A stretch of 64,000 nt of DNA from Solimonas terrae (GTDB lineage: Bacteria; Pseudomonadota; Gammaproteobacteria; Nevskiales; Nevskiaceae), in assembly GCF_011067135.1 (NCBI RefSeq), contig NZ_JAAMOW010000005.1, positions 1-64,000 on the forward strand, given 5' to 3'. A program made the position numbers and the translations under genes. Below, one piece after another: positions 1 through 64,000 of this stretch; within the stretch, counting starts at the first letter, position 1, and the number at the start of each line of letters is the position of its first letter. The notes under the pieces are model-generated. The model searched no databases. It was not told where the DNA came from and was given only the letters and a program-made list of their open reading frames with translations.

Positions 1-142
1 ATGGACTTCTCCCGAAGATGTGGTGTCCTCGGAAGATAAAAAGTCCATGCACACGCCGTTTACATCACAGCCTACCTCCTACATCGCTGAAATCAATGGC
101 TGTTTTGTGGGGATAGGTCAGACTCCGACCCCTATCTTTTCC

Positions 143-739
143 CTATTGTCCAAGTGGACTGCATTCGACGTTTTGCACCAGAAGCCCCGCCCACGTAGCG
201 CTACCGGAGACTCGAATGACATCGTTCGTGCAAGGAAGAAAAGTGAGCTTGGCGGTCGGATATGAAAAGTCATCAACGTGCCCATTGACGTCGATCTTTA
301 CCCACTTTCGCGACGTTGTTTTCGACGAAAAATCACGAATCCCATACGTGTGGACATCAATGTATTTTGCCTCTGAAGGCAATATCGTCGACAGGAACAC
401 GGCGGATTTTTGAATTCCGGCATCTCCGCCAAGCCAACCGATAGCGTAAAAGAAAATGGCAAACAAAAGAACATATAAAAATGCCTTAACGCGTCCAAAC
501 TTTTCAAAAAGAATGACTATCCTTCTTCGCCGCGAAGGATCACTCGCTCCTCTATGAAATGTCAGAGCCAGAATCCATCCCAAAGCCAGCAGCGCAGGAA
601 TCCAATAGGCTGTTATTTCATGTACAGCATTCGAAGGAATAAATGGTATGCGCCCCCCGAGATTTAATCCCACCATCCCCAGGACCAAAATGACGATGAA
701 ATAGGCAGCGAAACAAAGGGAGGCAAAGCTGTCTTTCAT
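143..739 (-). CDS. hypothetical membrane protein, low GC
   Basis: I do not recognise a family. The 198-residue product has three likely membrane segments (about residues 7-27, 45-62 and 85-105). A polar tail of about 90 residues follows, probably outside the cytoplasm. An AGGA stretch lies a little upstream of the ATG. Base composition is clearly more AT-rich than the rest of the window, and the codons differ from the strongly G/C-ending neighbours, suggesting recent acquisition. It sits next to transposase debris (792-1000) and motifs resembling REP elements. No function is proposed. Confidence 0.55.
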   Translation of the reverse strand: MKDSFASLCFAAYFIVILVLGMVGLNLGGRIPFIPSNAVHEITAYWIPALLALGWILALTFHRGASDPSRRRRIVILFEKFGRVKAFLYVLLFAIFFYAIGWLGGDAGIQKSAVFLSTILPSEAKYIDVHTYGIRDFSSKTTSRKWVKIDVNGHVDDFSYPTAKLTFLPCTNDVIRVSGSATWAGLLVQNVECSPLGQ

Positions 740-791
740 TTTTGGCCATCCTGCGATTTCATTGGAGGCGACAAAAGCAACGAGCGAATGG

Positions 792-1068
792 TCAATAATA
801 GGGCGACAATAATAGGGGACAGACCACGATATACGCTCGCCCTATTCGATCCATTCCCCTGATTCTGACGCCTGAGCCCGCACTGGCTACCCGGGCCTTA
901 CCTCCGACGACACGACGACCGAGCACCTGAGCGATCTGCTCCGTAAATCGTTCGTTGCCCAGAACGCAGTTACCGTTGGTGGCTGATCCGACGATCGGAA
1001 TTCCCCAACGCATTGCCAAATGTATCCGTAGCGGCTCGGATACCTGCAGAAATCCGGGACGGATCGGT
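792..1068 (-). pseudogene. remnant of a REP-associated tyrosine transposase (RAYT), C-terminal end
   Basis: This 329-base gene-free stretch (740-1068) holds no intact gene. On the minus strand, bases about 983 down to 880 translate to ATNGNCVLGNERFTEQIAQV followed by LGRRVVGGKA. This resembles the C-terminal end of RAYT (Y1, TnpA_REP) transposases, which typically end with a 'LG(N/D)ERF..QI...LGRRV..GK' block. The catalytic HxH and Tyr region is absent, so it is a relic. Beside it, 815-835 carries AGGGGACAGACCACGATA, similar to REP arms associated with RAYT genes. At 1022-1043 there is a hairpin (GTATCCG, 8-base loop, CGGATAC) that may end the neighbouring flavoprotein transcript. The RAYT assignment rests on my memory of the family. 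Confidence 0.55.
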
Positions 1069-2250
1069 TCAGGCGACTTCACCAGCGGCATGCGCCGAGG
1101 ACCAGGCCCACTGGAAGTTGTAGCCGCCGAGCCAGCCGGTGACATCGACGACCTCGCCGACGAAGTACAGCCCCGGCTGCTTGCGCGATTCCATGGTGCT
1201 CGACGACAGCTCATGTGTGTCGACGCCGCCGAGCGTGACCTCGGCCGTGCGATAGCCCTCGGTGCCGCTGGCGGTGATCGGCCAGTCGTGCAGGCGTTCG
1301 GCGATCTCGCGCAGCTCGGCAGGCCGGTACTGCCGCAGCGGCCGGCTCCCGAGCCAGCGCTCACACAGACGCTGCGCAAAGCGGCTGACGAACACTTCAC
1401 TGAGCACGGTACGCAGTTCGGCATTCGGCCGTGCGGCCTGTTGTGCCAGCAGGTAGTCGTACGCGTCGAGATCCGGCAGCCAGTCGATACGCAGATCGTC
1501 CTTCGGCTGCCAGTACGAGGAGATCTGCAGGATCGCCGGTCCGGACAGGCCGCGATGCGTCAGCAGCAAGCCGGCGCGGAACGCCTGACCGCTGCAGCGG
1601 GCCTCGGCCGGCAGCGCGATGCCTGACAGGTCCGCGTAGTCGTCGAGATGGGTGCCGGCGAGTGTCAGCGGCACGAGGCCGGCGCGCGTCGGCTGCACGG
1701 TGTGGCCGAACTGGCGGGCCAGCTGATAGCCGTAACCGCTCGCGCCCATGCTCGGGATCGACAGGCCGCCGCTGGCGACCACCAGCGAATGTGCGTTCAG
1801 GGTGCCGAGCGCGGTGGTCGCCAGACGAAAGCCGTCGTCCGATTTCTCGACGCGCTCGATGATGCAGTTGACCTCGATCCGCACGCCGGCGGCCGTGCAT
1901 TCGTCGAGCAGCATGCGCACGATCTGTTTCGACGATTCGTCGCAGAACAGCTGGCCGAGTTCCTTTTCGTGCCAGGCGATGCCGTGCTTGTCGACCAGCG
2001 CAATGAAATCCCACTGCGTGTAGCGCGCCAGGGCCGACTTGCAGAAATGCGGATTCGCCGAGAGATAGTTTCCGGCGCCGACATGCAGATTGGTGAAATT
2101 GCAGCGGCCGCCGCCGGACATCAGGATTTTCTTGCCGACACGATTGGCGCTTTCGATCACCAGCACGCGCCGGCCGCGGGCACCGGCCGTTGCCGCGCAC
2201 ATCAGGCCGGCGGCGCCGCCGCCGACGATGATCACGTCGAATTGCTGCAC
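1069..2250 (-). CDS. NAD(P)/FAD-dependent oxidoreductase, BaiN/YhiN (HI0933-like) family
   Basis: The 393-residue flavoprotein begins with a GTG codon directly before the Rossmann motif VIIVGGGAAG (about residues 6-15), which binds the ADP part of FAD. A second conserved block, GKKILMSGGGRCNFTN (about 39-54), is diagnostic of the HI0933/YhiN group. The C-terminal VVDVTGWLGGYNFQWAWSS closes the FAD site. Length matches the family (about 390-400). The substrate of most members is unknown; one relative (BaiN) acts in bile-acid dehydroxylation, which should not be assumed here. It ends against RAYT debris and lies downstream of the DEAD-box helicase on the same strand. Confidence 0.9.
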   Translation of the reverse strand: MQQFDVIIVGGGAAGLMCAATAGARGRRVLVIESANRVGKKILMSGGGRCNFTNLHVGAGNYLSANPHFCKSALARYTQWDFIALVDKHGIAWHEKELGQLFCDESSKQIVRMLLDECTAAGVRIEVNCIIERVEKSDDGFRLATTALGTLNAHSLVVASGGLSIPSMGASGYGYQLARQFGHTVQPTRAGLVPLTLAGTHLDDYADLSGIALPAEARCSGQAFRAGLLLTHRGLSGPAILQISSYWQPKDDLRIDWLPDLDAYDYLLAQQAARPNAELRTVLSEVFVSRFAQRLCERWLGSRPLRQYRPAELREIAERLHDWPITASGTEGYRTAEVTLGGVDTHELSSSTMESRKQPGLYFVGEVVDVTGWLGGYNFQWAWSSAHAAGEVA

Positions 2251-2281
2251 GGTTCAGGCGCTGCCGATGGTGCGCCGCGTC

Positions 2282-4318
2282 TCAGAAGCGCGGCTTGCCC
2301 TTGGCCGGCGGCTTGCCGAAATGCGGTTTGCCGCCGCCGTGCGCGGGCTTGCCGCCGGGGCGCGGTCCCGGACGGCCGTCGAACTTGCGTGGGCCATCGC
2401 TCTTGGTGCCGGCGAACCTGCCCTTGGGCGCGAATTCGCGCGGCTTGCCGAAGTCGCGTTTCGCGGCCGGCACGCGCGACACCGAACCGCTCGTGTCCGA
2501 CTCGGCGAGACGGCTGATCTGCAGCTGCTGACCGCAGACCCAGACTTTCTGCAGGTCGCGGAAGATTTTCTTCGGCATGCCTTCCGGCAGATCGATCAGG
2601 CTGTAGTCGTCGTGAATGTCGACGCGGCCGATGTGCTCGCTGTCGAGGCCGGCTTCGTTGGCGATCGCGCCGACGATATTGCCGGGCTTGACGTTGTGCG
2701 CGTGGCCGACGGCGATGCGATAAGTCTCCATGCCGGCTTCCGGTGCACTGCGGGGGCGCGGTGCGCGTGCGGGCCGCTCGCTGCGCTCGGGGCGCTCCGT
2801 CATCGCGGCGCGTGCGCTTGCCGGCCGCTCGAAGCTCGCCGGTCGCGGCTGCTCGGCATAGGCATCGCGCGTCGGCCGTTCGTCGCGCCCGGCGCGCGGT
2901 GGCGGCTGCGAACGCGATTCGCTGGCAAACGGATTGGTGCCCGGCCGCGCCTTGTCGCGCATCTCGCCGGCATGCGTCTTGTGCTTGTCGGCCGTCAGCA
3001 GCAGCGGCGTCTCGCCCTGCGCCAGGCGGCCGAGCGCGGCGGCGATGTCGACGGCGCTGATGCCGTGCTCCTGCTCGTAGGCCCTCACGAGCGCGCGGAA
3101 CGGCTCCAGGCTGCCGTCGTCGGCAAGCGCTTCGGTGATCTTCTGCTTGAAGCGCGCCAGGCGCTGTTCGTTGACCGAGTCGACGCTGGGCAACTCCATC
3201 GGCGTCACCGGCTGGCGGGTGACGCGTTCGATCAGGCGCAGCAGGTGGCGTTCGCGCGGCGCGACGAACAGAATCGCTTCGCCGGAGCGGCCGGCGCGGC
3301 CGGTGCGGCCGATGCGGTGCACATACGATTCCGGATCGGTCGGGATGTCGTAATTGACGACATGGCCGACGCGCTCGACGTCGATGCCGCGCGCCGCGAT
3401 GTCGGTCGCCACGACGATGTCGATCTCGCTGTTCTTGAGCTTGGCGATCACGCGCTCGCGCGATTTCTGTTCCATGTCGCCGTTCAGCGCGGTGGCATTG
3501 AAGCCGCGCGCCGACAGCTTGTCGGCCAGCTCGACGGTTTCCGCCTTGGTGCGCACGAAGATCAGCATGCCGTCGAAGGTCTCGGCTTCGAGGATGCGCG
3601 TCAGCGCGTCGAGCTTGTGCATGCCGGCGACCAGCCAGTAGCGCTGGCGAACATTGGTCGCGGTCGTGGTCCTGGCGGCGATGCGGACTTCGACGGGCTC
3701 CTGAAGATAGGTTTGCGCGATGCGCCTGATCGGCGGCGGCATGGTCGCCGAGAACAGCGCGACCTGGCGCGAGTCCGGCGTGCTCTTGAGGATGGTTTCG
3801 ATGTCCTCGATGAACCCCATCTTCAGCATCTCGTCGGCTTCATCCAGCACCAGATAGCGGATGCCGGAGAGGTCGAGCGTGCCGCGCTTGAGATGGTCGA
3901 GCACGCGACCCGGCGTGCCGACCACGACATGCACGCCGCGGCGCAGCGCCGCCAGCTGCGGGCCGTAGGCCTGGCCGCCGTAGATCGGCAGCACATGGAA
4001 GCCACGCCGGTGCGAGGCGTAACGATGGAAGGCTTCGGCAACCTGGATCGCCAGCTCGCGCGTCGGCGCCAGCACCAGCGCCTGCGGCGGGCGATTGCTG
4101 AGTTCGAGACGCGAGAGAATCGGCAGCGCGAACGCGGCGGTCTTGCCGGTACCGGTCTGCGCCTGGCCGAGCACGTCGCGGCCGTCGAGCAGGTGCGGGA
4201 TGGTCTGCGCCTGGATCGGCGACGGCGTTTCGTAGCCGACGGACTCCAGCGCGGCCAGAACTTCGGGACTCAGGGCCAGATCGCGGAAGCTCAGGGAGAC
4301 AACGGGTTCGTCGGACAT
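2282..4318 (-). CDS. deaD: ATP-dependent DEAD-box RNA helicase (CsdA/DeaD type)
   Basis: The 678-residue cytoplasmic helicase probably unwinds RNA in ribosome assembly and mRNA decay. Visible motifs are the Q motif near residue 35, Walker A AQTGTGKT (53-60), PTRELA (about 85-90), DEAD (159-162), SAT (about 189-191), and ARGID and HRIGRTGRAGR in the second RecA domain. After the helicase core there is an Arg/Pro-rich linker, a DbpA-like RNA-binding domain (around YRIAVGHAHNVKPGNIVGAI), and a Gly/Lys/Arg-rich disordered tail ending KPPAKGKPRF. This layout fits DeaD rather than RhlE or DbpA. A GAGGT ribosome site lies 7 bases before the ATG. Confidence 0.93.
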   Translation of the reverse strand: MSDEPVVSLSFRDLALSPEVLAALESVGYETPSPIQAQTIPHLLDGRDVLGQAQTGTGKTAAFALPILSRLELSNRPPQALVLAPTRELAIQVAEAFHRYASHRRGFHVLPIYGGQAYGPQLAALRRGVHVVVGTPGRVLDHLKRGTLDLSGIRYLVLDEADEMLKMGFIEDIETILKSTPDSRQVALFSATMPPPIRRIAQTYLQEPVEVRIAARTTTATNVRQRYWLVAGMHKLDALTRILEAETFDGMLIFVRTKAETVELADKLSARGFNATALNGDMEQKSRERVIAKLKNSEIDIVVATDIAARGIDVERVGHVVNYDIPTDPESYVHRIGRTGRAGRSGEAILFVAPRERHLLRLIERVTRQPVTPMELPSVDSVNEQRLARFKQKITEALADDGSLEPFRALVRAYEQEHGISAVDIAAALGRLAQGETPLLLTADKHKTHAGEMRDKARPGTNPFASESRSQPPPRAGRDERPTRDAYAEQPRPASFERPASARAAMTERPERSERPARAPRPRSAPEAGMETYRIAVGHAHNVKPGNIVGAIANEAGLDSEHIGRVDIHDDYSLIDLPEGMPKKIFRDLQKVWVCGQQLQISRLAESDTSGSVSRVPAAKRDFGKPREFAPKGRFAGTKSDGPRKFDGRPGPRPGGKPAHGGGKPHFGKPPAKGKPRF

Positions 4319-4422
4319 CGGGATACCTCGGTAGGCCGCAAGCGGTCTTGCGCGCCGGCAGCGCAGGGCCTGCCGAAAAGGGGCGCGATTCTACTCGTTT
4401 GTGCCGGCGGCGACCGGCGCCA

Positions 4423-5145
4423 TCACCAGATCGTGCGCTGTGGCAGCAATCCGTGCAATTCGGCATCGCTGAGATCGCGCCACTGGCCCGGCCTCAGCGA
4501 CCCCAGCGTGAGGCCGATGATCCGCACCCGCTGCAGGCGACGCACCTTGCATCCGTAGACCTCGCACATGCGGCGGATCTGCCGATTCAGACCCTGCGTC
4601 AGGACGATGCGAAAGCTGTTGCTGCCGAGCTTGCTGACCGTGCAGGGTTTGGTGGTCGCGTCGAGCCCCGGCAGATAGAGGCCGGCCGACATCCCGGCGA
4701 CGAACGCGCTGCTGACCGGCCGGTCGATCGTCACGATGTATTCCTTCTCGTGTTCGTTTTCGGAACGCAGGATCTCGTTGACGATGTCGCCGTTGCTGGT
4801 CAGCAGGATCAGGCCTTCGGAATCCTTGTCGAGGCGGCCGATGGGGAAGATGCGTTCGCGATGGCCGACGAAGTCGATGATGTTGCCGGCGATGTGGCGC
4901 TCGGTGGTGCAGGTGATGCCGACCGGCTTGTTCAGCGCGATGTAGACGCGTCGCGTGACATGGGCGGCTTCGCGTGTGCGGCCGGCGACGAGCTTGCCAT
5001 CCACATGCACCTCGTCGCCTTCGCCGACCTGCGTGCCGAGCTCGATCGGTCGGCCGTTGATCGTCACGCGGCCGGCGGCGATCAGGGCATCGGCTTCACG
5101 CCGCGAGCACAGACCGGTTTCGCTGATGTATTTGTTGAGGCGCAT
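4423..5145 (-). CDS. rluF: 23S rRNA pseudouridine synthase RluF-type
   Basis: Isomerises uridine in 23S rRNA (RluF targets U2604). The 240-residue protein has an N-terminal S4 RNA-binding domain (MRLNKYISETGLCSRREADA) and the RsuA/RluB/E/F catalytic motif GRLDKDSEGL, with the catalytic Asp near residue 106. RLTQGLNRQIRRM-type residues appear as VLTQGLNRQIRRMCEVYG. The central and C-terminal sequence tracks E. coli RluF closely. I chose the ATG at 5145 because family members start at the S4 domain. An upstream in-frame start at 5334 would overlap the divergent YbhN-like gene. No strong ribosome site is visible. Confidence 0.88.
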   Translation of the reverse strand: MRLNKYISETGLCSRREADALIAAGRVTINGRPIELGTQVGEGDEVHVDGKLVAGRTREAAHVTRRVYIALNKPVGITCTTERHIAGNIIDFVGHRERIFPIGRLDKDSEGLILLTSNGDIVNEILRSENEHEKEYIVTIDRPVSSAFVAGMSAGLYLPGLDATTKPCTVSKLGSNSFRIVLTQGLNRQIRRMCEVYGCKVRRLQRVRIIGLTLGSLRPGQWRDLSDAELHGLLPQRTIW

Positions 5146-5294
5146 GACAAGCCGCGATGCTAAGGCGCCGGCGGTGCGCCTGCCAGTGGGTTTCAGCCGG
5201 GATTCACGGCCCGCTGCCAGCATGACCGGCAGGCACGACGCATCGGTCGATGCCGGTTTCGCCGCTTTCCGCGGTGAATGCGAACTCTCGTTGA

Positions 5295-6353
5295 ATGGCA
5301 GCGAATCGTATGGAAGCGGGCGCGCAACAGGCACGGCACAAACGCCCCTGGCTGAAATGGCTGAATCGTGCAGTGACGGTCGGGTTCATTGCGCTGGTCG
5401 CGTGGCTGATTGCTTCGCGCGCCGGCTCGGTCGACTGGCACAAGGTGCTGCAGTCCTTGCGTGAGATGCCGAACGGGCGGCTGGCGCTGGCGGCGGCATT
5501 CGCTGCGGCGAGCTACGCGATCTACGCCTGCTTCGACTGGTTTGCGCGCATTTACACGACGCAGGTGCCGAAGCTGCGGCAGTTCGAGATCGCGCTGGTC
5601 AGTTATGCCTTCAACCTCAATCTCGGCGCGCTGATCGGCAGCGTCGGCTTTCGTTATCGCCTGTACTCGCGCTCAGGCGTCGACGCCAGGAACATCGCGC
5701 GTATCGTCGCGACCAGCATGGTGACCAACTGGAGCGGCTACTTCCTGCTCGGCGGCATCGTGTTCGCGTGTCGTTGCGTGGCACTTCCGCAAGGCTGGGA
5801 AATCGGCGCCGTCGGCCTGCAGCTGATCGGCGGCGCGATGCTGCTGCTGGTCGCTGCGTACCTGCTGTTGTGCGCGCGCTCGCACGGCAAAGTCTGGACG
5901 TTCCGCAAGACCGAGTTCAGCCTGCCGTCGCTGCGCATCGCCTGTGGCCAGATCGTGGCCTCGTCGCTGAACTGGCTGGCGATCGCGGCGACGATCCGGG
6001 TCCTGCTGCCGGATTCGGTCGGCTTCGGCGCGGTGCTCGCGGTGTTCCTGCTCAGCAGCGTTGCCGGCGCGATGACGCATGTGCCGGGCGGGCTCGGCGT
6101 GCTGGAGGCGGTGTTCATCGCGTTGCTCGGCGGGGACGTCGCGGCACATCGCCTGCTCGCCGCGCTGCTGGCGTTTCGCGCGTTCTACTATCTCGGCCCG
6201 CTGGTGATCGCGATCGGCCTGTACGTCTGGATCGAGTGGCGCGGTCGTCGCGGCGGCGCGCGCAAGCGTCGCCAGGCGCATGCCGATGCGCGGCGCGGCC
6301 AGGCCGCGCCCCGGACGCGACTCAGTGACGAAGCCCTTTCACGCGCACCTTGA
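5295..6353 (+). CDS. lysylphosphatidylglycerol synthase-type TM protein, YbhN/UPF0104 family
   Basis: The 352-residue inner-membrane protein has about eight hydrophobic segments and the family motif THVPGGLGVLEAVFIALLGG near residues 257-276. YbhN proteins form the same membrane fold as the flippase domain of MprF but lack the aminoacyl-transferase domain, so a lipid-transport role is possible but unproven. The N-terminus is uncertain, because ATG at 5310 is an alternative and neither has a clear ribosome site. The Arg-rich C-terminus runs 32 bases into the convergent P450 gene. Confidence 0.82.
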   Translation: MAANRMEAGAQQARHKRPWLKWLNRAVTVGFIALVAWLIASRAGSVDWHKVLQSLREMPNGRLALAAAFAAASYAIYACFDWFARIYTTQVPKLRQFEIALVSYAFNLNLGALIGSVGFRYRLYSRSGVDARNIARIVATSMVTNWSGYFLLGGIVFACRCVALPQGWEIGAVGLQLIGGAMLLLVAAYLLLCARSHGKVWTFRKTEFSLPSLRIACGQIVASSLNWLAIAATIRVLLPDSVGFGAVLAVFLLSSVAGAMTHVPGGLGVLEAVFIALLGGDVAAHRLLAALLAFRAFYYLGPLVIAIGLYVWIEWRGRRGGARKRRQAHADARRGQAAPRTRLSDEALSRAP

Positions 6354-7689
6354 AATCCATCGCCGGACCCGGCGTCGGTGCGGTCTTGGTCTTCAGCTTG
6401 TAGTTCGGCGTCTCGAGCTCGAGGTCGAGCTTGTAGAACAGGCGCGCCATCGACAATGCGATCTGGATTTCCGCGAGGCTCTTGCCGAGACAGGTATGCG
6501 GACCGCGGCCGTACGGCGAATAGACACCGGGCTGCATGTGTTCGGCGCGCGGTTTGGCGTAGCGGTCGATGTCGAACTTTTCCGGATGCGGCCAGTACTC
6601 GCCCATGAAGTGCGGCACCGAGGTGCCGACGTAGATCATCTCGCCTTCGTGAATCTGATGGCCTTCGAACAGGAAATCCTTGGTCGCCGTGCGCATCTGC
6701 GCGACCGCGATCGGATACAGGCGCATGGTTTCCATGATCGCGCCCTGCAGCGACGGAATGCGCTTGAGCAGATCTTCCTCCTCGATCGTGCCGCCGGCGA
6801 ACAGCGCGTCGACTTCCTCGTGCACGCGCTTGAGCACGTCCGGGTGCTTGAGCACCGTGTAGGTGATCGCCGCCGTGGTGTTGGCGACGGTATCGAGGCC
6901 GGCGACGTACGGCCCGGTCAGCGACACGATCAGGTCGCTGGCGGGCATCACGTCCGGCGTCTCGATGTGCGCCGCCATGATGTCGTCGATCAGGTTGCGG
7001 TCTTCCGGCCTGGTTGTCGCGTAACGTGCCTTGGCCTCGGCGATCATCTTGTAGCCGAGCTCGAACACGCGCGCCTTGGCTTTCTTGTAGACCGGCCGCT
7101 TGAGCAGGATCTTCGGCCGCTGCCGCGTCACCAGCACGTTGAGGATGTGCAGGATGGTCGTGCGGATGTCCTTGACGTATTCCAGCGGCGCCGCGCCGGT
7201 GAGGATGGTGCCGAGCTGGTCGACGACCATGTACTGCATGCCTTCGACCACCGGCACCAGCTGGCCGACCTTCCAGTCGCGCGTGAAGCAGCGATCGGTG
7301 ATCTCGATCAGCTCGTTGTAGCGGCCCTTGATCGATTCCTTCGAATAGCCGCTGCGCATGACGTCGCGCAGCTGCTTGTGGGTTTCGCCGTCCTCGCCGG
7401 TCAGCGTGCGCGTCGCGCCGTATTCGCCGACCAGGCCTTCCCAGAACTGCTTCGAGCGCAGGCATTCCTTGCCTTCGCGCGTGCCCATGAAGGTCGCCGC
7501 CTCGACGCCGGCGATCAGCACGTATTTCTGGCCGAGGATGCTGAGTCGCACCACCGGTCCGTACTGGCGATAGCAATCGACGAAGAACTGTGCCGGGCCT
7601 TTCACCATGCCGAACAGGCTGCCGACGAAAGGCAGCCCGCGAATGGTCGGCGTTTCACGCGGTGCGAGCGTCTGGGTTGCGGCGGTCAC
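6322..7689 (-). CDS. cytochrome P450
   Basis: Heme-thiolate monooxygenase, 455 residues, no obvious signal peptide. The heme loop is YSPYGRGPHTCLG, with Cys400 as iron ligand. The I-helix oxygen-activation motif is AGLDTVANT (263-271), and the K-helix ExxR is ETMR (320-323). I chose GTG at 7689 because AAGGA lies 5 bases upstream. An in-frame TTG at 7722 has no ribosome site. The substrate cannot be read from the sequence. No ferredoxin gene is adjacent; the nearest redox partner candidate is the fpr reductase at 20122. Its 3' end overlaps the convergent YbhN-like gene. Confidence 0.93.
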   Translation of the reverse strand: MTAATQTLAPRETPTIRGLPFVGSLFGMVKGPAQFFVDCYRQYGPVVRLSILGQKYVLIAGVEAATFMGTREGKECLRSKQFWEGLVGEYGATRTLTGEDGETHKQLRDVMRSGYSKESIKGRYNELIEITDRCFTRDWKVGQLVPVVEGMQYMVVDQLGTILTGAAPLEYVKDIRTTILHILNVLVTRQRPKILLKRPVYKKAKARVFELGYKMIAEAKARYATTRPEDRNLIDDIMAAHIETPDVMPASDLIVSLTGPYVAGLDTVANTTAAITYTVLKHPDVLKRVHEEVDALFAGGTIEEEDLLKRIPSLQGAIMETMRLYPIAVAQMRTATKDFLFEGHQIHEGEMIYVGTSVPHFMGEYWPHPEKFDIDRYAKPRAEHMQPGVYSPYGRGPHTCLGKSLAEIQIALSMARLFYKLDLELETPNYKLKTKTAPTPGPAMDFKVRVKGLRH

Positions 7690-7872
7690 GGTGATCCTTG
7701 GCAGTCTGGCGGGCGCGGGCAAACGGAATCGGCCCCGGGATGACCGGCTTTTTAGCAGAGGCAGACCGGCGCGGACTCATCCGAGCGGGGGAGGTGAGCG
7801 CCACCCGAGGGGCGACGTGAGCGCACAAGCGTGGGAAACTGCGGCGATCGGACACCTTCGGGAGCGACAGGG

Positions 7873-8700
7873 ATGAACAGATTCGTGGGATTCGTGGTCG
7901 GCCTGCTGGTCCTGGCCGGTATTGCCGTCATCGCCTGGTATCACTACGGCCCGCCGTCGGAAGCACCAGTGGCGGCGCCCGTCGCTGCCGCCGCTGCGCC
8001 GGCCGAGTCGAACCCGCCGAGCGAGCCGGAATATCGCGTGCCGGACGAAGCGGCCACTGGCGACGCGGGTACGGCGCCGATGCCCGCGCTGGCCGACAGC
8101 GACAGTGCCGTGTGGGGCGAAATGGAAGATCTGGCGGGCAAGGAGCCGGTCGAAGCCCTGCTGATTCCGACGCAGATCATTCGTCGCTGGGTCGCGTTCG
8201 TCGACAGCCTCGATCGTGACGGCCTGCCGGTGGCGCAAAGGCCGGTCAAACGGGTGCCGGGCTGGCCGCAGGTGAAGGACGACAACGAGGACCTGGTGCT
8301 CGACGACGCGAACGCCAGGCGCTATGACGACTATCTGGCAGTCGTCAAGGCCGTCAACGCCAAGCGCTTCGTCGCGTTCTATTTCCGCTACTACCCCTTG
8401 TTCCAGCGCGCCTACGAGGAACTGGGTTATGGCGGCCGCTACTTCAACACGCGTCTGCTGCACGTCATCGACGATCTGCTGGCGGCACCGATCGTCAGCG
8501 GGCCGATCAAGCTCGTGCGGCCGAACGTGATGTACAAATTCGCCGACCCGGAACTGGAATCCCTGTCGTTCGGTCAAAAGACCCTGATCCGCCTCGGCCC
8601 GGACGGCGAGCAGCTGGTCAAGGACAAGTTGCGCGCGATCCGCACCGAGATCGTCGCGCGTGCCAAACAGCCGGGCAGCCCGAAGGAGGGCACGCCATGA
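7873..8700 (+). CDS. DUF3014 domain protein, single-pass membrane anchored
   Basis: The 275-residue protein has one N-terminal membrane helix (about residues 3-23) and an Ala/Pro-rich linker. A DUF3014 domain follows, seen in EPVEALLIPTQIIRRWVAFV and YFRYYPLFQRAYEELGYGGR. The domain should lie in the periplasm. Function is unknown in the family. ATG at 7873 follows a GGGAGCGACAGGG ribosome site; an in-frame upstream ATG (7831) would push a non-hydrophobic leader before the helix. Its stop overlaps the start of the next gene by 4 bases (ATGA), implying translational coupling. Confidence 0.85.
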   Translation: MNRFVGFVVGLLVLAGIAVIAWYHYGPPSEAPVAAPVAAAAAPAESNPPSEPEYRVPDEAATGDAGTAPMPALADSDSAVWGEMEDLAGKEPVEALLIPTQIIRRWVAFVDSLDRDGLPVAQRPVKRVPGWPQVKDDNEDLVLDDANARRYDDYLAVVKAVNAKRFVAFYFRYYPLFQRAYEELGYGGRYFNTRLLHVIDDLLAAPIVSGPIKLVRPNVMYKFADPELESLSFGQKTLIRLGPDGEQLVKDKLRAIRTEIVARAKQPGSPKEGTP

Positions 8701-9086
8701 AGCGCGTATCGATGCTGGTGCTGATCGCGGCGCTCTCGGCCTGTGCGAGCAAGCCGACCGCTCCGCAGCCGGAAACCCTGGATCAGAAGCTGGCGAAGCA
8801 GGGCTACAAGCTCGGCGACGAGGTCGATCATATCCAGCGCTGGAACGTCGACGGCTGGGGCCGCATCGACGACCTGCACGTGGTCTTCAATGCCGGACCC
8901 TCGCGCGACTATCTGGTCACCGTGCTGGGGCCGTGCAACGGCATCGCCACCGCGACCACGATCGGCTTCACGGAGACGGCACAACAGGTGACCAAGTTCG
9001 ACAAGCTGATCGTGCGTGACATCGGATTCACCGACCAGTGCCCGATCGAATCGCTGCACGAGCTCAAGCGCGTGAAGAAGAGCTGA
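8697..9086 (+). CDS. DUF6491-like lipoprotein
   Basis: The 129-residue lipoprotein has a signal peptide ending in the lipobox LSAC, so Cys16 should be lipidated. The mature part (VDGWGRIDDLHVVFNAGPSR and a C-terminal pair of Cys-containing loops) resembles the DUF6491 family, common in Xanthomonadales and relatives and of unknown function. It overlaps the DUF3014 gene by ATGA, so the two are probably made together in the envelope. Confidence 0.75.
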   Translation: MKRVSMLVLIAALSACASKPTAPQPETLDQKLAKQGYKLGDEVDHIQRWNVDGWGRIDDLHVVFNAGPSRDYLVTVLGPCNGIATATTIGFTETAQQVTKFDKLIVRDIGFTDQCPIESLHELKRVKKS

Positions 9087-9164
9087 GCCGGCGCCGGCCG
9101 GGATTCACAGGCAATTCAGTCGCTGCCCCTACCGTGGAGATTCGTCCATGGTCAGGAGACGATC

Positions 9165-9506
9165 ATGAAACTGCGGATTCCATGTTGTGCGGCGCTGGCC
9201 GTGGCAACGTTCACGGCGCCGGCTTTCGCCGATGTCTACACCAATGCCGACGGTCAGCGCGTCGAATGCCACGACGAGCAGATCGTGACCCGGCAAGGCG
9301 ATCACCCGATCGCGGCGCCGGTGCTCGGCGCCATCGCCGGTGGCGTGATCGGCCATCAGTTCGGCGGCGGCCACGGTCAGGACATCGCCACCGGTGCGGG
9401 CGCGGTCGGTGGCGCGGCGCTCGGCAAGCGCTACAACGACAACAATGCGCGGGAACAGGTCACGACGCGGCAGGTCTGCACGCCGCTCGATGATCGACAG
9501 CACTGA
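9165..9506 (+). CDS. glycine-zipper 2TM domain envelope protein
   Basis: The 113-residue protein has a cleavable signal peptide (cut after AFA, about residue 22). A glycine-zipper helix pair follows, seen as VLGAIAGGVIGHQFGGGHGQ and GAGAVGGAALGKRYND, typical of Rick_17kDa/SlyB-like outer-membrane proteins. AGGAGA is 5 bases upstream of the ATG. Two cysteines in the mature part could form a disulfide. Probably a structural envelope protein; the exact role is unknown. Confidence 0.8.
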   Translation: MKLRIPCCAALAVATFTAPAFADVYTNADGQRVECHDEQIVTRQGDHPIAAPVLGAIAGGVIGHQFGGGHGQDIATGAGAVGGAALGKRYNDNNAREQVTTRQVCTPLDDRQH

Positions 9507-9612
9507 GCCGCTGCACCAAATTGAGGCGATGGCGGCGCTTTACCGTGCAGCTCCGATATATTGGCGGTATGGGTCTTGAGTGCCGACGCGGTGGGCTTCC
9601 GGGAGCATGATG

Positions 9613-10110
9613 ATGAAAAGGCGGGATTTTCTTGCGGTGCTTGCGACCGTCATGCTGGCGGCCTGCGCGACCACGACGCCGTATCAGCCCATCCACGATG
9701 GCTATGGCTACCAGGATCAGCGCATCGAGGCCAACCGTTTCCGTGTCACGTTCACGGGCAGTAGCGCAACACCGCGGCAGACCGTCGAGAACTATCTGCT
9801 TTATCACGCTGCCGAGTTGACCCTGAACAGCGGCAATGACTACTTCGTCATCACCCAGAGTTCGACCAGCGCCAACGGCAAGGGCGGTCCAGGCCTGAGC
9901 CTGGGCTTCGGCGGTGTCAGCTTCGGCTCGCATTCCGGGCTGGGGCTTGGCGTCGGCACCAGCACCGGCGGCGATCAGGTCGAATACAGCGCCCAGGCCG
10001 AGATCGTCACCTACAAGGGCAAGAAGCCGGATGACAATCCCCAGGCCTTCGACGCGCGCGAGGTGAAGCAGAATCTCGACGCGAAAATCATGCGGCCCGC
10101 GTCGCCCTGA
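9613..10110 (+). CDS. lipoprotein, CC0125/CC1285-like family
   Basis: The 165-residue lipoprotein begins MKRRDFLAVLATVMLAAC, so the lipobox is LAAC with Cys18. Three ATG codons stand in tandem (9607, 9610, 9613). The GGGAG ribosome site at 9601-9605 is correctly spaced (7 bases) only for the third. The mature protein has a small conserved domain (YRVTF-like, then ENYLLYHAAELTLNSGNDYF) and a Gly/Ser-rich stretch (residues about 85-115). This matches a family of uncharacterised proteobacterial lipoproteins. It is the fourth envelope gene in a row here. Confidence 0.75.
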   Translation: MKRRDFLAVLATVMLAACATTTPYQPIHDGYGYQDQRIEANRFRVTFTGSSATPRQTVENYLLYHAAELTLNSGNDYFVITQSSTSANGKGGPGLSLGFGGVSFGSHSGLGLGVGTSTGGDQVEYSAQAEIVTYKGKKPDDNPQAFDAREVKQNLDAKIMRPASP

Positions 10111-10170
10111 AAACAAGCTTCGCGCCGTCCTCGTCCGGCGTTCCGGGCGCAGCTGCCTGTGCGGCGGCTG

Positions 10171-11145
10171 CTAGCCGCCGTCGTCCGCCGACGGCAAGGG
10201 TTGCGCCCAGGGTTCGCTGTGCGCTTCGGAGAGAATCCAGTCGCAGAATGCCTTGATCGACGGTTCGCGCTCGGCGCTGGCGGCATGCACCAGGTAGTAG
10301 GACGCACCGGTCGGCAGGCTCAGCGCGAACGGGGCGACGAGACTGCCCTCGGCGATTTCCTCGCTGGCCATGATCGGAATGCCGAGCACCACGCCGAGCC
10401 CGTCTGCCGCCGCCTGCATGGCCAGCGTCACGTGATTGAACGTCGGCCCGCGCCGCGTGTTGACGCCGCGCACGCCGGCGGCCTTCAGCCACGACACCCA
10501 GTTCGGCCGGCCGACATCCATCATCGCGATGTCGCTTTCGTAATGCAGCAGCGTGTGGTTGCGCAGATCGTCGGGCGTGCGCAGCGCGTTCGGCCCTTCG
10601 AGCAGGCGCGGGCTGCACATCGGCAGCGAATACGAGGTGAACAGCTTGTGCGTGACGTAGCCCGGATAGTCGCCGTCACCGAAACGGATTGCGACATCGC
10701 CGCCGTCGAGCAGATTGCCGGCCTGATCGTGTTCGCCGCGCGAGCGGTCGACCAGCGACTGCCGTGCCGAGATGCGCAGATCGACGTCGGCGTGGCGATC
10801 GCGAAAGTGGGCGAGTTTCGGAATCAGCCACTTGGTCGCCAGTGCCGGCGGCACGGTGACGATGACGCGGCCGGCGTGCGCGAGTTGCTGCGCGGCCGCC
10901 ACCGCTTCGGCGAGCTGATCGAAGGCCGCTGTCAGCTTCGGCAGACAGGCTTCGCCGGCCGGCGTCAGGGTAATGCGGCGCGGCATGCGCTTGAACAGCA
11001 TCACGCCCAGGTATTCTTCCAGCCCCTTGACCTGATGGCTGATCGCTGCCGGCGTGACGTGCAGCTCCTGCGCCGCCTTGTGGACGCTGCTGTGGCGGGC
11101 CGCCGCTTCGAAGGCTCGAAGCGCGTTGAGTGGAGGCAGACGCAT
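10171..11145 (-). CDS. LysR-family transcriptional regulator, GcvA-like
   Basis: The 324-residue regulator has an N-terminal winged helix (MRLPPLNALRAFEAAARHSS, then AAQELHVTPAAISHQVKGLE). A periplasmic-binding-like effector domain follows (from about residue 92). The opening and the HTH are typical of the GcvA/AmpR branch. The likely target is the divergent transglutaminase gene start at 11360 or its own promoter; the 214-base intergenic space would hold both promoters. The effector is unknown. Confidence 0.88.
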   Translation of the reverse strand: MRLPPLNALRAFEAAARHSSVHKAAQELHVTPAAISHQVKGLEEYLGVMLFKRMPRRITLTPAGEACLPKLTAAFDQLAEAVAAAQQLAHAGRVIVTVPPALATKWLIPKLAHFRDRHADVDLRISARQSLVDRSRGEHDQAGNLLDGGDVAIRFGDGDYPGYVTHKLFTSYSLPMCSPRLLEGPNALRTPDDLRNHTLLHYESDIAMMDVGRPNWVSWLKAAGVRGVNTRRGPTFNHVTLAMQAAADGLGVVLGIPIMASEEIAEGSLVAPFALSLPTGASYYLVHAASAEREPSIKAFCDWILSEAHSEPWAQPLPSADDGG

Positions 11146-11359
11146 GGGCGCAACAGCGACGGGCGAGAATGTGACGAAAAAGACGTGCAGGTGACGCGAG
11201 TCTGACGCAAGCTTCGCGCCGCCACCGGGTGAAGCTTCATGATGACCGATGCGCCGCGCACTGCAAAGACCGCTTTTCCCTCAGGGACCGGTCCGGACGT
11301 GCGCTGCTTCACCTGTGGCATTGCTTTTGCCTTCGAGTATCGCCGACCCAGAGTCCAAC

Positions 11360-14300
11360 ATGTCGATCCACGCTGCGCTATATCACCGCACGGCTTACCG
11401 CTACGACCGGAGCGTCACGCTCTCTCCGCAGCTGATCCGTTTGCGCCCCGCGCCGCATTCGCGCACGCAGGTACTCAGCTATTCGCTGACCGTCGAGCCC
11501 GAGCCGCACTTCCTGAACTGGCAGCAGGACCCGTTCGGCAACTGGCAGGCACGCGTGGTGTTTCCGGAGAAGGTCGATTCGTTCACCGTCACGGTCGACA
11601 TCGTCGCCAATCTGGCGGTCATCAACCCTTTCGATTTCTTCGTCGAGAGCTATGCCGAGTCGTTTCCGTTCGAGTACGAAGCGGCGCTGGCCGACGATCT
11701 GCGCGCCTATCTCAAGCCGGAACCGGCCGGCCCGCTGCTGCAGGCCTATCTGGACACGATTCCGCGTGAAGCCGAGCGCAGCGTCGATTTCATCGCCACG
11801 CTGAATCGCGAGCTGCAGCAGAAGATCGGCTATCTGATCCGCATGGAACCCGGCGTGCAGACGCCGGAGCAGACGCTGTCGCTGGCGTCCGGCTCCTGCC
11901 GGGATTCGTCCTGGCTGCTGGTGCAACTGCTGCGCCACCTCGGGCTGGCCGCGCGCTTCGTGTCCGGGTACCTGATCCAGCTCAAGGCGGACGTCAAGCC
12001 GCTGGAGGGTCCGTCGGGGACGGAGCAGGACTTCACCGATCTGCATGCCTGGGCCGAGGTCTATCTGCCGGGCGCCGGCTGGATCGGTCTGGATCCGACC
12101 TCGGGTCTGTTTGCCGGCGAAGGCCACATTCCCCTGAGTGCGACGCCCGAGCCGTCATCGGCCGCGCCGATCAGCGGTCTGGTCGAGGAATCCGAGGTCG
12201 AGTTCGGCCACGAGATGCGGGTGTCGCGCGTGTTCGAGACGCCGCGCGTCACCAAGCCGTACAGCGAAGCGCAGTGGCAGGCGGTTGACGCCCTCGGCGA
12301 ACTGGTCGATCGGCAGCTGCGCGCCGACGATGTGCGCCTGACGATGGGCGGTGAGCCGACCTTCGTCGCCGTCGACGATCCGCAGGGCGAGGAATGGAAT
12401 ACCTCGGCGGTCGGGCCGACCAAATCCAACCGTGCCTACGATCTGGCGCTGCGCCTGCGCGAGCACTATGCGCCCCAGGGTCTGCTGACCTACGGGCAGG
12501 GCAAGTGGTATCCGGGTGAATCGCTGCCGCGCTGGGTCTACACGCTGTACTGGCGGCGCGACCAGCAGCCGATGTGGCGGGCGCCGGTCGTGCGCCCCGA
12601 CCCGGCCAGGCCGCCGACCCTGCAGCAGGCCCGCGCGTTCCTGCTGGGCCTGACCGTGCGCCTCGAAATCGACAGCCGCAACATCATCGATGCCTACGAG
12701 GATGCGCTGCATTACATGGTTCGCGAGCGCAAGCTGCCGATCAATCTCGACCCGACCGACAACCGGCTCAAGGATCCGGAAGAGCGCGCGCGCCTGACAC
12801 AGGTGTTCGAGCGCGGGCTCGGCACGCCGCGCGGCTATGCCTTGCCGATCCAGCGCTGGCAGGCGGCTGCGCGCTGGATGAGCGAACGCTGGTTGCTGCG
12901 CACCGGCAAGTTGTTCCTGATGCCGGGCGATTCGCCGATCGGTCTGCGCCTGCCGCTGGAATCCTTGCCTGATGTGCCCGGCGCGCCGGTGCCGGTCAGC
13001 TATCCGGCCGATCCGACCGCACTCGCGGCGAGCCTGCCGGTCAGCGATCCGCGCCGCCAGCCGTTCCTGCAGATGCGCGGCCAGCATCTGCGTCGGCCGG
13101 CAATCGGCAGCCAGGTCTGGCGTACCGAACAGCCGCCGCGGCGCAGCGGCGGCAGCCGCTACCTGAATGGCGTCAATGTCCGCACGGCGCTGACGGTCGA
13201 ACCGCGCGACGGCTGGATCACGGTCTTTCTGCCGCCGGTCAGCCGCACCGAGGACTTCCTCGACCTGATCGCCGCGATCGAGGACGTCAGCGCCGAGACC
13301 GGTCTGCCCGTGCGCATCGAAGGCTATTCACCGCCGAACGATCCGCGGCTGGAGATTCTCAAGATCACGCCGGACCCGGGCGTGATCGAAGTCAACGTGC
13401 AGCCGGCGCGCTCGTGGAGCGAACTGCGCGACAACACGACGACCCTGTACGACGCGGCCTTCCGTTCGCGTTTGTCGACCGAGAAATTCCTGATCGACGG
13501 CCGCGCGGTCGGCACCGGCGGCGGCAACCATGTCGTGGTCGGCGGCGCGACGACTTCCGACTCGCCGTTCCTGCGCCGCCCGGACGTGCTCGGCAGCATC
13601 ATTCGCTACTGGCAGAACCACCCGGCGCTGTCGTATCTGTTCTCCGGCCTGTTCATCGGCCCGACCTCGCAGCATCCACGCGTCGACGAAGCGCGCGACA
13701 CGCAGATCTACGAACTCGAACTGGCCCTTTCGCAACTGCCGCCGAAAGGCACCCCGGCGCCGCTCTGGCTGGTCGATCGCACGCTGCGCAACCTGCTGGT
13801 CGATCTCACCGGCAACACGCATCGTGCCGAGATCTGCATCGACAAGCTGTACTCGCCGGACAGCCCCACCGGGCGCCTCGGCCTCGTCGAATTCCGCGGT
13901 TTCGAGATGCCGCCGCACGCGCGCATGAGTCTGGTCCAGCAGCTGCTGGTGCGTTCGCTGATCGCCTGGTTCTGGCGCGAGCCCTACACGCGGCCGCTGC
14001 TGCGCTGGGGCACCGAACTGCAGGACCGCTGGATGCTGCCGCACGACAACTGGCGCGACCTCGGCGAGATCGTCGCCGACCTCAATCGCGCCGGCTTCGC
14101 GTTCGAGCAGGACTGGTTCGCACCACACTACGAATTCCGCTTTCCGCGCCATGGTGCGATCCAGTACGAGGACATCGAAATCGAACTGCGGCATGCGCTG
14201 GAGCCCTGGCCGGTGCTCGGCGAGGAGCCCGGCGCCGGCGGCACCACGCGTTTCGTCGATTCGTCCCTGGAACGCCTGCAGATCAAGGCGCGCAATCTCG

Positions 14301-14680
14301 TGCCGGGCCGCCACACGGTGAGCTGCAACGGTCGCGAACTGCCGCTGCGGGCCACCGGCGTGCGCGGCGAGTATGTCGCCGGCGTGCGTTATCGCGCCTG
14401 GAAGCCATACGCCTGCCTGCATCCGACGATCGGCACGCATACGCCGCTGACCTTCGATCTCTACGATCGCTGGAGTGCGCGCGCGCTGGCCGGCTGCACC
14501 TATCACGTCGCGCATCCGGCCGGCCGCAATTACGACACGTTTCCGGTCAATGCCTTCGAGGCGGAGGCGCGTCGCATCGCCCGTTTCGAGGCGGTCGGCC
14601 ATACGCCGGACGGCTATGCGCTGCGGGCCGAGACGCCGAACGTCGATTTCCCGTGCACGCTCGATCTGCGCCGTACGTGA
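11360..14680 (+). CDS. large transglutaminase-like protein with DUF2126 domain, Anbu cluster
   Basis: The 1106-residue cytoplasmic protein has a beta-rich N-terminal transglutaminase N domain, then a transglutaminase core with a Cys-His-Asp triad readable as GSCRD (Cys180), LHAWAEVYL (His229) and GLDPT (Asp245). A large C-terminal DUF2126 region runs from about residue 290. Length and layout match the large member of the Anbu-associated amidase/ATP-grasp clusters. I chose ATG at 11360 (MSIHAALYHRTAYRYD), where family members start; an upstream start at 11249 would add a low-complexity leader. The reaction may be hydrolysis or rearrangement of a peptide amide bond. The Anbu protease gene lies 89 bases downstream. 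Confidence 0.9.
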   Translation: MSIHAALYHRTAYRYDRSVTLSPQLIRLRPAPHSRTQVLSYSLTVEPEPHFLNWQQDPFGNWQARVVFPEKVDSFTVTVDIVANLAVINPFDFFVESYAESFPFEYEAALADDLRAYLKPEPAGPLLQAYLDTIPREAERSVDFIATLNRELQQKIGYLIRMEPGVQTPEQTLSLASGSCRDSSWLLVQLLRHLGLAARFVSGYLIQLKADVKPLEGPSGTEQDFTDLHAWAEVYLPGAGWIGLDPTSGLFAGEGHIPLSATPEPSSAAPISGLVEESEVEFGHEMRVSRVFETPRVTKPYSEAQWQAVDALGELVDRQLRADDVRLTMGGEPTFVAVDDPQGEEWNTSAVGPTKSNRAYDLALRLREHYAPQGLLTYGQGKWYPGESLPRWVYTLYWRRDQQPMWRAPVVRPDPARPPTLQQARAFLLGLTVRLEIDSRNIIDAYEDALHYMVRERKLPINLDPTDNRLKDPEERARLTQVFERGLGTPRGYALPIQRWQAAARWMSERWLLRTGKLFLMPGDSPIGLRLPLESLPDVPGAPVPVSYPADPTALAASLPVSDPRRQPFLQMRGQHLRRPAIGSQVWRTEQPPRRSGGSRYLNGVNVRTALTVEPRDGWITVFLPPVSRTEDFLDLIAAIEDVSAETGLPVRIEGYSPPNDPRLEILKITPDPGVIEVNVQPARSWSELRDNTTTLYDAAFRSRLSTEKFLIDGRAVGTGGGNHVVVGGATTSDSPFLRRPDVLGSIIRYWQNHPALSYLFSGLFIGPTSQHPRVDEARDTQIYELELALSQLPPKGTPAPLWLVDRTLRNLLVDLTGNTHRAEICIDKLYSPDSPTGRLGLVEFRGFEMPPHARMSLVQQLLVRSLIAWFWREPYTRPLLRWGTELQDRWMLPHDNWRDLGEIVADLNRAGFAFEQDWFAPHYEFRFPRHGAIQYEDIEIELRHALEPWPVLGEEPGAGGTTRFVDSSLERLQIKARNLVPGRHTVSCNGRELPLRATGVRGEYVAGVRYRAWKPYACLHPTIGTHTPLTFDLYDRWSARALAGCTYHVAHPAGRNYDTFPVNAFEAEARRIARFEAVGHTPDGYALRAETPNVDFPCTLDLRRT

Positions 14681-14769
14681 AGCGGAAACGCGCAGGCGGA
14701 CAAGGCAATTCCCGTGCAGCAACTTCTTTGCGGTTTCCCTAAAATGGCGCCCCCGAACGGGTGGGACTC

Positions 14770-15549
14770 ATGACGTACTGCTGTGCCATCAAGGTCAACG
14801 AAGGTCTGGTGTTCGCCGGCGACACGCGAACCAGTGCCGGCGTCGACGACGTGCGGACCTACAACAAGGTCCATGTCCTGGAGTTTCCGGGCGATCGCAT
14901 TTTCGTGCTGCTGTCCGCCGGCAATCTGGCGACGACGCAGGCGGTGCTCGCACAGATCCGTCGCGATCTCGAAGAGCCGGTCGTGCCGATGAGCCTGCGC
15001 CTGGCGCGCTACATGTACGACGCCGCCGAATACATCGGCAAGCTGTCGGTCAACGCGCAGAACACGATCACGCCGCCTGCACAGCTCAGCAGCGTCGACC
15101 TGCGCACGACCTTCATCCTCGGTGGCCAGATCCAGGGCGAAGAGCCGAGCATCTACATGATCTATCCGGAAGGCAATTGCATTGCCTCGTCGCCGGAGAC
15201 GCCGTTCCTGCAGATCGGCGAGCACAAGTACGGCAAGCCGATTCTCGATCGCGTGATCGGCCCCAACCTCAGTCTCGAGGATGCAGCGCGCTGTGCGCTG
15301 GTGTCGATCGACTCGACGCTGCGCTCCAACATCTCGGTGGGGCCGCCGCTCGATCTGGCGATCGTGCCCAAGGACGCGCTGGCGGTGTCGCACAAGCTGC
15401 GGCTCGACCTCGACACGCCGTTCTTCGCGCGCCTGCGCGAATCCTGGGGGCGCCAGCTCGCGGCTTCGTTCGGCAATCTGCCGAAATTCGACTGGGAATC
15501 GCCGCCGGCGCAGGGCAGCCTGCTCGGCGATCGGCCGCCCGGCAGCTGA
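14770..15549 (+). CDS. Anbu, ancestral beta-subunit proteasome-like protease
   Basis: N-terminal-nucleophile hydrolase, 259 residues, related to HslV and 20S beta subunits. Starting at ATG 14770 and removing Met leaves Thr1. This puts Asp17 (in FAGDTRT) and Lys32 (in TYNKVHV) in the positions expected for a proteasome active site. The upstream GTG at 14761 would bury Thr1, so it is unlikely. GGTGGGA acts as ribosome site. Anbu assembles into open-ring or helical oligomers, and its physiological substrate is not established. The surrounding ATP-grasp, alpha-E and transglutaminase genes suggest it processes a peptide product of that cluster (inference). Confidence 0.93.
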   Translation: MTYCCAIKVNEGLVFAGDTRTSAGVDDVRTYNKVHVLEFPGDRIFVLLSAGNLATTQAVLAQIRRDLEEPVVPMSLRLARYMYDAAEYIGKLSVNAQNTITPPAQLSSVDLRTTFILGGQIQGEEPSIYMIYPEGNCIASSPETPFLQIGEHKYGKPILDRVIGPNLSLEDAARCALVSIDSTLRSNISVGPPLDLAIVPKDALAVSHKLRLDLDTPFFARLRESWGRQLAASFGNLPKFDWESPPAQGSLLGDRPPGS

Positions 15550-15583
15550 GACGCGGCCGCCGAGCGGTGTCAGCGTCGTTCGC

Positions 15584-16555
15584 TCAACGGCGCTGCGATT
15601 GCGACTGTGTCGAAACGGTCGAGGGTGCCGGCTGGAAATAGCTGCAGCTGAGCGCCTCGTGGGTCTTGCCGAGGCCGATCTGAACTTCGTCCAGCCATTC
15701 GTGCAGGCCGCGCTCGAGCAGACGATCGAAGCTCGCATCCTGGATCAGGGCCCGCACGCGATCGATCGAGCGTTCGCTGCCGCGATAAGCCGGCAGTCGC
15801 GGCAGGGCGTTGGCGAGCGCATTGAGATTGAAGGTCACCGAGCGTGGGAAGCCTCGATCCTGCAGCAGAAAACGCAGCACGGCCGGTCCGCTGACGCGGA
15901 TCTTCTCGTGGCGGCGATAGGCCTGATAGGCCATCAGCGAGCGCAGCACGCTCATCCACTGGATGTGCTGGAACGGCCGCAGTTCGTCGGTCTTGGACTG
16001 GATCAGATCGACAGTGCGGACGTCGATGATGCGCGTCGTCATGTCGGCCTGTTCCAGACTCATGCCGATGCGCATGAACTGGTAGCCGACATCGTGACTC
16101 ATGTTGGCGCCGAGTACGCCGCGCATCAGCAGCATGGCATCGGTGACGCGATCAAGCCCGGTCTGCCGCTGTGCACGCGGCAGATGCCGCTCGCCCTTTT
16201 CCTGCAGGAACAGGTGCAGGCCGTTGATCTGTTCCCAGGCATCGCGTGGCGTCGAATCGCGTACCGTGCGCAGGATCTCGCGCGCGGCGGAGATCGACGC
16301 GGCGACCGAACTGCCATGCTCGGCATCGGTGATCAGGAAGCGCACGACATTGGCTTCCGACCATTCGTCGCCGTAGCGCTCGGCGAACAGCTGGTTGGCG
16401 CCGAGGATGTCGACCAGCGGTGACCAGCCGAGCTTCATGCCGCGCGGCAGGTCGAGCAGCAGATGCGAATGCACGCTGATCAGGCGCGCGGTGTTTTCCG
16501 CACGGACGATGTAGCGGCCCAGCCAATAGAGATTCTCGGCGACGCGCGATAACAC
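15584..16555 (-). CDS. alpha-E domain protein
   Basis: The 323-residue all-helical protein belongs to the alpha-E family, recognised from the start MLSRVAENLYWLGRYIVRAE and the internal GRDFIAG-like helical repeats. It begins with GTG at 16555, immediately after the TAA of the upstream ATP-grasp gene with no spacing, so the two are translationally coupled. Alpha-E proteins occur fused to or next to the circularly permuted ATP-grasp and are predicted partners in peptide-bond synthesis. No enzymatic activity is established. It runs towards the Anbu gene, 34 bases away tail to tail. Confidence 0.9.
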   Translation of the reverse strand: MLSRVAENLYWLGRYIVRAENTARLISVHSHLLLDLPRGMKLGWSPLVDILGANQLFAERYGDEWSEANVVRFLITDAEHGSSVAASISAAREILRTVRDSTPRDAWEQINGLHLFLQEKGERHLPRAQRQTGLDRVTDAMLLMRGVLGANMSHDVGYQFMRIGMSLEQADMTTRIIDVRTVDLIQSKTDELRPFQHIQWMSVLRSLMAYQAYRRHEKIRVSGPAVLRFLLQDRGFPRSVTFNLNALANALPRLPAYRGSERSIDRVRALIQDASFDRLLERGLHEWLDEVQIGLGKTHEALSCSYFQPAPSTVSTQSQSQRR

Positions 16556-18013
16556 TTATGCAGCCTCCAGGTCGACGATCCAGGTGTCCTTGGCGCCGCC
16601 GCCCTGCGAGCTGTTGACGACCAGCGAGCCCTTGGTCATCGCCACGCGCGTGAGGCCGCCGGTGGTGACGTAGACACTGTCGCTGCGCGACAGAATGAAG
16701 GGCCGCAGATCGAGATGGCGTGGCTCGATGCCGCCGCCATCGGTCATGGTCGGTGCCGTCGACAGCGACAGCGTCGGTTGCGCCATGTAGTTGCGCGGAT
16801 CGGCCATGATCAGCTTGCGGAATTTCTCGCGCTCGCGTTTGGTCGCACGCGGCCCGATCAGCATGCCGTAGCCGCCGGACTCGTTGGCCGGCTTGACGAC
16901 CAGTTCGTCGAGATGATCGAGCACATAGCTGCGGTCGTCGGCATTCATGCAGAGGTAGCTGGGGACATTCGGCAGGATCGCGTCCTCGTCGAGGTAGTAG
17001 CGGATCATCTTCGGCACGAAGGCATAGACGACCTTGTCGTCGGCAACGCCCGCGCCCGGCGCGTTCACCAGCGCCACCTTGCCGGCCAGCCACGCGCGCA
17101 TCAAGCCCGGTACGCCGAGCATCGATTCCGGGTGGAACACTTCCGGATCGAGGAACAGATCGTCGACGCGGCGATAGATGACATCAACGCGCTTGGGGCC
17201 GTAGACCGTGCGCATGTAGACGCAGTCGTCGCTGTCGACGAACAGGTCCGGGCCTTCCACCAGTTCGATGCCCATCTGCTGCGCAAGCCAGGAGTGCTCG
17301 AAATACGCGGAGTTGTAGATCCCCGGCGTCAGCAGCGCGATCGTCGGCGTGTCGCCGAGTCGCGGCGACATCGAGGCCAGCATGTCGTAGAGCTGTGCCG
17401 GGTAGTCGTCGACCGGCATGATCGCGCCGGCCTCGAACAGTTCCGGGAACACGCGCTTGGTGACCTGACGGTTCTCGACCATGTAGCTGACGCCGCTGGG
17501 TACGCGCAGATTGTCTTCGAGCACGTACAGCGTGCCGTCGACATCACGGACCAGATCGCTGCCGCAGATGTGCGCCCAGATGCCGCCGCGCGGCTTCATG
17601 CCGACACACTGCTTGCGGAAGTTGGCCGATTCGCTCAGCAGTTCGGCCGGGAAGATGCCGTCCTTGATGATGCGCTGCTTGCCGTAGATGTCCTGGATGA
17701 AGTGATTGAGCGCGCGCACGCGCTGCTGCAGGCCGGCTTCGGTCTTCAGCCACTCGGTCTTGGCGAGTGTGCGCGGGATGATGTCGAACGGCCAGGAGCG
17801 ATCGACGTTGCGACCCTCGGAATAGACCGTGAAGGTGATGCCCATGACCTTGATGGCCAGCTCCGCGGCGAGACGCCGCTCGGCGAGTTCGGCGGCGCTC
17901 AGGCTGCCGAGGTAGTCGACCAGATGCCGGGCTGCAGCGCGGGGTTCGCCCGGCACGACGAACAGCTCGTCGTGGAATCCGTTGCAGCGGTAATCGCCCC
18001 AGTCTATTGCCAT
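16556..18013 (-). CDS. circularly permuted type 2 ATP-grasp protein
   Basis: The 485-residue ATP-grasp protein is the predicted amidoligase of the Anbu cluster. Recognisable blocks are GVMKPRGG-like MKPRGGIWAHICGSDLVRD, LRVPSGVSYMVENR, YRRVDDLFLDPEVF and LVVKPANESGGYGMLIG, the last supplying ATP contacts. Family members are proposed to ligate amino acids or a peptide tag. No product is known. The start is ATG at 18013, 118 bases from the divergent minC. Its stop abuts the alpha-E start. Confidence 0.92.
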   Translation of the reverse strand: MAIDWGDYRCNGFHDELFVVPGEPRAAARHLVDYLGSLSAAELAERRLAAELAIKVMGITFTVYSEGRNVDRSWPFDIIPRTLAKTEWLKTEAGLQQRVRALNHFIQDIYGKQRIIKDGIFPAELLSESANFRKQCVGMKPRGGIWAHICGSDLVRDVDGTLYVLEDNLRVPSGVSYMVENRQVTKRVFPELFEAGAIMPVDDYPAQLYDMLASMSPRLGDTPTIALLTPGIYNSAYFEHSWLAQQMGIELVEGPDLFVDSDDCVYMRTVYGPKRVDVIYRRVDDLFLDPEVFHPESMLGVPGLMRAWLAGKVALVNAPGAGVADDKVVYAFVPKMIRYYLDEDAILPNVPSYLCMNADDRSYVLDHLDELVVKPANESGGYGMLIGPRATKREREKFRKLIMADPRNYMAQPTLSLSTAPTMTDGGGIEPRHLDLRPFILSRSDSVYVTTGGLTRVAMTKGSLVVNSSQGGGAKDTWIVDLEAA

Positions 18014-18131
18014 TGTTCTGTTCGTTTAAGGTGCAGACCTGCTCCGGGTTGAAGCAAAACGCGAGCCAAACGCGAATTGCCGTCGAAGACGGGCGAACCG
18101 TGTAAAATTTCCGCAATCCTATCTGCCCACC

Positions 18132-18854
18132 ATGACGCCAAAACAAGCGCTGGAATTCAAAGGCCGGATGTTGTCACTGACGCGCGCCCGTGTCGTCGAT
18201 CCCGACCTTACCGCCATTACCGCCCAGCTGCGCGATTTCGCGCGGCAAATGCCGCAGGCCGTACAGGGTATGCCCATCGTCCTCGAAGCCGATACGGCCG
18301 TCGATCTGGGCGGGGTGCTGGCAGCCTTGCGCGATGTCGGCATGCAGCCGCTCGGCGTCGTCGACGGCCCGCTGACCGAGGCGGCGCGCAACTGGGGGCT
18401 GGCAATCCTGCCGCCGGAAGCGTCCGGCAAGTCGCGACCGTTGCCGGCCGCCGCGGCGCCGGCGCAAGCGCCGGCCGAGACGCCGCCTGCGAGCAAGGCG
18501 GCGCCGGCAGTTGCCGGCCGTACCGCAACGCGCATCGTCGGCGATCCGGTGCGTTCCGGGCAGCAGATCTACATCGCCGACGGCGATCTGGTCGTCACCA
18601 CCACCGTCAGTCCCGGCGCGGAAGTCGTCGCCGACGGCTGCGTCCACATCTACGGCGCGCTGCGCGGCCGCGCCATCGCCGGTGCGCGCGGCGAGACCAC
18701 GGCCCGCATCTTCTGCCGCCGCTTCGAGGCCGAGCTGGTCGCGATCGCCGGTGTCTACGCCGTGGCCGAACAGATGCAGGGCGATTTGCGCGGCAAGCCT
18801 GCGCAGGTCGTGCTGGTCGATGGCAAACTGAAGATTGAACGCCTGGACTGGTAA
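18132..18854 (+). CDS. minC: septum site-determining protein MinC
   Basis: FtsZ-polymerisation inhibitor, 240 residues. The N-terminal domain (residues about 5-100) is followed by an Ala/Pro linker and the right-handed beta-helix C-domain (from DPVRSGQQIYIADGDLVV), which binds MinD and dimerises. The linker (about 101-128, rich in Ala and Pro) is longer than in E. coli. It is first in minCDE, with minD 39 bases downstream. A promoter should lie in the 118 bases shared with the divergent ATP-grasp gene. Confidence 0.95.
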   Translation: MTPKQALEFKGRMLSLTRARVVDPDLTAITAQLRDFARQMPQAVQGMPIVLEADTAVDLGGVLAALRDVGMQPLGVVDGPLTEAARNWGLAILPPEASGKSRPLPAAAAPAQAPAETPPASKAAPAVAGRTATRIVGDPVRSGQQIYIADGDLVVTTTVSPGAEVVADGCVHIYGALRGRAIAGARGETTARIFCRRFEAELVAIAGVYAVAEQMQGDLRGKPAQVVLVDGKLKIERLDW

Positions 18855-18893
18855 ACCGGCCGGCGCTACCGCATTCGGACTCAAGGAAAATCC

Positions 18894-19703
18894 GTGGCAA
18901 AAATCGTCGTAGTGACTTCTGGCAAGGGCGGCGTCGGCAAGACGACCACCAGCGCCTCGTTTTCCACGGGCCTGGCGATGCGCGGGCACAAGACGGTCGT
19001 CATCGACTTCGACGTCGGCCTGCGCAACCTCGATCTGATCATGGGTTGTGAACGTCGCGTGGTGTTCGACTTCGTCAACGTCATCAACGGCGAGGCCAAT
19101 CTGCGTCAGGCGCTGATCAAGGACAAGGCCAACGAGAATCTGTACATCCTCGCCGCCAGCCAGACCCGCGACAAGGACGCACTCAGCGAAGAGGGCGTCG
19201 AGCGCGTGCTCGGCGAACTGGCCAAGGAATTCGACTACATCGTCTGCGATTCGCCGGCCGGCATCGAGCGTGGCGCGCACCTGGCGATGTATTTCGCCGA
19301 CGAGGCGCTGGTTGTCACCAATCCGGAAGTTTCCAGCGTGCGCGATTCCGATCGCGTGCTCGGCCTGCTGTCGAGCAAGACCCGCAAGGTCGAGAAGGGC
19401 GAGGGCCGCGTCAAGGAACATCTGGTACTGACGCGCTACAACCCGGCGCGCGTCGCCAAGGGCGAAATGCTGTCGGTCGACGACGTCAAGGAAATCCTCG
19501 CGATTCCGCTGCTCGGCGTCATTCCGGAATCGCCGGCCGTGCTGACCTCGTCGAACGCCGGTTCGCCGGTGATCGCCAATCAGGAAACCGATGCCGGCCG
19601 CGCCTACGACGACCTCGTCGCGCGTTTCCTCGGAGAGGATCGTCCGCATCGCTACCTCACCGCCGAGAAGAAGGGTTTCCTCGGCCGCATGTTCGGGGCG
19701 TAA
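18894..19703 (+). CDS. minD: septum site-determining ATPase MinD
   Basis: Membrane-cycling ATPase that recruits MinC and is stimulated by MinE. The 269-residue sequence starts with GTG and has the deviant Walker A GKGGVGKTT at residues 10-18. It also has VIDFDVGLRNLDLIMGCERR and the C-terminal amphipathic membrane helix KKGFLGRMFGA. Length matches E. coli MinD (270). It is four bases from minE, so the operon is tight. Confidence 0.97.
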   Translation: MAKIVVVTSGKGGVGKTTTSASFSTGLAMRGHKTVVIDFDVGLRNLDLIMGCERRVVFDFVNVINGEANLRQALIKDKANENLYILAASQTRDKDALSEEGVERVLGELAKEFDYIVCDSPAGIERGAHLAMYFADEALVVTNPEVSSVRDSDRVLGLLSSKTRKVEKGEGRVKEHLVLTRYNPARVAKGEMLSVDDVKEILAIPLLGVIPESPAVLTSSNAGSPVIANQETDAGRAYDDLVARFLGEDRPHRYLTAEKKGFLGRMFGA

Positions 19704-19706
19704 GCG

Positions 19707-19967
19707 ATGGACTGGCTAAAGTTTTTCCGTGGCGAGCAGCCCAAGACCACGGCATCGGTGGCCAAGGAGCGCCTGCAGCTGGTGGTCGCGCATCAGCGTG
19801 ACGGCCGCGCCAACGGGCCGGTCTATCTGCCGAAGCTGCGCGAGGAGTTGCTCGGCGTCGTGCGCAAGTACGTGACCGTACCGGACAACGCGGTGCAGAT
19901 CACCGTGCAGCGTGAAGATGGCCTCGAAGTGCTGGAAATGAACATCACGCTGCCGGACGCAACCTGA
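19707..19967 (+). CDS. minE: cell division topological specificity factor MinE
   Basis: The 86-residue protein sets the Min oscillation by activating MinD ATPase. The N-terminal membrane-targeting and anti-MinCD segment (MDWLKFFRGEQPKTTASVAK) is followed by the dimerisation beta domain. It begins 3 bases after the minD stop and ends the min operon. Confidence 0.95.
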   Translation: MDWLKFFRGEQPKTTASVAKERLQLVVAHQRDGRANGPVYLPKLREELLGVVRKYVTVPDNAVQITVQREDGLEVLEMNITLPDAT

Positions 19968-20040
19968 AGCCGGTGTAGCGCGGCGCCGGTCGCCGCGCGG
20001 CATATCCTTAGAAGCATTTGTTTCCCGTGACGGTGTCATC

Positions 20041-20075
20041 CGTCCGCATGAGTGCGGGGGCGGGGGTTTTTCCTT
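20041..20075 (+). terminator. possible weak terminator after minE
   Basis: A short stem (CCGCA at 20044-20048, loop TGAG, TGCGG at 20053-20057) is followed by a G-rich stretch and then TTTTT at 20067-20071. The gap of nine G-rich bases between stem and T-run makes this a poor intrinsic terminator. It could instead be part of the fpr 5' leader. Confidence 0.3.
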
Positions 20076-20121
20076 AAACTTCGCCGCCCCTTTCGGCCCC
20101 ACTCATCCAGGATTGCTTCAA

Positions 20122-20898
20122 ATGGTTGCTCTCGCCACCGAGACCGTGCTGTCGGTGCGGCACTGGAACGACACGCTGTTCAGCTTCACGACCACGCGTG
20201 ATACCGCGCTGCGTTTCCGCAACGGCCAGTTCGTGATGATCGGCTTGCAGGTCAATGGCAAGCCGCTGATGCGTGCGTACAGCATCGCCAGCCCGAACTA
20301 CGAAGAAACGCTGGAATTCTTCAGCATCAAGGTCGAGAACGGCCCCCTGACCTCGCGCCTGCAGCACCTGAAAGTCGGCGACGAGTTGATCGTCAGCCGC
20401 AAGCCGACCGGCACCCTGGTGGTCGACGATCTCAAGCCGGCCAAGAACCTGTATCTGATCGGCACCGGCACTGGCCTGGCGCCGTTCATGAGCCTGGCGC
20501 GCGATCCGGACGTCTATGAGCGCTTCGAGAAGATCGTGCTGGTGCACGGCGTGCGCCGCGTCAACGATCTCGCGTATCACGACTACATCAGCGAGGAACT
20601 GCCGCACCACGAGTTCCTGGGCGAGATGGTCCGCGACAAGCTGATCTACTACCCGACCGTGACGCGCGAACCCTGGAAGTATCAGGGCCGCGTCACCGAT
20701 CTGTTCGAGAACGGCAAGCTGTGCCGCGACATCGGCCTGCCGGATCTGAACCCTGAAACCGATCGCGTGATGATCTGCGGCAGCCCGATGCTGCTGACCG
20801 ATCTCGATGCGATCCTCAAGAAGCGCAATTTCGAGATTTCACCGCACATCGGCACGCCGGGTGACTATGTGATCGAGCGGGCGTTCGTCGAGAAATAG
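20122..20898 (+). CDS. fpr: ferredoxin--NADP+ reductase
   Basis: FAD enzyme moving electrons between NADPH and ferredoxin or flavodoxin, 258 residues, the same length as Azotobacter vinelandii FPR, which it closely resembles. Visible are the FAD motif RAYSIASPNY (about 51-60), the GTGTGLAPFMSL NADP site, MICGSPMLL, and the C-terminal ERAFVEK. I chose ATG at 20122 because AGGA is 9 bases upstream. The in-frame TTG at 20113 would sit directly on that ribosome site. It could supply electrons for the P450 at 6322 through an unlinked ferredoxin (inference). Confidence 0.95.
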   Translation: MVALATETVLSVRHWNDTLFSFTTTRDTALRFRNGQFVMIGLQVNGKPLMRAYSIASPNYEETLEFFSIKVENGPLTSRLQHLKVGDELIVSRKPTGTLVVDDLKPAKNLYLIGTGTGLAPFMSLARDPDVYERFEKIVLVHGVRRVNDLAYHDYISEELPHHEFLGEMVRDKLIYYPTVTREPWKYQGRVTDLFENGKLCRDIGLPDLNPETDRVMICGSPMLLTDLDAILKKRNFEISPHIGTPGDYVIERAFVEK

Positions 20899-20953
20899 CG
20901 CAATCGGGCTGCTGCGCTCGGCATCTGCCGAGCCGGCACTGTTCGCAATGCTC

Positions 20954-20969
20954 GCGTACTTGAGTACGC
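20954..20969. repeat. palindrome in a REP-like intergenic sequence
   Basis: GCGTAC, loop TTGA, GTACGC forms a perfect 6-bp hairpin core inside a longer imperfect dyad in the 234-base gap between fpr and fadD. A similar GTAC-centred but much longer hairpin occurs after trpE (33656-33726). It may be a REP element or transcription barrier between the convergent genes. Confidence 0.45.
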
Positions 20970-21132
20970 TGCGCTTGCTGTGCGGTGGCGGCCCGACACC
21001 TACCTTCGCTCGCCGACGCCCGCTCGCGCTATTTCAGCTCAATCCGTTTTTGCAGGATTGATACCGCTCTTGCGCCGCAGCGCGAAACAAAAGGCGAGAT
21101 CAGAAACTAAACGTTAGTGGCGCCGCGCCGCC

Positions 21133-22815
21133 TTACTTCCCGCGCAACTCCTTGCGCAGCACCTTGCCGACATTGGTCTTCGGCAATTCGTCGATGAACG
21201 CGATCAGCTTCGGCAGCTTGTAGCCGGTCAGCTGCTGCTGGCAGAAGCTGCGGAGATCGGCTTCGGTCAGCGCCGGGTCTTTCCTGACGACGAAGATCTT
21301 CACGACTTCGCCCGATTTCGCATCGGGCACACCGATGCAGGCGACTTCGAGCACGCCCGGATGCTGGGCGACGACGCCCTCGATCTCGTTCGGATAGACG
21401 TTGAAGCCGGATACCAGGATCATGTCCTTCTTGCGATCGACGATTTTGAGATAGCCGTTGGCTTCGAGCACGGCGACATCGCCGGTCTTCAGCCAGCCGT
21501 CGGCGGTGAAGACCTTCGCGGTCTCCTCGGGCTTCTGCCAGTAGCCCTGCATGACCTGCGGTCCCTTCACGCACAACTCGCCGGCTTCGCCGGGCGCGAC
21601 CTCGCGTTCATCGTCGTCGCGCAGCGAGATACGCGTGGACGGCATCGGTAAACCGATCGTGCCATTCCACTCCGGCTTGTCCAGCGGCGCGAAACTGACG
21701 ACCGGCGAGCATTCCGTCAGGCCATAGCCTTCCGAGAGGCCGACCCCGGTGACTTCCTGCCAGCGCACGGCTACGGCCTGCTGCACGGCGGTGCCGCCGC
21801 CGACCGCCATCTTCAGCTTCGAGAAATCGAGCTCGGCGAAGCCCGGTGCGTGCAGCAGACCGTTGAACAGGGTGTTGACGCCGCTGATGGCGGTGAAGCC
21901 GCTGCGCTTCAGTTCGGTACAGAACGCCTGCATGTCGCGCGGATTGGTGATCAGCACGTTGCGGCAGCCCAGCTTGAGGAACAGCAGCGCATTCACGACC
22001 AGCGCGAAGATGTGGTAAAGCGGCAGCGCGGTGATGATGACTTCCTTGCCTTCCGCGAGGAACGGACCCATCCAGGCGCTGAGCTGTTCGAGGTTGGCGA
22101 CGACGTTGGCGTGCGTGAGCACCGCGCCTTTCGACAGGCCGGTGGTGCCGCCCGTGTACTGCAGGAAGGCAATGTCGCCATGGCCGAGCGCCACGCGCAT
22201 GTAGGGCTGCGAGCGGCCCTTGGCGAGCGCTTCGCGGAAACCGATCGCGCCGTCGATCTGCCACTTCGGCACCAGCTTCTTCACGCGCTTGACCGCCAGA
22301 TTGGTCAGCACGCGTTTCGGCAGCGGCAGCAGATCGCCGACCTGCGTGGTGATGACGTGCCGGACCTCGGTCTTGTCGAGCACCTGCTGCAGCGTCGAGC
22401 AGAAATTCTCGATGACGACGATCGCCTTGGCGCCGCTGTCGCGCAGCTGGTGTTCGAGTTCGCGCGCGGTATACAGGGGATTGACGTTGACCACGACCAG
22501 ACCGGCGCGCAGCACGCCGAACAGGGCGACCGGATACTGCAGCAGGTTCGGCATCATCAGTGCGACGCGATCGCCCTGATGCAGGCCCAGCACGTTCTGC
22601 AGGTAGGACGCGAAGTCCTGGGTCAGGCGGTCGAGCGCGGTGAAGTCGATCTGCGCGCCCATGCACTCGTACGCGGGGGCCTTGCCGAACTTCGCGCAGC
22701 TGCGCTCCAGCACCTCGGCGAGCGAGGCGTAGGCGTTTTCGTCGATCCGCTCGGGTACGCCCGCGGGATATTCCTTGAACCACGGGAATTGATCCTGCTC
22801 GGCCGGATTTGCCAT
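21133..22815 (-). CDS. fadD: long-chain fatty acid--CoA ligase FadD
   Basis: Peripheral-membrane acyl-CoA synthetase, 560 residues. The P-loop-like AMP motif is [16 protein letters not shown] (about 213-228), with [21 protein letters not shown] and the C-terminal catalytic Lys region [13 protein letters not shown]. Sequence and length (E. coli 561) fit FadD. A GGGGAGAACG ribosome site precedes the ATG. It activates fatty acids for beta-oxidation; the phasin-like gene at 24377 and MaoC at 40104 point to an active lipid economy. Confidence 0.94.
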
Positions 22816-22879
22816 CGTTCTCCCCTCGGTTGGACGCGCCGTCGTGTCGGCGCTGTACCGCGATTATAGAAAGGCGGCT

Positions 22880-24187
22880 TCAGTCGCGACCTTGGCTCCG
22901 CAGCCAGCCGCGCAGCGTAAGGGCTTCGTGGCGCGCGGCGAAATCGGCCTCGGCCTGTTCGATCAGCGCGCGCACGCTGGCGGCCGTGGCGCCGTGTTTC
23001 GACGGCAGGCCGTCGCCCGTACGCGCCAGCGTCCAGAGACGCGCCAGCGTCACCGAATCGAGGTCGATGGCCGGAACCAGATGGGTGCGCTTGCTGCCGG
23101 CCTCGGTCAGCAGACCGTTGAAGATCAGCTGCTCGACGGCGCGGCGCACGTGCTCGGGTTCGGCGCCGATCGCGATGCTCAGTTCTTCTTCCGTATAGCC
23201 CGCTTCACCGGCCATGAAGCGTTGACCGGCGAGCGCCATGATCATCAGCGTCAGGTATTCGATCTGCCGGCCGCTGAGCAGGGCCGGCGCGCGATGTGGC
23301 TTCAGGTGTTCCGGGTGCTGGACGTAGAACGCCAGCTGGCAGCCGAGCAGCAGGATCATCCAGCCCAGATAGATCCAGATCAGCAGGAAGATCACGATCG
23401 CGAAGCTGGAGTAGATCGCGTTGTAGTTGGTCGAACCGGCGACGAATGATGCGAACGCGAGACTGCCGGTCTGCCAGAGCGCACCGGCGAACACGCCGCC
23501 GATCAGCGCGGCGCGCGGCCGCACGCGCGTGTTCGGCACGAAGCTGTAGAGGAAGCTGAAGACGGTGATGATCAGCAGGTACGGCAGCAGCTTGCCGGCC
23601 ACCGAGACAAGAAAGCCCAGCGGCTCGTAGGCGCTCAGGCGCGCGACCATCGCCGAATTGAAGACACTGGCCGTGATGCCGACCGCCGAGAACATCAGCA
23701 CCGGGCCAACCGTCAGCACCGCGAAGTAGTCGCCAAGCCGCTGCGAGAGCGGTCGCGGACGTTCCACCCGCCAGACAAAGTTGAAACTGCTCTCGACCTT
23801 CTGGATCAGCGAGATCGCCGACCAGAACAGCAGGGCGACACCCAGAGAGCCGAGCACGCCGACCTGTACTTTCTCGATGAAACTGACCAGCTTCTGCGTC
23901 AGCTCGCCAGCCTGCGGGCCAAGCGGCGCAAGGAACTCTTCGAGGAACGGCTCGATGGCGTTGTGCGCGCCGAGCGCCTTGAGCACCGAAAATGCCAGCG
24001 CCAGCAGCGGCACGATCGACAGCAGGGTCGTGTAGACCAGGCTCATCGCGCGCATCGTCAGCTGGCCTTCAAACACGTCGCGGAGCAGCACGAAGGCATG
24101 TCGGCCGACATTCAGTCCGTGGCGGCGGCGGCCCGGCGGCTGGTGCGCCCAGAGCTGCTCGCGCAGTTGTAGGAGGTAGCGTTTCAT
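22880..24187 (-). CDS. YihY/BrkB-family inner-membrane protein with C-terminal winged-helix-like domain
   Basis: The 435-residue protein has a BrkB/YihY core of about six membrane helices (residues about 45-300), including GVLGSLGVALLFWSAISLIQ and YNAIYSSFAIVIFLLIWIYL. A cytoplasmic C-terminal part of about 130 residues follows and looks winged-helix-like (EEELSIAIGAEPEHVRRAVE). The family was once called RNase BN, which is wrong; its function is unknown. I prefer ATG at 24187 (MKRYLLQLREQLW) to the in-frame ATG at 24208, which adds seven residues. Confidence 0.82.
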   Translation of the reverse strand: MKRYLLQLREQLWAHQPPGRRRHGLNVGRHAFVLLRDVFEGQLTMRAMSLVYTTLLSIVPLLALAFSVLKALGAHNAIEPFLEEFLAPLGPQAGELTQKLVSFIEKVQVGVLGSLGVALLFWSAISLIQKVESSFNFVWRVERPRPLSQRLGDYFAVLTVGPVLMFSAVGITASVFNSAMVARLSAYEPLGFLVSVAGKLLPYLLIITVFSFLYSFVPNTRVRPRAALIGGVFAGALWQTGSLAFASFVAGSTNYNAIYSSFAIVIFLLIWIYLGWMILLLGCQLAFYVQHPEHLKPHRAPALLSGRQIEYLTLMIMALAGQRFMAGEAGYTEEELSIAIGAEPEHVRRAVEQLIFNGLLTEAGSKRTHLVPAIDLDSVTLARLWTLARTGDGLPSKHGATAASVRALIEQAEADFAARHEALTLRGWLRSQGRD

Positions 24188-24376
24188 CGTCCGAGCATAC
24201 AAGTGCACGCCAGGACTCGGCCACGGACGGCGGCTTCGCGGCGACCGCTACCGTTGGTCGGCTGGTGCCCGACGGGCATTGACTTCAACCGCCGGCCCGC
24301 TATGCTGTACCGCAACATTGCTGCACCGCAGCATGGCTTTCGGGGATGGTTTCCTTTACTTGATGGAGTGCAGCAA

Positions 24377-24841
24377 ATGAGCGTTGAAGCGATTGTGAAC
24401 GATGTGAAGACCCGCGCCGATGTCGTCGTGAGCCGTGGCCAGGAAGTGATCGAAGCCGGCGTCGAGACGCTCGTGGCTGCCAACACCATCGTCGTCGAAG
24501 GCGTGCAGGAACTGGTGCAGACCAACGTCGGCGCCGGCAAGGAACTGGCGACGCTCGTTCAGGCCAGCGTGACCAAGGCCAAGACCGATGGCTTCAAGGC
24601 CGTTGCTGCCAAGCCGATCGACTATCTGCCGGAAGGCAAGACCACCGTCGTCACCGCGTACAGCGACTCGGTCAAGATCGTCAGCAAGACCGGCGGCGAA
24701 CTCGCCAAGACCCTGAAGTCGGGTGTCGAAACGATCACCGCGAAGATCCAGGGCCAGGCCCCGGTCGTCGCCAAGGCCAAGAAGACCGCCAAGAAGACGG
24801 TCACCAAGGCCAAGAAGGCTGTCAAGAAAGTCGCCGCTTGA
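24377..24841 (+). CDS. phasin-like protein with histone H1-like Lys/Ala tail
   Basis: The 154-residue protein has an amphipathic, coiled helical region (residues about 1-85: VNDVKTRADVVVSRGQEVIE and VQELVQTNVGAGKELATLVQ). It ends in a basic tail, AKAKKTAKKTVTKAKKAVKK. This combination recalls PhaF/PhaI phasins of pseudomonads, where the helix coats polyhydroxyalkanoate granules and the tail binds DNA. No PHA synthase is in the window, so the granule role is inferred from layout. GGAG lies 8 bases before the ATG at 24377. A strong terminator follows at 24903. Confidence 0.65.
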   Translation: MSVEAIVNDVKTRADVVVSRGQEVIEAGVETLVAANTIVVEGVQELVQTNVGAGKELATLVQASVTKAKTDGFKAVAAKPIDYLPEGKTTVVTAYSDSVKIVSKTGGELAKTLKSGVETITAKIQGQAPVVAKAKKTAKKTVTKAKKAVKKVAA

Positions 24842-24902
24842 GAATGGATGGCCGGCGCCTTGTGCGCCGACCATCGGCCACCGCCCTGGGCGCGGTGGCA
24901 TG

Positions 24903-24940
24903 AAAAGGGGGCCGGGGAGACTCGGCCCCCTTTTGTTTTG
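24903..24940 (+). terminator. rho-independent terminator after phasin-like gene
   Basis: A perfect stem AAAAGGGGGCCG (24903-24914) pairs with CGGCCCCCTTTT (24923-24934) around an 8-base loop, followed by GTTTTG. This is the clearest intrinsic terminator in the window. Confidence 0.9.
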
Positions 24941-24952
24941 AAGAAACCGGAA

Positions 24953-25240
24953 ATGAAGAAGCAGGACCGAAGCACAAGCAGATTTGCGATCGATCTCGAT
25001 CGTGTCCTCGGTGGCGTGGTGCTGATGGCGCTGCACGAGATCGACAGCCTGCACGGACTGGGGGTCGCGGCCGGTGAGCGCCTGCGCGTCGCCCGCGCCG
25101 CCCGCAGCGTTCCGCAGCTGCTGCGCGAACAGCGGCGACTGCTGCTGCGTACCCGCCGTCGCATGGCGGAAAATCGAATGATCCGCCGTCAGCTGTGGAC
25201 AGGTCTGTTGCAGGACCTGCGCAGCGACCGCGCAGCCTAG
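24953..25240 (+). CDS. small basic helical hypothetical protein
   Basis: The 95-residue protein starts MKKQDRSTSRFAIDLDRVLG and ends with Arg-rich helices (QLLREQRRLLLRTRRRMAEN). I do not recognise a family. It begins 13 bases after the terminator of the phasin-like gene, so it needs either read-through or its own promoter. The upstream ribosome site is weak. Reading-frame codon use looks normal for the window, but a chance ORF in GC-rich DNA cannot be excluded. Confidence 0.45.
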   Translation: MKKQDRSTSRFAIDLDRVLGGVVLMALHEIDSLHGLGVAAGERLRVARAARSVPQLLREQRRLLLRTRRRMAENRMIRRQLWTGLLQDLRSDRAA

Positions 25241-25388
25241 CCCCAGCATCGCCGGCGTTCCGGCCGCGCACGCGCCACGAGGGGTGCCCCGGTTGCGAAG
25301 CGGGTCTGCCGGGAACGCGAAAAACACGTTCGCGACGGGCGATCGGTTAGCATGCGCGCCGCAATCGCCGCCCGAATCCGGAGCCCGC

Positions 25389-26123
25389 ATGATCCCCCGC
25401 TGCGCCTGGCACCTCGCCTTGCTCCTGCTGCTGGCGTGTCCGGGGTTGTGTGTGGCCGACGATGCGGCGCCGGCGCCGGAACCGCTCGACTCCATGCATC
25501 AGCGTGTGCTGCCGTGCATGGCTTGCCACGGCGACCAGGGGCGTGCCACCAACGACGGCTACTATCCGCGCATCGCCGGCAAGCCGGCCGGCTACCTGTA
25601 CAACCAGCTGCTGAATTTTCGCGACGGCCGACGCCGCTACCCGATGATGACGTATCTGGTCGAGCGTCAGAACGACGCCTATCTGCACGAACTGGCGCGC
25701 TACTTTGCCGACCGCCACGCGCCGTATCCGCCGCCGCAGCAGCCGGAAGCCGACGCCGCTGTCCTGGCGCGCGGTGCGACGCTGGTTCGCGACGGCGATG
25801 CCAGCCTCAAGGTTCCCGCCTGCCGGTCCTGCCATGGCGAACGCCTGACCGGCGTACTGCCGGCAACGCCGGGACTGCTCGGGCTGTCCCATGATTATCT
25901 GCTCGGCCAACTCGGCGCCTGGCGCATCGGTGGCCGCCATGCACAGGCCCCGGATTGCATGCACGAGATCGTGCTGCGCCTGACGCCCACCGATCTGTAT
26001 GCCGTGACCGACTGGCTGTCGTCGCAAGCGGTACCGGCCGATCCCTTGCCGGCGACGACGCTGCCGACGCCGATGCCGATGGTCTGCGGCAGTGTTCCGA
26101 CCTTGGCGGAGGCCGCCGAATGA
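25389..26123 (+). CDS. secreted diheme cytochrome c, c4-like
   Basis: The 244-residue periplasmic electron carrier has a signal peptide (cut near VADDA, residue about 23) and two heme sites, CMACH (43-47) and CRSCH (145-149), each in a class I-like domain. GGAG is 6 bases before ATG 25389. Its TGA overlaps the ATG of the next, triheme cytochrome gene by ATGA, so the two are coupled. It probably passes electrons from the triheme protein or a dehydrogenase to a terminal oxidase. Confidence 0.87.
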   Translation: MIPRCAWHLALLLLLACPGLCVADDAAPAPEPLDSMHQRVLPCMACHGDQGRATNDGYYPRIAGKPAGYLYNQLLNFRDGRRRYPMMTYLVERQNDAYLHELARYFADRHAPYPPPQQPEADAAVLARGATLVRDGDASLKVPACRSCHGERLTGVLPATPGLLGLSHDYLLGQLGAWRIGGRHAQAPDCMHEIVLRLTPTDLYAVTDWLSSQAVPADPLPATTLPTPMPMVCGSVPTLAEAAE

Positions 26124-27409
26124 AGCGCGCGCTGTGGATCACGCTTCCCGCCGGCCTCGTGTTGCTGACGATCGGCGTGGTGCTCTGGCTGATTCCCCAC
26201 GCCCGGCAGACCGGCGATGCCACGCAACCGAGCGACGCGACGGTGGCGGCCGACGTGCTGGCCCGCGGTGCGGCACTGGTCACCCTCGGCGATTGCCGCG
26301 CCTGCCACACGACGCGCGGCGGCGCCGCATTCGCCGGTGGCCGTGCCACGCCGACGCCGTTCGGCACGTTCTACGCGCCCAACATCACGCCGGACGCCGA
26401 GACCGGCATCGGTCGCTGGACAGCGGATGATTTCTGGAACGCCTTGCACAACGGGCGTTCGAAAGACGGCACGCTGCTGTATCCGACCTTTCCGTACACC
26501 AACTTCACGAAGATCAGCCGCGCCGATGCCGATGCGATGTATGCGTACCTGCTGCGGCAGACGCCGGTGCATCGGGCCAATCAGCCGCATGTGCTGAAGT
26601 TTCCGTACAACCATCGTCTGCTGTTGCGCGCCTGGCGACTGCTGTTTTTCCGGCCGGGAGTGTACGAGGCGAACGCCGCCAAAGGCACGCAATGGAACCG
26701 CGGTGCGTATCTGGTGCAGGGCGTCGGTCATTGCAGCGCCTGCCACGAGGCCCGCAATGCGCTCGGCGCGATCCAGTCACGCGACAATCCGGCTGGCGGT
26801 CTGGTGCTGAACTGGTACGCACCGGCGCTGACGGCGAGGACCGAGGCCGGTGTCCAGGACTGGCCGGAAGATGACATCGTCGCCTTGCTGAAAACCGGTG
26901 TTTCGCCGCAGGGCTCGACGACCGGCCCGATGGCCGAAGTCGTCTACGAGAGCCTGCAGCATGCCGATCTCGCTGACCTGCGGGCGATGGCTGTATATCT
27001 GAAGTCGCTACCGGCCACCCCGCCACCGCCGGCTGCCGGCTTCATTCGCGTTTCGGCCTACGAGGCCGTGGCGATGCAGAAGCGGGGTGCAGGCCTCTAC
27101 GCCGATCATTGCGTGCAATGTCATGGCGATCACGGCGAGGGTCGCGCGCCTGCGGCGCCGGCGCTGGCCGGCAATCGTGCGGTGATGACGATCGCCGCGA
27201 TCAATCCGATCCGCATCGTCCTGTTCGGCGGCTATCCGCCGGGCACTGACGGCGATCCGCGGCCGTTCGGCATGCCGCCGTTCGCGCCGAGCTTCAGCGA
27301 TCAGCAGATTGCCGACGTGCTGACCTATGTGCGCAGTTCCTGGGGCAACGATGCGCGTCCGGTGGCGAGCGCCGAGGTCACCCAGAACCGCGCCGGCCCG
27401 CTCTGGTAG
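26120..27409 (+). CDS. membrane-anchored triheme cytochrome c, alcohol-dehydrogenase subunit II type
   Basis: The 429-residue protein has an N-terminal membrane helix (about 5-25) and three heme sites, CRACH (59-63), CSACH (205-209) and CVQCH (331-335). This layout matches the cytochrome subunits of membrane alcohol, gluconate and molybdenum aldehyde dehydrogenases. No dehydrogenase subunit is in the neighbourhood, so the partner must be encoded elsewhere. Hemes face the periplasm. It is translated together with the diheme cytochrome through a 4-base overlap. Confidence 0.88.
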   Translation: MKRALWITLPAGLVLLTIGVVLWLIPHARQTGDATQPSDATVAADVLARGAALVTLGDCRACHTTRGGAAFAGGRATPTPFGTFYAPNITPDAETGIGRWTADDFWNALHNGRSKDGTLLYPTFPYTNFTKISRADADAMYAYLLRQTPVHRANQPHVLKFPYNHRLLLRAWRLLFFRPGVYEANAAKGTQWNRGAYLVQGVGHCSACHEARNALGAIQSRDNPAGGLVLNWYAPALTARTEAGVQDWPEDDIVALLKTGVSPQGSTTGPMAEVVYESLQHADLADLRAMAVYLKSLPATPPPPAAGFIRVSAYEAVAMQKRGAGLYADHCVQCHGDHGEGRAPAAPALAGNRAVMTIAAINPIRIVLFGGYPPGTDGDPRPFGMPPFAPSFSDQQIADVLTYVRSSWGNDARPVASAEVTQNRAGPLW

Positions 27410-27427
27410 CGTGTCGGAGCGTCGCGC

Positions 27428-27745
27428 TTACTGAGCGCCGCTGTCCGCCGGGGCGGCGCGCTTGCGGCGCGCGCGGCGCTTCTTCGGCGCCGGCGCCTCG
27501 TCGCCGCTGTCGGCCGCGCCGCTTTCGGCAGCGCGCAGACGCGTCGCAAAGCGCTTCCAGGCCGGCGTCTTGCGCAGGGTCTCGAAGTTGTGTTTCACGA
27601 ACTGCGAGGCATCGAATTCGCTCGCGGCACCGAGCTTGTCGCGCAGAAACGTGACCACGTCCTCCTGCAGGCCGGAAACATCGGGCAGGCCGAGGAAGCG
27701 GCGCAGTTCTTCCGGCCGCACATCGATTTCAATCTTGATCTGCAT
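27428..27745 (-). CDS. DUF6489-like small protein with basic tail
   Basis: The 105-residue protein starts MQIKIEIDVRPEELRRFLGL and ends with a Lys/Arg/Ala tail (KKRRARRKRAAPADSGAQ). The body resembles DUF6489 proteins of unknown function, often near PHA or lipid genes. AGGAG is 8-9 bases before the ATG. It lies 11 bases after the stop of the MAPEG gene and probably shares its transcript. The basic tail suggests nucleic-acid contact. Confidence 0.7.
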   Translation of the reverse strand: MQIKIEIDVRPEELRRFLGLPDVSGLQEDVVTFLRDKLGAASEFDASQFVKHNFETLRKTPAWKRFATRLRAAESGAADSGDEAPAPKKRRARRKRAAPADSGAQ

Positions 27746-27756
27746 CGTGCTCGCTC

Positions 27757-28140
27757 CTATGCCGGGCCGTGTGCGGCAACAATGAACAGGCCGATGACGC
27801 AGGCGATCCCGATGAACCACACCAGGGAACGCAAGGTCGCCTTGTTGGCCACGTAGAGTCCGCCGTAGACCAGACGGGCGGCGACAAAACTCATCGCCAG
27901 CTTGTCGGCCGTCGCATTCGGCCCGACGACGAGATGCGCGACGATCACCGCCGCGGCGAAGGCCGGGAAGGCTTCGAAGGAATTGAGTTGTGCCCAGTGC
28001 GCGCGCTTGCGCCAGCCGGTCGACGCTTCCTGATAGTCGCGCGGCGCCGCGTTGTCGAAACGCTTGCTGGCTTTCGAGATGCCCGTGAACACGTAGGGCA
28101 GCAGCGCCGCAATCAGCACGCACCATAACGCAGTCGTCAT
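27757..28140 (-). CDS. MAPEG-family membrane protein
   Basis: The 127-residue protein has four predicted helices, starting MTTALWCVLIAALLPYVFTG and containing SFEAFPAFAAAVIVAHLVVG. It fits the membrane-associated eicosanoid/glutathione metabolism (MAPEG) superfamily. Bacterial members are mostly uncharacterised, and a glutathione activity is not shown. GAGGGG precedes the ATG. Confidence 0.83.
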   Translation of the reverse strand: MTTALWCVLIAALLPYVFTGISKASKRFDNAAPRDYQEASTGWRKRAHWAQLNSFEAFPAFAAAVIVAHLVVGPNATADKLAMSFVAARLVYGGLYVANKATLRSLVWFIGIACVIGLFIVAAHGPA

Positions 28141-28206
28141 GACCGATCCCCTCTTGTTGGAGAATCCAGCATAACAGTCCGCCGGACGGCTGCCTTGGCG
28201 GTGGCG

Positions 28207-28710
28207 TCAGGTGTCGCTGTCGTCGAGGACGTACTGCAACAACCAGACATCGAGCAGCGCGCCGTGCTTGACGCCGGCACTGCGCATCAGGCCGATGCGC
28301 GTGTAGCCGAGCGCTTCATGCAGCGCGAGGCTGGCCGGATTGCCGGCGACGATGCGGGCCATCAGGGTCAGCACGCCGCAGGCCGGTGCAAGGTGCAGCA
28401 ATTCGGCGAGCAGCGCACGACCGATGCCGTGACCGCGCGCGTCCGCGTGCACGTAGACGGCGTTCTCGGCAGTGCGATCGTAGGCCGGCCGCGGCGACCA
28501 CTGATACAGCCGTGCCCAGCCGACGACGCCGGCTGTGGTTTCGGCAACGATGATCGGATAGCGCTGGCCCGGATTGGCTTGAAACCACTCCAGTCGCTCC
28601 GTCGCCGTCTTCGGTACCGTGTCGAAGGTCGCCGTGCCGTGCAGGACCTGCTCGTCGTAGATCGCGAAGATCGCCGGCAGATCGGCAGGTGTCGCCGCGC
28701 GCAGCTTCAC
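28207..28710 (-). CDS. GNAT N-acetyltransferase, phosphinothricin acetyltransferase-like
   Basis: Acetyl-CoA-dependent N-acetyltransferase, 167 residues. The acetyl-CoA loop is ARGHGIGRALL, and NPASLALHEALGYTRIGLMR is typical of PAT/YncA-type enzymes. It starts with GTG at 28710, overlapping the TGA of the upstream marC by GTGA, which decides the start and implies coupling. The substrate could be methionine derivatives or another small amine. Confidence 0.85.
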   Translation of the reverse strand: MKLRAATPADLPAIFAIYDEQVLHGTATFDTVPKTATERLEWFQANPGQRYPIIVAETTAGVVGWARLYQWSPRPAYDRTAENAVYVHADARGHGIGRALLAELLHLAPACGVLTLMARIVAGNPASLALHEALGYTRIGLMRSAGVKHGALLDVWLLQYVLDDSDT

Positions 28711-29306
28711 GGGTGTTGTGCGTTCCAGAACTGCAGCACGCCGTCCATCATCATCTGCACGGCGATCGTCACCAGCAGCAGACCCATCAGGCGTTCGACC
28801 GCGGTCAGGCCGCGGTTGCCGAGCATGTTGCGCAGCATGGTGCTGGCCAGCATGATCGGCAGGCAAGCGGCCCAGGCCAGCAGCACCGCGCCGATCCAGC
28901 TCAGCCAGCGCGAAGGCTCGCGGCTCATCATCAGCAGCACGGTCGCCAGCGCCGACGGTCCGGCGACATACGGAATCGCCAGCGGCACGAGGAACGGTTC
29001 AGCGACCTGCGGATCTTCTTCGAGCGAATGCTCGCGCGACGGAAAGATCATGCGCAGTGCGATCAGCATCAGGATCACGCCGCCGGCCACGGTCAGCGCC
29101 GGCTGCGAAAGCCCGAGCAGGCGCAGCAGATGGCCGCCGCCGAGCAGGAACACCAGCAGGATCACCAGCGCGAACAGCATCTCGCGCAGGATCACGCGCC
29201 GCTGGCGTGCGATCGGCACATGCTTGAGTGCCGACAGGAACAGCGGCACGTTGCCGAGCGGGTCCATGACGAGGAACAGCAGCACGGCGGCGGAAAGGAA
29301 GCTCAT
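28707..29306 (-). CDS. MarC-family (YhgN-like) membrane protein
   Basis: The 199-residue inner-membrane protein has six predicted helices, with VMDPLGNVPLFLSALK near the N-terminus and VPLAIPYVAGPSALATVLLM in the middle, which are MarC/YhgN signatures. The family was once linked to multidrug resistance, but that was not upheld. The transport substrate is unknown. It is coupled to the downstream GNAT gene. Confidence 0.88.
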   Translation of the reverse strand: MSFLSAAVLLFLVMDPLGNVPLFLSALKHVPIARQRRVILREMLFALVILLVFLLGGGHLLRLLGLSQPALTVAGGVILMLIALRMIFPSREHSLEEDPQVAEPFLVPLAIPYVAGPSALATVLLMMSREPSRWLSWIGAVLLAWAACLPIMLASTMLRNMLGNRGLTAVERLMGLLLVTIAVQMMMDGVLQFWNAQHP

Positions 29307-29400
29307 GACGCGTATGGTAAGCGTCGCATCACGGCGCAGATACGGGTGGAAAACCTCAGAGGGTTCGTGTGCGAGTGTTTGCGGCGTAGACGAGAAAGAG

Positions 29401-29517
29401 CTCCCTCTCCCCCCAACGAGGGGAGAGGGCTGGGGTGAGGGGCGCCGGATCGAGTTTCGCGGCGAGCCGAGGCCCCCTCACCCTGACCCTCTCCCCGTCG
29501 CTTTGCGGCGGGGGAGT
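29401..29517. repeat. inverted pair of REP-type elements (BIME-like)
   Basis: Two copies of a C/T-rich then G/A-rich element stand head to head: CCCTCTCCCC...GAGGGGAGAGGG with trailing TGGGGTGAGGGG (29403-29442), and its reverse complement beginning CCCCCTCACCCTGACCCTCT (from 29472). The arrangement fits a bacterial interspersed mosaic element between marC and purC, which both read leftward. Confidence 0.7.
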
Positions 29518-29529
29518 GAAGATACAGTC

Positions 29530-30414
29530 TCAGCTGCCGGTCAGCAGCCGCTGTGCCTCACGATATTTGGCCGCGCTCTTCTCGATAATCTCCGCCGGCA
29601 GTTCCGGTCCGGGCGCCTTCTTGTCCCAGTCCAGGGTTTCCAGGTAGTCGCGCACGAACTGCTTGTCGAAGCTCGGCGGGCTGATGCCGGGGCGATAAGT
29701 GTCGGCCGGCCAGAAACGCGACGAATCCGGCGTCAGCGCCTCGTCGATCAGGTGCAGCGTGCCGTGCTCGTCGACGCCGAACTCGAACTTGGTGTCGGCG
29801 ATGATGATGCCGCGCTGACGCGCGTAGTCGGACGCTTCCGTATACAGCGCCAGCGTGGTGTCGCGGACCTGGCGCGCCAGTGCCGGACCGATGCGCTTCT
29901 CGACCTCGGCGTACGAAATGTTCTCGTCGTGCTGGCCGACCGGCGCCTTGTCGGCCGGCGTGAAGATCGGCTTCGGCAGGCGGTCGGCCATCTGCAGGCC
30001 GCTCGGCAGCGTGATACCGCAGACCGCGCCGGTCTTCTGGTAGTCCTTCCAGCCGCTGCCGATCAGATAGCCGCGCGCGACGGCTTCGATCGGCAGGGCC
30101 TTGAGCTTGCGGACGACGTTGCTGCGGCCCTCGACCTGCGCGATCTCGGCCGGCGTCAGGAAGTCGGCCAGGTTCACGTCCGGTGCCAGATGGTTCGGCA
30201 GCAGATGCGTGAAGCGCGCCATCCAGAAATTCGAGACTGCCGTCAGTACCGCGCCCTTGCCGGGAATCGGCTGCGGCAGGATCACGTCGAACGCCGACAG
30301 CCGATCCGAGGTGACGATCAGCATGTGCGCATCGCCGAGCGCGTAGATGTCGCGAACCTTGCCCTTGTGCAGGAGCGGAACGCTGGTGATCGACGATTCG
30401 TGAAGGGCTTGCAT
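29530..30414 (-). CDS. purC: phosphoribosylaminoimidazole-succinocarboxamide synthase
   Basis: De novo purine synthesis: joins CAIR and aspartate with ATP to SAICAR. The 294-residue protein is of the longer, yeast-like type (E. coli PurC is 237). Visible are [33 protein letters not shown], and [14 protein letters not shown] with the Mg/ATP site. ATG at 30414 is the family start; an upstream start at 30597 would cross a REP pair. Confidence 0.95.
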
Positions 30415-30500
30415 GGGGCGAGGGACGAGGCGGGTGGGGCAGGCGCGCATTGTGGAGAACGCGCGGGAGGGGGTAAAGCCGGCAAGGTGCTCAGACGGGC

Positions 30501-30638
30501 AGTGCGTGCCTCGATACCGCCGCCACGCGGCCACTCGGCATGAGCGAGTGGAGAGAAAGCAGTTCGTGTCCTGTGGATTCCCGACGAGCCCGTTCACACC
30601 GAGTGCCGCGCGCCCGCGCGGTGTATCGAGGTGCGCAC
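30501..30638. repeat. inverted REP pair, TCGATAC type, in a 382-base gene-free gap
   Basis: The gap 30415-30796 between purC and rpe has no gene. The left arm (30501-30540) contains GTGCCTCGATACCGC and ends CCACTCGGCA. The right arm (30597-30638) contains CCGAGTGCC and GCGGTGTATCGAGGTGCGC, its imperfect complement. About 55 bases separate the arms. The same family recurs at 36431-36507. The rpe promoter must lie in the remaining part. Confidence 0.65.
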
Positions 30639-30796
30639 CTGCCGTGGATCACAACGGGCCGTGCGATCGGCGCCTGCTTCCATACAGCTGCTGCACAGCC
30701 ACTCGGCATGAATGGAGGGACGTCGCCGCCCGCCCGACCCGAACATGAAATAATCCGCGCCGGTCGCTCCCGCCTTTCCGTCACAGGTTCTCCCGC

Positions 30797-31486
30797 ATGG
30801 CCAAGCTTGCCCCGCTGATCGCTCCCAGCATCCTGTCCGCCGATCTCGCGCGGCTCGGCGACGAGGTCGCGAACGTGCTGGCGGCCGGCGCCGACATCGT
30901 CCATTTCGACGTCATGGACAACCACTACGTGCCGAACCTGACCTTCGGCCCGGCGATCGCGGAAAGCCTGCGCAAGTTCGGCATCAGCGCGCCGATCGAC
31001 GTGCACCTGATGGTCGAGCCGGTCGACGATCTGGCCGCCCAGTTCGCCAAGGCCGGCGCCACCTACGTCACCTTCCACCCGGAGGCGAGCCGCCACGTCG
31101 ACCGCAGCCTGCAGGCGATCAAGGCCGCCGGCTGCAAGGCCGGTCTGGTGTTCAATCCGGCGACGCCGCTGGACGTGCTCAAGTACGTGATGGACAAGGT
31201 TGACATGGTGCTGCTGATGTCGGTCAACCCGGGGTTCGGCGGCCAGAGCTTCATCCCCGGCGCCCTGAACAAGTTGGCCGACGCGCGTGCGCTGATCGAC
31301 GCCTATGTCGCGAAAAATCCGGGCCGCGAGATCCGCCTGGAAATCGACGGTGGCGTGAAGACCGACAATATCGGCGCGATCGCCGCCGCCGGTGCCGACA
31401 CCTTCGTGGCGGGCAGCGCGATCTTCGGTGCCAGGGATTACGCCTCCACAATCAAGGCGATGCGGGCGGCGATCGCGGCTGGCTGA
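30797..31486 (+). CDS. rpe: ribulose-phosphate 3-epimerase
   Basis: Interconverts ribulose-5-P and xylulose-5-P in the pentose phosphate pathway. The 229-residue TIM barrel shows [33 protein letters not shown] (metal-binding His and Asp), [17 protein letters not shown] and the phosphate loop VAGSAIFGA. Length is as usual. In many gammaproteobacteria rpe is followed by gph and trpE; here a small secreted protein replaces gph. Confidence 0.96.
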
Positions 31487-31531
31487 CTTTTTGCTGCGGA
31501 TGCTGCCATCGAAGCCCGAAGGAAGATCCGC

Positions 31532-32011
31532 ATGCTGTCCAGATTCCGCACCGCGCTCATCGCGCTGCTCGCTGCCCTTGCCCTGCTCGGTGCTCTGCCG
31601 GCATTCGCCCAGGCGTTCACCGACGCCGATCAGCAGGCGCTCGCGCAGTACACCCTGAGCACCAGCTTCCTGACGCGCTGCGCAGCGATCGTGCATGACG
31701 TGCAGAAGCAGAACGTCTCGGTCGGCGATGCCATGGTCGGCGAGGGCGGCCTCGATCAGATGGCAGCGCGCCTCGATGCCATGCCGGACATGCACGCCAT
31801 CCTCACGGCGCACAAGATGGCGGCACGCGAATACCTGATCGGCTCGGTGGTGCTGGTGCGCGCGATCATGGGCGCGCGCATGCTCGACGACCCGGAGCAG
31901 GCCGGGGACTTCGATCCGGACACCACCCTGCTCGGCAACATCACCTTCTACCGCGTCCATCGCGACGAGATCGAAACGATGATGAAACCGCCGGCGGACG
32001 CGCCGGGCTGA
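31532..32011 (+). CDS. small secreted hypothetical protein
   Basis: The 159-residue protein has a clear signal peptide (cut after AFAQA, about residue 28) and an otherwise helical mature part with one Cys. A GAAGGAAGA ribosome site precedes the ATG. I do not recognise the family. It sits between rpe and trpE, where gph usually is, but shows no haloacid-dehalogenase motif. Likely periplasmic. Confidence 0.7.
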   Translation: MLSRFRTALIALLAALALLGALPAFAQAFTDADQQALAQYTLSTSFLTRCAAIVHDVQKQNVSVGDAMVGEGGLDQMAARLDAMPDMHAILTAHKMAAREYLIGSVVLVRAIMGARMLDDPEQAGDFDPDTTLLGNITFYRVHRDEIETMMKPPADAPG

Positions 32012-32018
32012 AGCGCTG

Positions 32019-32046
32019 TTGTCGCGCCATGCGAGTCGCGTATCAT
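32019..32046 (+). promoter_or_regulatory. candidate sigma-70 promoter of trpL-trpE
   Basis: TTGTCG (32019-32024) and TATCAT (32041-32046) are spaced by 16 bases, 30 bases before the leader-peptide ATG. The -10 matches the consensus at five of six positions. The position fits transcription starting around 32053. Confidence 0.45.
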
Positions 32047-32075
32047 TCGGCACCCGTTCGACCCGCCTTCGAATC

Positions 32076-32138
32076 ATGAATCTCGCAGCGTCGATGACCC
32101 AGGCCCCGCGCCTGCACTGCTGGTGGCGATGGCGTTGA
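32076..32138 (+). CDS. trpL: trp leader peptide upstream of trpE
   Basis: A 20-residue ORF, too short for standard gene finders, ends CWWRWR followed by TGA, with three Trp codons (32121-32126 and 32130-32132) among the last five. It lies 69 bases upstream of trpE. A cluster of Trp codons just before the stop is the mark of ribosome-mediated attenuation. Pseudomonads also regulate trpE this way. No clear ribosome site precedes the ATG, so an internal ATG (32094) might be used instead; both keep all Trp codons. Confidence 0.8.
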   Translation: MNLAASMTQAPRLHCWWRWR

Positions 32139-32147
32139 GATAACGTC

Positions 32148-32164
32148 GCGACGCACGGCGTCGC
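32148..32164 (+). promoter_or_regulatory. hairpin in trpE leader
   Basis: GCGACGC (32148-32154), loop ACG, GCGTCGC (32158-32164) is a perfect 7-bp stem, 9 bases after the leader-peptide stop. Upstream, GGCGTT (32130-32135 region) can pair with AACGTC (32142-32147), giving an adjoining structure. No T-run follows, so this is not a classic terminator. It may be an alternate pairing partner or may act at translation. Confidence 0.5.
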
Positions 32165-32207
32165 CTGCACTTCGCCTATCCCTGCAGCACCCCGACGGAC
32201 CCGATTC

Positions 32208-33644
32208 ATGACCGCATACACGCATGTCGCGCTGACGCGCGAACTTCCCGGCGACCTCGACACGCCGGTCGGCGCCTATCTCAAGCTGGCCCACAAACCC
32301 TATTCGTTCCTTCTGGAGTCGATGGTCGGCGGCGAGCAGTGGGGCCGCTATTCGTTCATCGGCCTGCCGTCGCGCGAAGTGCTGCGCGTGCGCGGCACGC
32401 TGCTGACCGTGACGCGCGACGGGCAGACCGTCGAAAGCGCGAACCTCGCCGACCCGATGCCGTGGATACGCGACTACGCCACGCGCCATCGCGTGCGGCC
32501 GGAGCCGAGCCTGCCGCGCTTCTCCGGCGGCCTGGTCGGCTATTTCGGCTACGACTGCGTGCGCTACTTCGAGCCGAAGCTCGCCGGAACGGTGAAGGAC
32601 GATCCGCTCGGCGTGCCGGACATCCTGCTGATGCGCGCCGAAGAGCTGGTCGTGTTCGACAACCTGCGCGCGACGCTGACCATCGTCACGCATGCGGCGC
32701 TCGACGATGCCGCCGACATGGCGCGCGCCAGGACCCGGCTCGACGAGATCGAGGCGCTGCTCGCGCGCACCCTGCCGCCGCGTCCCGCGCAGGGCGCCGG
32801 CGTACCGGAACTGCCGTTCGAATCGAGCTTCGGCGTCGAGCCCTACCGCAGGATGGTCCGCCACGTGCAGGACTACATTGCCGCCGGCGACTGCATGCAG
32901 GTCGTGCCGTCGCAGCGCCTCTCCGCGCCGTTCAGCGCCGATCCGGTGCAGCTTTATCGCGCGATCCGCCGCCTCAATCCGTCGCCGTATCTGTACTGCA
33001 TGGATCTCGGCGATCACCACGTCGTCGGTGCGTCGCCGGAAGTGCTGGTCCGCGTCGAGAACGGCCTGGTCACCGTGCGGCCGATCGCCGGCACCCGCAA
33101 GCGCGGCAAGTCCGCCGACGAAGACACTGCGCTCGCCGCCGAGCTGCTCGCCGATCCGAAGGAGATCGCCGAACACCTGATGCTGATCGACCTCGGGCGC
33201 AACGACGTCGGCCGCGTCTCCGAGATCGGCAGCGTGAAAGTTACCGAGCAGATGGTGATCGAGCGCTACAGCCACGTCATGCACATCGTCTCCAACGTCA
33301 CCGGCCGCCTCAAGAACGGCATGGACGCACTCGATGCGCTGGCCGCCACCTTCCCGGCCGGCACCCTGTCCGGCGCGCCGAAGGTCCGCGCGATGGAAAT
33401 CATCGACGAGGTGGAGCCGGTCAAGCGCGGTATCTACGGCGGCGCCGTCGGCTATCTCGGCTGGGACGGCAACATGGATACCGCGATCGCCATCCGCACC
33501 GCCGTCATCAAGGACGGCCAGGTGTACGTGCAAGCCGGCGGCGGCGTGGTCGCCGATTCCGACCCGCAGGCCGAGTGGGAAGAAACCATGAACAAGGCTG
33601 CGGCGATGCTCCGCGCCGCCGCCTCCGTGTCGTCGCGCGAATAG
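32208..33644 (+). CDS. trpE: anthranilate synthase component I
   Basis: First step of Trp synthesis: chorismate plus ammonia (from TrpG) to anthranilate. The 478-residue protein has the Trp feedback site LLES (about 36-39), and the chorismate-binding domain is marked by [19 protein letters not shown], and [20 protein letters not shown]. TrpG is 21 kb away with trpD and trpC, the split arrangement known from pseudomonads. Leader peptide and hairpin upstream indicate Trp-responsive attenuation. Confidence 0.96.
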
Positions 33645-33655
33645 CGCTGCTGCGC

Positions 33656-33726
33656 GGGCCGATCTCGCGTTCGCCGTGCTCACCGTACTTTCGTACGGCT
33701 GCGCGCGGCGAACGCGACCTCGGCCC
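33656..33726. repeat. long near-perfect hairpin after trpE
   Basis: Arms 33656-33688 and 33693-33726 pair around a TTTC loop. GGGCCGA matches TCGGCCC, CGCGTTCGCCG matches CGGCGAACGCG perfectly, and CCGTAC matches GTACGG. It starts 12 bases after the trpE stop. With no T-run it is more likely a REP-type or mRNA-stabilising element. Confidence 0.7.
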
Positions 33727-33773
33727 AGCTCACAACGTGTTCTTCGCGCGACTTCGTCGATGCGGTGGCGAGC

Positions 33774-33984
33774 CTTCCTCATCCAATCCTCTCCTCCTGA
33801 GGAGGAGAGGGCCTTTTGTTCTCCTCTGCCCGCTTGCGGAGCAGAGGGCTGCGTCGCGCGCGGCTTTGCGAGTTCAGAGACAGGTATTCGGTCTGATCGG
33901 TCGCAGACGTGCTCCCCTCCGCTTCAGGGGAGGGGCTGGGGGAGGTGGGGTCGGCGCGCCAACAAGCCACGCGTCTCGCGTCGC
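33774..33984. repeat. composite repeat unit A
   Basis: Part of the 659-base gene-free gap 33645-34303. Starts CTTCCTCATCCAATCCTCTC, then a perfect 10-bp hairpin (CCTCTCCTCC, TGA, GGAGGAGAGG; 33788-33810) and CCTTTTGTTC that looks like a terminator. About 100 bases later an element CTCCCCTCCGCTTCAGGGGA with trailing GGGGGAGGTGGGG follows. It ends near AGCCACGCGTCTCGCG. Units B and C share both end modules. Confidence 0.7.
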
Positions 33985-33995
33985 GATTGAAAGCC

Positions 33996-34165
33996 CTTCA
34001 TCGTTAATCCTCTCCTGTCAGGAAGGAGAGAGCTTTTTGTTCCCATCAGTCCCTGAGCCATTACGCCCTGGGAATACGGAAATTTCGTTCCCCTCCGCCC
34101 GCGTGCGGGGGGAGGGGGCAGGGGAGGTGGGCGCCGTTGCTGGTGTGAACCGGAACGAGCCACGG
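33996..34165. repeat. composite repeat unit B
   Basis: Diverged copy. It starts CTTCATCGTTAATCCTCTCC and has the hairpin with GGAAGGAGAG then AGCTTTTTGTTCCC. It ends with TTCCCCTCCGCCCGCG, GGGGAGGTGGG and GAACGAGCCACGG. It is shorter (about 170 bp) than A and C. Confidence 0.6.
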
Positions 34166-34289
34166 TGGCACACCTGTCGCGGGCGATCACGCCCGATAAA
34201 ATTGCCATCGACTAGCGCCGCAAACTTGGTTCCGCGCATCCGGGCGCCGCACTGAATCCGCGCCGCGCAGGCGCAACAAGGAGTTGCCC

Positions 34290-34307
34290 ATGAGGACGAA
34301 CACATGA
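34290..34307 (+). promoter_or_regulatory. five-codon minigene with strong ribosome site
   Basis: AAGGAG (34278-34283) lies 6 bases before ATG AGG ACG AAC ACA TGA. Its stop overlaps the ATG of the following small membrane-protein gene by ATGA (34304-34307). This would translationally couple the small protein to an upstream start. It may be chance, because GAGGA (34292-34296) inside it is also well placed for the ATG at 34304. Confidence 0.4.
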
Positions 34308-34483
34308 AGATCGGCGCCGTCATCGCCGCACTCGGCACCGCGCCGCTGCTGCTCTACATCATTTTCGGGCCGTCCGACGGCAACCCGATTGGTCTTGGTC
34401 TTCTGGCCTGGGCGAGCTGGCTGGTCGGTGGCGTCGTCATCGTCGTGGCGTTGCTGCGCCGGAAGTTTCGTCCGACGCGATAG
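34304..34483 (+). CDS. 59-residue two-helix membrane protein
   Basis: A short gene between repeat units B and C. The product begins MKIGAVIAALGTAPLLLYII, has a polar turn (FGPSDGNP) and a second hydrophobic helix (WLVGGVVIVVALL), and ends with a basic tail RRKFRPTR, so both ends are probably cytoplasmic. GAGGA is 7 bases upstream of the ATG. No family recognised. It could be a small regulator or an orphan. Confidence 0.6.
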   Translation: MKIGAVIAALGTAPLLLYIIFGPSDGNPIGLGLLAWASWLVGGVVIVVALLRRKFRPTR

Positions 34484-34489
34484 CGCGCG

Positions 34490-34704
34490 CTTCCTCACCC
34501 AACCGTCTCCCCCCCGAGGAGGAGAGGGCTTTTTGTTCCTCTCTGCCATTCAGGAGTGGAGAGCCCAGCGGTGGTTCTCGTCGCAGAGCGCGCCAAATCC
34601 TGCCGTACTCGACTCCGATCAAACCAGCTCCCCTCTGCCCTTCAGGGCGGAGGGGTTTGGGGGAGGTGGGTGTGCGCAGCGCCGACGAGCCACGCGTCGC
34701 GCGC
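34490..34704. repeat. composite repeat unit C
   Basis: The copy closest to unit A. It starts CTTCCTCACCCAACCGTCTC, then GAGGAGGAGAGGGCTTTTTG, and ends with CTCCCCTCTGCCCTTCAGGG, GGGGGAGGTGGG and GACGAGCCACGCGTCGCGCG. Length about 214 bp against about 211 for A. The 3' end runs up to the start of the flavoprotein gene at 34724. Confidence 0.7.
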
Positions 34705-34723
34705 GGCAGTCATGGGACAATGC

Positions 34724-36391
34724 ATGCCGAACGCTCCTGAATCCGCGCCGCCATTGCCGATGCTCCGCCTCACCGAACTTGCCCTGCCGATCGAGCATGC
34801 GCCGGAAGCGCTTGCGCCTGCCATCCAGCAGCGCCTGCGACTGCCGGACGGCGACCTGCGGACGTTCACGGTATTCAAGCGCAGCTACGACGCGCGCAAG
34901 AAGGGCAGCGCGCTGAGTTTCGTCTACACGGTCGACTGCGAGCTGCGCGACGAAGCCGCGGTGCTCGCCAAATTCAAGGACGACCGCAACGTCAATCCGG
35001 CGCCGGACGTCTCGTATCACCCGGTCGCCGCGGCGCCGGCCGGTTTCGGCAATCGCCCGCTCGTCGTCGGCTTCGGGCCGTGCGGCATTTTCGCGGCGCT
35101 GATCCTGGCGCAGATGGGTTTCCGTCCCATCGTGCTCGAACGTGGCAAGCCGGTGCGCAAGCGCACCAAGGACACCTGGGGGCTGTGGCGCAAGAACGCG
35201 CTGAACCCGGCGTCGAACGTGCAGTTCGGTGAGGGTGGCGCCGGCCTGTTCAGCGACGGCAAGCTCTACAGCCAGGTCAAGGACCCGAAATTCCACGGCC
35301 GCAAGGTACTGCACGAGTTCGTGAAGGCCGGCGCGCCGGAGGAAATCCTCTACGTCAGCAAGCCGCATATCGGCACCTTCCGCCTGACCGGCGTCGTCAC
35401 CCGCATGCGCGAAGAAATCGAGGCGCTTGGCGGCGAAGTACGCTTCGAGCAACAGGTGACGGACCTGCAGGTCGAAGACGGCCATCTGCGTGGTGTGACT
35501 TTGGCGAGCGGCGAGACGATCGCGGCCGATCACGTCATCCTTGCGCTCGGCCACAGTGCGCGCGAGACGTTCCGCATGCTGCACGCGCGCAGCGTCTACA
35601 TGGAAGCCAAGCCATTCTCGATCGGCTTTCGCATCGAGCATCCGCAGTCGCTGATCGACCGCGCGCGGCTCGGCCGCTACGCCGGTCATCCGCTTCTCGG
35701 CGCCGCCGACTATAAGCTCGTCCATCACGCGAAGAACGGTCGCTCGGTCTACAGCTTCTGCATGTGTCCGGGCGGCACGGTTGTCGCGGCGACGTCCGAG
35801 CCGCAGCGCGTCGTCACCAACGGCATGAGCCAGTACTCGCGCAACGAGCGCAACGCCAATGCCGGCATCGTCGTCGGCATTTCGCCCGAGGACTATCCGG
35901 GTGGCGTTGAAGCAGGACCACTCACCGGCATCGCCTTGCAGGAAGAACTGGAATCACGCGCCTACGTGCTCGGCGGCGGCAACTACGAAGCGCCGGCACA
36001 GCTGGTCGGCGACTTCATTGCCGGCCAGCCGTCGACCGCGCTGGGCGAAGTCGAGCCGAGCTACAAGCCCGGCGTGAAGCTCGGCGATCTGGCGCCTTCC
36101 TTGCCGGACTATGCCATCGAGGCCATCCGCGAAGCGCTGCCGGCCTTCGGCAAGCAGATCCGCGGTTTCGATCGCCACGACGCCGTGCTCACCGGCGTCG
36201 AAACCCGCACCTCGTCGCCGCTGCGCATCACCCGCGGCGACAACTACCAGAGCCTCAATACGCGCGGTCTGTATCCGGCCGGCGAGGGCGCCGGCTACGC
36301 GGGCGGCATCATGTCCGCCGGCATCGACGGGATTCGCGTCGCCGAGGCGCTGGCACTGAGCCTGCTCGCCGACGCGCAGCAGCGCGCCTGA
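34724..36391 (+). CDS. FAD-dependent oxidoreductase, uncharacterised NAD(P)/FAD family
   Basis: The 555-residue flavoprotein has an N-terminal RNA-binding-like segment (MLRLTELALPIEHAPEALAP, then TFTVFKRSYDARKKG). The Rossmann motif VVGFGPCGIFAALILAQMG (about residues 108-126) follows, with SNVQFGEGGAGLFSDGKLYS and the C-terminal NTRGLYPAGEGAGYAGGIMS. This pattern matches a widespread family annotated as FAD-dependent protein or dehydrogenase of unknown substrate. The start is uncertain: 34712, 34724 and 34760 are all ATG. Repeat unit C argues against anything further upstream. Confidence 0.8.
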   Translation: MPNAPESAPPLPMLRLTELALPIEHAPEALAPAIQQRLRLPDGDLRTFTVFKRSYDARKKGSALSFVYTVDCELRDEAAVLAKFKDDRNVNPAPDVSYHPVAAAPAGFGNRPLVVGFGPCGIFAALILAQMGFRPIVLERGKPVRKRTKDTWGLWRKNALNPASNVQFGEGGAGLFSDGKLYSQVKDPKFHGRKVLHEFVKAGAPEEILYVSKPHIGTFRLTGVVTRMREEIEALGGEVRFEQQVTDLQVEDGHLRGVTLASGETIAADHVILALGHSARETFRMLHARSVYMEAKPFSIGFRIEHPQSLIDRARLGRYAGHPLLGAADYKLVHHAKNGRSVYSFCMCPGGTVVAATSEPQRVVTNGMSQYSRNERNANAGIVVGISPEDYPGGVEAGPLTGIALQEELESRAYVLGGGNYEAPAQLVGDFIAGQPSTALGEVEPSYKPGVKLGDLAPSLPDYAIEAIREALPAFGKQIRGFDRHDAVLTGVETRTSSPLRITRGDNYQSLNTRGLYPAGEGAGYAGGIMSAGIDGIRVAEALALSLLADAQQRA

Positions 36392-36430
36392 CCATGAGTC
36401 CGAATTCCGCTACCTATTTTTCCGTTCTCC

Positions 36431-36507
36431 CCGAGTGCCGGCGCGTCAGCGTCGGTGTATCGAGGGGCCACGCTGTGTCTCGATACCGCCCTGCGGGCGT
36501 ACTCGAC
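36431..36507. repeat. inverted REP pair, TCGATAC type, second copy
   Basis: The left arm contains CCGAGTGCC and CGGTGTATCGAGG (36431-36465). The right arm contains TCTCGATACCGCCCTGCGGG and ends TACTCGAC (36479-36507). It matches the pair at 30501-30638 in both conserved ends but with only about 13 bases between arms. Confidence 0.6.
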
Positions 36508-36563
36508 ACGAACGGATTTCATATGAAGCGTATTTCCGACTCGGGACACTAACCGTTCCGCGC

Positions 36564-37427
36564 ATGCCGTCCATCATCTGTCCGCTGTGCCGGCTCGCGC
36601 TGCAGCGCGACGAGAAGGCCTGGCACTGCGAAAACCGCCACAGCTTCGATGTCGCCCGCGAGGGCTACGTCAATCTGCTGCCGGTACAGTACAAGAACAG
36701 TCGCGATCCCGGCGACGATGCGCAGATGGTGCAGGCGCGCCGCGACTTCCTGCAGGCCGGACACTACCAGCCGCTGCGCGATGCCGTGCTGCGAATGCTT
36801 GCGCCACTGCATGCGCAAAGCCTGCTCGACATCGGCTGCGGCGAGGGCTGGTACACCGGCGCGTTCACGCCGATCGCCGCCGACGTCACCGGCCTCGACA
36901 TCGCCCGTCCGGCGATCCGCCTCGCGGCGAAGCGCTATCCGGACATCACCTGGCTGGTCGGCAGCGGCGCGCTGCTGCCGATCGCGGATGCGTCGATCGA
37001 CATCGTCAGCAATATGTTCACGCAGTTGCACGTCGCCGAGATGCAGCGCGTCCTGAAGGCGCACGGCCATGTGCTGGTCGTGACGCCGGCACCCGATCAT
37101 CTGTGGAGCATTCGAGAACGACTGTTCGACGACGTGCGCGCACATGATCCGGACAAGTTTCTCGCCGACTTCGAATCCGGATTTGAACTGCAATCGCGGC
37201 AGATCGTGCGCTTCGCCTTGAATCTGGATCAGGCCGGCTTGCGGCAGCTGCTGCAAATGACGCCCTATGCGTGGAAGGCCAGACCGGATCGTCGTGCGGC
37301 GCTGTCGGTGCAAGCGCGCTTTGAAACCGAAGCCGCGTTTTCGCTGCTGCTGTTCCGGTGCCGCAACGGAGCCACCGCGCAGGACTCATGTCGTTCGTTC
37401 GAGTCGGCGCTGCGTGCGCAGGGATGA
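36564..37427 (+). CDS. rlmA: 23S rRNA (guanine-N1)-methyltransferase, RlmA type
   Basis: SAM-dependent methyltransferase of 23S rRNA G745 type, 287 residues. The N-terminal zinc site is CPLC...CENRH (Cys7, Cys10, then Cys/His near 23-27), followed by FDVAREGYVNLL and the SAM loop LLDIGCGEGWYTGAF. YKNSRDPGDDAQMVQARRDF is strongly conserved in RlmA. The C-terminus is about 15 residues longer than in E. coli. ATG at 36564 precedes the zinc motif directly; an upstream ATG (36435) lies inside the REP pair. Confidence 0.9.
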   Translation: MPSIICPLCRLALQRDEKAWHCENRHSFDVAREGYVNLLPVQYKNSRDPGDDAQMVQARRDFLQAGHYQPLRDAVLRMLAPLHAQSLLDIGCGEGWYTGAFTPIAADVTGLDIARPAIRLAAKRYPDITWLVGSGALLPIADASIDIVSNMFTQLHVAEMQRVLKAHGHVLVVTPAPDHLWSIRERLFDDVRAHDPDKFLADFESGFELQSRQIVRFALNLDQAGLRQLLQMTPYAWKARPDRRAALSVQARFETEAAFSLLLFRCRNGATAQDSCRSFESALRAQG

Positions 37428-37568
37428 TGTTCTGTCGTCCGATCGGGCGGCGCGCCGGACGATTTCGCTTCGCTACTCGCAACACCGAATATTTCCCGGC
37501 ATGACGCCGATGCGGCGGTCGGCGCCCGTCGATCGGCGGAGCCGCCCGACCCACCGATTCCGGAAGAA

Positions 37569-37595
37569 GTAGAGCGGATTCGCGATCCGCTCTAC
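37569..37595. repeat. GTAG-type hairpin in a 312-base gene-free gap
   Basis: GTAGAGCGGAT (37569-37579), 5-base loop, ATCCGCTCTAC (37585-37595), a perfect 11-bp stem starting with GTAG. This resembles SMAG-type REPs of Stenotrophomonas, which carry GTAG at the stem base. The gap 37428-37739 holds no other recognisable gene; the convergent arrangement means it could also halt transcription. Confidence 0.6.
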
Positions 37596-37739
37596 TCAGG
37601 CCGGGTTCCCGGCGTCGATTGTGATCACGACCGTCCGGGCGGATCGGCGCGACCCGTTTTGCGCGGCGATGGCGGGTGCTTCGATCGCGAGCAGATGCGT
37701 GCGCGTTTGCCGGGCAACGCGCGGCACCGCCACAAGCGC

Positions 37740-37958
37740 CTAGGCTCGCAGGCCCTCCTCCATGGCCCTTCCGTACGCGACCATCGCGCTTGCCTTGGCC
37801 TGAGCGAATTTTCTTTCCTCGGGGTTCAGGATCTTGGCTACCGCGGCAATGTTCTTGAGCGCAGGTTCGTGTGGATGATGCAGTTCGGTCCAGATCAGAT
37901 ACGCACGTTCGGAGAGGATCAACGCCATTGGATCGATTTCAGCAAACTTGTAGGTCAT
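37740..37958 (-). CDS. small hypothetical protein
   Basis: The 72-residue protein starts MTYKFAEIDPMALILSERAY and is mostly helical (ILNPEERKFAQAKASAMVAY), with a His-rich turn (HHPHEP). An AGGAG ribosome site lies 7 bases before the ATG, which supports a real gene. No family recognised and no signal peptide. Nothing recognisable lies in the 362 bases upstream (37959-38320), which should hold its promoter. Confidence 0.55.
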   Translation of the reverse strand: MTYKFAEIDPMALILSERAYLIWTELHHPHEPALKNIAAVAKILNPEERKFAQAKASAMVAYGRAMEEGLRA

Positions 37959-38320
37959 GTTTCGCTCCTGGAGTTACTTGTGAGAAGGCAAGACGCCCAT
38001 GCCGCTTCGCATCGGCAGAAGACCTGACTCCGCAGGCCGGACGCCAATCGGGCGGCACCGGACTGTCGGACAAAAAAATACCGGCGTCTGATACGCCCGT
38101 CACAGTTCCCGAAGAGCTTTGCAAACCAACGAGAAGTGCGTCCCGATCGGTCCGCCGTTGTCAGTCCGCAGCGGTAAGTCCCGCGGGGAGTTGAAGCAGC
38201 GTCCACGACCGACCACGCAAGCCAGTGCTGTTGCGTGGCCGGGCGACGTCGCTGGCTTGCGTCGCTGCTGCGCGACCCGCAATGACGAGCCCACCGGAAC
38301 GTCGCAGAGACGATGCAGGC

Positions 38321-38710
38321 CTACGGCCAGTAGTCCGCCACGCAACGTCCGTCGCGCGGCAGGCGGTCGAGCTTGTTGATGCCGTCGACGCGGTCGATCG
38401 GAATCCGCGCGACGGCTTCCGGTTCGGCCATGCGCAGGTTCACGCCGATGCGTCGCCGGCCTTGCGCGTCGTTTCGCTGCGCGCGCCAGAACGTCACGCA
38501 GCTGCATAGCGGGCAGGCGTGAAACTCGATCCACTCGCCGCGGACATAGCAACGCGTCTCGCCGGAGACGATCACGCCGTCGTTTTCGTAGCCGTAGGCC
38601 CAGAGCGTGCTGTAGCGCCGGCAGATCGTGCAGTTGCAGGCAGTCGCCCCATCCGGCGTGGCGTCCAGCCGCCATTGCACGGCTTTGCAATGACAGGTGC
38701 CGAGTATCAT
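38321..38710 (-). CDS. GFA-family zinc protein (glutathione-dependent formaldehyde-activating enzyme-like)
   Basis: The 129-residue protein has zinc-type Cys pairs: CHCKAV near the start, CNCTICRRYSTLWAYG, and CPLCSCVTFW. These match the CENP-V/GFA fold. True formaldehyde-activating function is doubtful for most members. AAGGAG precedes the ATG. It is last in a same-strand group with an SPFH lipoprotein and a second GFA protein. Confidence 0.85.
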   Translation of the reverse strand: MILGTCHCKAVQWRLDATPDGATACNCTICRRYSTLWAYGYENDGVIVSGETRCYVRGEWIEFHACPLCSCVTFWRAQRNDAQGRRRIGVNLRMAEPEAVARIPIDRVDGINKLDRLPRDGRCVADYWP

Positions 38711-38756
38711 TTCAGCGCTTCTCCTTTGCGGGGATCGAGCCGCGTCGGCATTCGCA

Positions 38757-39566
38757 TCACTTCGCGCTGACCACCGGCGTGACGTTGCCGCCGATGATGA
38801 ACGTGCAGTGCGCGTCCTTGGCGCCGCAGACGTCTTGCTGCATCTTGATCCGTTCCATTTCGACGAACTGCGCCGGGCTCAGGCCGATCGCATTGCGGTA
38901 GGCATTGTCAGCTTCGGCGCGGCTGAGTTCGGCTGCCTTGCGGCTCTGCTCGGCAAGGTCGCGCTTGTGCTCGGTCAACACGCGCTGTTCCTGTTGTGCG
39001 GTCTCGATGCGCTGGTTGCGCACGGCGTCCGGCGGATTGGCCTTGCCGACCGTGATCTTCAGCAGGCGCACCGGCAGCTTCGTCTGCTTCAGGTATTGGT
39101 CGATCTCCTGCGTCACCTCATCGTCGATCTCGTCGATCGCGGTCGTCTGGATCGCCGTCTCGTTCATGCCGTGCTTCTTGACCGCGGACCGCACGCGATT
39201 GAAGAACTCCTGCTCGACATTGTTCTGATACCAGTCCTTGCCGAAGTCGCGGACCAGCGCGACCGGGTCCACGACCTGCAGGCGGATCACAGTATGGAAA
39301 TCGAGCGGCACACCGTCGCTGGACATCAGGTCCGTGAAGTTACCGTCGTACTGCTGCGGAAACATGTTGATGTAGATCTTCTCGGTCGAGTACCAGGCGT
39401 AGGTGAGGCCCGGCAGCACCGGCTGCTCGCGGACGCCGCCGTGGCCGAAGAACCAGGGCTTGTCGATCAGAACCGCCGCCTGCCCGGCGTCCGGTGACAC
39501 CACCGTGCAGCCGCTACCGACGAGCAGCAGCGCAACCAGCAGAGCGAGACGGCTGAGCGATTTCAT
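38757..39566 (-). CDS. SPFH/prohibitin-like lipoprotein
   Basis: The 269-residue protein has a lipoprotein signal ending VGSGC (Cys20). An SPFH (band 7) domain covers about residues 27-190, then a short coiled coil rich in Ala, Glu and Gln (RVLTEHKRDLAEQSRKAAEL). Most SPFH proteins face the cytoplasm or periplasm through a membrane helix; a lipobox version is less usual. GGGGGAAC precedes the ATG. Probably a membrane-domain scaffold. Confidence 0.8.
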   Translation of the reverse strand: MKSLSRLALLVALLLVGSGCTVVSPDAGQAAVLIDKPWFFGHGGVREQPVLPGLTYAWYSTEKIYINMFPQQYDGNFTDLMSSDGVPLDFHTVIRLQVVDPVALVRDFGKDWYQNNVEQEFFNRVRSAVKKHGMNETAIQTTAIDEIDDEVTQEIDQYLKQTKLPVRLLKITVGKANPPDAVRNQRIETAQQEQRVLTEHKRDLAEQSRKAAELSRAEADNAYRNAIGLSPAQFVEMERIKMQQDVCGAKDAHCTFIIGGNVTPVVSAK

Positions 39567-39596
39567 GATGTGTTCCCCCGAAGCTTCGTGAATCGA

Positions 39597-40061
39597 TTAC
39601 GCGTTCTTGCGCAGCAGCGATGCCAGCAGATGACGTCCGAATCCCAGCTGGCTCTTCCAGTAGCCGGAGAACTTCGGCAGGCCGTCGTCGATGTCGGCCA
39701 AGCGGCGGTTGTAGAAGATGTGCAATGACGGCGCGGGGATCAGCGCCGCATCGCGGATGTTCGCCGTCGGCACGATGATCAGCTTCGGCATCGGGAACAT
39801 CTTCAGATACTCGATCGCCGGCTTGCCGCAGGCAGCGCAAACCCCGCGCTGTACCGCCGGCGGTGGGCGCAGCGTCTTGTATTGGACTGTTCCAGCTTCC
39901 GGCATCACGACATCGTTGCCGCGAAACACGCTGATATCCGCGTACGGCGCCTGATTGAAGGCCTGGCAGATCGTGCAGTGGCAGTAACCGCGGAACAGGG
40001 GCCGGCCAAGCGCTTCAAACTTCGCGTGGCCGCAGGTGCACTGGCAGTTCTGTTGAGTCAT
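39597..40061 (-). CDS. GFA-family zinc protein, second copy
   Basis: The 154-residue protein has CQCTCGHAKF, GYCHCTICQAFNQAPYADIS and GVCAACGKPA as zinc ligands. It differs substantially from the copy at 38321, so the two are distant paralogues. It ends with a longer helical tail (SGYWKSQLGFGRHLLASLLR). It lies 42 bases after the MaoC gene and 30 before the SPFH gene on the same strand. Confidence 0.85.
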   Translation of the reverse strand: MTQQNCQCTCGHAKFEALGRPLFRGYCHCTICQAFNQAPYADISVFRGNDVVMPEAGTVQYKTLRPPPAVQRGVCAACGKPAIEYLKMFPMPKLIIVPTANIRDAALIPAPSLHIFYNRRLADIDDGLPKFSGYWKSQLGFGRHLLASLLRKNA

Positions 40062-40103
40062 ATCAAAGTCCGAATCAGACGCCGTTCGTGTCGATCGGCC
40101 AGC

Positions 40104-40574
40104 TCACGTCCGCCCCGCCAGCATCCGCTTCGCCGTGTAGCTCAGCACCTGCTCGTCGCGCGTATTGAACACGGCGATCTCGCTGTCGATGACGGCGCGG
40201 TTGTGCTTCGAGGTCGGCTTGATGCCGGTGACGGTGACGGTGGCCCAGACGGTGTCGCCGATGCGCACGGGCTTGAGGGCCTTGAGCGTCATTTCCAGCA
40301 GGGCGAGACCGGTGCCCTGGATCATGGTCTGGAACAGCAGGCCTTCGATCATGCATTGCGTCAGCGCCGCCGGCACCGGGCGGCCGTCGATCGCGGCGCC
40401 TTCGAATTCGGCGTCAATGAAGATCGCCTCCAGCATGCCGGTCGTCGAGATGAAGTTGATCAGGTCGGTTTCGGTGATCGTGCGGCGCAGGGTGCGGAAG
40501 CGCTGGCCGACGTGCAGGTCCTGCCAGTAGGCGCCGCGGCCGAGTTCGGTGATGGTTTCTTCGTTCGTGCTCAT
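40104..40574 (-). CDS. MaoC-like hot-dog dehydratase
   Basis: The 156-residue protein is a single MaoC/hot-dog domain, seen in YWQDLHVGQRFRTLRRTITE, MIEGLLFQTMIQGTGLALLE and KPVRIGDTVWATVTVTGIKP. Family members hydrate enoyl-CoA or related thioesters. The canonical Asp/His pair (DxxxxH) is not obvious, with TMLEAIF in its place, so the activity may differ. Possibly linked to acyl-CoA metabolism with fadD. Confidence 0.75.
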   Translation of the reverse strand: MSTNEETITELGRGAYWQDLHVGQRFRTLRRTITETDLINFISTTGMLEAIFIDAEFEGAAIDGRPVPAALTQCMIEGLLFQTMIQGTGLALLEMTLKALKPVRIGDTVWATVTVTGIKPTSKHNRAVIDSEIAVFNTRDEQVLSYTAKRMLAGRT

Positions 40575-40837
40575 GGGTACTCGGTCGTGATGTGCGTGAT
40601 TGCGCGGGTATGCTCAGCGAACGCGGTGCGACTGGACTCGGGTCGATCCGGCCGGCCGGATGACGGATCGCGCATCACGTTTCCCCCGTCTGCGTATGGC
40701 TGCAGACTAGGTTCCGGTGGGGCGGAGTTCAAGTTCGGCCTGCGGCTACCCGATGCGTTTCGCCGCGCGCAGCCCCCGGGCTGAACGGGTGCCCGACGGA
40801 TGGCGCCGGGCGCAGCACGCGACGAAGGGATCGTGTC

Positions 40838-41401
40838 TTACGTCACGTCGGGTTTGTGGCGCAGGCGTTGCGCGGCGGCTTGCCAGACGTCGGACGGCTG
40901 CACGACAGGGCCGGTCTTGCCCATTGCGGCGAGGCGTCGGCCGAGGCGGAAGGCGATGCTTTCGATCTGCGGCCAGTTCCAGTCCGACACCGGGCCGAGT
41001 TCGGGATAGCGGTCCTGACGTTTCTCGGCCCAGGCGCGCGAGGTGGCGGCGACGCGGCACTGCAGCACCTCGTCCTCGCTGACGTACACATGCAGATGGA
41101 TCAGGCCCCAGCCGGACCATGAATGGCGGAACGTGTGGCCGTCGCGCGGCGGATCGAAGCGGACCTTGCGTTCGATCACGATGCGGCCGGTCGACGGGTA
41201 GTGCAGCGCGAACGCGTAGTTGTGCGTGCCGTCGGCGACGCACTGCGCGGCCTTGACCTTGATTGCTGCAGCATCGGCGTAGTGATGCAGCGCTTCGCCG
41301 AGCTCGGATTCGGACGAGGCGACGCGGGGCGCCTCCGGCCGGAAAGCGGCATCGACGAGCTCGTCGAAATCGGACAGGGTGATGAAGGTCGCGAGGGTCA
41401 C
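40838..41401 (-). CDS. hypothetical protein
   Basis: The 187-residue protein starts with GTG, MTLATFITLSDFDELVDAAF, and contains a beta-rich centre (YAFALHYPSTGRIVIERKVR, then HSWSGWGLIHLHVYVSEDEV). No signal peptide or membrane helix. I do not recognise a family. The ribosome site is weak. The 263-base stretch 40575-40837 downstream holds nothing I recognise. Confidence 0.55.
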   Translation of the reverse strand: MTLATFITLSDFDELVDAAFRPEAPRVASSESELGEALHHYADAAAIKVKAAQCVADGTHNYAFALHYPSTGRIVIERKVRFDPPRDGHTFRHSWSGWGLIHLHVYVSEDEVLQCRVAATSRAWAEKRQDRYPELGPVSDWNWPQIESIAFRLGRRLAAMGKTGPVVQPSDVWQAAAQRLRHKPDVT

Positions 41402-41479
41402 GTGCCGTGCGGCGCGCGTGCGGGCGTGTATCTGAACACAGCGGCGGCGCGGCTGCAGCGCGGCTCGCGCGCGACCGCT

Positions 41480-42787
41480 TCAATGCCCGCTGAAGCGGCG
41501 CGCGTACAGGCGATAGTGCGTGAAGTAGTTGTCGGGATCGCCTGGGTCGTGCGAAAGGCCGGGATAGATGTCGCTGGGAATGGCCGACCAGACAATCACG
41601 TAGTCGCCGTTCGCGAGCACCGCCGTCGCCGGTGTTCCGGCATAGGTGTCGTACCAATAGGACTGCTCGGCAACGGCGAACGCGGCGGTCTGTGCCATGC
41701 CGTCGCTCGCGTAGAGACGTGCGGCGATGCGCGCGCCGGCGCTGCCGGCGGCCTGACCGCTCCAGGTGAACAGTTCGGCGCCGCTCGATCCGATCGCGAT
41801 CGATGCCAGCCCGGCGACGGCGTCGCTGCTCACCTGGAACGAACTGCCGATCGTCTTGCCGTCCGCGCCGTAGCGCTGCGCGTAGATGTTCGTGCTGGCC
41901 GATTCATTCCAGGCCACCGTGAACGGGCCGCCGGAACTGCGCGCCACGCGGATGGCATACGGATCGTGTGCCGAACCGCTCACCGCGGTCTGTGCCAGCA
42001 CACTCAGCGACGACCCGGTGCCGGCATAGCGCCTGAAGCGCGCCGCGCCGCTGGGAATATTGTCGATCCAGCCGATCGTGAAGGCGCCGCTGCCGTCGAT
42101 GCCGGCCGCGATGGGGTAGGCGTAGCTCGGAATGTTCCCGCCGAGGCTGCTGTCCACGGTAATCGGTCCACGCGGCAGCGAACCGTCCGCGTTGTAAGGC
42201 TGGGCGAGGATCTTGCCGTAGTCGAGTTCCAGATAGTCGCGTCCGGCCAGCGGCAGCGCCTGCGTGTGCGGAATGCTGTTCCAGGCGACGACGAATCGAC
42301 CGTCCGGGTTCATGGCGACCGAGGCCAATCCCTGGACGGTATCGTTGTGGCCGCCGTCGTCCTCGACCGGCAGCGCCGCGACCAGGAACGCGGGACCGAG
42401 TGCCGTGCCCACAGCGTCGTAACGGCGCGCGAGCACCTCGTGCGCATAGCGCCAGACGACGACCGCGTTGCCGCTGGCGTCCATCGCCAGGCGCGGCGCG
42501 GTCTGCGGCAGCACGCCGTCGACGACATCGATCGGCGTGCCGTCGGGGCTGCCGTCGGCGAGGTTGCGTTGCAGGCAGATCGAGGTGCCGCAGTTGTACG
42601 CGACCGCGTAGCCACCAACGCCGTCTGCAGCGACGGCCGGCTGGCGTCCGAGCCCGGCGACGATCTGCACGTCTCCGCCGATGGGGTCGCCGGGCGCGGC
42701 CTGCACCGTGGTGGTCTGCAGCGACGCGCTCAGCGTCAGGACCAGCGCGGCGCTGCGCAAGAACAATCCGGATGGCGTGATGGCCAT
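41480..42787 (-). CDS. secreted repeat protein, probable beta-propeller
   Basis: The 435-residue protein has a signal peptide (cut after VQA, about residue 30) and then at least six repeats of about 50-60 residues. Each carries the pattern 'G..vv.W....I.AqrY.a.G...G..F.V', for example GNAVVVWRYAHEVLARRYDA and GGPFTVAWNESASTNIYAQR. The spacing suggests a beta-propeller exposed outside the cell. GGGGGAGG precedes the ATG at 42787; an upstream in-frame start (42865) would put 26 polar residues before the signal peptide. Binding partner unknown. Confidence 0.75.
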   Translation of the reverse strand: MAITPSGLFLRSAALVLTLSASLQTTTVQAAPGDPIGGDVQIVAGLGRQPAVAADGVGGYAVAYNCGTSICLQRNLADGSPDGTPIDVVDGVLPQTAPRLAMDASGNAVVVWRYAHEVLARRYDAVGTALGPAFLVAALPVEDDGGHNDTVQGLASVAMNPDGRFVVAWNSIPHTQALPLAGRDYLELDYGKILAQPYNADGSLPRGPITVDSSLGGNIPSYAYPIAAGIDGSGAFTIGWIDNIPSGAARFRRYAGTGSSLSVLAQTAVSGSAHDPYAIRVARSSGGPFTVAWNESASTNIYAQRYGADGKTIGSSFQVSSDAVAGLASIAIGSSGAELFTWSGQAAGSAGARIAARLYASDGMAQTAAFAVAEQSYWYDTYAGTPATAVLANGDYVIVWSAIPSDIYPGLSHDPGDPDNYFTHYRLYARRFSGH

Positions 42788-42962
42788 GATGCCTCCCCCG
42801 TTTTCTTGACTGCGATCTGAACCCTCGGTGCATTGTCCGCCAATTTCGTGATCGCTTCGAGTCACCGCCGTGCAGCGCGGCGTGATACGCCATTTGCAGG
42901 GGGTGCGGTGCGCCTTTGCAGGTGCAGCCCGGGCCCGCCGGCCAAGGCTGCGCGCGAACGCA

Positions 42963-43652
42963 TCAGCGCCTCGCGGTCTGCCCGAACAGGACTTTCCTGG
43001 CTTCGTCGTCGACGGTCGGCGCTGCGTTGATGGCTTCGGCCTTCGCGTATGCGCGCTGCACGGCGGGCCGCGCGGCGATCGCGTGGAACCAGCGTTTCAG
43101 GTTCGGGAAATCCTCGAGCTTCTGGCCCTGCCGCTCGTGCGGCACGATCCACGGATAGCTCGCCATGTCGGCGATCGAGTAATCGCCGGCAATGAAATCG
43201 CGGCCGGCAAGCTGCTTGTCGAGTACGCCGTAGAGGCGGTTGGTTTCGTTGCGGTAGCGGTCGATCGCGTAGGCAATCTTTTCCGGCGCGTACTGGCTGA
43301 AGTGGTGGTTCTGGCCGGCCATCGGCCCGAGACCGGCCATCTGCCAGAACAGCCACTGCAGGGTTTCGTAGCGGACCCGGATGTCGGGGCTGAGGAACCG
43401 GCCGGTTTTCTCGGCCAGGTACGTGAGGATCGCGCCGGACTCGAACAGCGCGATCGGTTCGCCGCCGCCGATCGGATCGTGATCGATGATTGCCGGGATG
43501 CGGTTGTTCGGCGCGATCTTCAGGAAGTCCGGCGTGAACTGCTCGCCGCGACCGATATGGACCGGAACGATCCTGTAATCGAGCCCGGCTTCTTCGAGGA
43601 AGATCGAGACCTTGTGGCCGTTCGGCGTGGTCCAGTAGTGCAGTTCGATCAT
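42963..43652 (-). CDS. glutathione S-transferase / disulfide-bond oxidoreductase, YfcG-like
   Basis: The 229-residue protein begins MIELHYWTTPNGHKVSIFLE, the thioredoxin-like domain of the Nu-class GST (YfcG/YghU). The TTPNGHK loop replaces the usual catalytic Tyr/Ser with Thr/Asn. The helical C-domain contains YSIADMASYPWIVPHERQ. Nu-class enzymes act as glutathione-dependent disulfide reductases and can conjugate electrophiles. It is the last gene of the pump operon, starting 5 bases after the channel gene. Confidence 0.88.
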   Translation of the reverse strand: MIELHYWTTPNGHKVSIFLEEAGLDYRIVPVHIGRGEQFTPDFLKIAPNNRIPAIIDHDPIGGGEPIALFESGAILTYLAEKTGRFLSPDIRVRYETLQWLFWQMAGLGPMAGQNHHFSQYAPEKIAYAIDRYRNETNRLYGVLDKQLAGRDFIAGDYSIADMASYPWIVPHERQGQKLEDFPNLKRWFHAIAARPAVQRAYAKAEAINAAPTVDDEARKVLFGQTARR

Positions 43653-43657
43653 CGGTT

Positions 43658-45103
43658 TCAGTCCTTGAGTGAGACGGCAGTGGTCGCCGGTGCATCGGCA
43701 TTCCAGCCGCCGCCCAGCGATTTGTACAGTGCGACCAGCGAGGTCGCGGTCTGCGTGCGGGCCTGCGCGAGCTGGTCCTCGGCGTCGAGCTGGTTGCGTT
43801 CGGCATCGAGCACGTCGATGAAGTCGGCAGCGCCGGCCTCGAAGCGTACGCGCGCCAGCTGAACGGCGCGGTCGCTGGCCTGCACGCTCTCGTCGAGCAG
43901 GTCGAGCTTGCGGCGGTTGTAGCCGTAGGCGCTCAGCGTGTTCGAGGTTTCCTCGAGCGCGCGCAGCACGCTCTGCTGGTAGCGCGCGAGCGCGGCGTCG
44001 GCCTGCGCGCGGTGCTGCTGCACGCGGGCGTGCACGCGGCCGAGATCGAACGCTGCCCAGCTGATGCTCGGCCCGAACGCGTAGGTGCCGCTGCCGCTGT
44101 CGCCGACCGAACCCGGATGCGCGACCGAGTAGCCGACCTCGCCGCTGAAGCTGACGCGCGGGAAGTAGTCGGCGGCGGCGATGCCGATGCCGGCGGTCGC
44201 GGCCGCGAGCCGGCGCTCGGCGCTGGCGACGTCGGGGCGCCGGCGCAGCAGGTCGTCCGGCTGGCCGATGCGGACCAGGCGCGGCAGCGCCGGCATGTCG
44301 CCGGCGGCGCTGAGTTCGCCCTTCAGCGCTTCCGGCTCCAGGCCGCAGAGCACGGCGAGGCGATGCATGGCGTTGCTGATCGCGATCTGCTGATCCGGCA
44401 CGCGTGCGCGTGTGCTCGCCAGCTGTGCGCGGGCGCGCTGCTCGTCGAACTCGGTGCCGCGGCCGTACTTCAGGCGCGCTTCGGTGTACTGCAGCGTGCC
44501 GAGCTGGTTGTCGGCATTGCCCTGCGCGACCGCGTAACGCGCCTGTGCGCCGCGCAGCTCGAAGTAGGTGCGCGCGACTTCGGCGGCGACGCTGATCTGC
44601 GCGCCGTGCAGATCGGCGGTCAGCGCTTCTTCGTTGGCGCGGCTGGCTTCGTTCTCGCGACGCACGCGGCCGAACAGGTCGAGCTCCCAGACCGCGTCGA
44701 AGCCGGCGTCATACAGCTCCGTCGTCCGCGCGTCGCGGTCAAAGCCGGGCGCCTGGTCCCGGCTCTGCTTTGCCTTGGTGTAGCCGGCAGCGGCAGTGAC
44801 CGTCGGCAGGTAATCGAACACCGTTTCGCGACGCAGTGCGCGCGCCTGGTTGAGATTGGCGAGCGCGATGCGCAGATCGTGGTTGGCGGACAGCGCGCGC
44901 GTCTCCAGCGCGTCGAGTTCGGCGTCGCCGAACACCGACCAGAACGCGGCGCTCGGCTCGGCGCTGTCGTACAGCGAGGTCTCGATATCGGCGTGCGCGG
45001 CCGGCAGTTCGGGCTTCTGGTAATCGGGGCCGACCGCGCAGGCGGACAGCGCGAGCGCGGCGGCGGCGACGGTGGTGAGCGTGAAAGTGCGGAAGGCGTT
45101 CAT
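43658..45103 (-). CDS. RND efflux outer-membrane channel, NodT/OprM family
   Basis: The 481-residue outer-membrane lipoprotein has signal and lipobox LSAC (Cys22), followed by VGPDYQKPELPAA, the hallmark of this family. The TolC-like repeats contain YLPTVTAAAGYTKAK and DLFGRVRRENEASRANEEAL, and DYFPRVSFSGEVGY in the second half. It forms the exit duct for the adaptor and permease encoded upstream. Its ATG overlaps the stop of the ene-reductase gene by ATGA. Confidence 0.92.
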   Translation of the reverse strand: MNAFRTFTLTTVAAAALALSACAVGPDYQKPELPAAHADIETSLYDSAEPSAAFWSVFGDAELDALETRALSANHDLRIALANLNQARALRRETVFDYLPTVTAAAGYTKAKQSRDQAPGFDRDARTTELYDAGFDAVWELDLFGRVRRENEASRANEEALTADLHGAQISVAAEVARTYFELRGAQARYAVAQGNADNQLGTLQYTEARLKYGRGTEFDEQRARAQLASTRARVPDQQIAISNAMHRLAVLCGLEPEALKGELSAAGDMPALPRLVRIGQPDDLLRRRPDVASAERRLAAATAGIGIAAADYFPRVSFSGEVGYSVAHPGSVGDSGSGTYAFGPSISWAAFDLGRVHARVQQHRAQADAALARYQQSVLRALEETSNTLSAYGYNRRKLDLLDESVQASDRAVQLARVRFEAGAADFIDVLDAERNQLDAEDQLAQARTQTATSLVALYKSLGGGWNADAPATTAVSLKD

Positions 45104-46182
45104 GCGAGTGCGGGGGTGTCGAGGATGGCCGGCTCGTGGGCCGGCTGGTCGATGTAGCCGAGCGGCCCCGGTGTATAGAGCTGGCTGAAATCGAAATTCG
45201 CGAGCGGCGCGTTCCGGCGGAAGCGCTCGGCGAGATCGGGATTGGCGAGAAACGGCTTGCCGTAGCTGATCGCGTCGGCGCTGCCGTCGGCGATCGCGGC
45301 GTCGCCGCTGTCGCGGTCGAAGCCGCCGTTGCGGATCAGCACGCCGCGGAAGTGGCGACGCGCGATGTCGGCGAGGGCTCGCTCTTCCTCGGCGTCGTGC
45401 TGGTTGTGGCGCAGTTCGAGGAACGCGACGCTGCGTCGGGTCAGCTGATCGGCGACGTACTGCACGAGCGCGCGCGGATCGGAATCGGCGACGTCGTTGA
45501 ACGACACCAGCGGCGAGATCCGCACACCGACGCGGCCGGCGCCGAACGCGGCGATCGCCTGATCGACGACTTCGAGCAGTAGGCGCGCGCGCCGGTCGAG
45601 CGGGCCGCCGTAGGCGTCGCCGCGATCGTTGACGCTGTCGCGCAGGAACTGGTCGAGCAGATAGCCGTGCGCGCCATGGATTTCCACGGCGTCGAAGCCG
45701 GCCAGCCAGGCGTTCTCGAAGGCATGGCGGAACTGTTCGACGAGACGCGGCATTTCGCCGGCACTCAGGCGTCTCGGCGTGTCGAAGGCTTCGCCCTCGG
45801 CGCCGCGGATCGCGCGATCGGTCGACGAGACCGGCGGAATGCCGTCGTTCATCGCCGCGTGGCTGGCGCGGCCGGGATGAAAGACCTGCAGCGCGATGCG
45901 GCCACCGGCCGCGTGCACGGCGTCGGTGACGCGTTTCCAGCCGGCGACCTGCGCGGCGCTGTAGATGCCGGGCTCGGTCTTGTAGGCGCTGGTGCCGGGC
46001 GCCGACAGCGTCGCTTCGGCGATCAGCAGGCCGGCGCTGGCGCGTTGCGCGTAATGCGTGGCGATCAGTTCGCCGGGCACATGCGCGGCGTCGGCACGGG
46101 TGCGGGTCATCGGCGCCATGACGATGCGGTTCGGCAGCAGCAGGTCGCCGACGTGCAGCGGCGTGAACAAGGAGTGGGTCAT
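45100..46182 (-). CDS. old yellow enzyme family ene-reductase, NemA-like
   Basis: FMN flavoprotein, 360 residues, reducing activated C=C bonds with NAD(P)H. TIM-barrel motifs are PLHVGDLLLPNRIVMAPMTR, LQVFHPGRASH, and the substrate-binding pair in FDAVEIHGAHGYLLDQFL. DRGDAYGG and the FMN-phosphate loop YGKPFLANPD complete it. In E. coli nemA is also controlled by a TetR-family electrophile sensor (NemR). AGGGGA precedes the ATG. Translation is coupled to the channel gene. Confidence 0.92.
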   Translation of the reverse strand: MTHSLFTPLHVGDLLLPNRIVMAPMTRTRADAAHVPGELIATHYAQRASAGLLIAEATLSAPGTSAYKTEPGIYSAAQVAGWKRVTDAVHAAGGRIALQVFHPGRASHAAMNDGIPPVSSTDRAIRGAEGEAFDTPRRLSAGEMPRLVEQFRHAFENAWLAGFDAVEIHGAHGYLLDQFLRDSVNDRGDAYGGPLDRRARLLLEVVDQAIAAFGAGRVGVRISPLVSFNDVADSDPRALVQYVADQLTRRSVAFLELRHNQHDAEEERALADIARRHFRGVLIRNGGFDRDSGDAAIADGSADAISYGKPFLANPDLAERFRRNAPLANFDFSQLYTPGPLGYIDQPAHEPAILDTPALA

Positions 46183-46241
46183 GACGTTCCCCTGGTAGTG
46201 GTTCGGGTGGAAAGCGGGCGCGGCGAACCGCGCCCGCGGTT

Positions 46242-46583
46242 TCAGGCGGTCGCCAGGTGCGGTGCGACAAAGGCCGCGAGCTGCGACTTGGCCGCGGCGC
46301 CGACCTGGGTCGCCGCCAGCGCGCCGTCCTTGAACAGCATCAGCGTCGGGATGCCGCGGATGCCGAGCGAGGCCGGCGTCTGCGGGTTTTCGTCGACGTT
46401 GAGCTTGACGATCTTCAGCGCGCCGTCGTGCTCGGCCGCGAGCTGATCGAGCAGCGGCGCGACCATGCGGCATGGTCCGCACCATTCGGCCCAGAAATCG
46501 ACCAGCACGGGCTGCGTCTGGCTGGCGAGTTTCACGTCCTGTTCGAAGCTGCCGTCGCTGACGGCGGTAATCCGTTCACTCAT
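46242..46583 (-). CDS. thioredoxin
   Basis: The 113-residue protein has the active site WCGPC (residues 34-38) and a typical thioredoxin fold with PTLMLF and the cis-Pro (IPT). It is a second thioredoxin-like gene type, placed inside the efflux operon, so it is probably not the main housekeeping TrxA. GGAGAAC precedes the ATG. Likely keeps thiols of the operon's enzymes reduced (inference). Confidence 0.93.
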
Positions 46584-46619
46584 GGAAGTTCTCCGTTGAG
46601 AAGTTGGGGCGCGTGGCGC

Positions 46620-46901
46620 TTAGTGCGCGAGCGCGGGTTCGCCGTCGTCGACGACCACGTCGAGACGGCCGTGCAGGCTGACGATCTGCCGGCGCGCAGC
46701 CTCGAGCGCGTCGGCATCGCGACGCGTCAGGTGCAGCGCTTCGGCGCTGAGCCCTTCGAGCTGCAGGCGCAGCGCCGCGTCGACGGCTTTCGACCATTCC
46801 GGCGCGGCGACCACGACATGCAGACCTTGCTGTGCGAGCATCCGTGCGCGGGCGAAGTTGTCGCTGCGCTGCGCGCCGGTGACGAGTGCGACCTTGTTCA
46901 T
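46620..46901 (-). CDS. truncated SDR paralogue
   Basis: The 93-residue protein aligns with only the first third of the adjacent full-length SDR: MNKVALVTGAQRSDNFARAR against MKQKIALVTGGNRGIGLETS, then LAQQGLHVVVAAPE against LAAQGVHVIVAARD, and LHGRLDVVVDDGEP against KHGHLDILVNNAGI. The glycine-rich TGxxxGIG loop is destroyed and the NNAG motif is altered; the catalytic YxxxK region is absent. AGGAG is 7 bases before the ATG at 46901. It may be a decaying duplication or a retained partner domain. Confidence 0.7.
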   Translation of the reverse strand: MNKVALVTGAQRSDNFARARMLAQQGLHVVVAAPEWSKAVDAALRLQLEGLSAEALHLTRRDADALEAARRQIVSLHGRLDVVVDDGEPALAH

Positions 46902-46929
46902 CTGCATTCTCCTGTTGGGCGATGGGGCG

Positions 46930-47661
46930 TTACCACGGCAAGACCTCGCCGACATGCATCAGCTTGCCGCTCGGGCCGTCGGCGCCGAGCAGTGCCAGCG
47001 CGACGCTGGTGCGCGCGCCGTCCGGCACTTCCAGCTCGCCGCCGCCGTGATTCATGTCGGTCTTCACGTAGCCGGGATGCGCGGCATTGACCTTGATCGG
47101 CGTGTCGCGCAGTTCCCAGGCCAGGTGTTCGGTGTAGGCGTTGACCGCGCTTTTCGAGGCGCTGTAGGCCGGCACCGACTTGAACTCGTAGATCGGCGAG
47201 CCCGGCGTTTCGTGCATGCCGATCGAGCCGAGCAGACTCGACAGATTGACGATGCGCGCCGCCGGCGCCTTCTTCAGCAGCGGCAGGAAGGCCTGCGTGG
47301 TTTCGACCAGACCGAAGACATTGGTCTCGAAGATCCAGCGCCAGTCCTCGACCGGCTGGTGCGACGGCACGCCGTCCGGACTGCTGCGGATGATCCCGGC
47401 GTTGTTGACGAGAATGTCGAGGTGGCCGTGCTTTGTGCTGACGGTGTCGACCGCCGCCTTGATGCTCGCGGCATCGGTGACGTCGAGCTGCAGCGCTTCG
47501 GCGCTGCCGTTGTCGGCCTGCAGTTCGGCCACGGTGGCGGCGGCCTTCGCCGCATCGCGTGCAGCGACGATGACATGCACGCCCTGCGCGGCAAGCTGCC
47601 GCGAGGTCTCCAGGCCGATGCCGCGATTGCCGCCGGTGACGAGTGCGATTTTCTGTTTCAT
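46930..47661 (-). CDS. SDR-family NAD(P)-dependent oxidoreductase
   Basis: Short-chain dehydrogenase, 243 residues. TGGNRGIGLE binds the dinucleotide, NNAG (about 86-89) stabilises the fold, and YSASK carries the catalytic Tyr and Lys. Carbonyl-reductase-like (CBR1-type) spacing is suggested by IYEFKSVPAYSASKSAVNAY. AAGGAG lies 6-7 bases before ATG 47661; the in-frame TTG at 47676 is unlikely. It could reduce carbonyls generated from or with the ene-reductase's substrates (inference). It follows the permease stop by 11 bases. Confidence 0.92.
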   Translation of the reverse strand: MKQKIALVTGGNRGIGLETSRQLAAQGVHVIVAARDAAKAAATVAELQADNGSAEALQLDVTDAASIKAAVDTVSTKHGHLDILVNNAGIIRSSPDGVPSHQPVEDWRWIFETNVFGLVETTQAFLPLLKKAPAARIVNLSSLLGSIGMHETPGSPIYEFKSVPAYSASKSAVNAYTEHLAWELRDTPIKVNAAHPGYVKTDMNHGGGELEVPDGARTSVALALLGADGPSGKLMHVGEVLPW

Positions 47662-47672
47662 GTGATGCTCCT

Positions 47673-50600
47673 TCAATGTGCAGTGGCGGGCAGGGCCGCG
47701 GGTGCGGTGGTCGGCGCCTGGCGTCGACGCGCCACGAAGTTCTGCAGCGAGACATAGAACAACGGGGTGAAGAACAGGCCGAAGATCGTCACGCCGATCA
47801 TGCCGGCGAACACGGTGATGCCCATCGCCTTGCGCATTTCCGCGCCGGCGCCGGTCGCCATCACCAGCGGCAGCACACCGAAGATGAACGCGAACGAGGT
47901 CATCAGGATCGGCCGCAGACGCAGGCGGCAGGCTTCCAGCGCCGCCGCGATCGTCGACTTGCCTTGCGCTTCCAGCTCGCGGGCGAACTCGACGATCAGG
48001 ATCGCGTTCTTCGCGGCGAGGCCGACCAGCACGAACAGTCCGATCTGCGTGAAGATGTTGACCTCGCTATGGGTCAGGAAGATGCCGATCAGCGCCGACA
48101 GCAGCGTCATCGGCACGATCAGGATCACCGCCAGCGGCAGCACCAGACTCTCGTACTGCGCGGCGAGCACCAGGAACACCAGCAGCACGCCGAGCGGCAG
48201 CACGATCGCCAGCGCCTTGGCGGCGCCGATCTGCTGGAATGCCAGATCCGTCCATTCGATGTCGACACCGGGCGGCAGCGTTTCCTGTGCGACCCGTTCG
48301 AGCGCCGCCATGGCCTGGCCGGAGCTGAAGCCGGGCGCCGCGCCGCCGTTGACGTCGGCGCTCGGGAAGCCGTTGTAGCGCGACGCCATGTTGGCGCCGA
48401 AGCTCTCGCGCAGCGACAGGATCGAACCGAGCGGCACCATCTCGCCGTCGGCATTGCGGGTCTTCAGCAGCAGCACGTCGTCCGGGCGGCCGCGATAGTT
48501 CTCGTCGGCTTGCGCGATGACGCGGAACGTGCGCCCGAACTGGTTGAAGTCGTTGATGTAGTACGAGCCCAGATACACCTGCATGGTGCGGAACACCTCG
48601 TCGAGATCGATGCCGAGCTGCTTGACCTTGACGCGGTCGATGTCCGCATGCAGCTGCGGTGCGTTGACGTCATAGGTCGAGAACACGCCGGCGAGCGCCG
48701 GCGTCTGCCGCGCCTTGGCGACCAGCGCCTGCGTCATGTCGTAGAGCTGGGCCGGTCCGGCGTTGGTGTGATCCTCGATCTCGGCCTTGAAGCCGCCGGC
48801 AGTGCCGAGGCCGAGGATCGGCGGCGGCAGCACGGCGATCACCATCGCACCGTCGATCGCGCCGAGTTTCCTGTTGAGCTCGGCGGCGATCTGCGGACCG
48901 CGCAGGCCGGGCCGCTCGTCGAAATTCTTCAGCGGGAAGAACACGATCGCCGCGTCCGACGAACGCGTGAAGCCATTGATCGACAGGCCCGGGAACTGCA
49001 CGGCATGTTCGATGCCGCGCTGCTGCAGGCCGATCTCGCCGACCTGCTTGACGATCGCTTCCGTACGCTCGATCGACGAGCCGGGTGGCAGCTGCACGAT
49101 CGTTACCAGATAGCCCTTGTCCTGCGCCGGCACGAAGCCGTTCGGCGCCTTGCTGAAGCCGATGCCGGTCAGCACGACCAGGCCGCCGTAGACCAGCAGC
49201 CCGATGGTGCCGAGCCGCAGCAGCTTGCGTACGCCGCGCTGGTAACCGTTCGCACCGCTGGCGAACAGGCGGTTGAACGGCCGGAAGACCCAGCCGAACG
49301 CGCCGTCGATGCCGCGTTGCAGACCATCGGGTTTGGCGCCGTGCGGGCGCAGCAGCAGCGCGGCCAGGGCCGGCGACAAGGTCAGCGAATTGAACGCCGA
49401 GATCACCGCGGCGAACGCGATGACCAGCGCGAACTGCTTGTAGAACTGGCCGTTGAAACCGCCGACGAAGGCGGGTGGCACGAACACCGCGCACAGCACC
49501 AGCGAGATCGCGATGATCGGGCCGGCGACTTCGTCCATCGAGCGATGCGCGGCGGCGCGCGGACTCAGGCCGTCGGCGATGCCGCGCTCGATGTTCTCGA
49601 CGACCACGATCGCATCGTCGACGACGATGCCGACCGCCAGCACCAGGCCGAACAGCGTCAGCGTGTTGATCGAGAAGCCGAACGCCGCCATCGCCGCGAA
49701 GCTGCCGATGATCGCCACCGGCACGGCAACGATCGGGATCAGCGCCGCGCGCCAGGTCTGCAGGAACAGGATCACGACGATCACGACCAGCAGCAGCGCT
49801 TCGAGCAGGGTTTCGATCACGGCGTGGATCGACTGGCGCACGAACACGGTCGGATCGTAGATGATCGAGTAGTCGACCCCCTGCGGGAAGGTCTTCTTCA
49901 GCTCGGCCATCGTCGAACGCACGTTGTCGGCGAGCTGCAGGGCGTTGGCGCCCGGCTGCAGGAACACCGGCAGCGCGACCGCCGACTTGTTGTCGAGCAG
50001 CGAGCGCAGGGCATATTCGCCAGCGCCGAGTTCGATGCGCGAGACGTCGCCGAGCCGCGTGACTTCGCCGTCGGCACCGGTCTTGATGACGATGTCGCCG
50101 AACTGCTTTTCGGTCTGCAGGCGGCCGCCCGCGTCGATCGCCATCTGGAAGGCCGGATTGTCCTTCAGCGGTGGTGCGCCGATGCTGCCGGCTGCGACCT
50201 GTACGTTCTGTTCGCGCACCGCGGCGATCACCTCGTCGACCGTCAGATTGCGCGCCGCCAGTTTCTGCGGATCGAGCCAGAGGCGCATTGCGTAGTCGCC
50301 GGAGCCGAAGATGCGCACGTCGCCGGCGCCCGGCAGTCGCGCGAGACGGTCACGCACCTGGATGACCGCGAGATTGCGCAGATACAGGCCGTCGTAGCGG
50401 CCGTCCGGCGAATACAGATGGACGACCATCGTCAGGTTCGGCGAGCTCTTGCGCGTGGTCACGCCGGCGGCGCGCACTTCCTCGGGCAGACGCGGCAGCG
50501 CCTGCGCGACGCGGTTCTGCACCTGCACCTGCGCGCGGTCGATGTCGGTGCCGAGCTTGAAGGTCACCGTCAGCTGCAGCGTGCCGTCCTGCTGCGCCTG

Positions 50601-50846
50601 CGAGTTCATGTAGAGCATGTCCTCGACACCGACGATTTCCTGTTCCAGCGGCGTCGCGATCGTGTCGGACAGCACCTGCGCGGTCGCGCCCGGATAGGAG
50701 GCGGTGACGACCACCGTCGGCGGCACGACTTCCGGGTATTCGGCGATCGGCAGGCGGAACACCGCGAGCAGACCGAGCACGAACACCACGAACGACAGCA
50801 CGCCGGCGAAGATCGGCCGTTCGATGAAGAAATGGGTGAGTTTCAT
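47673..50846 (-). CDS. RND multidrug efflux permease, HAE1 family
   Basis: The 1057-residue inner-membrane proton-driven pump has twelve helices in two halves and two large periplasmic loops. It starts MKLTHFFIERPIFAGVLSFV. The proton relay Asp pair is Asp410-Asp411 (VGIVVDDAIVVVEN) and the Lys is in GLAAKNAILIVEFA. GFAVGMVVD-like and GIRGIP-type motifs appear as LPLVMATGAGAEMRKAMGIT. Length matches AcrB/MexF (about 1050). Nine bases separate it from the adaptor. Confidence 0.96.
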   Translation of the reverse strand: MKLTHFFIERPIFAGVLSFVVFVLGLLAVFRLPIAEYPEVVPPTVVVTASYPGATAQVLSDTIATPLEQEIVGVEDMLYMNSQAQQDGTLQLTVTFKLGTDIDRAQVQVQNRVAQALPRLPEEVRAAGVTTRKSSPNLTMVVHLYSPDGRYDGLYLRNLAVIQVRDRLARLPGAGDVRIFGSGDYAMRLWLDPQKLAARNLTVDEVIAAVREQNVQVAAGSIGAPPLKDNPAFQMAIDAGGRLQTEKQFGDIVIKTGADGEVTRLGDVSRIELGAGEYALRSLLDNKSAVALPVFLQPGANALQLADNVRSTMAELKKTFPQGVDYSIIYDPTVFVRQSIHAVIETLLEALLLVVIVVILFLQTWRAALIPIVAVPVAIIGSFAAMAAFGFSINTLTLFGLVLAVGIVVDDAIVVVENIERGIADGLSPRAAAHRSMDEVAGPIIAISLVLCAVFVPPAFVGGFNGQFYKQFALVIAFAAVISAFNSLTLSPALAALLLRPHGAKPDGLQRGIDGAFGWVFRPFNRLFASGANGYQRGVRKLLRLGTIGLLVYGGLVVLTGIGFSKAPNGFVPAQDKGYLVTIVQLPPGSSIERTEAIVKQVGEIGLQQRGIEHAVQFPGLSINGFTRSSDAAIVFFPLKNFDERPGLRGPQIAAELNRKLGAIDGAMVIAVLPPPILGLGTAGGFKAEIEDHTNAGPAQLYDMTQALVAKARQTPALAGVFSTYDVNAPQLHADIDRVKVKQLGIDLDEVFRTMQVYLGSYYINDFNQFGRTFRVIAQADENYRGRPDDVLLLKTRNADGEMVPLGSILSLRESFGANMASRYNGFPSADVNGGAAPGFSSGQAMAALERVAQETLPPGVDIEWTDLAFQQIGAAKALAIVLPLGVLLVFLVLAAQYESLVLPLAVILIVPMTLLSALIGIFLTHSEVNIFTQIGLFVLVGLAAKNAILIVEFARELEAQGKSTIAAALEACRLRLRPILMTSFAFIFGVLPLVMATGAGAEMRKAMGITVFAGMIGVTIFGLFFTPLFYVSLQNFVARRRQAPTTAPAALPATAH

Positions 50847-50855
50847 GGACCGTTC

Positions 50856-52079
50856 TTAGTTGATGGCGATCGCGTCGTCGGCGACGGCGTCGCGCGCGTC
50901 GGCGGTCGGCTGCGGCGCCGGATCGCTCTTCGCGGCGACCACCACGCCCGGGTGGACGCGCTGCTGGCCGGCGACGATCACGCGTTCGCCCGGCTTGACG
51001 CCGTCGGTGACGACACGCAGCCCGTCGTGCTCGCCGCCCAGCGTCACGGCGCGGTACTGCACGGTGTTCCGGTCATCGACCACGTAGACGAACTTCTTGC
51101 TCTGATCGGTGCCGATCGCGCGCTCGTCGAGCAGGGTCGCGGCATAGCGGCCGCTGCCGAGCAGCTGCACGCGCGCGAACAGGCCCGGCGTGAAGTGGCC
51201 GTCGGGATTCGGCAGCACGGCTCGGGCGCGGATCGTGCCGGTCTGCGGATCGAGCGCGTTGTCGAGGAAGTCGATGCTGCCGGCGTGCGGATAGCCCTCC
51301 TCGTTGGCGAGGCCGACGAACACCGGCAGCTGCTTGTCGCGTTCGCTCGGGCGTTCGCCGCGGCTGGCCTGTGCGGCGTACTTCAGATAGCTGCGCTCGT
51401 CGCCGTCGAAGTAGACATAGATCGGATCGACCGACACCACCGAGGTCAGCACGGTCTGGCCGGCGACCACGTAGTTGCCGGCGGTGATCTCGGCGCGCGA
51501 GACGCGACCGTCGATCGGCGCGGTGACGCGCGTGAAGCCCAGATCGAGCTGCGCGGCTTCGACGTTGGCGCGTGCGGCGCGCAGGCCGGCGGCGGTCTGG
51601 CCGCGATTGCTGACGCGGGCGTCGTATTCCTCGCGCGAGATCGCATGCGCGGCGAGCAGGTTTTCGGCGCGGGTCGATTCGCTGGCGGCGAGCTGGTTCT
51701 GCGCGACGGCGCGGGCGAGTTCCGCCTGTGCCTGATCGAGCCGGGCCTGATAGGGACGAGGATCGATCTGGAACAGCAGATCACCCTTCTTCACCAGCGA
51801 GCCTTCGTCGAACGCGACGCGGTCGATGTAGCCGGCGACGCGCGGCCGCAGTTCGACGCGCTGCGTTGCGGCGAAGCGGCCGGTATAGGTGTCCCAGTCG
51901 ACGATCTGCTGCTGCACCGCAGCGCGCACGGTGACCTCGGGCGCGGGCGGGGGCTGGGTCGCGTCGGCCGAAGCGTCGCAGCCGGAAAGGCCGGCGCTGG
52001 CGGCGACCAGCAGGGCGATCGGCAACAGGCTCAGCGTAGAATTGCGGAAGCGGGTGCGGGGGGCGGCGGTGCGGATCAT
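50856..52079 (-). CDS. RND efflux periplasmic adaptor
   Basis: The 407-residue lipoprotein has lipobox LSGC (Cys34), a lipoyl hairpin (RVAGYIDRVAFDEGSLVKKG), an alpha-helical hairpin (about 95-170), and beta-barrel and membrane-proximal domains (VYFDGDERSYLKYAAQ). It bridges the permease and the outer-membrane channel. GGGAGA precedes the ATG at 52079. First gene of the operon, with about 140 bases of leader below the TetR operators. Confidence 0.94.
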   Translation of the reverse strand: MIRTAAPRTRFRNSTLSLLPIALLVAASAGLSGCDASADATQPPPAPEVTVRAAVQQQIVDWDTYTGRFAATQRVELRPRVAGYIDRVAFDEGSLVKKGDLLFQIDPRPYQARLDQAQAELARAVAQNQLAASESTRAENLLAAHAISREEYDARVSNRGQTAAGLRAARANVEAAQLDLGFTRVTAPIDGRVSRAEITAGNYVVAGQTVLTSVVSVDPIYVYFDGDERSYLKYAAQASRGERPSERDKQLPVFVGLANEEGYPHAGSIDFLDNALDPQTGTIRARAVLPNPDGHFTPGLFARVQLLGSGRYAATLLDERAIGTDQSKKFVYVVDDRNTVQYRAVTLGGEHDGLRVVTDGVKPGERVIVAGQQRVHPGVVVAAKSDPAPQPTADARDAVADDAIAIN

Positions 52080-52196
52080 CTGGTGTATCTCCCGAAAAGC
52101 GCGGTGGCGGCGGGGGCCGGCCATGGCGGGTTGTTGCCTGCTGCGATCGCCGGTCCGGCTTGACGTCGGGACCGAAACGATTGAAGCTGTACGTGT

Positions 52197-52212
52197 GTTA
52201 CCGGTCAGTAAC
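52197..52212. promoter_or_regulatory. TetR operator, pump side, distal copy
   Basis: GTTACCGGTCAGTAAC, an imperfect inverted repeat. It is one of four copies of this 16-mer type in the window. It lies 27 bases (start to start) from the second copy at 52224. Confidence 0.8.
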
Positions 52213-52221
52213 AGTTCGCAT

Positions 52222-52250
52222 ACGTTACCGACCGGTAACAGCCGCGTCAA
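52222..52250 (-). promoter_or_regulatory. candidate promoter of the pump operon
   Basis: On the minus strand, TTGACG (52250-52245) and TAACGT (52227-52222) are spaced 17 bases. The spacer contains the operator at 52224-52239. The -10 hexamer is identical to that of the LpxR-like gene promoter at 54265. Confidence 0.5.
52224..52239. promoter_or_regulatory. TetR operator, pump side, promoter copy
   Basis: GTTACCGACCGGTAAC, inverted repeat with arms GTTACC and GGTAAC. It falls in the spacer and touches the -10 of the predicted pump promoter, so repressor binding would block RNA polymerase. It also lies 42 bases before the tetR start, so autoregulation is likely. Confidence 0.8.
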
Positions 52251-52280
52251 GGAGTTTTTTGTGACAACCGAGGTAGCGTG

Positions 52281-52961
52281 ATGAAAGAAGCCAAATCGCC
52301 GAGCGCCGCGCCCTGTCCGGAAGGCGGTACGCGTGTTCGCGATCGCATCTTCCGGACGGCCCGCGAACTGTTCTATCGCCAGGGCATCCGTGCCGTTGGC
52401 GTGGACGCGATCGCCTGTGGTGCCGGCACCAACAAGATGAGTTTCTACCGGAGCTTCGGGTCCAAGGACGAACTCGTCGCCGAGTGTCTGCGTGCGCAGG
52501 TTTCCGAGTTCTGGGAACACTGGGACGCCTCGATTGCCCCGCATGCCGGTGATCCGCGGCGTCAGATCGAAACGGTGTTCGAATCGTCGATGTCGAAATC
52601 CTGCGGTGCCGATGCCTGCGGCTGTCCGCTCAGCAACGCCGCGGTCGAACTGCGCGAAGCCGAGCATCCCGGCCATCAGGTGATCCGCGAATACAAGGCC
52701 GAAGTGCGCCGGCGCTTGCGCGCGCTGGCACGCGATGCCGGCGCCAGCGATGCCGAGGCGCTCGGCGATGCGCTGATGCTGCTGCTCGAAGGCAGTGCGA
52801 TGACGCGCCTGACCTTCGCCGGCAACGGCGGACCCATCGTCAATTCGCTGGGCGCCGTGCACACACTGCTCGACGCCTATCTGCCGGCGCGCAAGGCAGC
52901 TGCGGCGGCCAAGGCTGCGAAACCGGCGAAGAGCGCCAGACTCGCGAAAGCAACATCCTGA
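52281..52961 (+). CDS. TetR-family repressor of the efflux operon
   Basis: The 226-residue regulator has the N-terminal HTH (TARELFYRQGIRAVGVDAIA, then GTNKMSFYRSFGSKDELVAE) typical of TetR. The ligand domain contains a Cys cluster, CGADACGC, with Cys108, Cys113 and Cys115, plus Cys12, Cys46 and Cys69. It ends with an Ala/Lys tail (KAAKPAKSARLAKATS). It diverges from the adaptor gene across 201 bases that hold two operators. Cysteines could sense electrophiles, as in NemR (inference). ATG 52281 follows AGG; the in-frame GTG 52278 is less likely. Confidence 0.9.
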   Translation: MKEAKSPSAAPCPEGGTRVRDRIFRTARELFYRQGIRAVGVDAIACGAGTNKMSFYRSFGSKDELVAECLRAQVSEFWEHWDASIAPHAGDPRRQIETVFESSMSKSCGADACGCPLSNAAVELREAEHPGHQVIREYKAEVRRRLRALARDAGASDAEALGDALMLLLEGSAMTRLTFAGNGGPIVNSLGAVHTLLDAYLPARKAAAAAKAAKPAKSARLAKATS

Positions 52962-52983
52962 TTCCCCGCTCGCGGGCCGCATG

Positions 52984-53014
52984 AAAAAGGCCGGCGCGCG
53001 ACGCCGGCTTTTTT
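52984..53014. terminator. bidirectional terminator between tetR and the LpxR-like gene
   Basis: AAAAA then GCCGGCG (52990-52996), loop CGCGA, CGCCGGC (53002-53008) and TTTTTT. The A-run on the left gives a T-run on the minus strand, so it can serve both convergent genes. Confidence 0.88.
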
Positions 53015-53037
53015 GTGTCTTCAGCGCGCGGCGCCGG

Positions 53038-54189
53038 TCATAAATCGTGCGACAGCACCAGACCGCCCCAGATCAGCGAGCGGTCGCCGGGCTCGGGCTT
53101 GAGCTCCGAAGTCTGGTAGCGCATCACCCACGACAATCGGTATTCGCCGGTGATCTGCGCGGTGACGCCGAGCCAGGCTTCGCCGATCAGCGGCCGCACC
53201 TCGTGATAGCTGTATTCCAGATCGCTGCCGCGGAACTGGCCTTGCAGGAAGCTGTTGTAAAGGCGTGCGTGCGCCTTGATGCCGCCCCAGACATACAGCT
53301 CGCGCACATCCGGGTGCAGCATGCTGCCGCCGGTCGCCGGCGCCGGTTCGGCGATGTACTCGACGCGATCCGGCGGGCCGGCCCACCATGGCGTGTTGAT
53401 GCGGCCCCAGCGCCATGACAGCGCCGCACTGCCTTCGGTCAGATAGCCGATGCTGGCGGCGACCGCGCTCTTGAATTCGTAGTGGGTGTGGTCGATCGAT
53501 GCGCCGGCGAGCTGCAGATCCTGGCGGGTCAGCGTGTAGCGGAAGGTCGGCTCGCCGCCGCTGGAGATCTGGTGATCCCAGCCGCGCGGTTTGCGCGCGC
53601 CGATCATGCTGTGGAACGCGTCCTGGAATTCCGGCACGACATGCAGGCCGAGCACGCCGATCGACAGGCTGCTGTGATAGACCGGCCCGCTGCCGTCGCC
53701 GATGTAGCTGCGGCCGTTCGCGACGTAGAGCAGACTCGCGTAGGGACGATCGCCGGCACGCACGTCGGCCTCCTTGATGGTGCCCGGTGTGAATGCCAGA
53801 CCGCCGAACTGCTGGCTGTGCAACTGGAACCCGATATCGACCGCCGCAGGCAGGAACAGGGCATCGAGCAGGCCCAGCGGCGCATCCGCCGACAGCCAGT
53901 TGCGCTGCGCGCGCCGGCCGGCCAGCGTGACCGCGATACCACCGGTGTAGTCCTCGTCGCGCTGCACCGGTGTCAGGCTGTCGTTGTCGAAATAGAAGGT
54001 CCAGCCGGCATCCTCCCTCTCGTTGCCCCAGGCATCGACCGGCGCGCCGGGTGGTGCGGCGGCGCTCGCCGGTCCGGTCGGCAGTGCCAGCAGCAGTGCG
54101 GCGAACACGGCGACTCGCGGTGCAGCGGCGCTACGGCTGCGGTCCATGCGGCCGGGTGCATCGAAAACAGCAGGGATTCTCATGTCCAT
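53038..54189 (-). CDS. LpxR-like lipid A deacylase (DUF2219)
   Basis: Outer-membrane beta-barrel, 383 residues, with a signal peptide (cut near ASAAA). Family blocks are WTFYFDNDSLTPVQRDEDYT with GGIAVTL, LHSQQFGGLAFTP, and AGDRPYASLLYVANG, which carry the Asn/Asp/Thr/His-type active-site region of LpxR. LpxR removes the 3'-acyloxyacyl chain of lipid A. GGAG is 7 bases before ATG 54189; the in-frame upstream start at 54258 would sit on the operators. Two TetR operators precede it, tying it to the pump regulon. Confidence 0.85.
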   Translation of the reverse strand: MDMRIPAVFDAPGRMDRSRSAAAPRVAVFAALLLALPTGPASAAAPPGAPVDAWGNEREDAGWTFYFDNDSLTPVQRDEDYTGGIAVTLAGRRAQRNWLSADAPLGLLDALFLPAAVDIGFQLHSQQFGGLAFTPGTIKEADVRAGDRPYASLLYVANGRSYIGDGSGPVYHSSLSIGVLGLHVVPEFQDAFHSMIGARKPRGWDHQISSGGEPTFRYTLTRQDLQLAGASIDHTHYEFKSAVAASIGYLTEGSAALSWRWGRINTPWWAGPPDRVEYIAEPAPATGGSMLHPDVRELYVWGGIKAHARLYNSFLQGQFRGSDLEYSYHEVRPLIGEAWLGVTAQITGEYRLSWVMRYQTSELKPEPGDRSLIWGGLVLSHDL

Positions 54190-54240
54190 GGCATCGCTCC
54201 GGGAGGCGGCGCCGGAACTCGGTGGCGCCCGCCTCGGAAA

Positions 54241-54256
54241 GTTACCGATCGGTAAC
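54241..54256. promoter_or_regulatory. TetR operator, LpxR side, distal copy
   Basis: GTTACCGATCGGTAAC, a perfect 16-bp palindrome and the best copy in the window. It is 52 bases before the LpxR-like start and 26 bases (start to start) from the second copy. Confidence 0.85.
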
Positions 54257-54264
54257 ACGCGGCG

Positions 54265-54294
54265 ACGTTACTTACTGGTAACATTTACTGTCAA
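54265..54294 (-). promoter_or_regulatory. candidate promoter of the LpxR-like gene
   Basis: On the minus strand, TTGACA (54294-54289, a perfect -35) and TAACGT (54270-54265) are spaced 18 bases. The operator at 54267-54282 fills the spacer. The geometry mirrors that of the pump promoter. The remaining gene-free sequence to 54527 shows nothing else I recognise. Confidence 0.55.
54267..54282. promoter_or_regulatory. TetR operator, LpxR side, promoter copy
   Basis: GTTACTTACTGGTAAC, imperfect inverted repeat with intact outer arms GTTAC and GTAAC. It overlaps the predicted -10 and spacer. Confidence 0.75.
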
Positions 54295-54527
54295 GCATGA
54301 CGGGACGAACGGCCGGTCCGTCGCAGCCTGTTGCGGCGGGTCGGTGCGCCGGCGTCGACGGCCGCCGCACGTCGGGCGATGTCTTCAGCGGATCCGGCGG
54401 TCGGCCGCGCTTCCCGGCGACGCAGGGAAATTCGCGCGCGGATGCCGTACGCGTGTGCCCGCATCGCCGATGCGCCGTGCAATCATCTAAACTAGCGCGC
54501 CCGAACCGACCGCTACGCCCTCGACAC

Positions 54528-54569
54528 ATGACGCAGCACCACCCGAAATCCTGGCGACGCTGGCACTGA
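54528..54569 (+). CDS. trpL: trp leader peptide upstream of trpGDC
   Basis: A 13-residue [16 protein letters not shown], has two Trp codons (54552-54554 and 54561-54563) and its stop lies 79 bases before trpG. Together with the peptide before trpE, this implies that both halves of the split Trp pathway are attenuated separately, as known for Pseudomonas. TAAACT (54488-54493) could be the -10 of its promoter. Confidence 0.78.
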
Positions 54570-54585
54570 GTCTTCCGCCACCGCC

Positions 54586-54602
54586 GATGCGCGCCGCGCA
54601 TC
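54586..54602 (+). promoter_or_regulatory. hairpin in trpG leader
   Basis: GATGCGC (54586-54592), loop GCC, GCGCATC (54596-54602), a perfect 7-bp stem 16 bases after the leader stop. Stem length and loop size equal those of the trpE leader hairpin (32148). No T-run follows. Confidence 0.5.
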
Positions 54603-54648
54603 GCTGCCGCCACTGTGCGGCCGTACCGCCAAACATCCGGGATTCACC

Positions 54649-55229
<581 letters not shown>

Positions 55230-55230
<1 letters not shown>

Positions 55231-56267
55231 TGAGCGGCCTGAGCCCGCAGCAGGCGCTGCAGCGGACCATCGAACATCGCGAGATCTTCCACGACGAGAT
55301 GGTCGGCCTGATGCGGCAGATCATGCGCGGCGAAGTCTCGCCGCTGATGACCGCGGCGATCCTCACCGGCCTGCGCGTCAAGAAGGAAACCGTGGGCGAG
55401 ATCGCGGCCGCGGCGCAGGTCATGCGCGAGTTCGCGCGTACGGTCGAAACGCCGGCCTACGCGCATTTCATCGACATCGTCGGCACCGGCGGCGACGGCG
55501 CGCACACCTTCAATATCTCGACGGCCTCGATGTTCGTGGCCGCCGCCGCCGGCTGCCATATCGCCAAGCACGGCAATCGCAGCGTCTCGTCGAAGTCCGG
55601 CAGCGCCGACGTGCTCGAAGCCTTCGGTGCGGCGATCGATCTGTCTCCGACGCAGGTCGCCGCCTGCATCGAGCAGACCGGCATCGGCTTCATGTTCGCG
55701 CCGAATCATCATCCGGCGATGAAGGCAGTGGCGCCGGTGCGCAAGGAAATGGGCGTGCGCACGATCTTCAATATCCTCGGGCCGCTGACCAACCCGGCCG
55801 GCGCACCGAACATCCTGATGGGTGTGTTCCATCCGGATCTGGTCGGTATCCAGGTGCGCGTGCTGCAGCGCCTCGGCGCGCAGAACGCGCTGGTGGTCTG
55901 GGGCCGCGACAACATGGACGAGATCACGCTCGGCGGCGCGACCATGATCGGCGAGCTGCGCGACGGCGAGCTGCGCGAATACGACATCCACCCGGAAGAC
56001 TTCGGCTTTGCGATGGCCGGCAGCCAGAACCTGCGCGTCGCCGACGCCGCCGAGTCGAAGGCGCGGGTGCTCGAGGCGCTGGACGACAGGCCCGGCGTGG
56101 CGCGTGACATCGTCGCCTTCAATGCCGGGGCGGCGATCTACGCGGCGCGGCGCGCCGACACGCTGATGGCCGGCATCGACGCGGCGAAAGCGGCGCTGGC
56201 GAGCGGCGCGGCGCGCGGGCGACTCGATGCCTTCGTTGCTGCCACCCGGCGCCTGAAAGCCGCCTGA
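55230..56267 (+). CDS. trpD: anthranilate phosphoribosyltransferase
   Basis: Joins anthranilate and PRPP. The 345-residue protein has the PRPP loop [35 protein letters not shown] and [12 protein letters not shown]. The start at 55230 is fixed by the TGATG overlap with trpG and the family N-terminus. trpC follows after 17 bases. Confidence 0.96.
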
Positions 56268-56284
56268 GCACGGAACGACTGCCG

Positions 56285-57085
56285 ATGTCCGACATTCTCG
56301 ACACCATCCTGGCCCGCAAGGCCGATGAAATCGCGCGGCTGCGCCAGCGCTATTCGCGCAGCGCACTCGAGGCGCTGGCCAGCGCGGCCGACGCGCCGCG
56401 TGGCTTCATCTCGTCGCTGGCGGCGAAGGTCGCGGCCGGCGGTGCCGGCGTGATCGCCGAGATCAAGCGCGCGTCGCCGAGCAAGGGGCTGATCCGCGAG
56501 GACTTCGATCCGGCCTGGCTGGCGCGCGAATACGAGGACGGTGGCGCGGCCTGCCTGTCGGTGCTCACCGACGAGAAATTCTTCCAGGGCCACAACGCGT
56601 TTCTCGTGCAGGCGCGCGCCGCCTGCGCACTGCCGGTGATCCGCAAGGACTTCATCGTCGACGACTGGCAGATCGTCGAAGCGCGCGCGATCGGGGCCGA
56701 TTGCGTGTTGCTGATTGCGGCGGCGCTGGCGCCCCTGCAGCTCAAGGCGCTGTACGCGGCGGCGCGGGCCTGGCAACTCGACGTGCTGGTCGAGGTGCAT
56801 GACCGCGGTGAACTCGATCAGGTGCTCGGTGCCGATCTCGCCGACGGCTGGTTGCTGGGCATCAACAACCGCAACCTGCGCAGCTTCGCGACCTCGCTGG
56901 ACACGACGCTCGATCTGCTGCCGCGGATTCCGGCCGATGTGCCGGTGGTGACCGAAAGCGGTATCGCGATGCCGGCCGATGTCGCGCGCATGCGTGCCGG
57001 CGGCGTGCATCGCTTCCTGATCGGCGAATCGCTGATGCGCCAGGACCGGCCGTCGGCGGCGCTGAAGACGCTGATCGGCGGCTGA
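56285..57085 (+). CDS. trpC: indole-3-glycerol phosphate synthase
   Basis: Cyclises CdRP to indole-3-glycerol phosphate. The 266-residue TIM barrel has IAEIKRASPSKGLIREDFDP (catalytic Lys), LPVIRKDFIVDDWQI, LLGINNRNLRSF and VTESGI. Unlike E. coli it is not fused to TrpF, which is absent from the window. Last gene of trpGDC, convergent with crp. Confidence 0.96.
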   Translation: MSDILDTILARKADEIARLRQRYSRSALEALASAADAPRGFISSLAAKVAAGGAGVIAEIKRASPSKGLIREDFDPAWLAREYEDGGAACLSVLTDEKFFQGHNAFLVQARAACALPVIRKDFIVDDWQIVEARAIGADCVLLIAAALAPLQLKALYAAARAWQLDVLVEVHDRGELDQVLGADLADGWLLGINNRNLRSFATSLDTTLDLLPRIPADVPVVTESGIAMPADVARMRAGGVHRFLIGESLMRQDRPSAALKTLIGG

Positions 57086-57109
57086 AGTCGCCGCCGCGGC
57101 GTCCGCGTT

Positions 57110-57748
57110 TCAGGCCGCGACCGGCTTGCTGACGCCGACCACCAGAATGCTGCGGCCCTGGGTCAGCACGATGCCGTCTTCTTCGAGTTTCTTCAGGACG
57201 CGGCCGGACATTTCGCGCGAGCAGCCGACCAGGCGGGCGAGCTCCTGACGGCTGGTGCGGATGATCGTGCCGCGCGGGTTGGCGACCGATTCGCGCTTCT
57301 TGGTCAGGTCGATCAGCGTGCGCGCCATGCGGCCGGCGACATCGAGGAACGCCAGATCGAACAGGCGGCGCGTCGTTTCGCGCAGGCGGCTGGCGAGCTG
57401 GCCGGCGATCTCGAACATGATGTCCGGATTCTCGCGGTAGAACTTCATGAACGCTTCGTAGTTCAGTTCCGCCGCCAGTGTCGGCGTGCGCGTGCGAACG
57501 ATCGCGGTGCGCGCCAGCTGGTCCTGGAACAGACACAGCTCGCCGAAGAAATCGCCCGGATTGAGGTAGGCCAGCACGATTTCGCGGCCGTTTTCGTCTT
57601 CGAGCAGGATGCTGACCGAGCCTTCGAGGATCAGGTAGATCGACTGCGGCGGGTCGCCGGCAAGCATGAGCGTATGCTTGGGCGCGTAACTGCGCTTGTG
57701 CGCCTGCTGCACGAAATTCTGCACGGCAGGCTTGCTGAAGATGGACAT
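57110..57748 (-). CDS. crp: cAMP receptor protein, Vfr/Crp type
   Basis: Global regulator, 212 residues. The cyclic-nucleotide domain has PGDFFGELCLFQDQLARTAI; the usual Arg-Ser of the cAMP phosphate cassette is Arg-Thr here. The HTH is TSRQELARLVGCSREMSGRV. It matches Vfr best and is in the Pseudomonas position between trpC and the OsmC gene. Start ATG 57748 (MSIFSKPAVQNF). Confidence 0.93.
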   Translation of the reverse strand: MSIFSKPAVQNFVQQAHKRSYAPKHTLMLAGDPPQSIYLILEGSVSILLEDENGREIVLAYLNPGDFFGELCLFQDQLARTAIVRTRTPTLAAELNYEAFMKFYRENPDIMFEIAGQLASRLRETTRRLFDLAFLDVAGRMARTLIDLTKKRESVANPRGTIIRTSRQELARLVGCSREMSGRVLKKLEEDGIVLTQGRSILVVGVSKPVAA

Positions 57749-57830
57749 CGACGCACTTCCCCCAAAGTTTGCCGTCCGGACGACAGCTGCGAAAATAGCA
57801 CAGCCATATCGGCGGATTCCGGAGATTGCC

Positions 57831-58253
57831 TTGAAAGCTCGCGTCAAATGGGCCGAAAACGCCGCATTCATTGCCGAAAGCGGCAGCGGACACGCCATCG
57901 TCTGCGACGGTCCGCCGGAGATCGGCGGCCGCAATCTGGGGCCGCGGCCGATGGAATTGCTGTTGATGGGCGTCGGTGCGTGCTCGGCCGTCGATGTCAC
58001 GCTGATTCTCAAGAAATCCCGGCAGCAGGTCCGCGACTGCTGGGTGGAGCTCGAAGCCGAGCGTGCCGAAACCGAGCCCAAGGTCTTTACCGCGATCCGC
58101 ATGCACTTCGTCGTCGTCGGTACCCGGCTCGCCGAAAATCACGTCAGGCGCGCCGTGGAACTGTCGGCCGAGAAGTACTGCTCGGCGTCGATCATGCTCG
58201 GCCGTGCCGGCGTGACGATCACTCACGACTACGAGATTCGCGAGGCCGACTGA
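57831..58253 (+). CDS. OsmC-family protein
   Basis: The 140-residue protein of the OsmC/Ohr superfamily may be a thiol peroxidase. The conserved ELLLMGVGACSAVDV carries one peroxidatic Cys, and EKYCSASIMLG the second. It starts with TTG at 57831: GGAG lies 6 bases before it and no ATG is near; the upstream ATG frames overlap crp. Divergent from crp, in the same order as in Pseudomonas. Confidence 0.88.
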   Translation: MKARVKWAENAAFIAESGSGHAIVCDGPPEIGGRNLGPRPMELLLMGVGACSAVDVTLILKKSRQQVRDCWVELEAERAETEPKVFTAIRMHFVVVGTRLAENHVRRAVELSAEKYCSASIMLGRAGVTITHDYEIREAD

Positions 58254-58414
58254 GGCCGGTTTCCGCAGCGGGCCGGCCATCGGCGGATTCACACAAGTGA
58301 CGCGGTTTTGACGCATAATCCGCCGCCCCAAGGGTGCGCGCCGGTTCCGGCGCGTTCGGCGTTTTGGGGGGCTCTCGCTTTGCGGGGCTTCCCTTGTATG
58401 ACTGGAGTACGACA

Positions 58415-59233
58415 TTGGCCAAGGCCAAGCCGAAACGGACCGACAATCCGAAACTGAAGCTGCTCGGCTTCAACAATCTGACGAAGTCGCTGTCGTTCAA
58501 CATCTACGACATCTGCTACGCGCGTTCCAAGCAGCATCAGCAGGAATACATCGAGTACATCGACGAGGCGTACAACGCCGAGCGCCTGACGGCGATCCTG
58601 ACCGAAGTGGCGCGCATCATCGGCGCCAATATCCTCAACGTCGCCCGTCAGGACTACGATCCGCAGGGCGCGTCGGTGACGATGCTGATTTCGGAAGGTC
58701 ATCTCGACGGTCTGCCGACGCCGGGCAAGAAGAAGAACGTCGACAAGGATTCGGTCGTCGCGCACCTCGACAAGTCGCATATCACGGTGCACACCTATCC
58801 GGAAACCCATCCGGACAACGGCATCTCGACCTTCCGCGCCGACATCGACGTGTCGACCTGCGGCAAGATTTCGCCGCTGAAGGCCCTGAACTATCTGATC
58901 AAGTCGTTCGAATCCGATATCGTCGTCATGGACTACCGGGTGCGGGGTTTCACGCGCAACGTGCGCGGCGCCAAGCACTTCATCGATCACTCGGTCGAAT
59001 CGATTCAGGACTTCCTCAGCGCCGACATCAAGAACCGCTACCAGATGATCGACGTCAACGTCTATCAGGAGTTCATCTTCCACACGAAGATGCGCCTGAA
59101 GGAGCTCGATCTCGACACCTACCTGTTCGGTGAAGGCGTGACCGAACTGCCGCCGCGTGAAGCCAGGAAGATTCGCGACAACGTCAATCACGAGATCAGC
59201 GAAATCTTCTACGGGATGAACATCTCGCGTTGA
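58415..59233 (+). CDS. speD: S-adenosylmethionine decarboxylase proenzyme
   Basis: Pyruvoyl enzyme making decarboxylated SAM for spermidine. The 272-residue E. coli-type protein has [20 protein letters not shown] and the self-cleavage site in [15 protein letters not shown] (Ser becomes pyruvate). It starts with TTG at 58415, as GGAG is 7 bases upstream and no ATG gives the right N-terminus. A terminator follows. Confidence 0.94.
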
Positions 59234-59256
59234 AGATCGTCGATGCGCGAACGTAA

Positions 59257-59286
59257 AAGGGCCGCACTGATGCGGCCCTTCTTGTT
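59257..59286 (+). terminator. rho-independent terminator after speD
   Basis: AAGGGCCGCA (59257-59266), loop CTGA, TGCGGCCCTT (59271-59280), then CTTGTT. The perfect 10-bp stem may serve the convergent coq7 as well. Confidence 0.85.
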
Positions 59287-59322
59287 CAGGCAATCGCGGC
59301 TTGCGCCGCTCCTGCAACGCGC

Positions 59323-60003
59323 CTACAGGCGGTAGGCGCCGAACTTCATCAGCTTCGCCACCTGGCGCATCAGGTCGCGCACCGGCATCGGGACCGGTGC
59401 GGCGCCGGCGTCGCGCGCCTCGTCGCCGTGACGCTGTTCGTCGCGGCGCATCGTTTCGAGGATCGCGCGGCTGCGCTCGTCGGTTTCCGGCAATTGCTGC
59501 AGATGCTCGTCGAGATGTTCCGAGACCTGCCTTTCGGTTTCCTGGACGAAACCGAGGCTGGCGGCGTCGCCGCGCAGGCCGGCGAGCGCGCCGATCGCGA
59601 ACGAGCCGGCGTACCACAGCGGCTGCAGCTTGCTGGGTGCGTCGTCGAGTTCCCGCAGACGCTCCTCGCACCAGCGCAGGTGGTCGCGTTCTTCGCGGGC
59701 GGCTTCGAGCAGATGGCGGCGGGTGTCCGGATCGCGCGCGGTCAGGGCCTGGCCGTGGTAGAGCGCCTGCGCGGAAATCTCGCCGGCGTGGTTGATGCGC
59801 ATCAGGCCGGCGACATGGCGGCGTTCGTCTGCCGGCAGTTTCGCGTCGCGCGCGCTGCCGGCGGGATTGGCGCGGCCGGCGCCATGACGGCGTTCGGCCA
59901 GCAGCGACAGGCCGCGGCCGATGAAGGACAGCAGCGGGTCGGCCGGGCCGGGCTCGCGTTCGGCCGGGCGCGGTGCGCGCGGCGACGGATCGGAAGGTTT
60001 CAT
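59323..60003 (-). CDS. coq7: ubiquinone biosynthesis hydroxylase Coq7
   Basis: Diiron monooxygenase, 226 residues, hydroxylating demethoxyubiquinol. Iron ligands lie in [46 protein letters not shown] and [13 protein letters not shown] Pro/Arg-rich N-terminal segment of about 20 residues precedes the fold. The position after speD matches Pseudomonas. Confidence 0.93.
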
Positions 60004-60066
60004 GGTGCCATTCTAGCCGGCGGCGCATTACGTAGAATGCCCGCACCTTTCGCTTTCCTGCCGACC

Positions 60067-61089
60067 GTGCAACTCCGACCGAACCAGATCCATACGCATC
60101 TCGCCAAGGGTCTCGCGCCGCTGTATCTGGTGGCCGGCGAAGAGCCCTTGTTGATGCAGGAAACCCTGGACGCGATCCGCGCGGCCGCCCGCAAGGCCGG
60201 CTTCAGCGAACGCGAGGTGCTCGATGTCGAACGCGGCTTTTCATGGCAGCGCGTGATCGACGCCTGCGCGAGCCTGTCGCTGTTCGCCAGCCAGCGCATC
60301 GTCGAGGTGCGGATGACAGCCGGCCCGGACGACGAGGGCCGCAAGATGCTGCAGGCGCTCGCACCGCAGCTGCAGCGCGATACCTTGCTGATCGTCGTCT
60401 GTGGCGCGCTCGACAAGCGCCAGCGCGAGGCGGCCTGGTTCAAGGCGCTCGATGCGGCCGGCGCCAGCGTCTACGTCTGGCCGGTCAAGACCGAGGAATT
60501 CGTGCCGTGGCTGGACGCGCGCCTGAAGGCGGCCGGCGTGCAGATCGAGGCCGACGCGGTCAAGCTGCTGGCCGAACGCACCGAGGGCAATCTGCTGGCT
60601 GCCGCGCAGGACGTGGAAAAGCTCAAGCTGCTGTTCGCCGGCGAGCGCATCGATGCCGAAGCGCTGGCGCAGGCAGTCGCCGACAGTGCCCGTTTCGAGG
60701 CTTTCGATCTCAATGACCGCCTGCTCGACGGCGATGCGGTCGGCGCCGTGCGCAGCCTGCAGCGCCTGCGCGAGGAGGGGCTGTCGCCGCTGGAGATTCT
60801 CGGCGCGTTGTCCTGGTGCCTGCGCTCGCTGAGCAAGGCGGCGATCCACAACACCAGGGTCCGCGACGCCGCCACGGCGCTGGAAATGGCCGGTGTGCGG
60901 CGCTTCCAGCAGGCCAAGTACCTGAAAGCATTGCCCCGCGTGCGGCCCGGCGAGGCGATGAACTGGATGCGCCGCATCGCGCAGGTCGACCAGATGGTCA
61001 AGACCGGCCAGGACGCGGCGGCATGGGAAGAATTGCTAACATTGATTCTTGCCGCCAGCGGGGCGGCTCCGCGTCCCACCCGAACATGA
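60067..61089 (+). CDS. holA: DNA polymerase III subunit delta
   Basis: Clamp-loader subunit, 340 residues. [20 protein letters not shown] and [15 protein letters not shown] are typical of HolA, with an AAA+ fold lacking Walker A. I prefer GTG at 60067 because it gives the family N-terminus ([15 protein letters not shown]); an in-frame ATG at 60037 adds ten residues. Neither has a good ribosome site. The usual upstream neighbour lptE is absent, so a junction lies between coq7 and holA. Its stop overlaps proA by ATGA. Confidence 0.9.
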
Positions 61090-62375
61090 ATGCTGCTGCA
61101 AAACCGGTCCGTGCCAAGGCCGACAACATCGCCGCCTATATGCACGAACGCGGACAGCGTGCGCGGACCGCGGCGCGGCTGATCGCGCGCGCCGACACCG
61201 GCACCAAGAACGCGGCGCTGTTCGCATTGGCGCAGGCGATCCTCGACGATGCCGACGCGATCCTTGCCGCCAACGCGCAGGACCTGCGCGAAGGCCGCAA
61301 CAAGAAGCTCGATGCGGCGCTGCTCGAACGGCTGGAACTGAACCGCGCGCGGGTCGACGCGATGGCCGACGGCGTGCGTCAGGTCGCGGCGCTGGCCGAT
61401 CCGGTCGGCGAGATCACCGACATGAAGCTGCGGCCGTCCGGCATCCAGGTCGGCCACATGCGCGTGCCGCTGGGCGTGGTCGGCATCATCTACGAATCGC
61501 GGCCGAACGTGACGGCCGACGCCGCGGCGCTGTGCCTGAAATCCGGCAACGCGGCGATCCTGCGCGGCGGCTCGGAAGCACTGCGCTCGAATCTGGCGAT
61601 CGCCCGTTGCCTCGAACGCGCGCTCGGCGACGCCGGTCTACCGAAGGACGCGGTGCAGATCCTCGACATCACCGACCGTCGCGCCGTCACCGAACTCGTG
61701 GCGATGCCCGAATTCGTCGACGTCATCATTCCGCGCGGCGGCAAGGGTCTGGTCGCTGCGGTGTCGGAAGCCGCGCGCGTGCCGGTGATCAAGCATCTCG
61801 ACGGCATCTGCCACGTCTACATCGACGCGGCGGCCGATCTGGAAAAGGCGGTCGCAGTCGCGGTCAATGCCAAGACCCAGCGTTACGGCACCTGCAACAC
61901 GATGGAGACCTTGCTGCTCGATGCCGCGATCGCCGAACGCGTGCTGCCGACGCTGGCCGAAATCTATACCGAGGCCGGCGTCGAACTGCGCGGCTGCGCG
62001 CGCACGCGCAAGCTGCTGCCGGACGCCAAGGCGGCGACCGAGGAAGACTGGCGCACCGAATACCTCGCACCGATCCTGGCGATCCGCATCGTCGACGGCC
62101 TCGACCAGGCGATCGATCACATCGAGACCTACGGCTCGCATCACACCGACAGCATCGTCACCGAGAACCTCACGCATGCGCGCCGCTTCCTGCGCGAAGT
62201 CGATTCGAGCTCGGTGATGGTCAATGCCTCGACACGTTTCGCCGACGGCTACGAGTACGGGTTGGGCGCCGAGATCGGCATCAGCACCGACAAGTTCCAT
62301 GCGCGCGGCCCGGTCGGACTGGAAGGCCTGACCTCGCTGAAGTGGGTCGTGATGGGCGACGGTTCGGTTCGTTGA
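61086..62375 (+). CDS. proA: gamma-glutamyl phosphate reductase
   Basis: Second step of proline synthesis. The 429-residue aldehyde-dehydrogenase-like enzyme has [20 protein letters not shown] and the catalytic Cys in [16 protein letters not shown]. It is translationally coupled to holA and followed by nadD after 24 bases, the same order as in Pseudomonas. proB is elsewhere. Confidence 0.96.
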
Positions 62376-62399
62376 GCGCAAGCCTGTGATGAGCGATTC

Positions 62400-63062
62400 G
62401 TGAAGGCGATCGGCATCTTCGGTGGCGCTTTCGCGCCGTTCCACAACGGACATCTGCGCGTCGCGATCGAGGCGCGCGACAAGCTCGATCTCAACCAGGT
62501 GCGGCTCATTCCCACCGCGCATGCCGCGCATCGCCCGGATTCGCGCATCTCGCCCCTGCGTCGTCTCGAATGGCTGCGCCTGGCGGTGCGTCGCGAAAAG
62601 AACCTGATCCCGGACGACCGCGAAATCCAGCGCGCCGGTGTTTCCTACACCGTCGACACGCTCAGCGAACTGCGCCAGGACTTTCCGCGTGCGGCACTGG
62701 TGCTGATCATGGGCAGCGATGCCTTCGAGCACTTCCATACCTGGAGCCGCTGGCAACAGATCATCGATCTGGCGCATGTCGCGGTGATCACGCGGCCCGG
62801 CAGCGAACCGCGGCCGAGTGCGGAGACCCGCGAGATTCTCGCCGGCCGCCGCGCGCCCGACGCCGCGGCGCTGCATCGTCAGGCTGGCGGCCTGTGGCTG
62901 CCGCTGGAAATGCCGCTGCTCGACATTTCGTCGACGCGTATCCGTCGCCTGCTCAAGCAGGAGCGTTCCGTGCGCGCACTGGTGCCGGATGCGATACTCA
63001 ATGCCATGACCGCTGCGGACGTCGCGGCGCTGACCCAGGACAACGATGCCACGCAACACTAA
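62400..63062 (+). CDS. nadD: nicotinate-nucleotide adenylyltransferase
   Basis: Makes deamido-NAD from nicotinate mononucleotide and ATP. The 220-residue protein has the nucleotidyl-transferase motif GGAFAPFHNGHLRVAIEA and ISSTRIRRLL. It starts with GTG directly before IGIFGG. Its 3' end overlaps rsfS by 17 bases in another frame. Confidence 0.94.
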   Translation: MKAIGIFGGAFAPFHNGHLRVAIEARDKLDLNQVRLIPTAHAAHRPDSRISPLRRLEWLRLAVRREKNLIPDDREIQRAGVSYTVDTLSELRQDFPRAALVLIMGSDAFEHFHTWSRWQQIIDLAHVAVITRPGSEPRPSAETREILAGRRAPDAAALHRQAGGLWLPLEMPLLDISSTRIRRLLKQERSVRALVPDAILNAMTAADVAALTQDNDATQH

Positions 63063-63627
63063 GTCGATGGACCCGCTGCTCAAGCTCGCGATCGGCGCGC
63101 TTGAAGACATGAAGGCGCAGAACATCACCGTCCTCGACGTGATGAAACTGACGACGGTCACCGACACGATGATCATCTGCACCGGCACGTCGAACCGCCA
63201 CGTCAAGTCGCTGGCACAGAATGTCGCCGAAGACGCCAAGCATGCCGGCTTCCAGCCGCTCGGCATCGAAGGCACCGAGCAGGGCGAATGGGTGCTGGTC
63301 GATCTCGGCGGGGTGGTCGTGCACGTCATGCAGGCGCAGGCGCGTGCGTTCTATCAGCTCGAAAAGCTCTGGGCCGTCGCCGAAGAGGCCGAGGCCGCGC
63401 CGGTCGTGAAGAAGCCGGCCAAGCCGCAGCGCAGCACGACGACCAAGGCCAGGCGCGCCGCCGCCAAGGCGGCCGGCGTCAAGGCCAAGCCGGTCAACGC
63501 CGGCGTCAAGAAACGCGCCCCGTCCAAAGCGGCGGCCGGCGCCACCGGCAAGGCGCCCGCGAAGAACGCCGCCGCCGGCAAGCCTGCCGCGAAGAAGGCG
63601 GCACCGCGCAAGGCTGCCCGCAAGTAG
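63046..63627 (+). CDS. rsfS: ribosome silencing factor RsfS with long basic tail
   Basis: Binds ribosomal protein L14 and blocks subunit joining during starvation. The RsfS domain covers about residues 8-112 (MKLTTVTDTMIICTGTSNRH and EQGEWVLVDLGGVVVHVMQA). An unusual tail of about 70 residues rich in Lys and Ala follows (AKKAAPRKAARK at the end). Standard RsfS is about 105-120 residues. AGGA is 5 bases before ATG 63046; ATG 63067 is an alternative. Confidence 0.92.
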   Translation: MPRNTKSMDPLLKLAIGALEDMKAQNITVLDVMKLTTVTDTMIICTGTSNRHVKSLAQNVAEDAKHAGFQPLGIEGTEQGEWVLVDLGGVVVHVMQAQARAFYQLEKLWAVAEEAEAAPVVKKPAKPQRSTTTKARRAAAKAAGVKAKPVNAGVKKRAPSKAAAGATGKAPAKNAAAGKPAAKKAAPRKAARK

Positions 63628-63651
63628 CCGCGCGTCGCGCGCGATCCGGGC

Positions 63652-64000
63652 ATGCGCATCTGGCTGATCGCCGTCGGCACGCGCATGCCGGACTGGGTGG
63701 AAACCGCGTATCGCGACTACGCTGCGCGCCTGCCGCATGAATGCCGGCTCGAACTGGTCGAGATCGCGCCGGCGCAGCGCGGCAAGAACGCCGATCTGGC
63801 GCGCGCCAAACACCAGGAAGGCGAGAAGATCCTCAAGGCCTTGCCGCGGGATGCGCTGATCATCGCGCTCGACGAACACGGCCGTCAGCATGGCAGTGTC
63901 GAATGGGCAGGCGAGCTGAAAGCCTGGATGCAGTCAGGGCGCGATACCTGTCTGCTGATCGGCGGCCCGGACGGACACTCACCCGAAGTGCTGGCACGCG
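63652..64000 (+). CDS. rlmH: 23S rRNA (pseudouridine1915-N3)-methyltransferase RlmH, partial
   Basis: Cut by the window end after about 116 residues of an expected 155. It starts MRIWLIAVGTRMPDWVETAY and continues through ALIIALDEHGRQHGSVEWAG to LLIGGPDGHSPEVLAR, the SAM-binding trefoil-knot region of SPOUT RlmH. It follows rsfS by 24 bases, the conserved nadD-rsfS-rlmH order. Confidence 0.93.
   Translation, partial: MRIWLIAVGTRMPDWVETAYRDYAARLPHECRLELVEIAPAQRGKNADLARAKHQEGEKILKALPRDALIIALDEHGRQHGSVEWAGELKAWMQSGRDTCLLIGGPDGHSPEVLAR

Follow-up and report, generated by a model that had tools for sequence, protein, structure and literature searches.

A local TetR-family repressor with paired palindromic operators, predicted to control both an RND pump/ene-reductase operon and an LpxR-like gene in Solimonas terrae

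In Solimonas terrae, one TetR-family repressor probably represses both a divergent RND pump/ene-reductase operon and a gene for an LpxR-like outer-membrane protein, with a second repressor gene, tetR2, probably lost and an inducer expected to free both targets. The stretch analyzed, hereafter the window, comprises positions 1 to 64,000 of contig NZ_JAAMOW010000005.1 (assembly GCF_011067135.1), and its relevant features are listed in Table 1. In the proposed mechanism, a single repressor would bind four copies of one palindromic operator, one dimer per promoter sitting in the −35/−10 spacer and overlapping the −10 element and a second dimer sitting just past the start, such that the paired dimers would sterically keep RNA polymerase off the pump-operon promoter and the lpxR promoter. 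The tetR gene itself would probably be repressed too, autoregulation being likely. An inducer, possibly thiol-reactive or quinone-like, would then release TetR and let both targets rise together. In four Solimonas relatives, lpxR faces its own TetR paralog, tetR2; here, the remaining TetR would serve both promoters. That one TetR acts on both had been put forward in an earlier note on this DNA, and the proposal gains support because the sites score well with a matrix built from relatives only, the pair is conserved beside TetR, the lpxR layout recurs in five further genomes, and the pair occurs at lpxR without an adjacent TetR both in the window's own genome (G000) and in G025.

Table 1. Features of the window that bear on the predicted TetR regulon
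Feature	Coordinates	Strand	Basis or remark
Putative operon, seven genes	43658..52079	-	family scans
Outer-membrane channel	43658-45103	-	in putative pump operon
NemA-like ene reductase	45100-46188	-	best model N-ethylmaleimide reductase, 312.4 bits, below its cut-off of 403 bits
Thioredoxin	46242-46583	-	in putative pump operon
Truncated SDR, ~93 aa	46620-46901	-	downstream of full SDR within pump operon
SDR	46930-47661	-	in putative pump operon
RND pump permease	47673-50846	-	above RND_permease_1 cut-off
MFP adaptor	50856-52079	-	best models MexE and OqxA, both below cut-offs
Operator O1, pump promoter	52197..52212	.	1 mismatch; 28.0 bits (relatives-only matrix); just 3' of predicted start site
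Predicted pump-operon promoter	52222..52250	-	TTGACG (52250-52245)-17-TAACGT (52227-52222)
Operator O2, pump promoter	52224..52239	.	0 mismatches; 27.8 bits; in −35/−10 spacer, overlaps −10
TetR-family repressor, 226 aa	52281..52958	+	PF00440, 52.3 bits
Terminator-like hairpin	52990..53008	-	between convergent tetR and lpxR
LpxR-like outer-membrane protein, predicted lipid A 3'-O-deacylase	53038..54189	-	PF09982; start codon predicted
Operator O1, lpxR promoter	54241..54256	.	0 mismatches; 29.1 bits; just 3' of predicted start site
Predicted lpxR promoter	54265..54294	-	TTGACA (54294-54289)-18-TAACGT (54270-54265)
Operator O2, lpxR promoter	54267..54282	.	1 mismatch; 22.0 bits; in spacer, overlaps −10

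The four operators are 16-bp palindromes of the GTTACYGRYCRGTAAC type, found at the positions given earlier, and, with mismatches counted against GTTACCNNNNGGTAAC, they are the only sites in the 64-kb window with at most one mismatch, whereas 0.03 such sites per 64 kb are expected by chance (60 order-1 Markov simulations). No enrichment was seen in the window at up to three mismatches (9 found versus 6.58 expected), and the signal therefore lies in the near-perfect sites. The start-to-start spacing, 27 for the pump pair and 26 for the lpxR pair, agrees with that first reported. In the GTTACC...GGTAAC pattern proposed with it, the central four bases are constrained rather than free, being GRYC in most of the 36 sites from relatives. 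The weakest of the four window sites is O2 of lpxR, whose central bases deviate.

The genome-wide scan with the 16-mer suggested in the earlier note was run on the window's genome (4.42 Mb, 20 contigs, 99.67% complete) and yielded 34 sites with at most two mismatches. Six of these have at most one mismatch, compared with approximately two expected by chance in 4.42 Mb at the simulated rate, and four of the six are the window's. When scored with a matrix made from 36 sites of relatives and none from the window (training minimum, 21.3 bits), the four window sites came out on top, at 22.0-29.1 bits; the other 30 reached at most 18.2 bits, under the training minimum, and none of them has another site within 50 bp that exceeds 8 bits. 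No further regulon member was found in the genome among sites with at most two mismatches. The best of the others, G000:C15:367180, is a single site of 18.2 bits; within its locus (L001, G000:C15:365680-368695), this perfect-arm site, GTTACCTCCCGGTAAC, occupies positions 1501-1516 and adjoins an inverted repeat that resembles a CIRCE heat-shock element.

Both predicted promoters carry an identical TAACGT as the −10 element, with one operator filling the spacer and the other lying just past the predicted start. This is the placement described before, together with the identical −10, except that the operator overlaps the −10 element instead of adjoining it. Because the TAAC of each −10 is also the end of an operator, it is mainly the −35 element that counts as independent promoter evidence. 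A sigma-70 promoter scan of 51900-54700 returned 0 promoters, TAACGT having only 3/6 consensus bases and falling below the threshold of the scan. Among relatives, 15 pump/SDR promoters were examined and a TTGA..-(16 to 18)-TA...T layout was seen in all but those of G018 and G029, hence in 13, a set from which poorly matching or degenerate promoters, those of G036 and of the SDR operon of G015, had been left out. A like layout with a 17-base spacer is found in all five of the relatives' lpxR promoters that bear the site pair; the window's lpxR promoter differs from these five in pair spacing (26 versus 29-30) and in promoter spacer (18 versus 17). The idea that the palindromes upstream of lpxR arose by chance, which has the base rate and nothing more in its favor, is ruled out by the simulations, by the matrix scores, and by the recurrence of the pair, in a similar promoter layout, at lpxR of five other genomes, and we give it practically no credence.

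Since the training loci had been picked for having sites, conservation was tested on other loci. In 16/16 held-out close loci (L127-L142), TetR has beside it two or more sites scoring no less than 21 bits, and the pair precedes RND pump genes or SDR/ene-reductase genes; 14 of these loci come from genus g3 and two from g9, both of which are represented in the training set, so that they are not independent of it. Among 11 other TetR loci (L031-L039, L042, and L072), mostly of TetRs with 41-53% identity and including one broken gene, two such sites were found in 0/11 and one site in 1/11. These counts bear on whether a regulator other than this TetR reads the palindromes, as could be argued given that TetR binding is itself a prediction. 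The pair, however, tracks TetR through the held-out close loci and not through the other, mostly more distant ones, which makes such a regulator very improbable.

The genes that follow the pair vary among relatives. At L070, L074, L129, L130, L133, L137, and L138, all from other genera, TetR and the pair precede SDR/ene-reductase genes, and no pump gene was matched within the 13 kb covered at L070 and L074 or the ~3.6 kb covered at the other five. In contrast, the window has pump and reductases in one putative operon, whose co-transcription is predicted from spacing and strand. A short SDR match lies in a place like that of the truncated SDR in G001, G003, and G010. Moreover, a third operator copy, ~300 bp from the pair and nearer tetR, is present at L069 (6563), L132 (2217), and L134 (1382).

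The repressor has a TetR N-terminal helix-turn-helix (PF00440, with a cut-off of 24 bits), and its C-terminal domain scores under the curated value for the LmrA/YxaF-like family (PF21993, 20.2 bits versus a cut-off of 27). It has the layout of a local RND-pump repressor, being divergent from the RND operon, with palindromic operators in between, and conserved in relatives. The only match to it in the genome at E ≤ 1e-30 is itself, the next having an E of 1.1e-4. Against NCBIfam, it obtained 11 hits, none of which is to a NemR model; the best, at 31.5 bits, is to another equivalog with a cut-off of 250. Between the convergent tetR and lpxR lies a terminator-like hairpin, one of two such sites in the scanned region versus 1.4 expected from shuffles, and it is therefore weak evidence for a terminator.

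With respect to sensing, Cys115 is kept in 21/22 TetRs and Cys108 in 15/22. Because of these two cysteines and the reductases in the operon, it may be guessed that the signal is perhaps a thiol-reactive electrophile or a quinone-like compound. DitR and AltR are TetR repressors able to sense via cysteines, according to the portions of their reports consulted (PMC9342713, PMC13178969). A Gly-Cys is also found at the corresponding place in the three remote solved TetRs whose alignments were examined, and Cys115 may therefore be structural.

The LpxR-like protein scores 120.2 bits with PF09982, above the curated cut-off of 26, and has no NCBIfam hit. Phmmer with its single sequence retrieved no PDB chain, and a nine-row profile of relatives matches Salmonella LpxR (3fid). 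As described in part of PMC6260217, Salmonella LpxR has H122 as the catalytic residue, N9 and D10 as calcium ligands, and E128 as a possible partner of the His. N68, D69, and H192 of the window protein are invariant in 9/9 aligned rows; H192 is aligned by the profile to the catalytic His of 3fid, and N68/D69 are paired with N9/D10 by motif only, in a stretch outside the 3fid alignment. The two proteins share the PF09982 family and the aligned His, and differ in that the likeness is distant (profile E, 6.4e-6) and that the position of E128 is not Glu here. The LpxR-like protein would be expected to strip lipid A of its 3'-acyl chains. In Yersinia, lipid A acylation is reportedly governed by temperature, and no TetR is named in the excerpt of that report (PMC3486919).

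An lpxR match is present in 18 of the 58 family genomes, 8 of them close (54-100% identity, window included) and 10 distant (23-32%). Of the eight close orthologs, six have the site pair upstream (G000, G001, G003, G007, G008, and G025). For the other two, in G006 and G036, scanning of stretches upstream gave no site above 0 bits, and sites are found in 0/11 distant LpxR loci (L116-L126, up to 1.5 kb of flank); the lpxR link is therefore lineage-specific. In four Solimonas genomes, G001, G003, G007, and G008, the second repressor gene tetR2 faces lpxR across the pair, whereas G000 and G025 carry the pair with no TetR of this group next to lpxR. For G025, no TetR was matched within the 12-kb lpxR stretch, and the one genomic TetR at E ≤ 1e-30 lies on another contig. 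In L064 (G006:C14), lpxR, with no operator in the scanned stretch upstream of it, instead faces what appears, by eye from the DNA at ~6800-7100, to be a LysR-type regulator.

All four tetR2 rows fall in a single clade (100/96), in which that of G001 sits on a long branch. In a tree built from the joined alignments of four proteins, the window's genome groups with the tetR2-bearing G001 (98.2/97), and G003, G007, and G008 stand apart from these two (86.5/81). The RND tree alone does not resolve G000, G001, and the other three; the four joined alignments, and lpxR alone, do resolve the order. tetR2 is absent from the window's genome, which offers no other close TetR, the next match being the weak one mentioned above. 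Its loss in the window's lineage is probable, being favored by parsimony because a single loss is a shorter account than gaining it twice at the same place. A search for a tetR2 relic 3' of 54282 turned up nothing convincing, tblastn giving only weak hits (best E 0.002, 30% over 66 residues, 54496-54657). By blastn, 54479-54657 aligns with G001 over 182 bases (E 6e-19), other hits being no better than E 0.001, and the matching stretch of G001 follows tetR2 and extends into trpG; given that the tblastn hit falls inside this post-tetR2 stretch, it was taken as chance. In addition, this group of TetRs has a third and more distant member in G001 (G001:C11:394578-395141, 38% identity, E 3.5e-33).

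A recent loss of tetR2 could also mean that the lpxR operators are relics, the remaining TetR binding them too weakly and lpxR being unregulated or constitutive. This would fit with tetR2 facing lpxR in four relatives, and with the drifted core of O2 at lpxR and a pair spacing unlike that of relatives. However, O2 of G001 shows a similar core drift despite the presence of tetR2, and the sites of G025 are strong with no such TetR adjoining lpxR. When G000 is compared with G001, the operators and the −35 element are still recognizable, and the intervening bases differ in length and sequence. Moreover, a putative recognition stretch, AGTNKMSFYRSF, is common to TetR1 and TetR2 of G003, G007, and G008, with one residue changed in TetR2 of G001, which makes an exchange of sites plausible. 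Relic operators are thus considered unlikely, and control of both promoters by the one remaining TetR is the preferred reading, under which the window may hold a regulon merged through the loss of the tetR2 copy. A fuller version, in which this loss merged two regulons so that a cysteine-bearing, electrophile-answering TetR joins RND export, reduction (ene reductase, SDR, and thioredoxin), and LpxR-mediated lipid A remodeling, is offered tentatively, as a possibility that is rather less than evenly balanced. If true, a precise operator and a small regulon would tie the efflux and reduction of toxicants to outer-membrane lipid remodeling under one TetR. The series of Solimonas genomes with and without tetR2 amounts to a natural experiment in how a duplicated repressor disappears while its sites persist, and the history of repressor gain and loss is traceable in this system.

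Several known systems resemble parts of this arrangement. In the E. coli NemR-nemRA-gloA system, governed by an electrophile/bleach repressor, a TetR likewise has a NemA-like ene reductase among its targets, which are here likely ones; an inverted-repeat operator in the promoter is shared as well, as would be the cysteines predicted to be available for sensing (PMC9342713, PMC13178969, in part). It differs in that the window has tandem 16-bp operators and likely targets comprising an RND pump operon plus an LpxR-like gene. DitR-mfsBC of Stenotrophomonas maltophilia is similar in that a TetR represses an efflux operon via several operator boxes, of which one lies between −35 and −10 and another covers the start site, and two cysteines of DitR are needed for sensing; the DitR operator, CATACnnnnnGTATG, is different, there are three boxes and an MFS pump, and no lipid A gene is among the targets named in the part of the report consulted (PMC9342713). 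In the open PMC literature searched, no TetR-controlled LpxR was recognizable from titles or the starts of abstracts. SmeT-smeDEF resembles the predicted system in that a local TetR, by binding between the divergent genes, represses an RND operon together with the regulator, as far as the excerpt of PMC3128119 goes; one pseudopalindromic region is described there, in contrast to the two sites per promoter and the likely non-pump target in the window. As a local TetR regulon, the proposed system is of a known kind, and it is the second target, lpxR, that is unusual.
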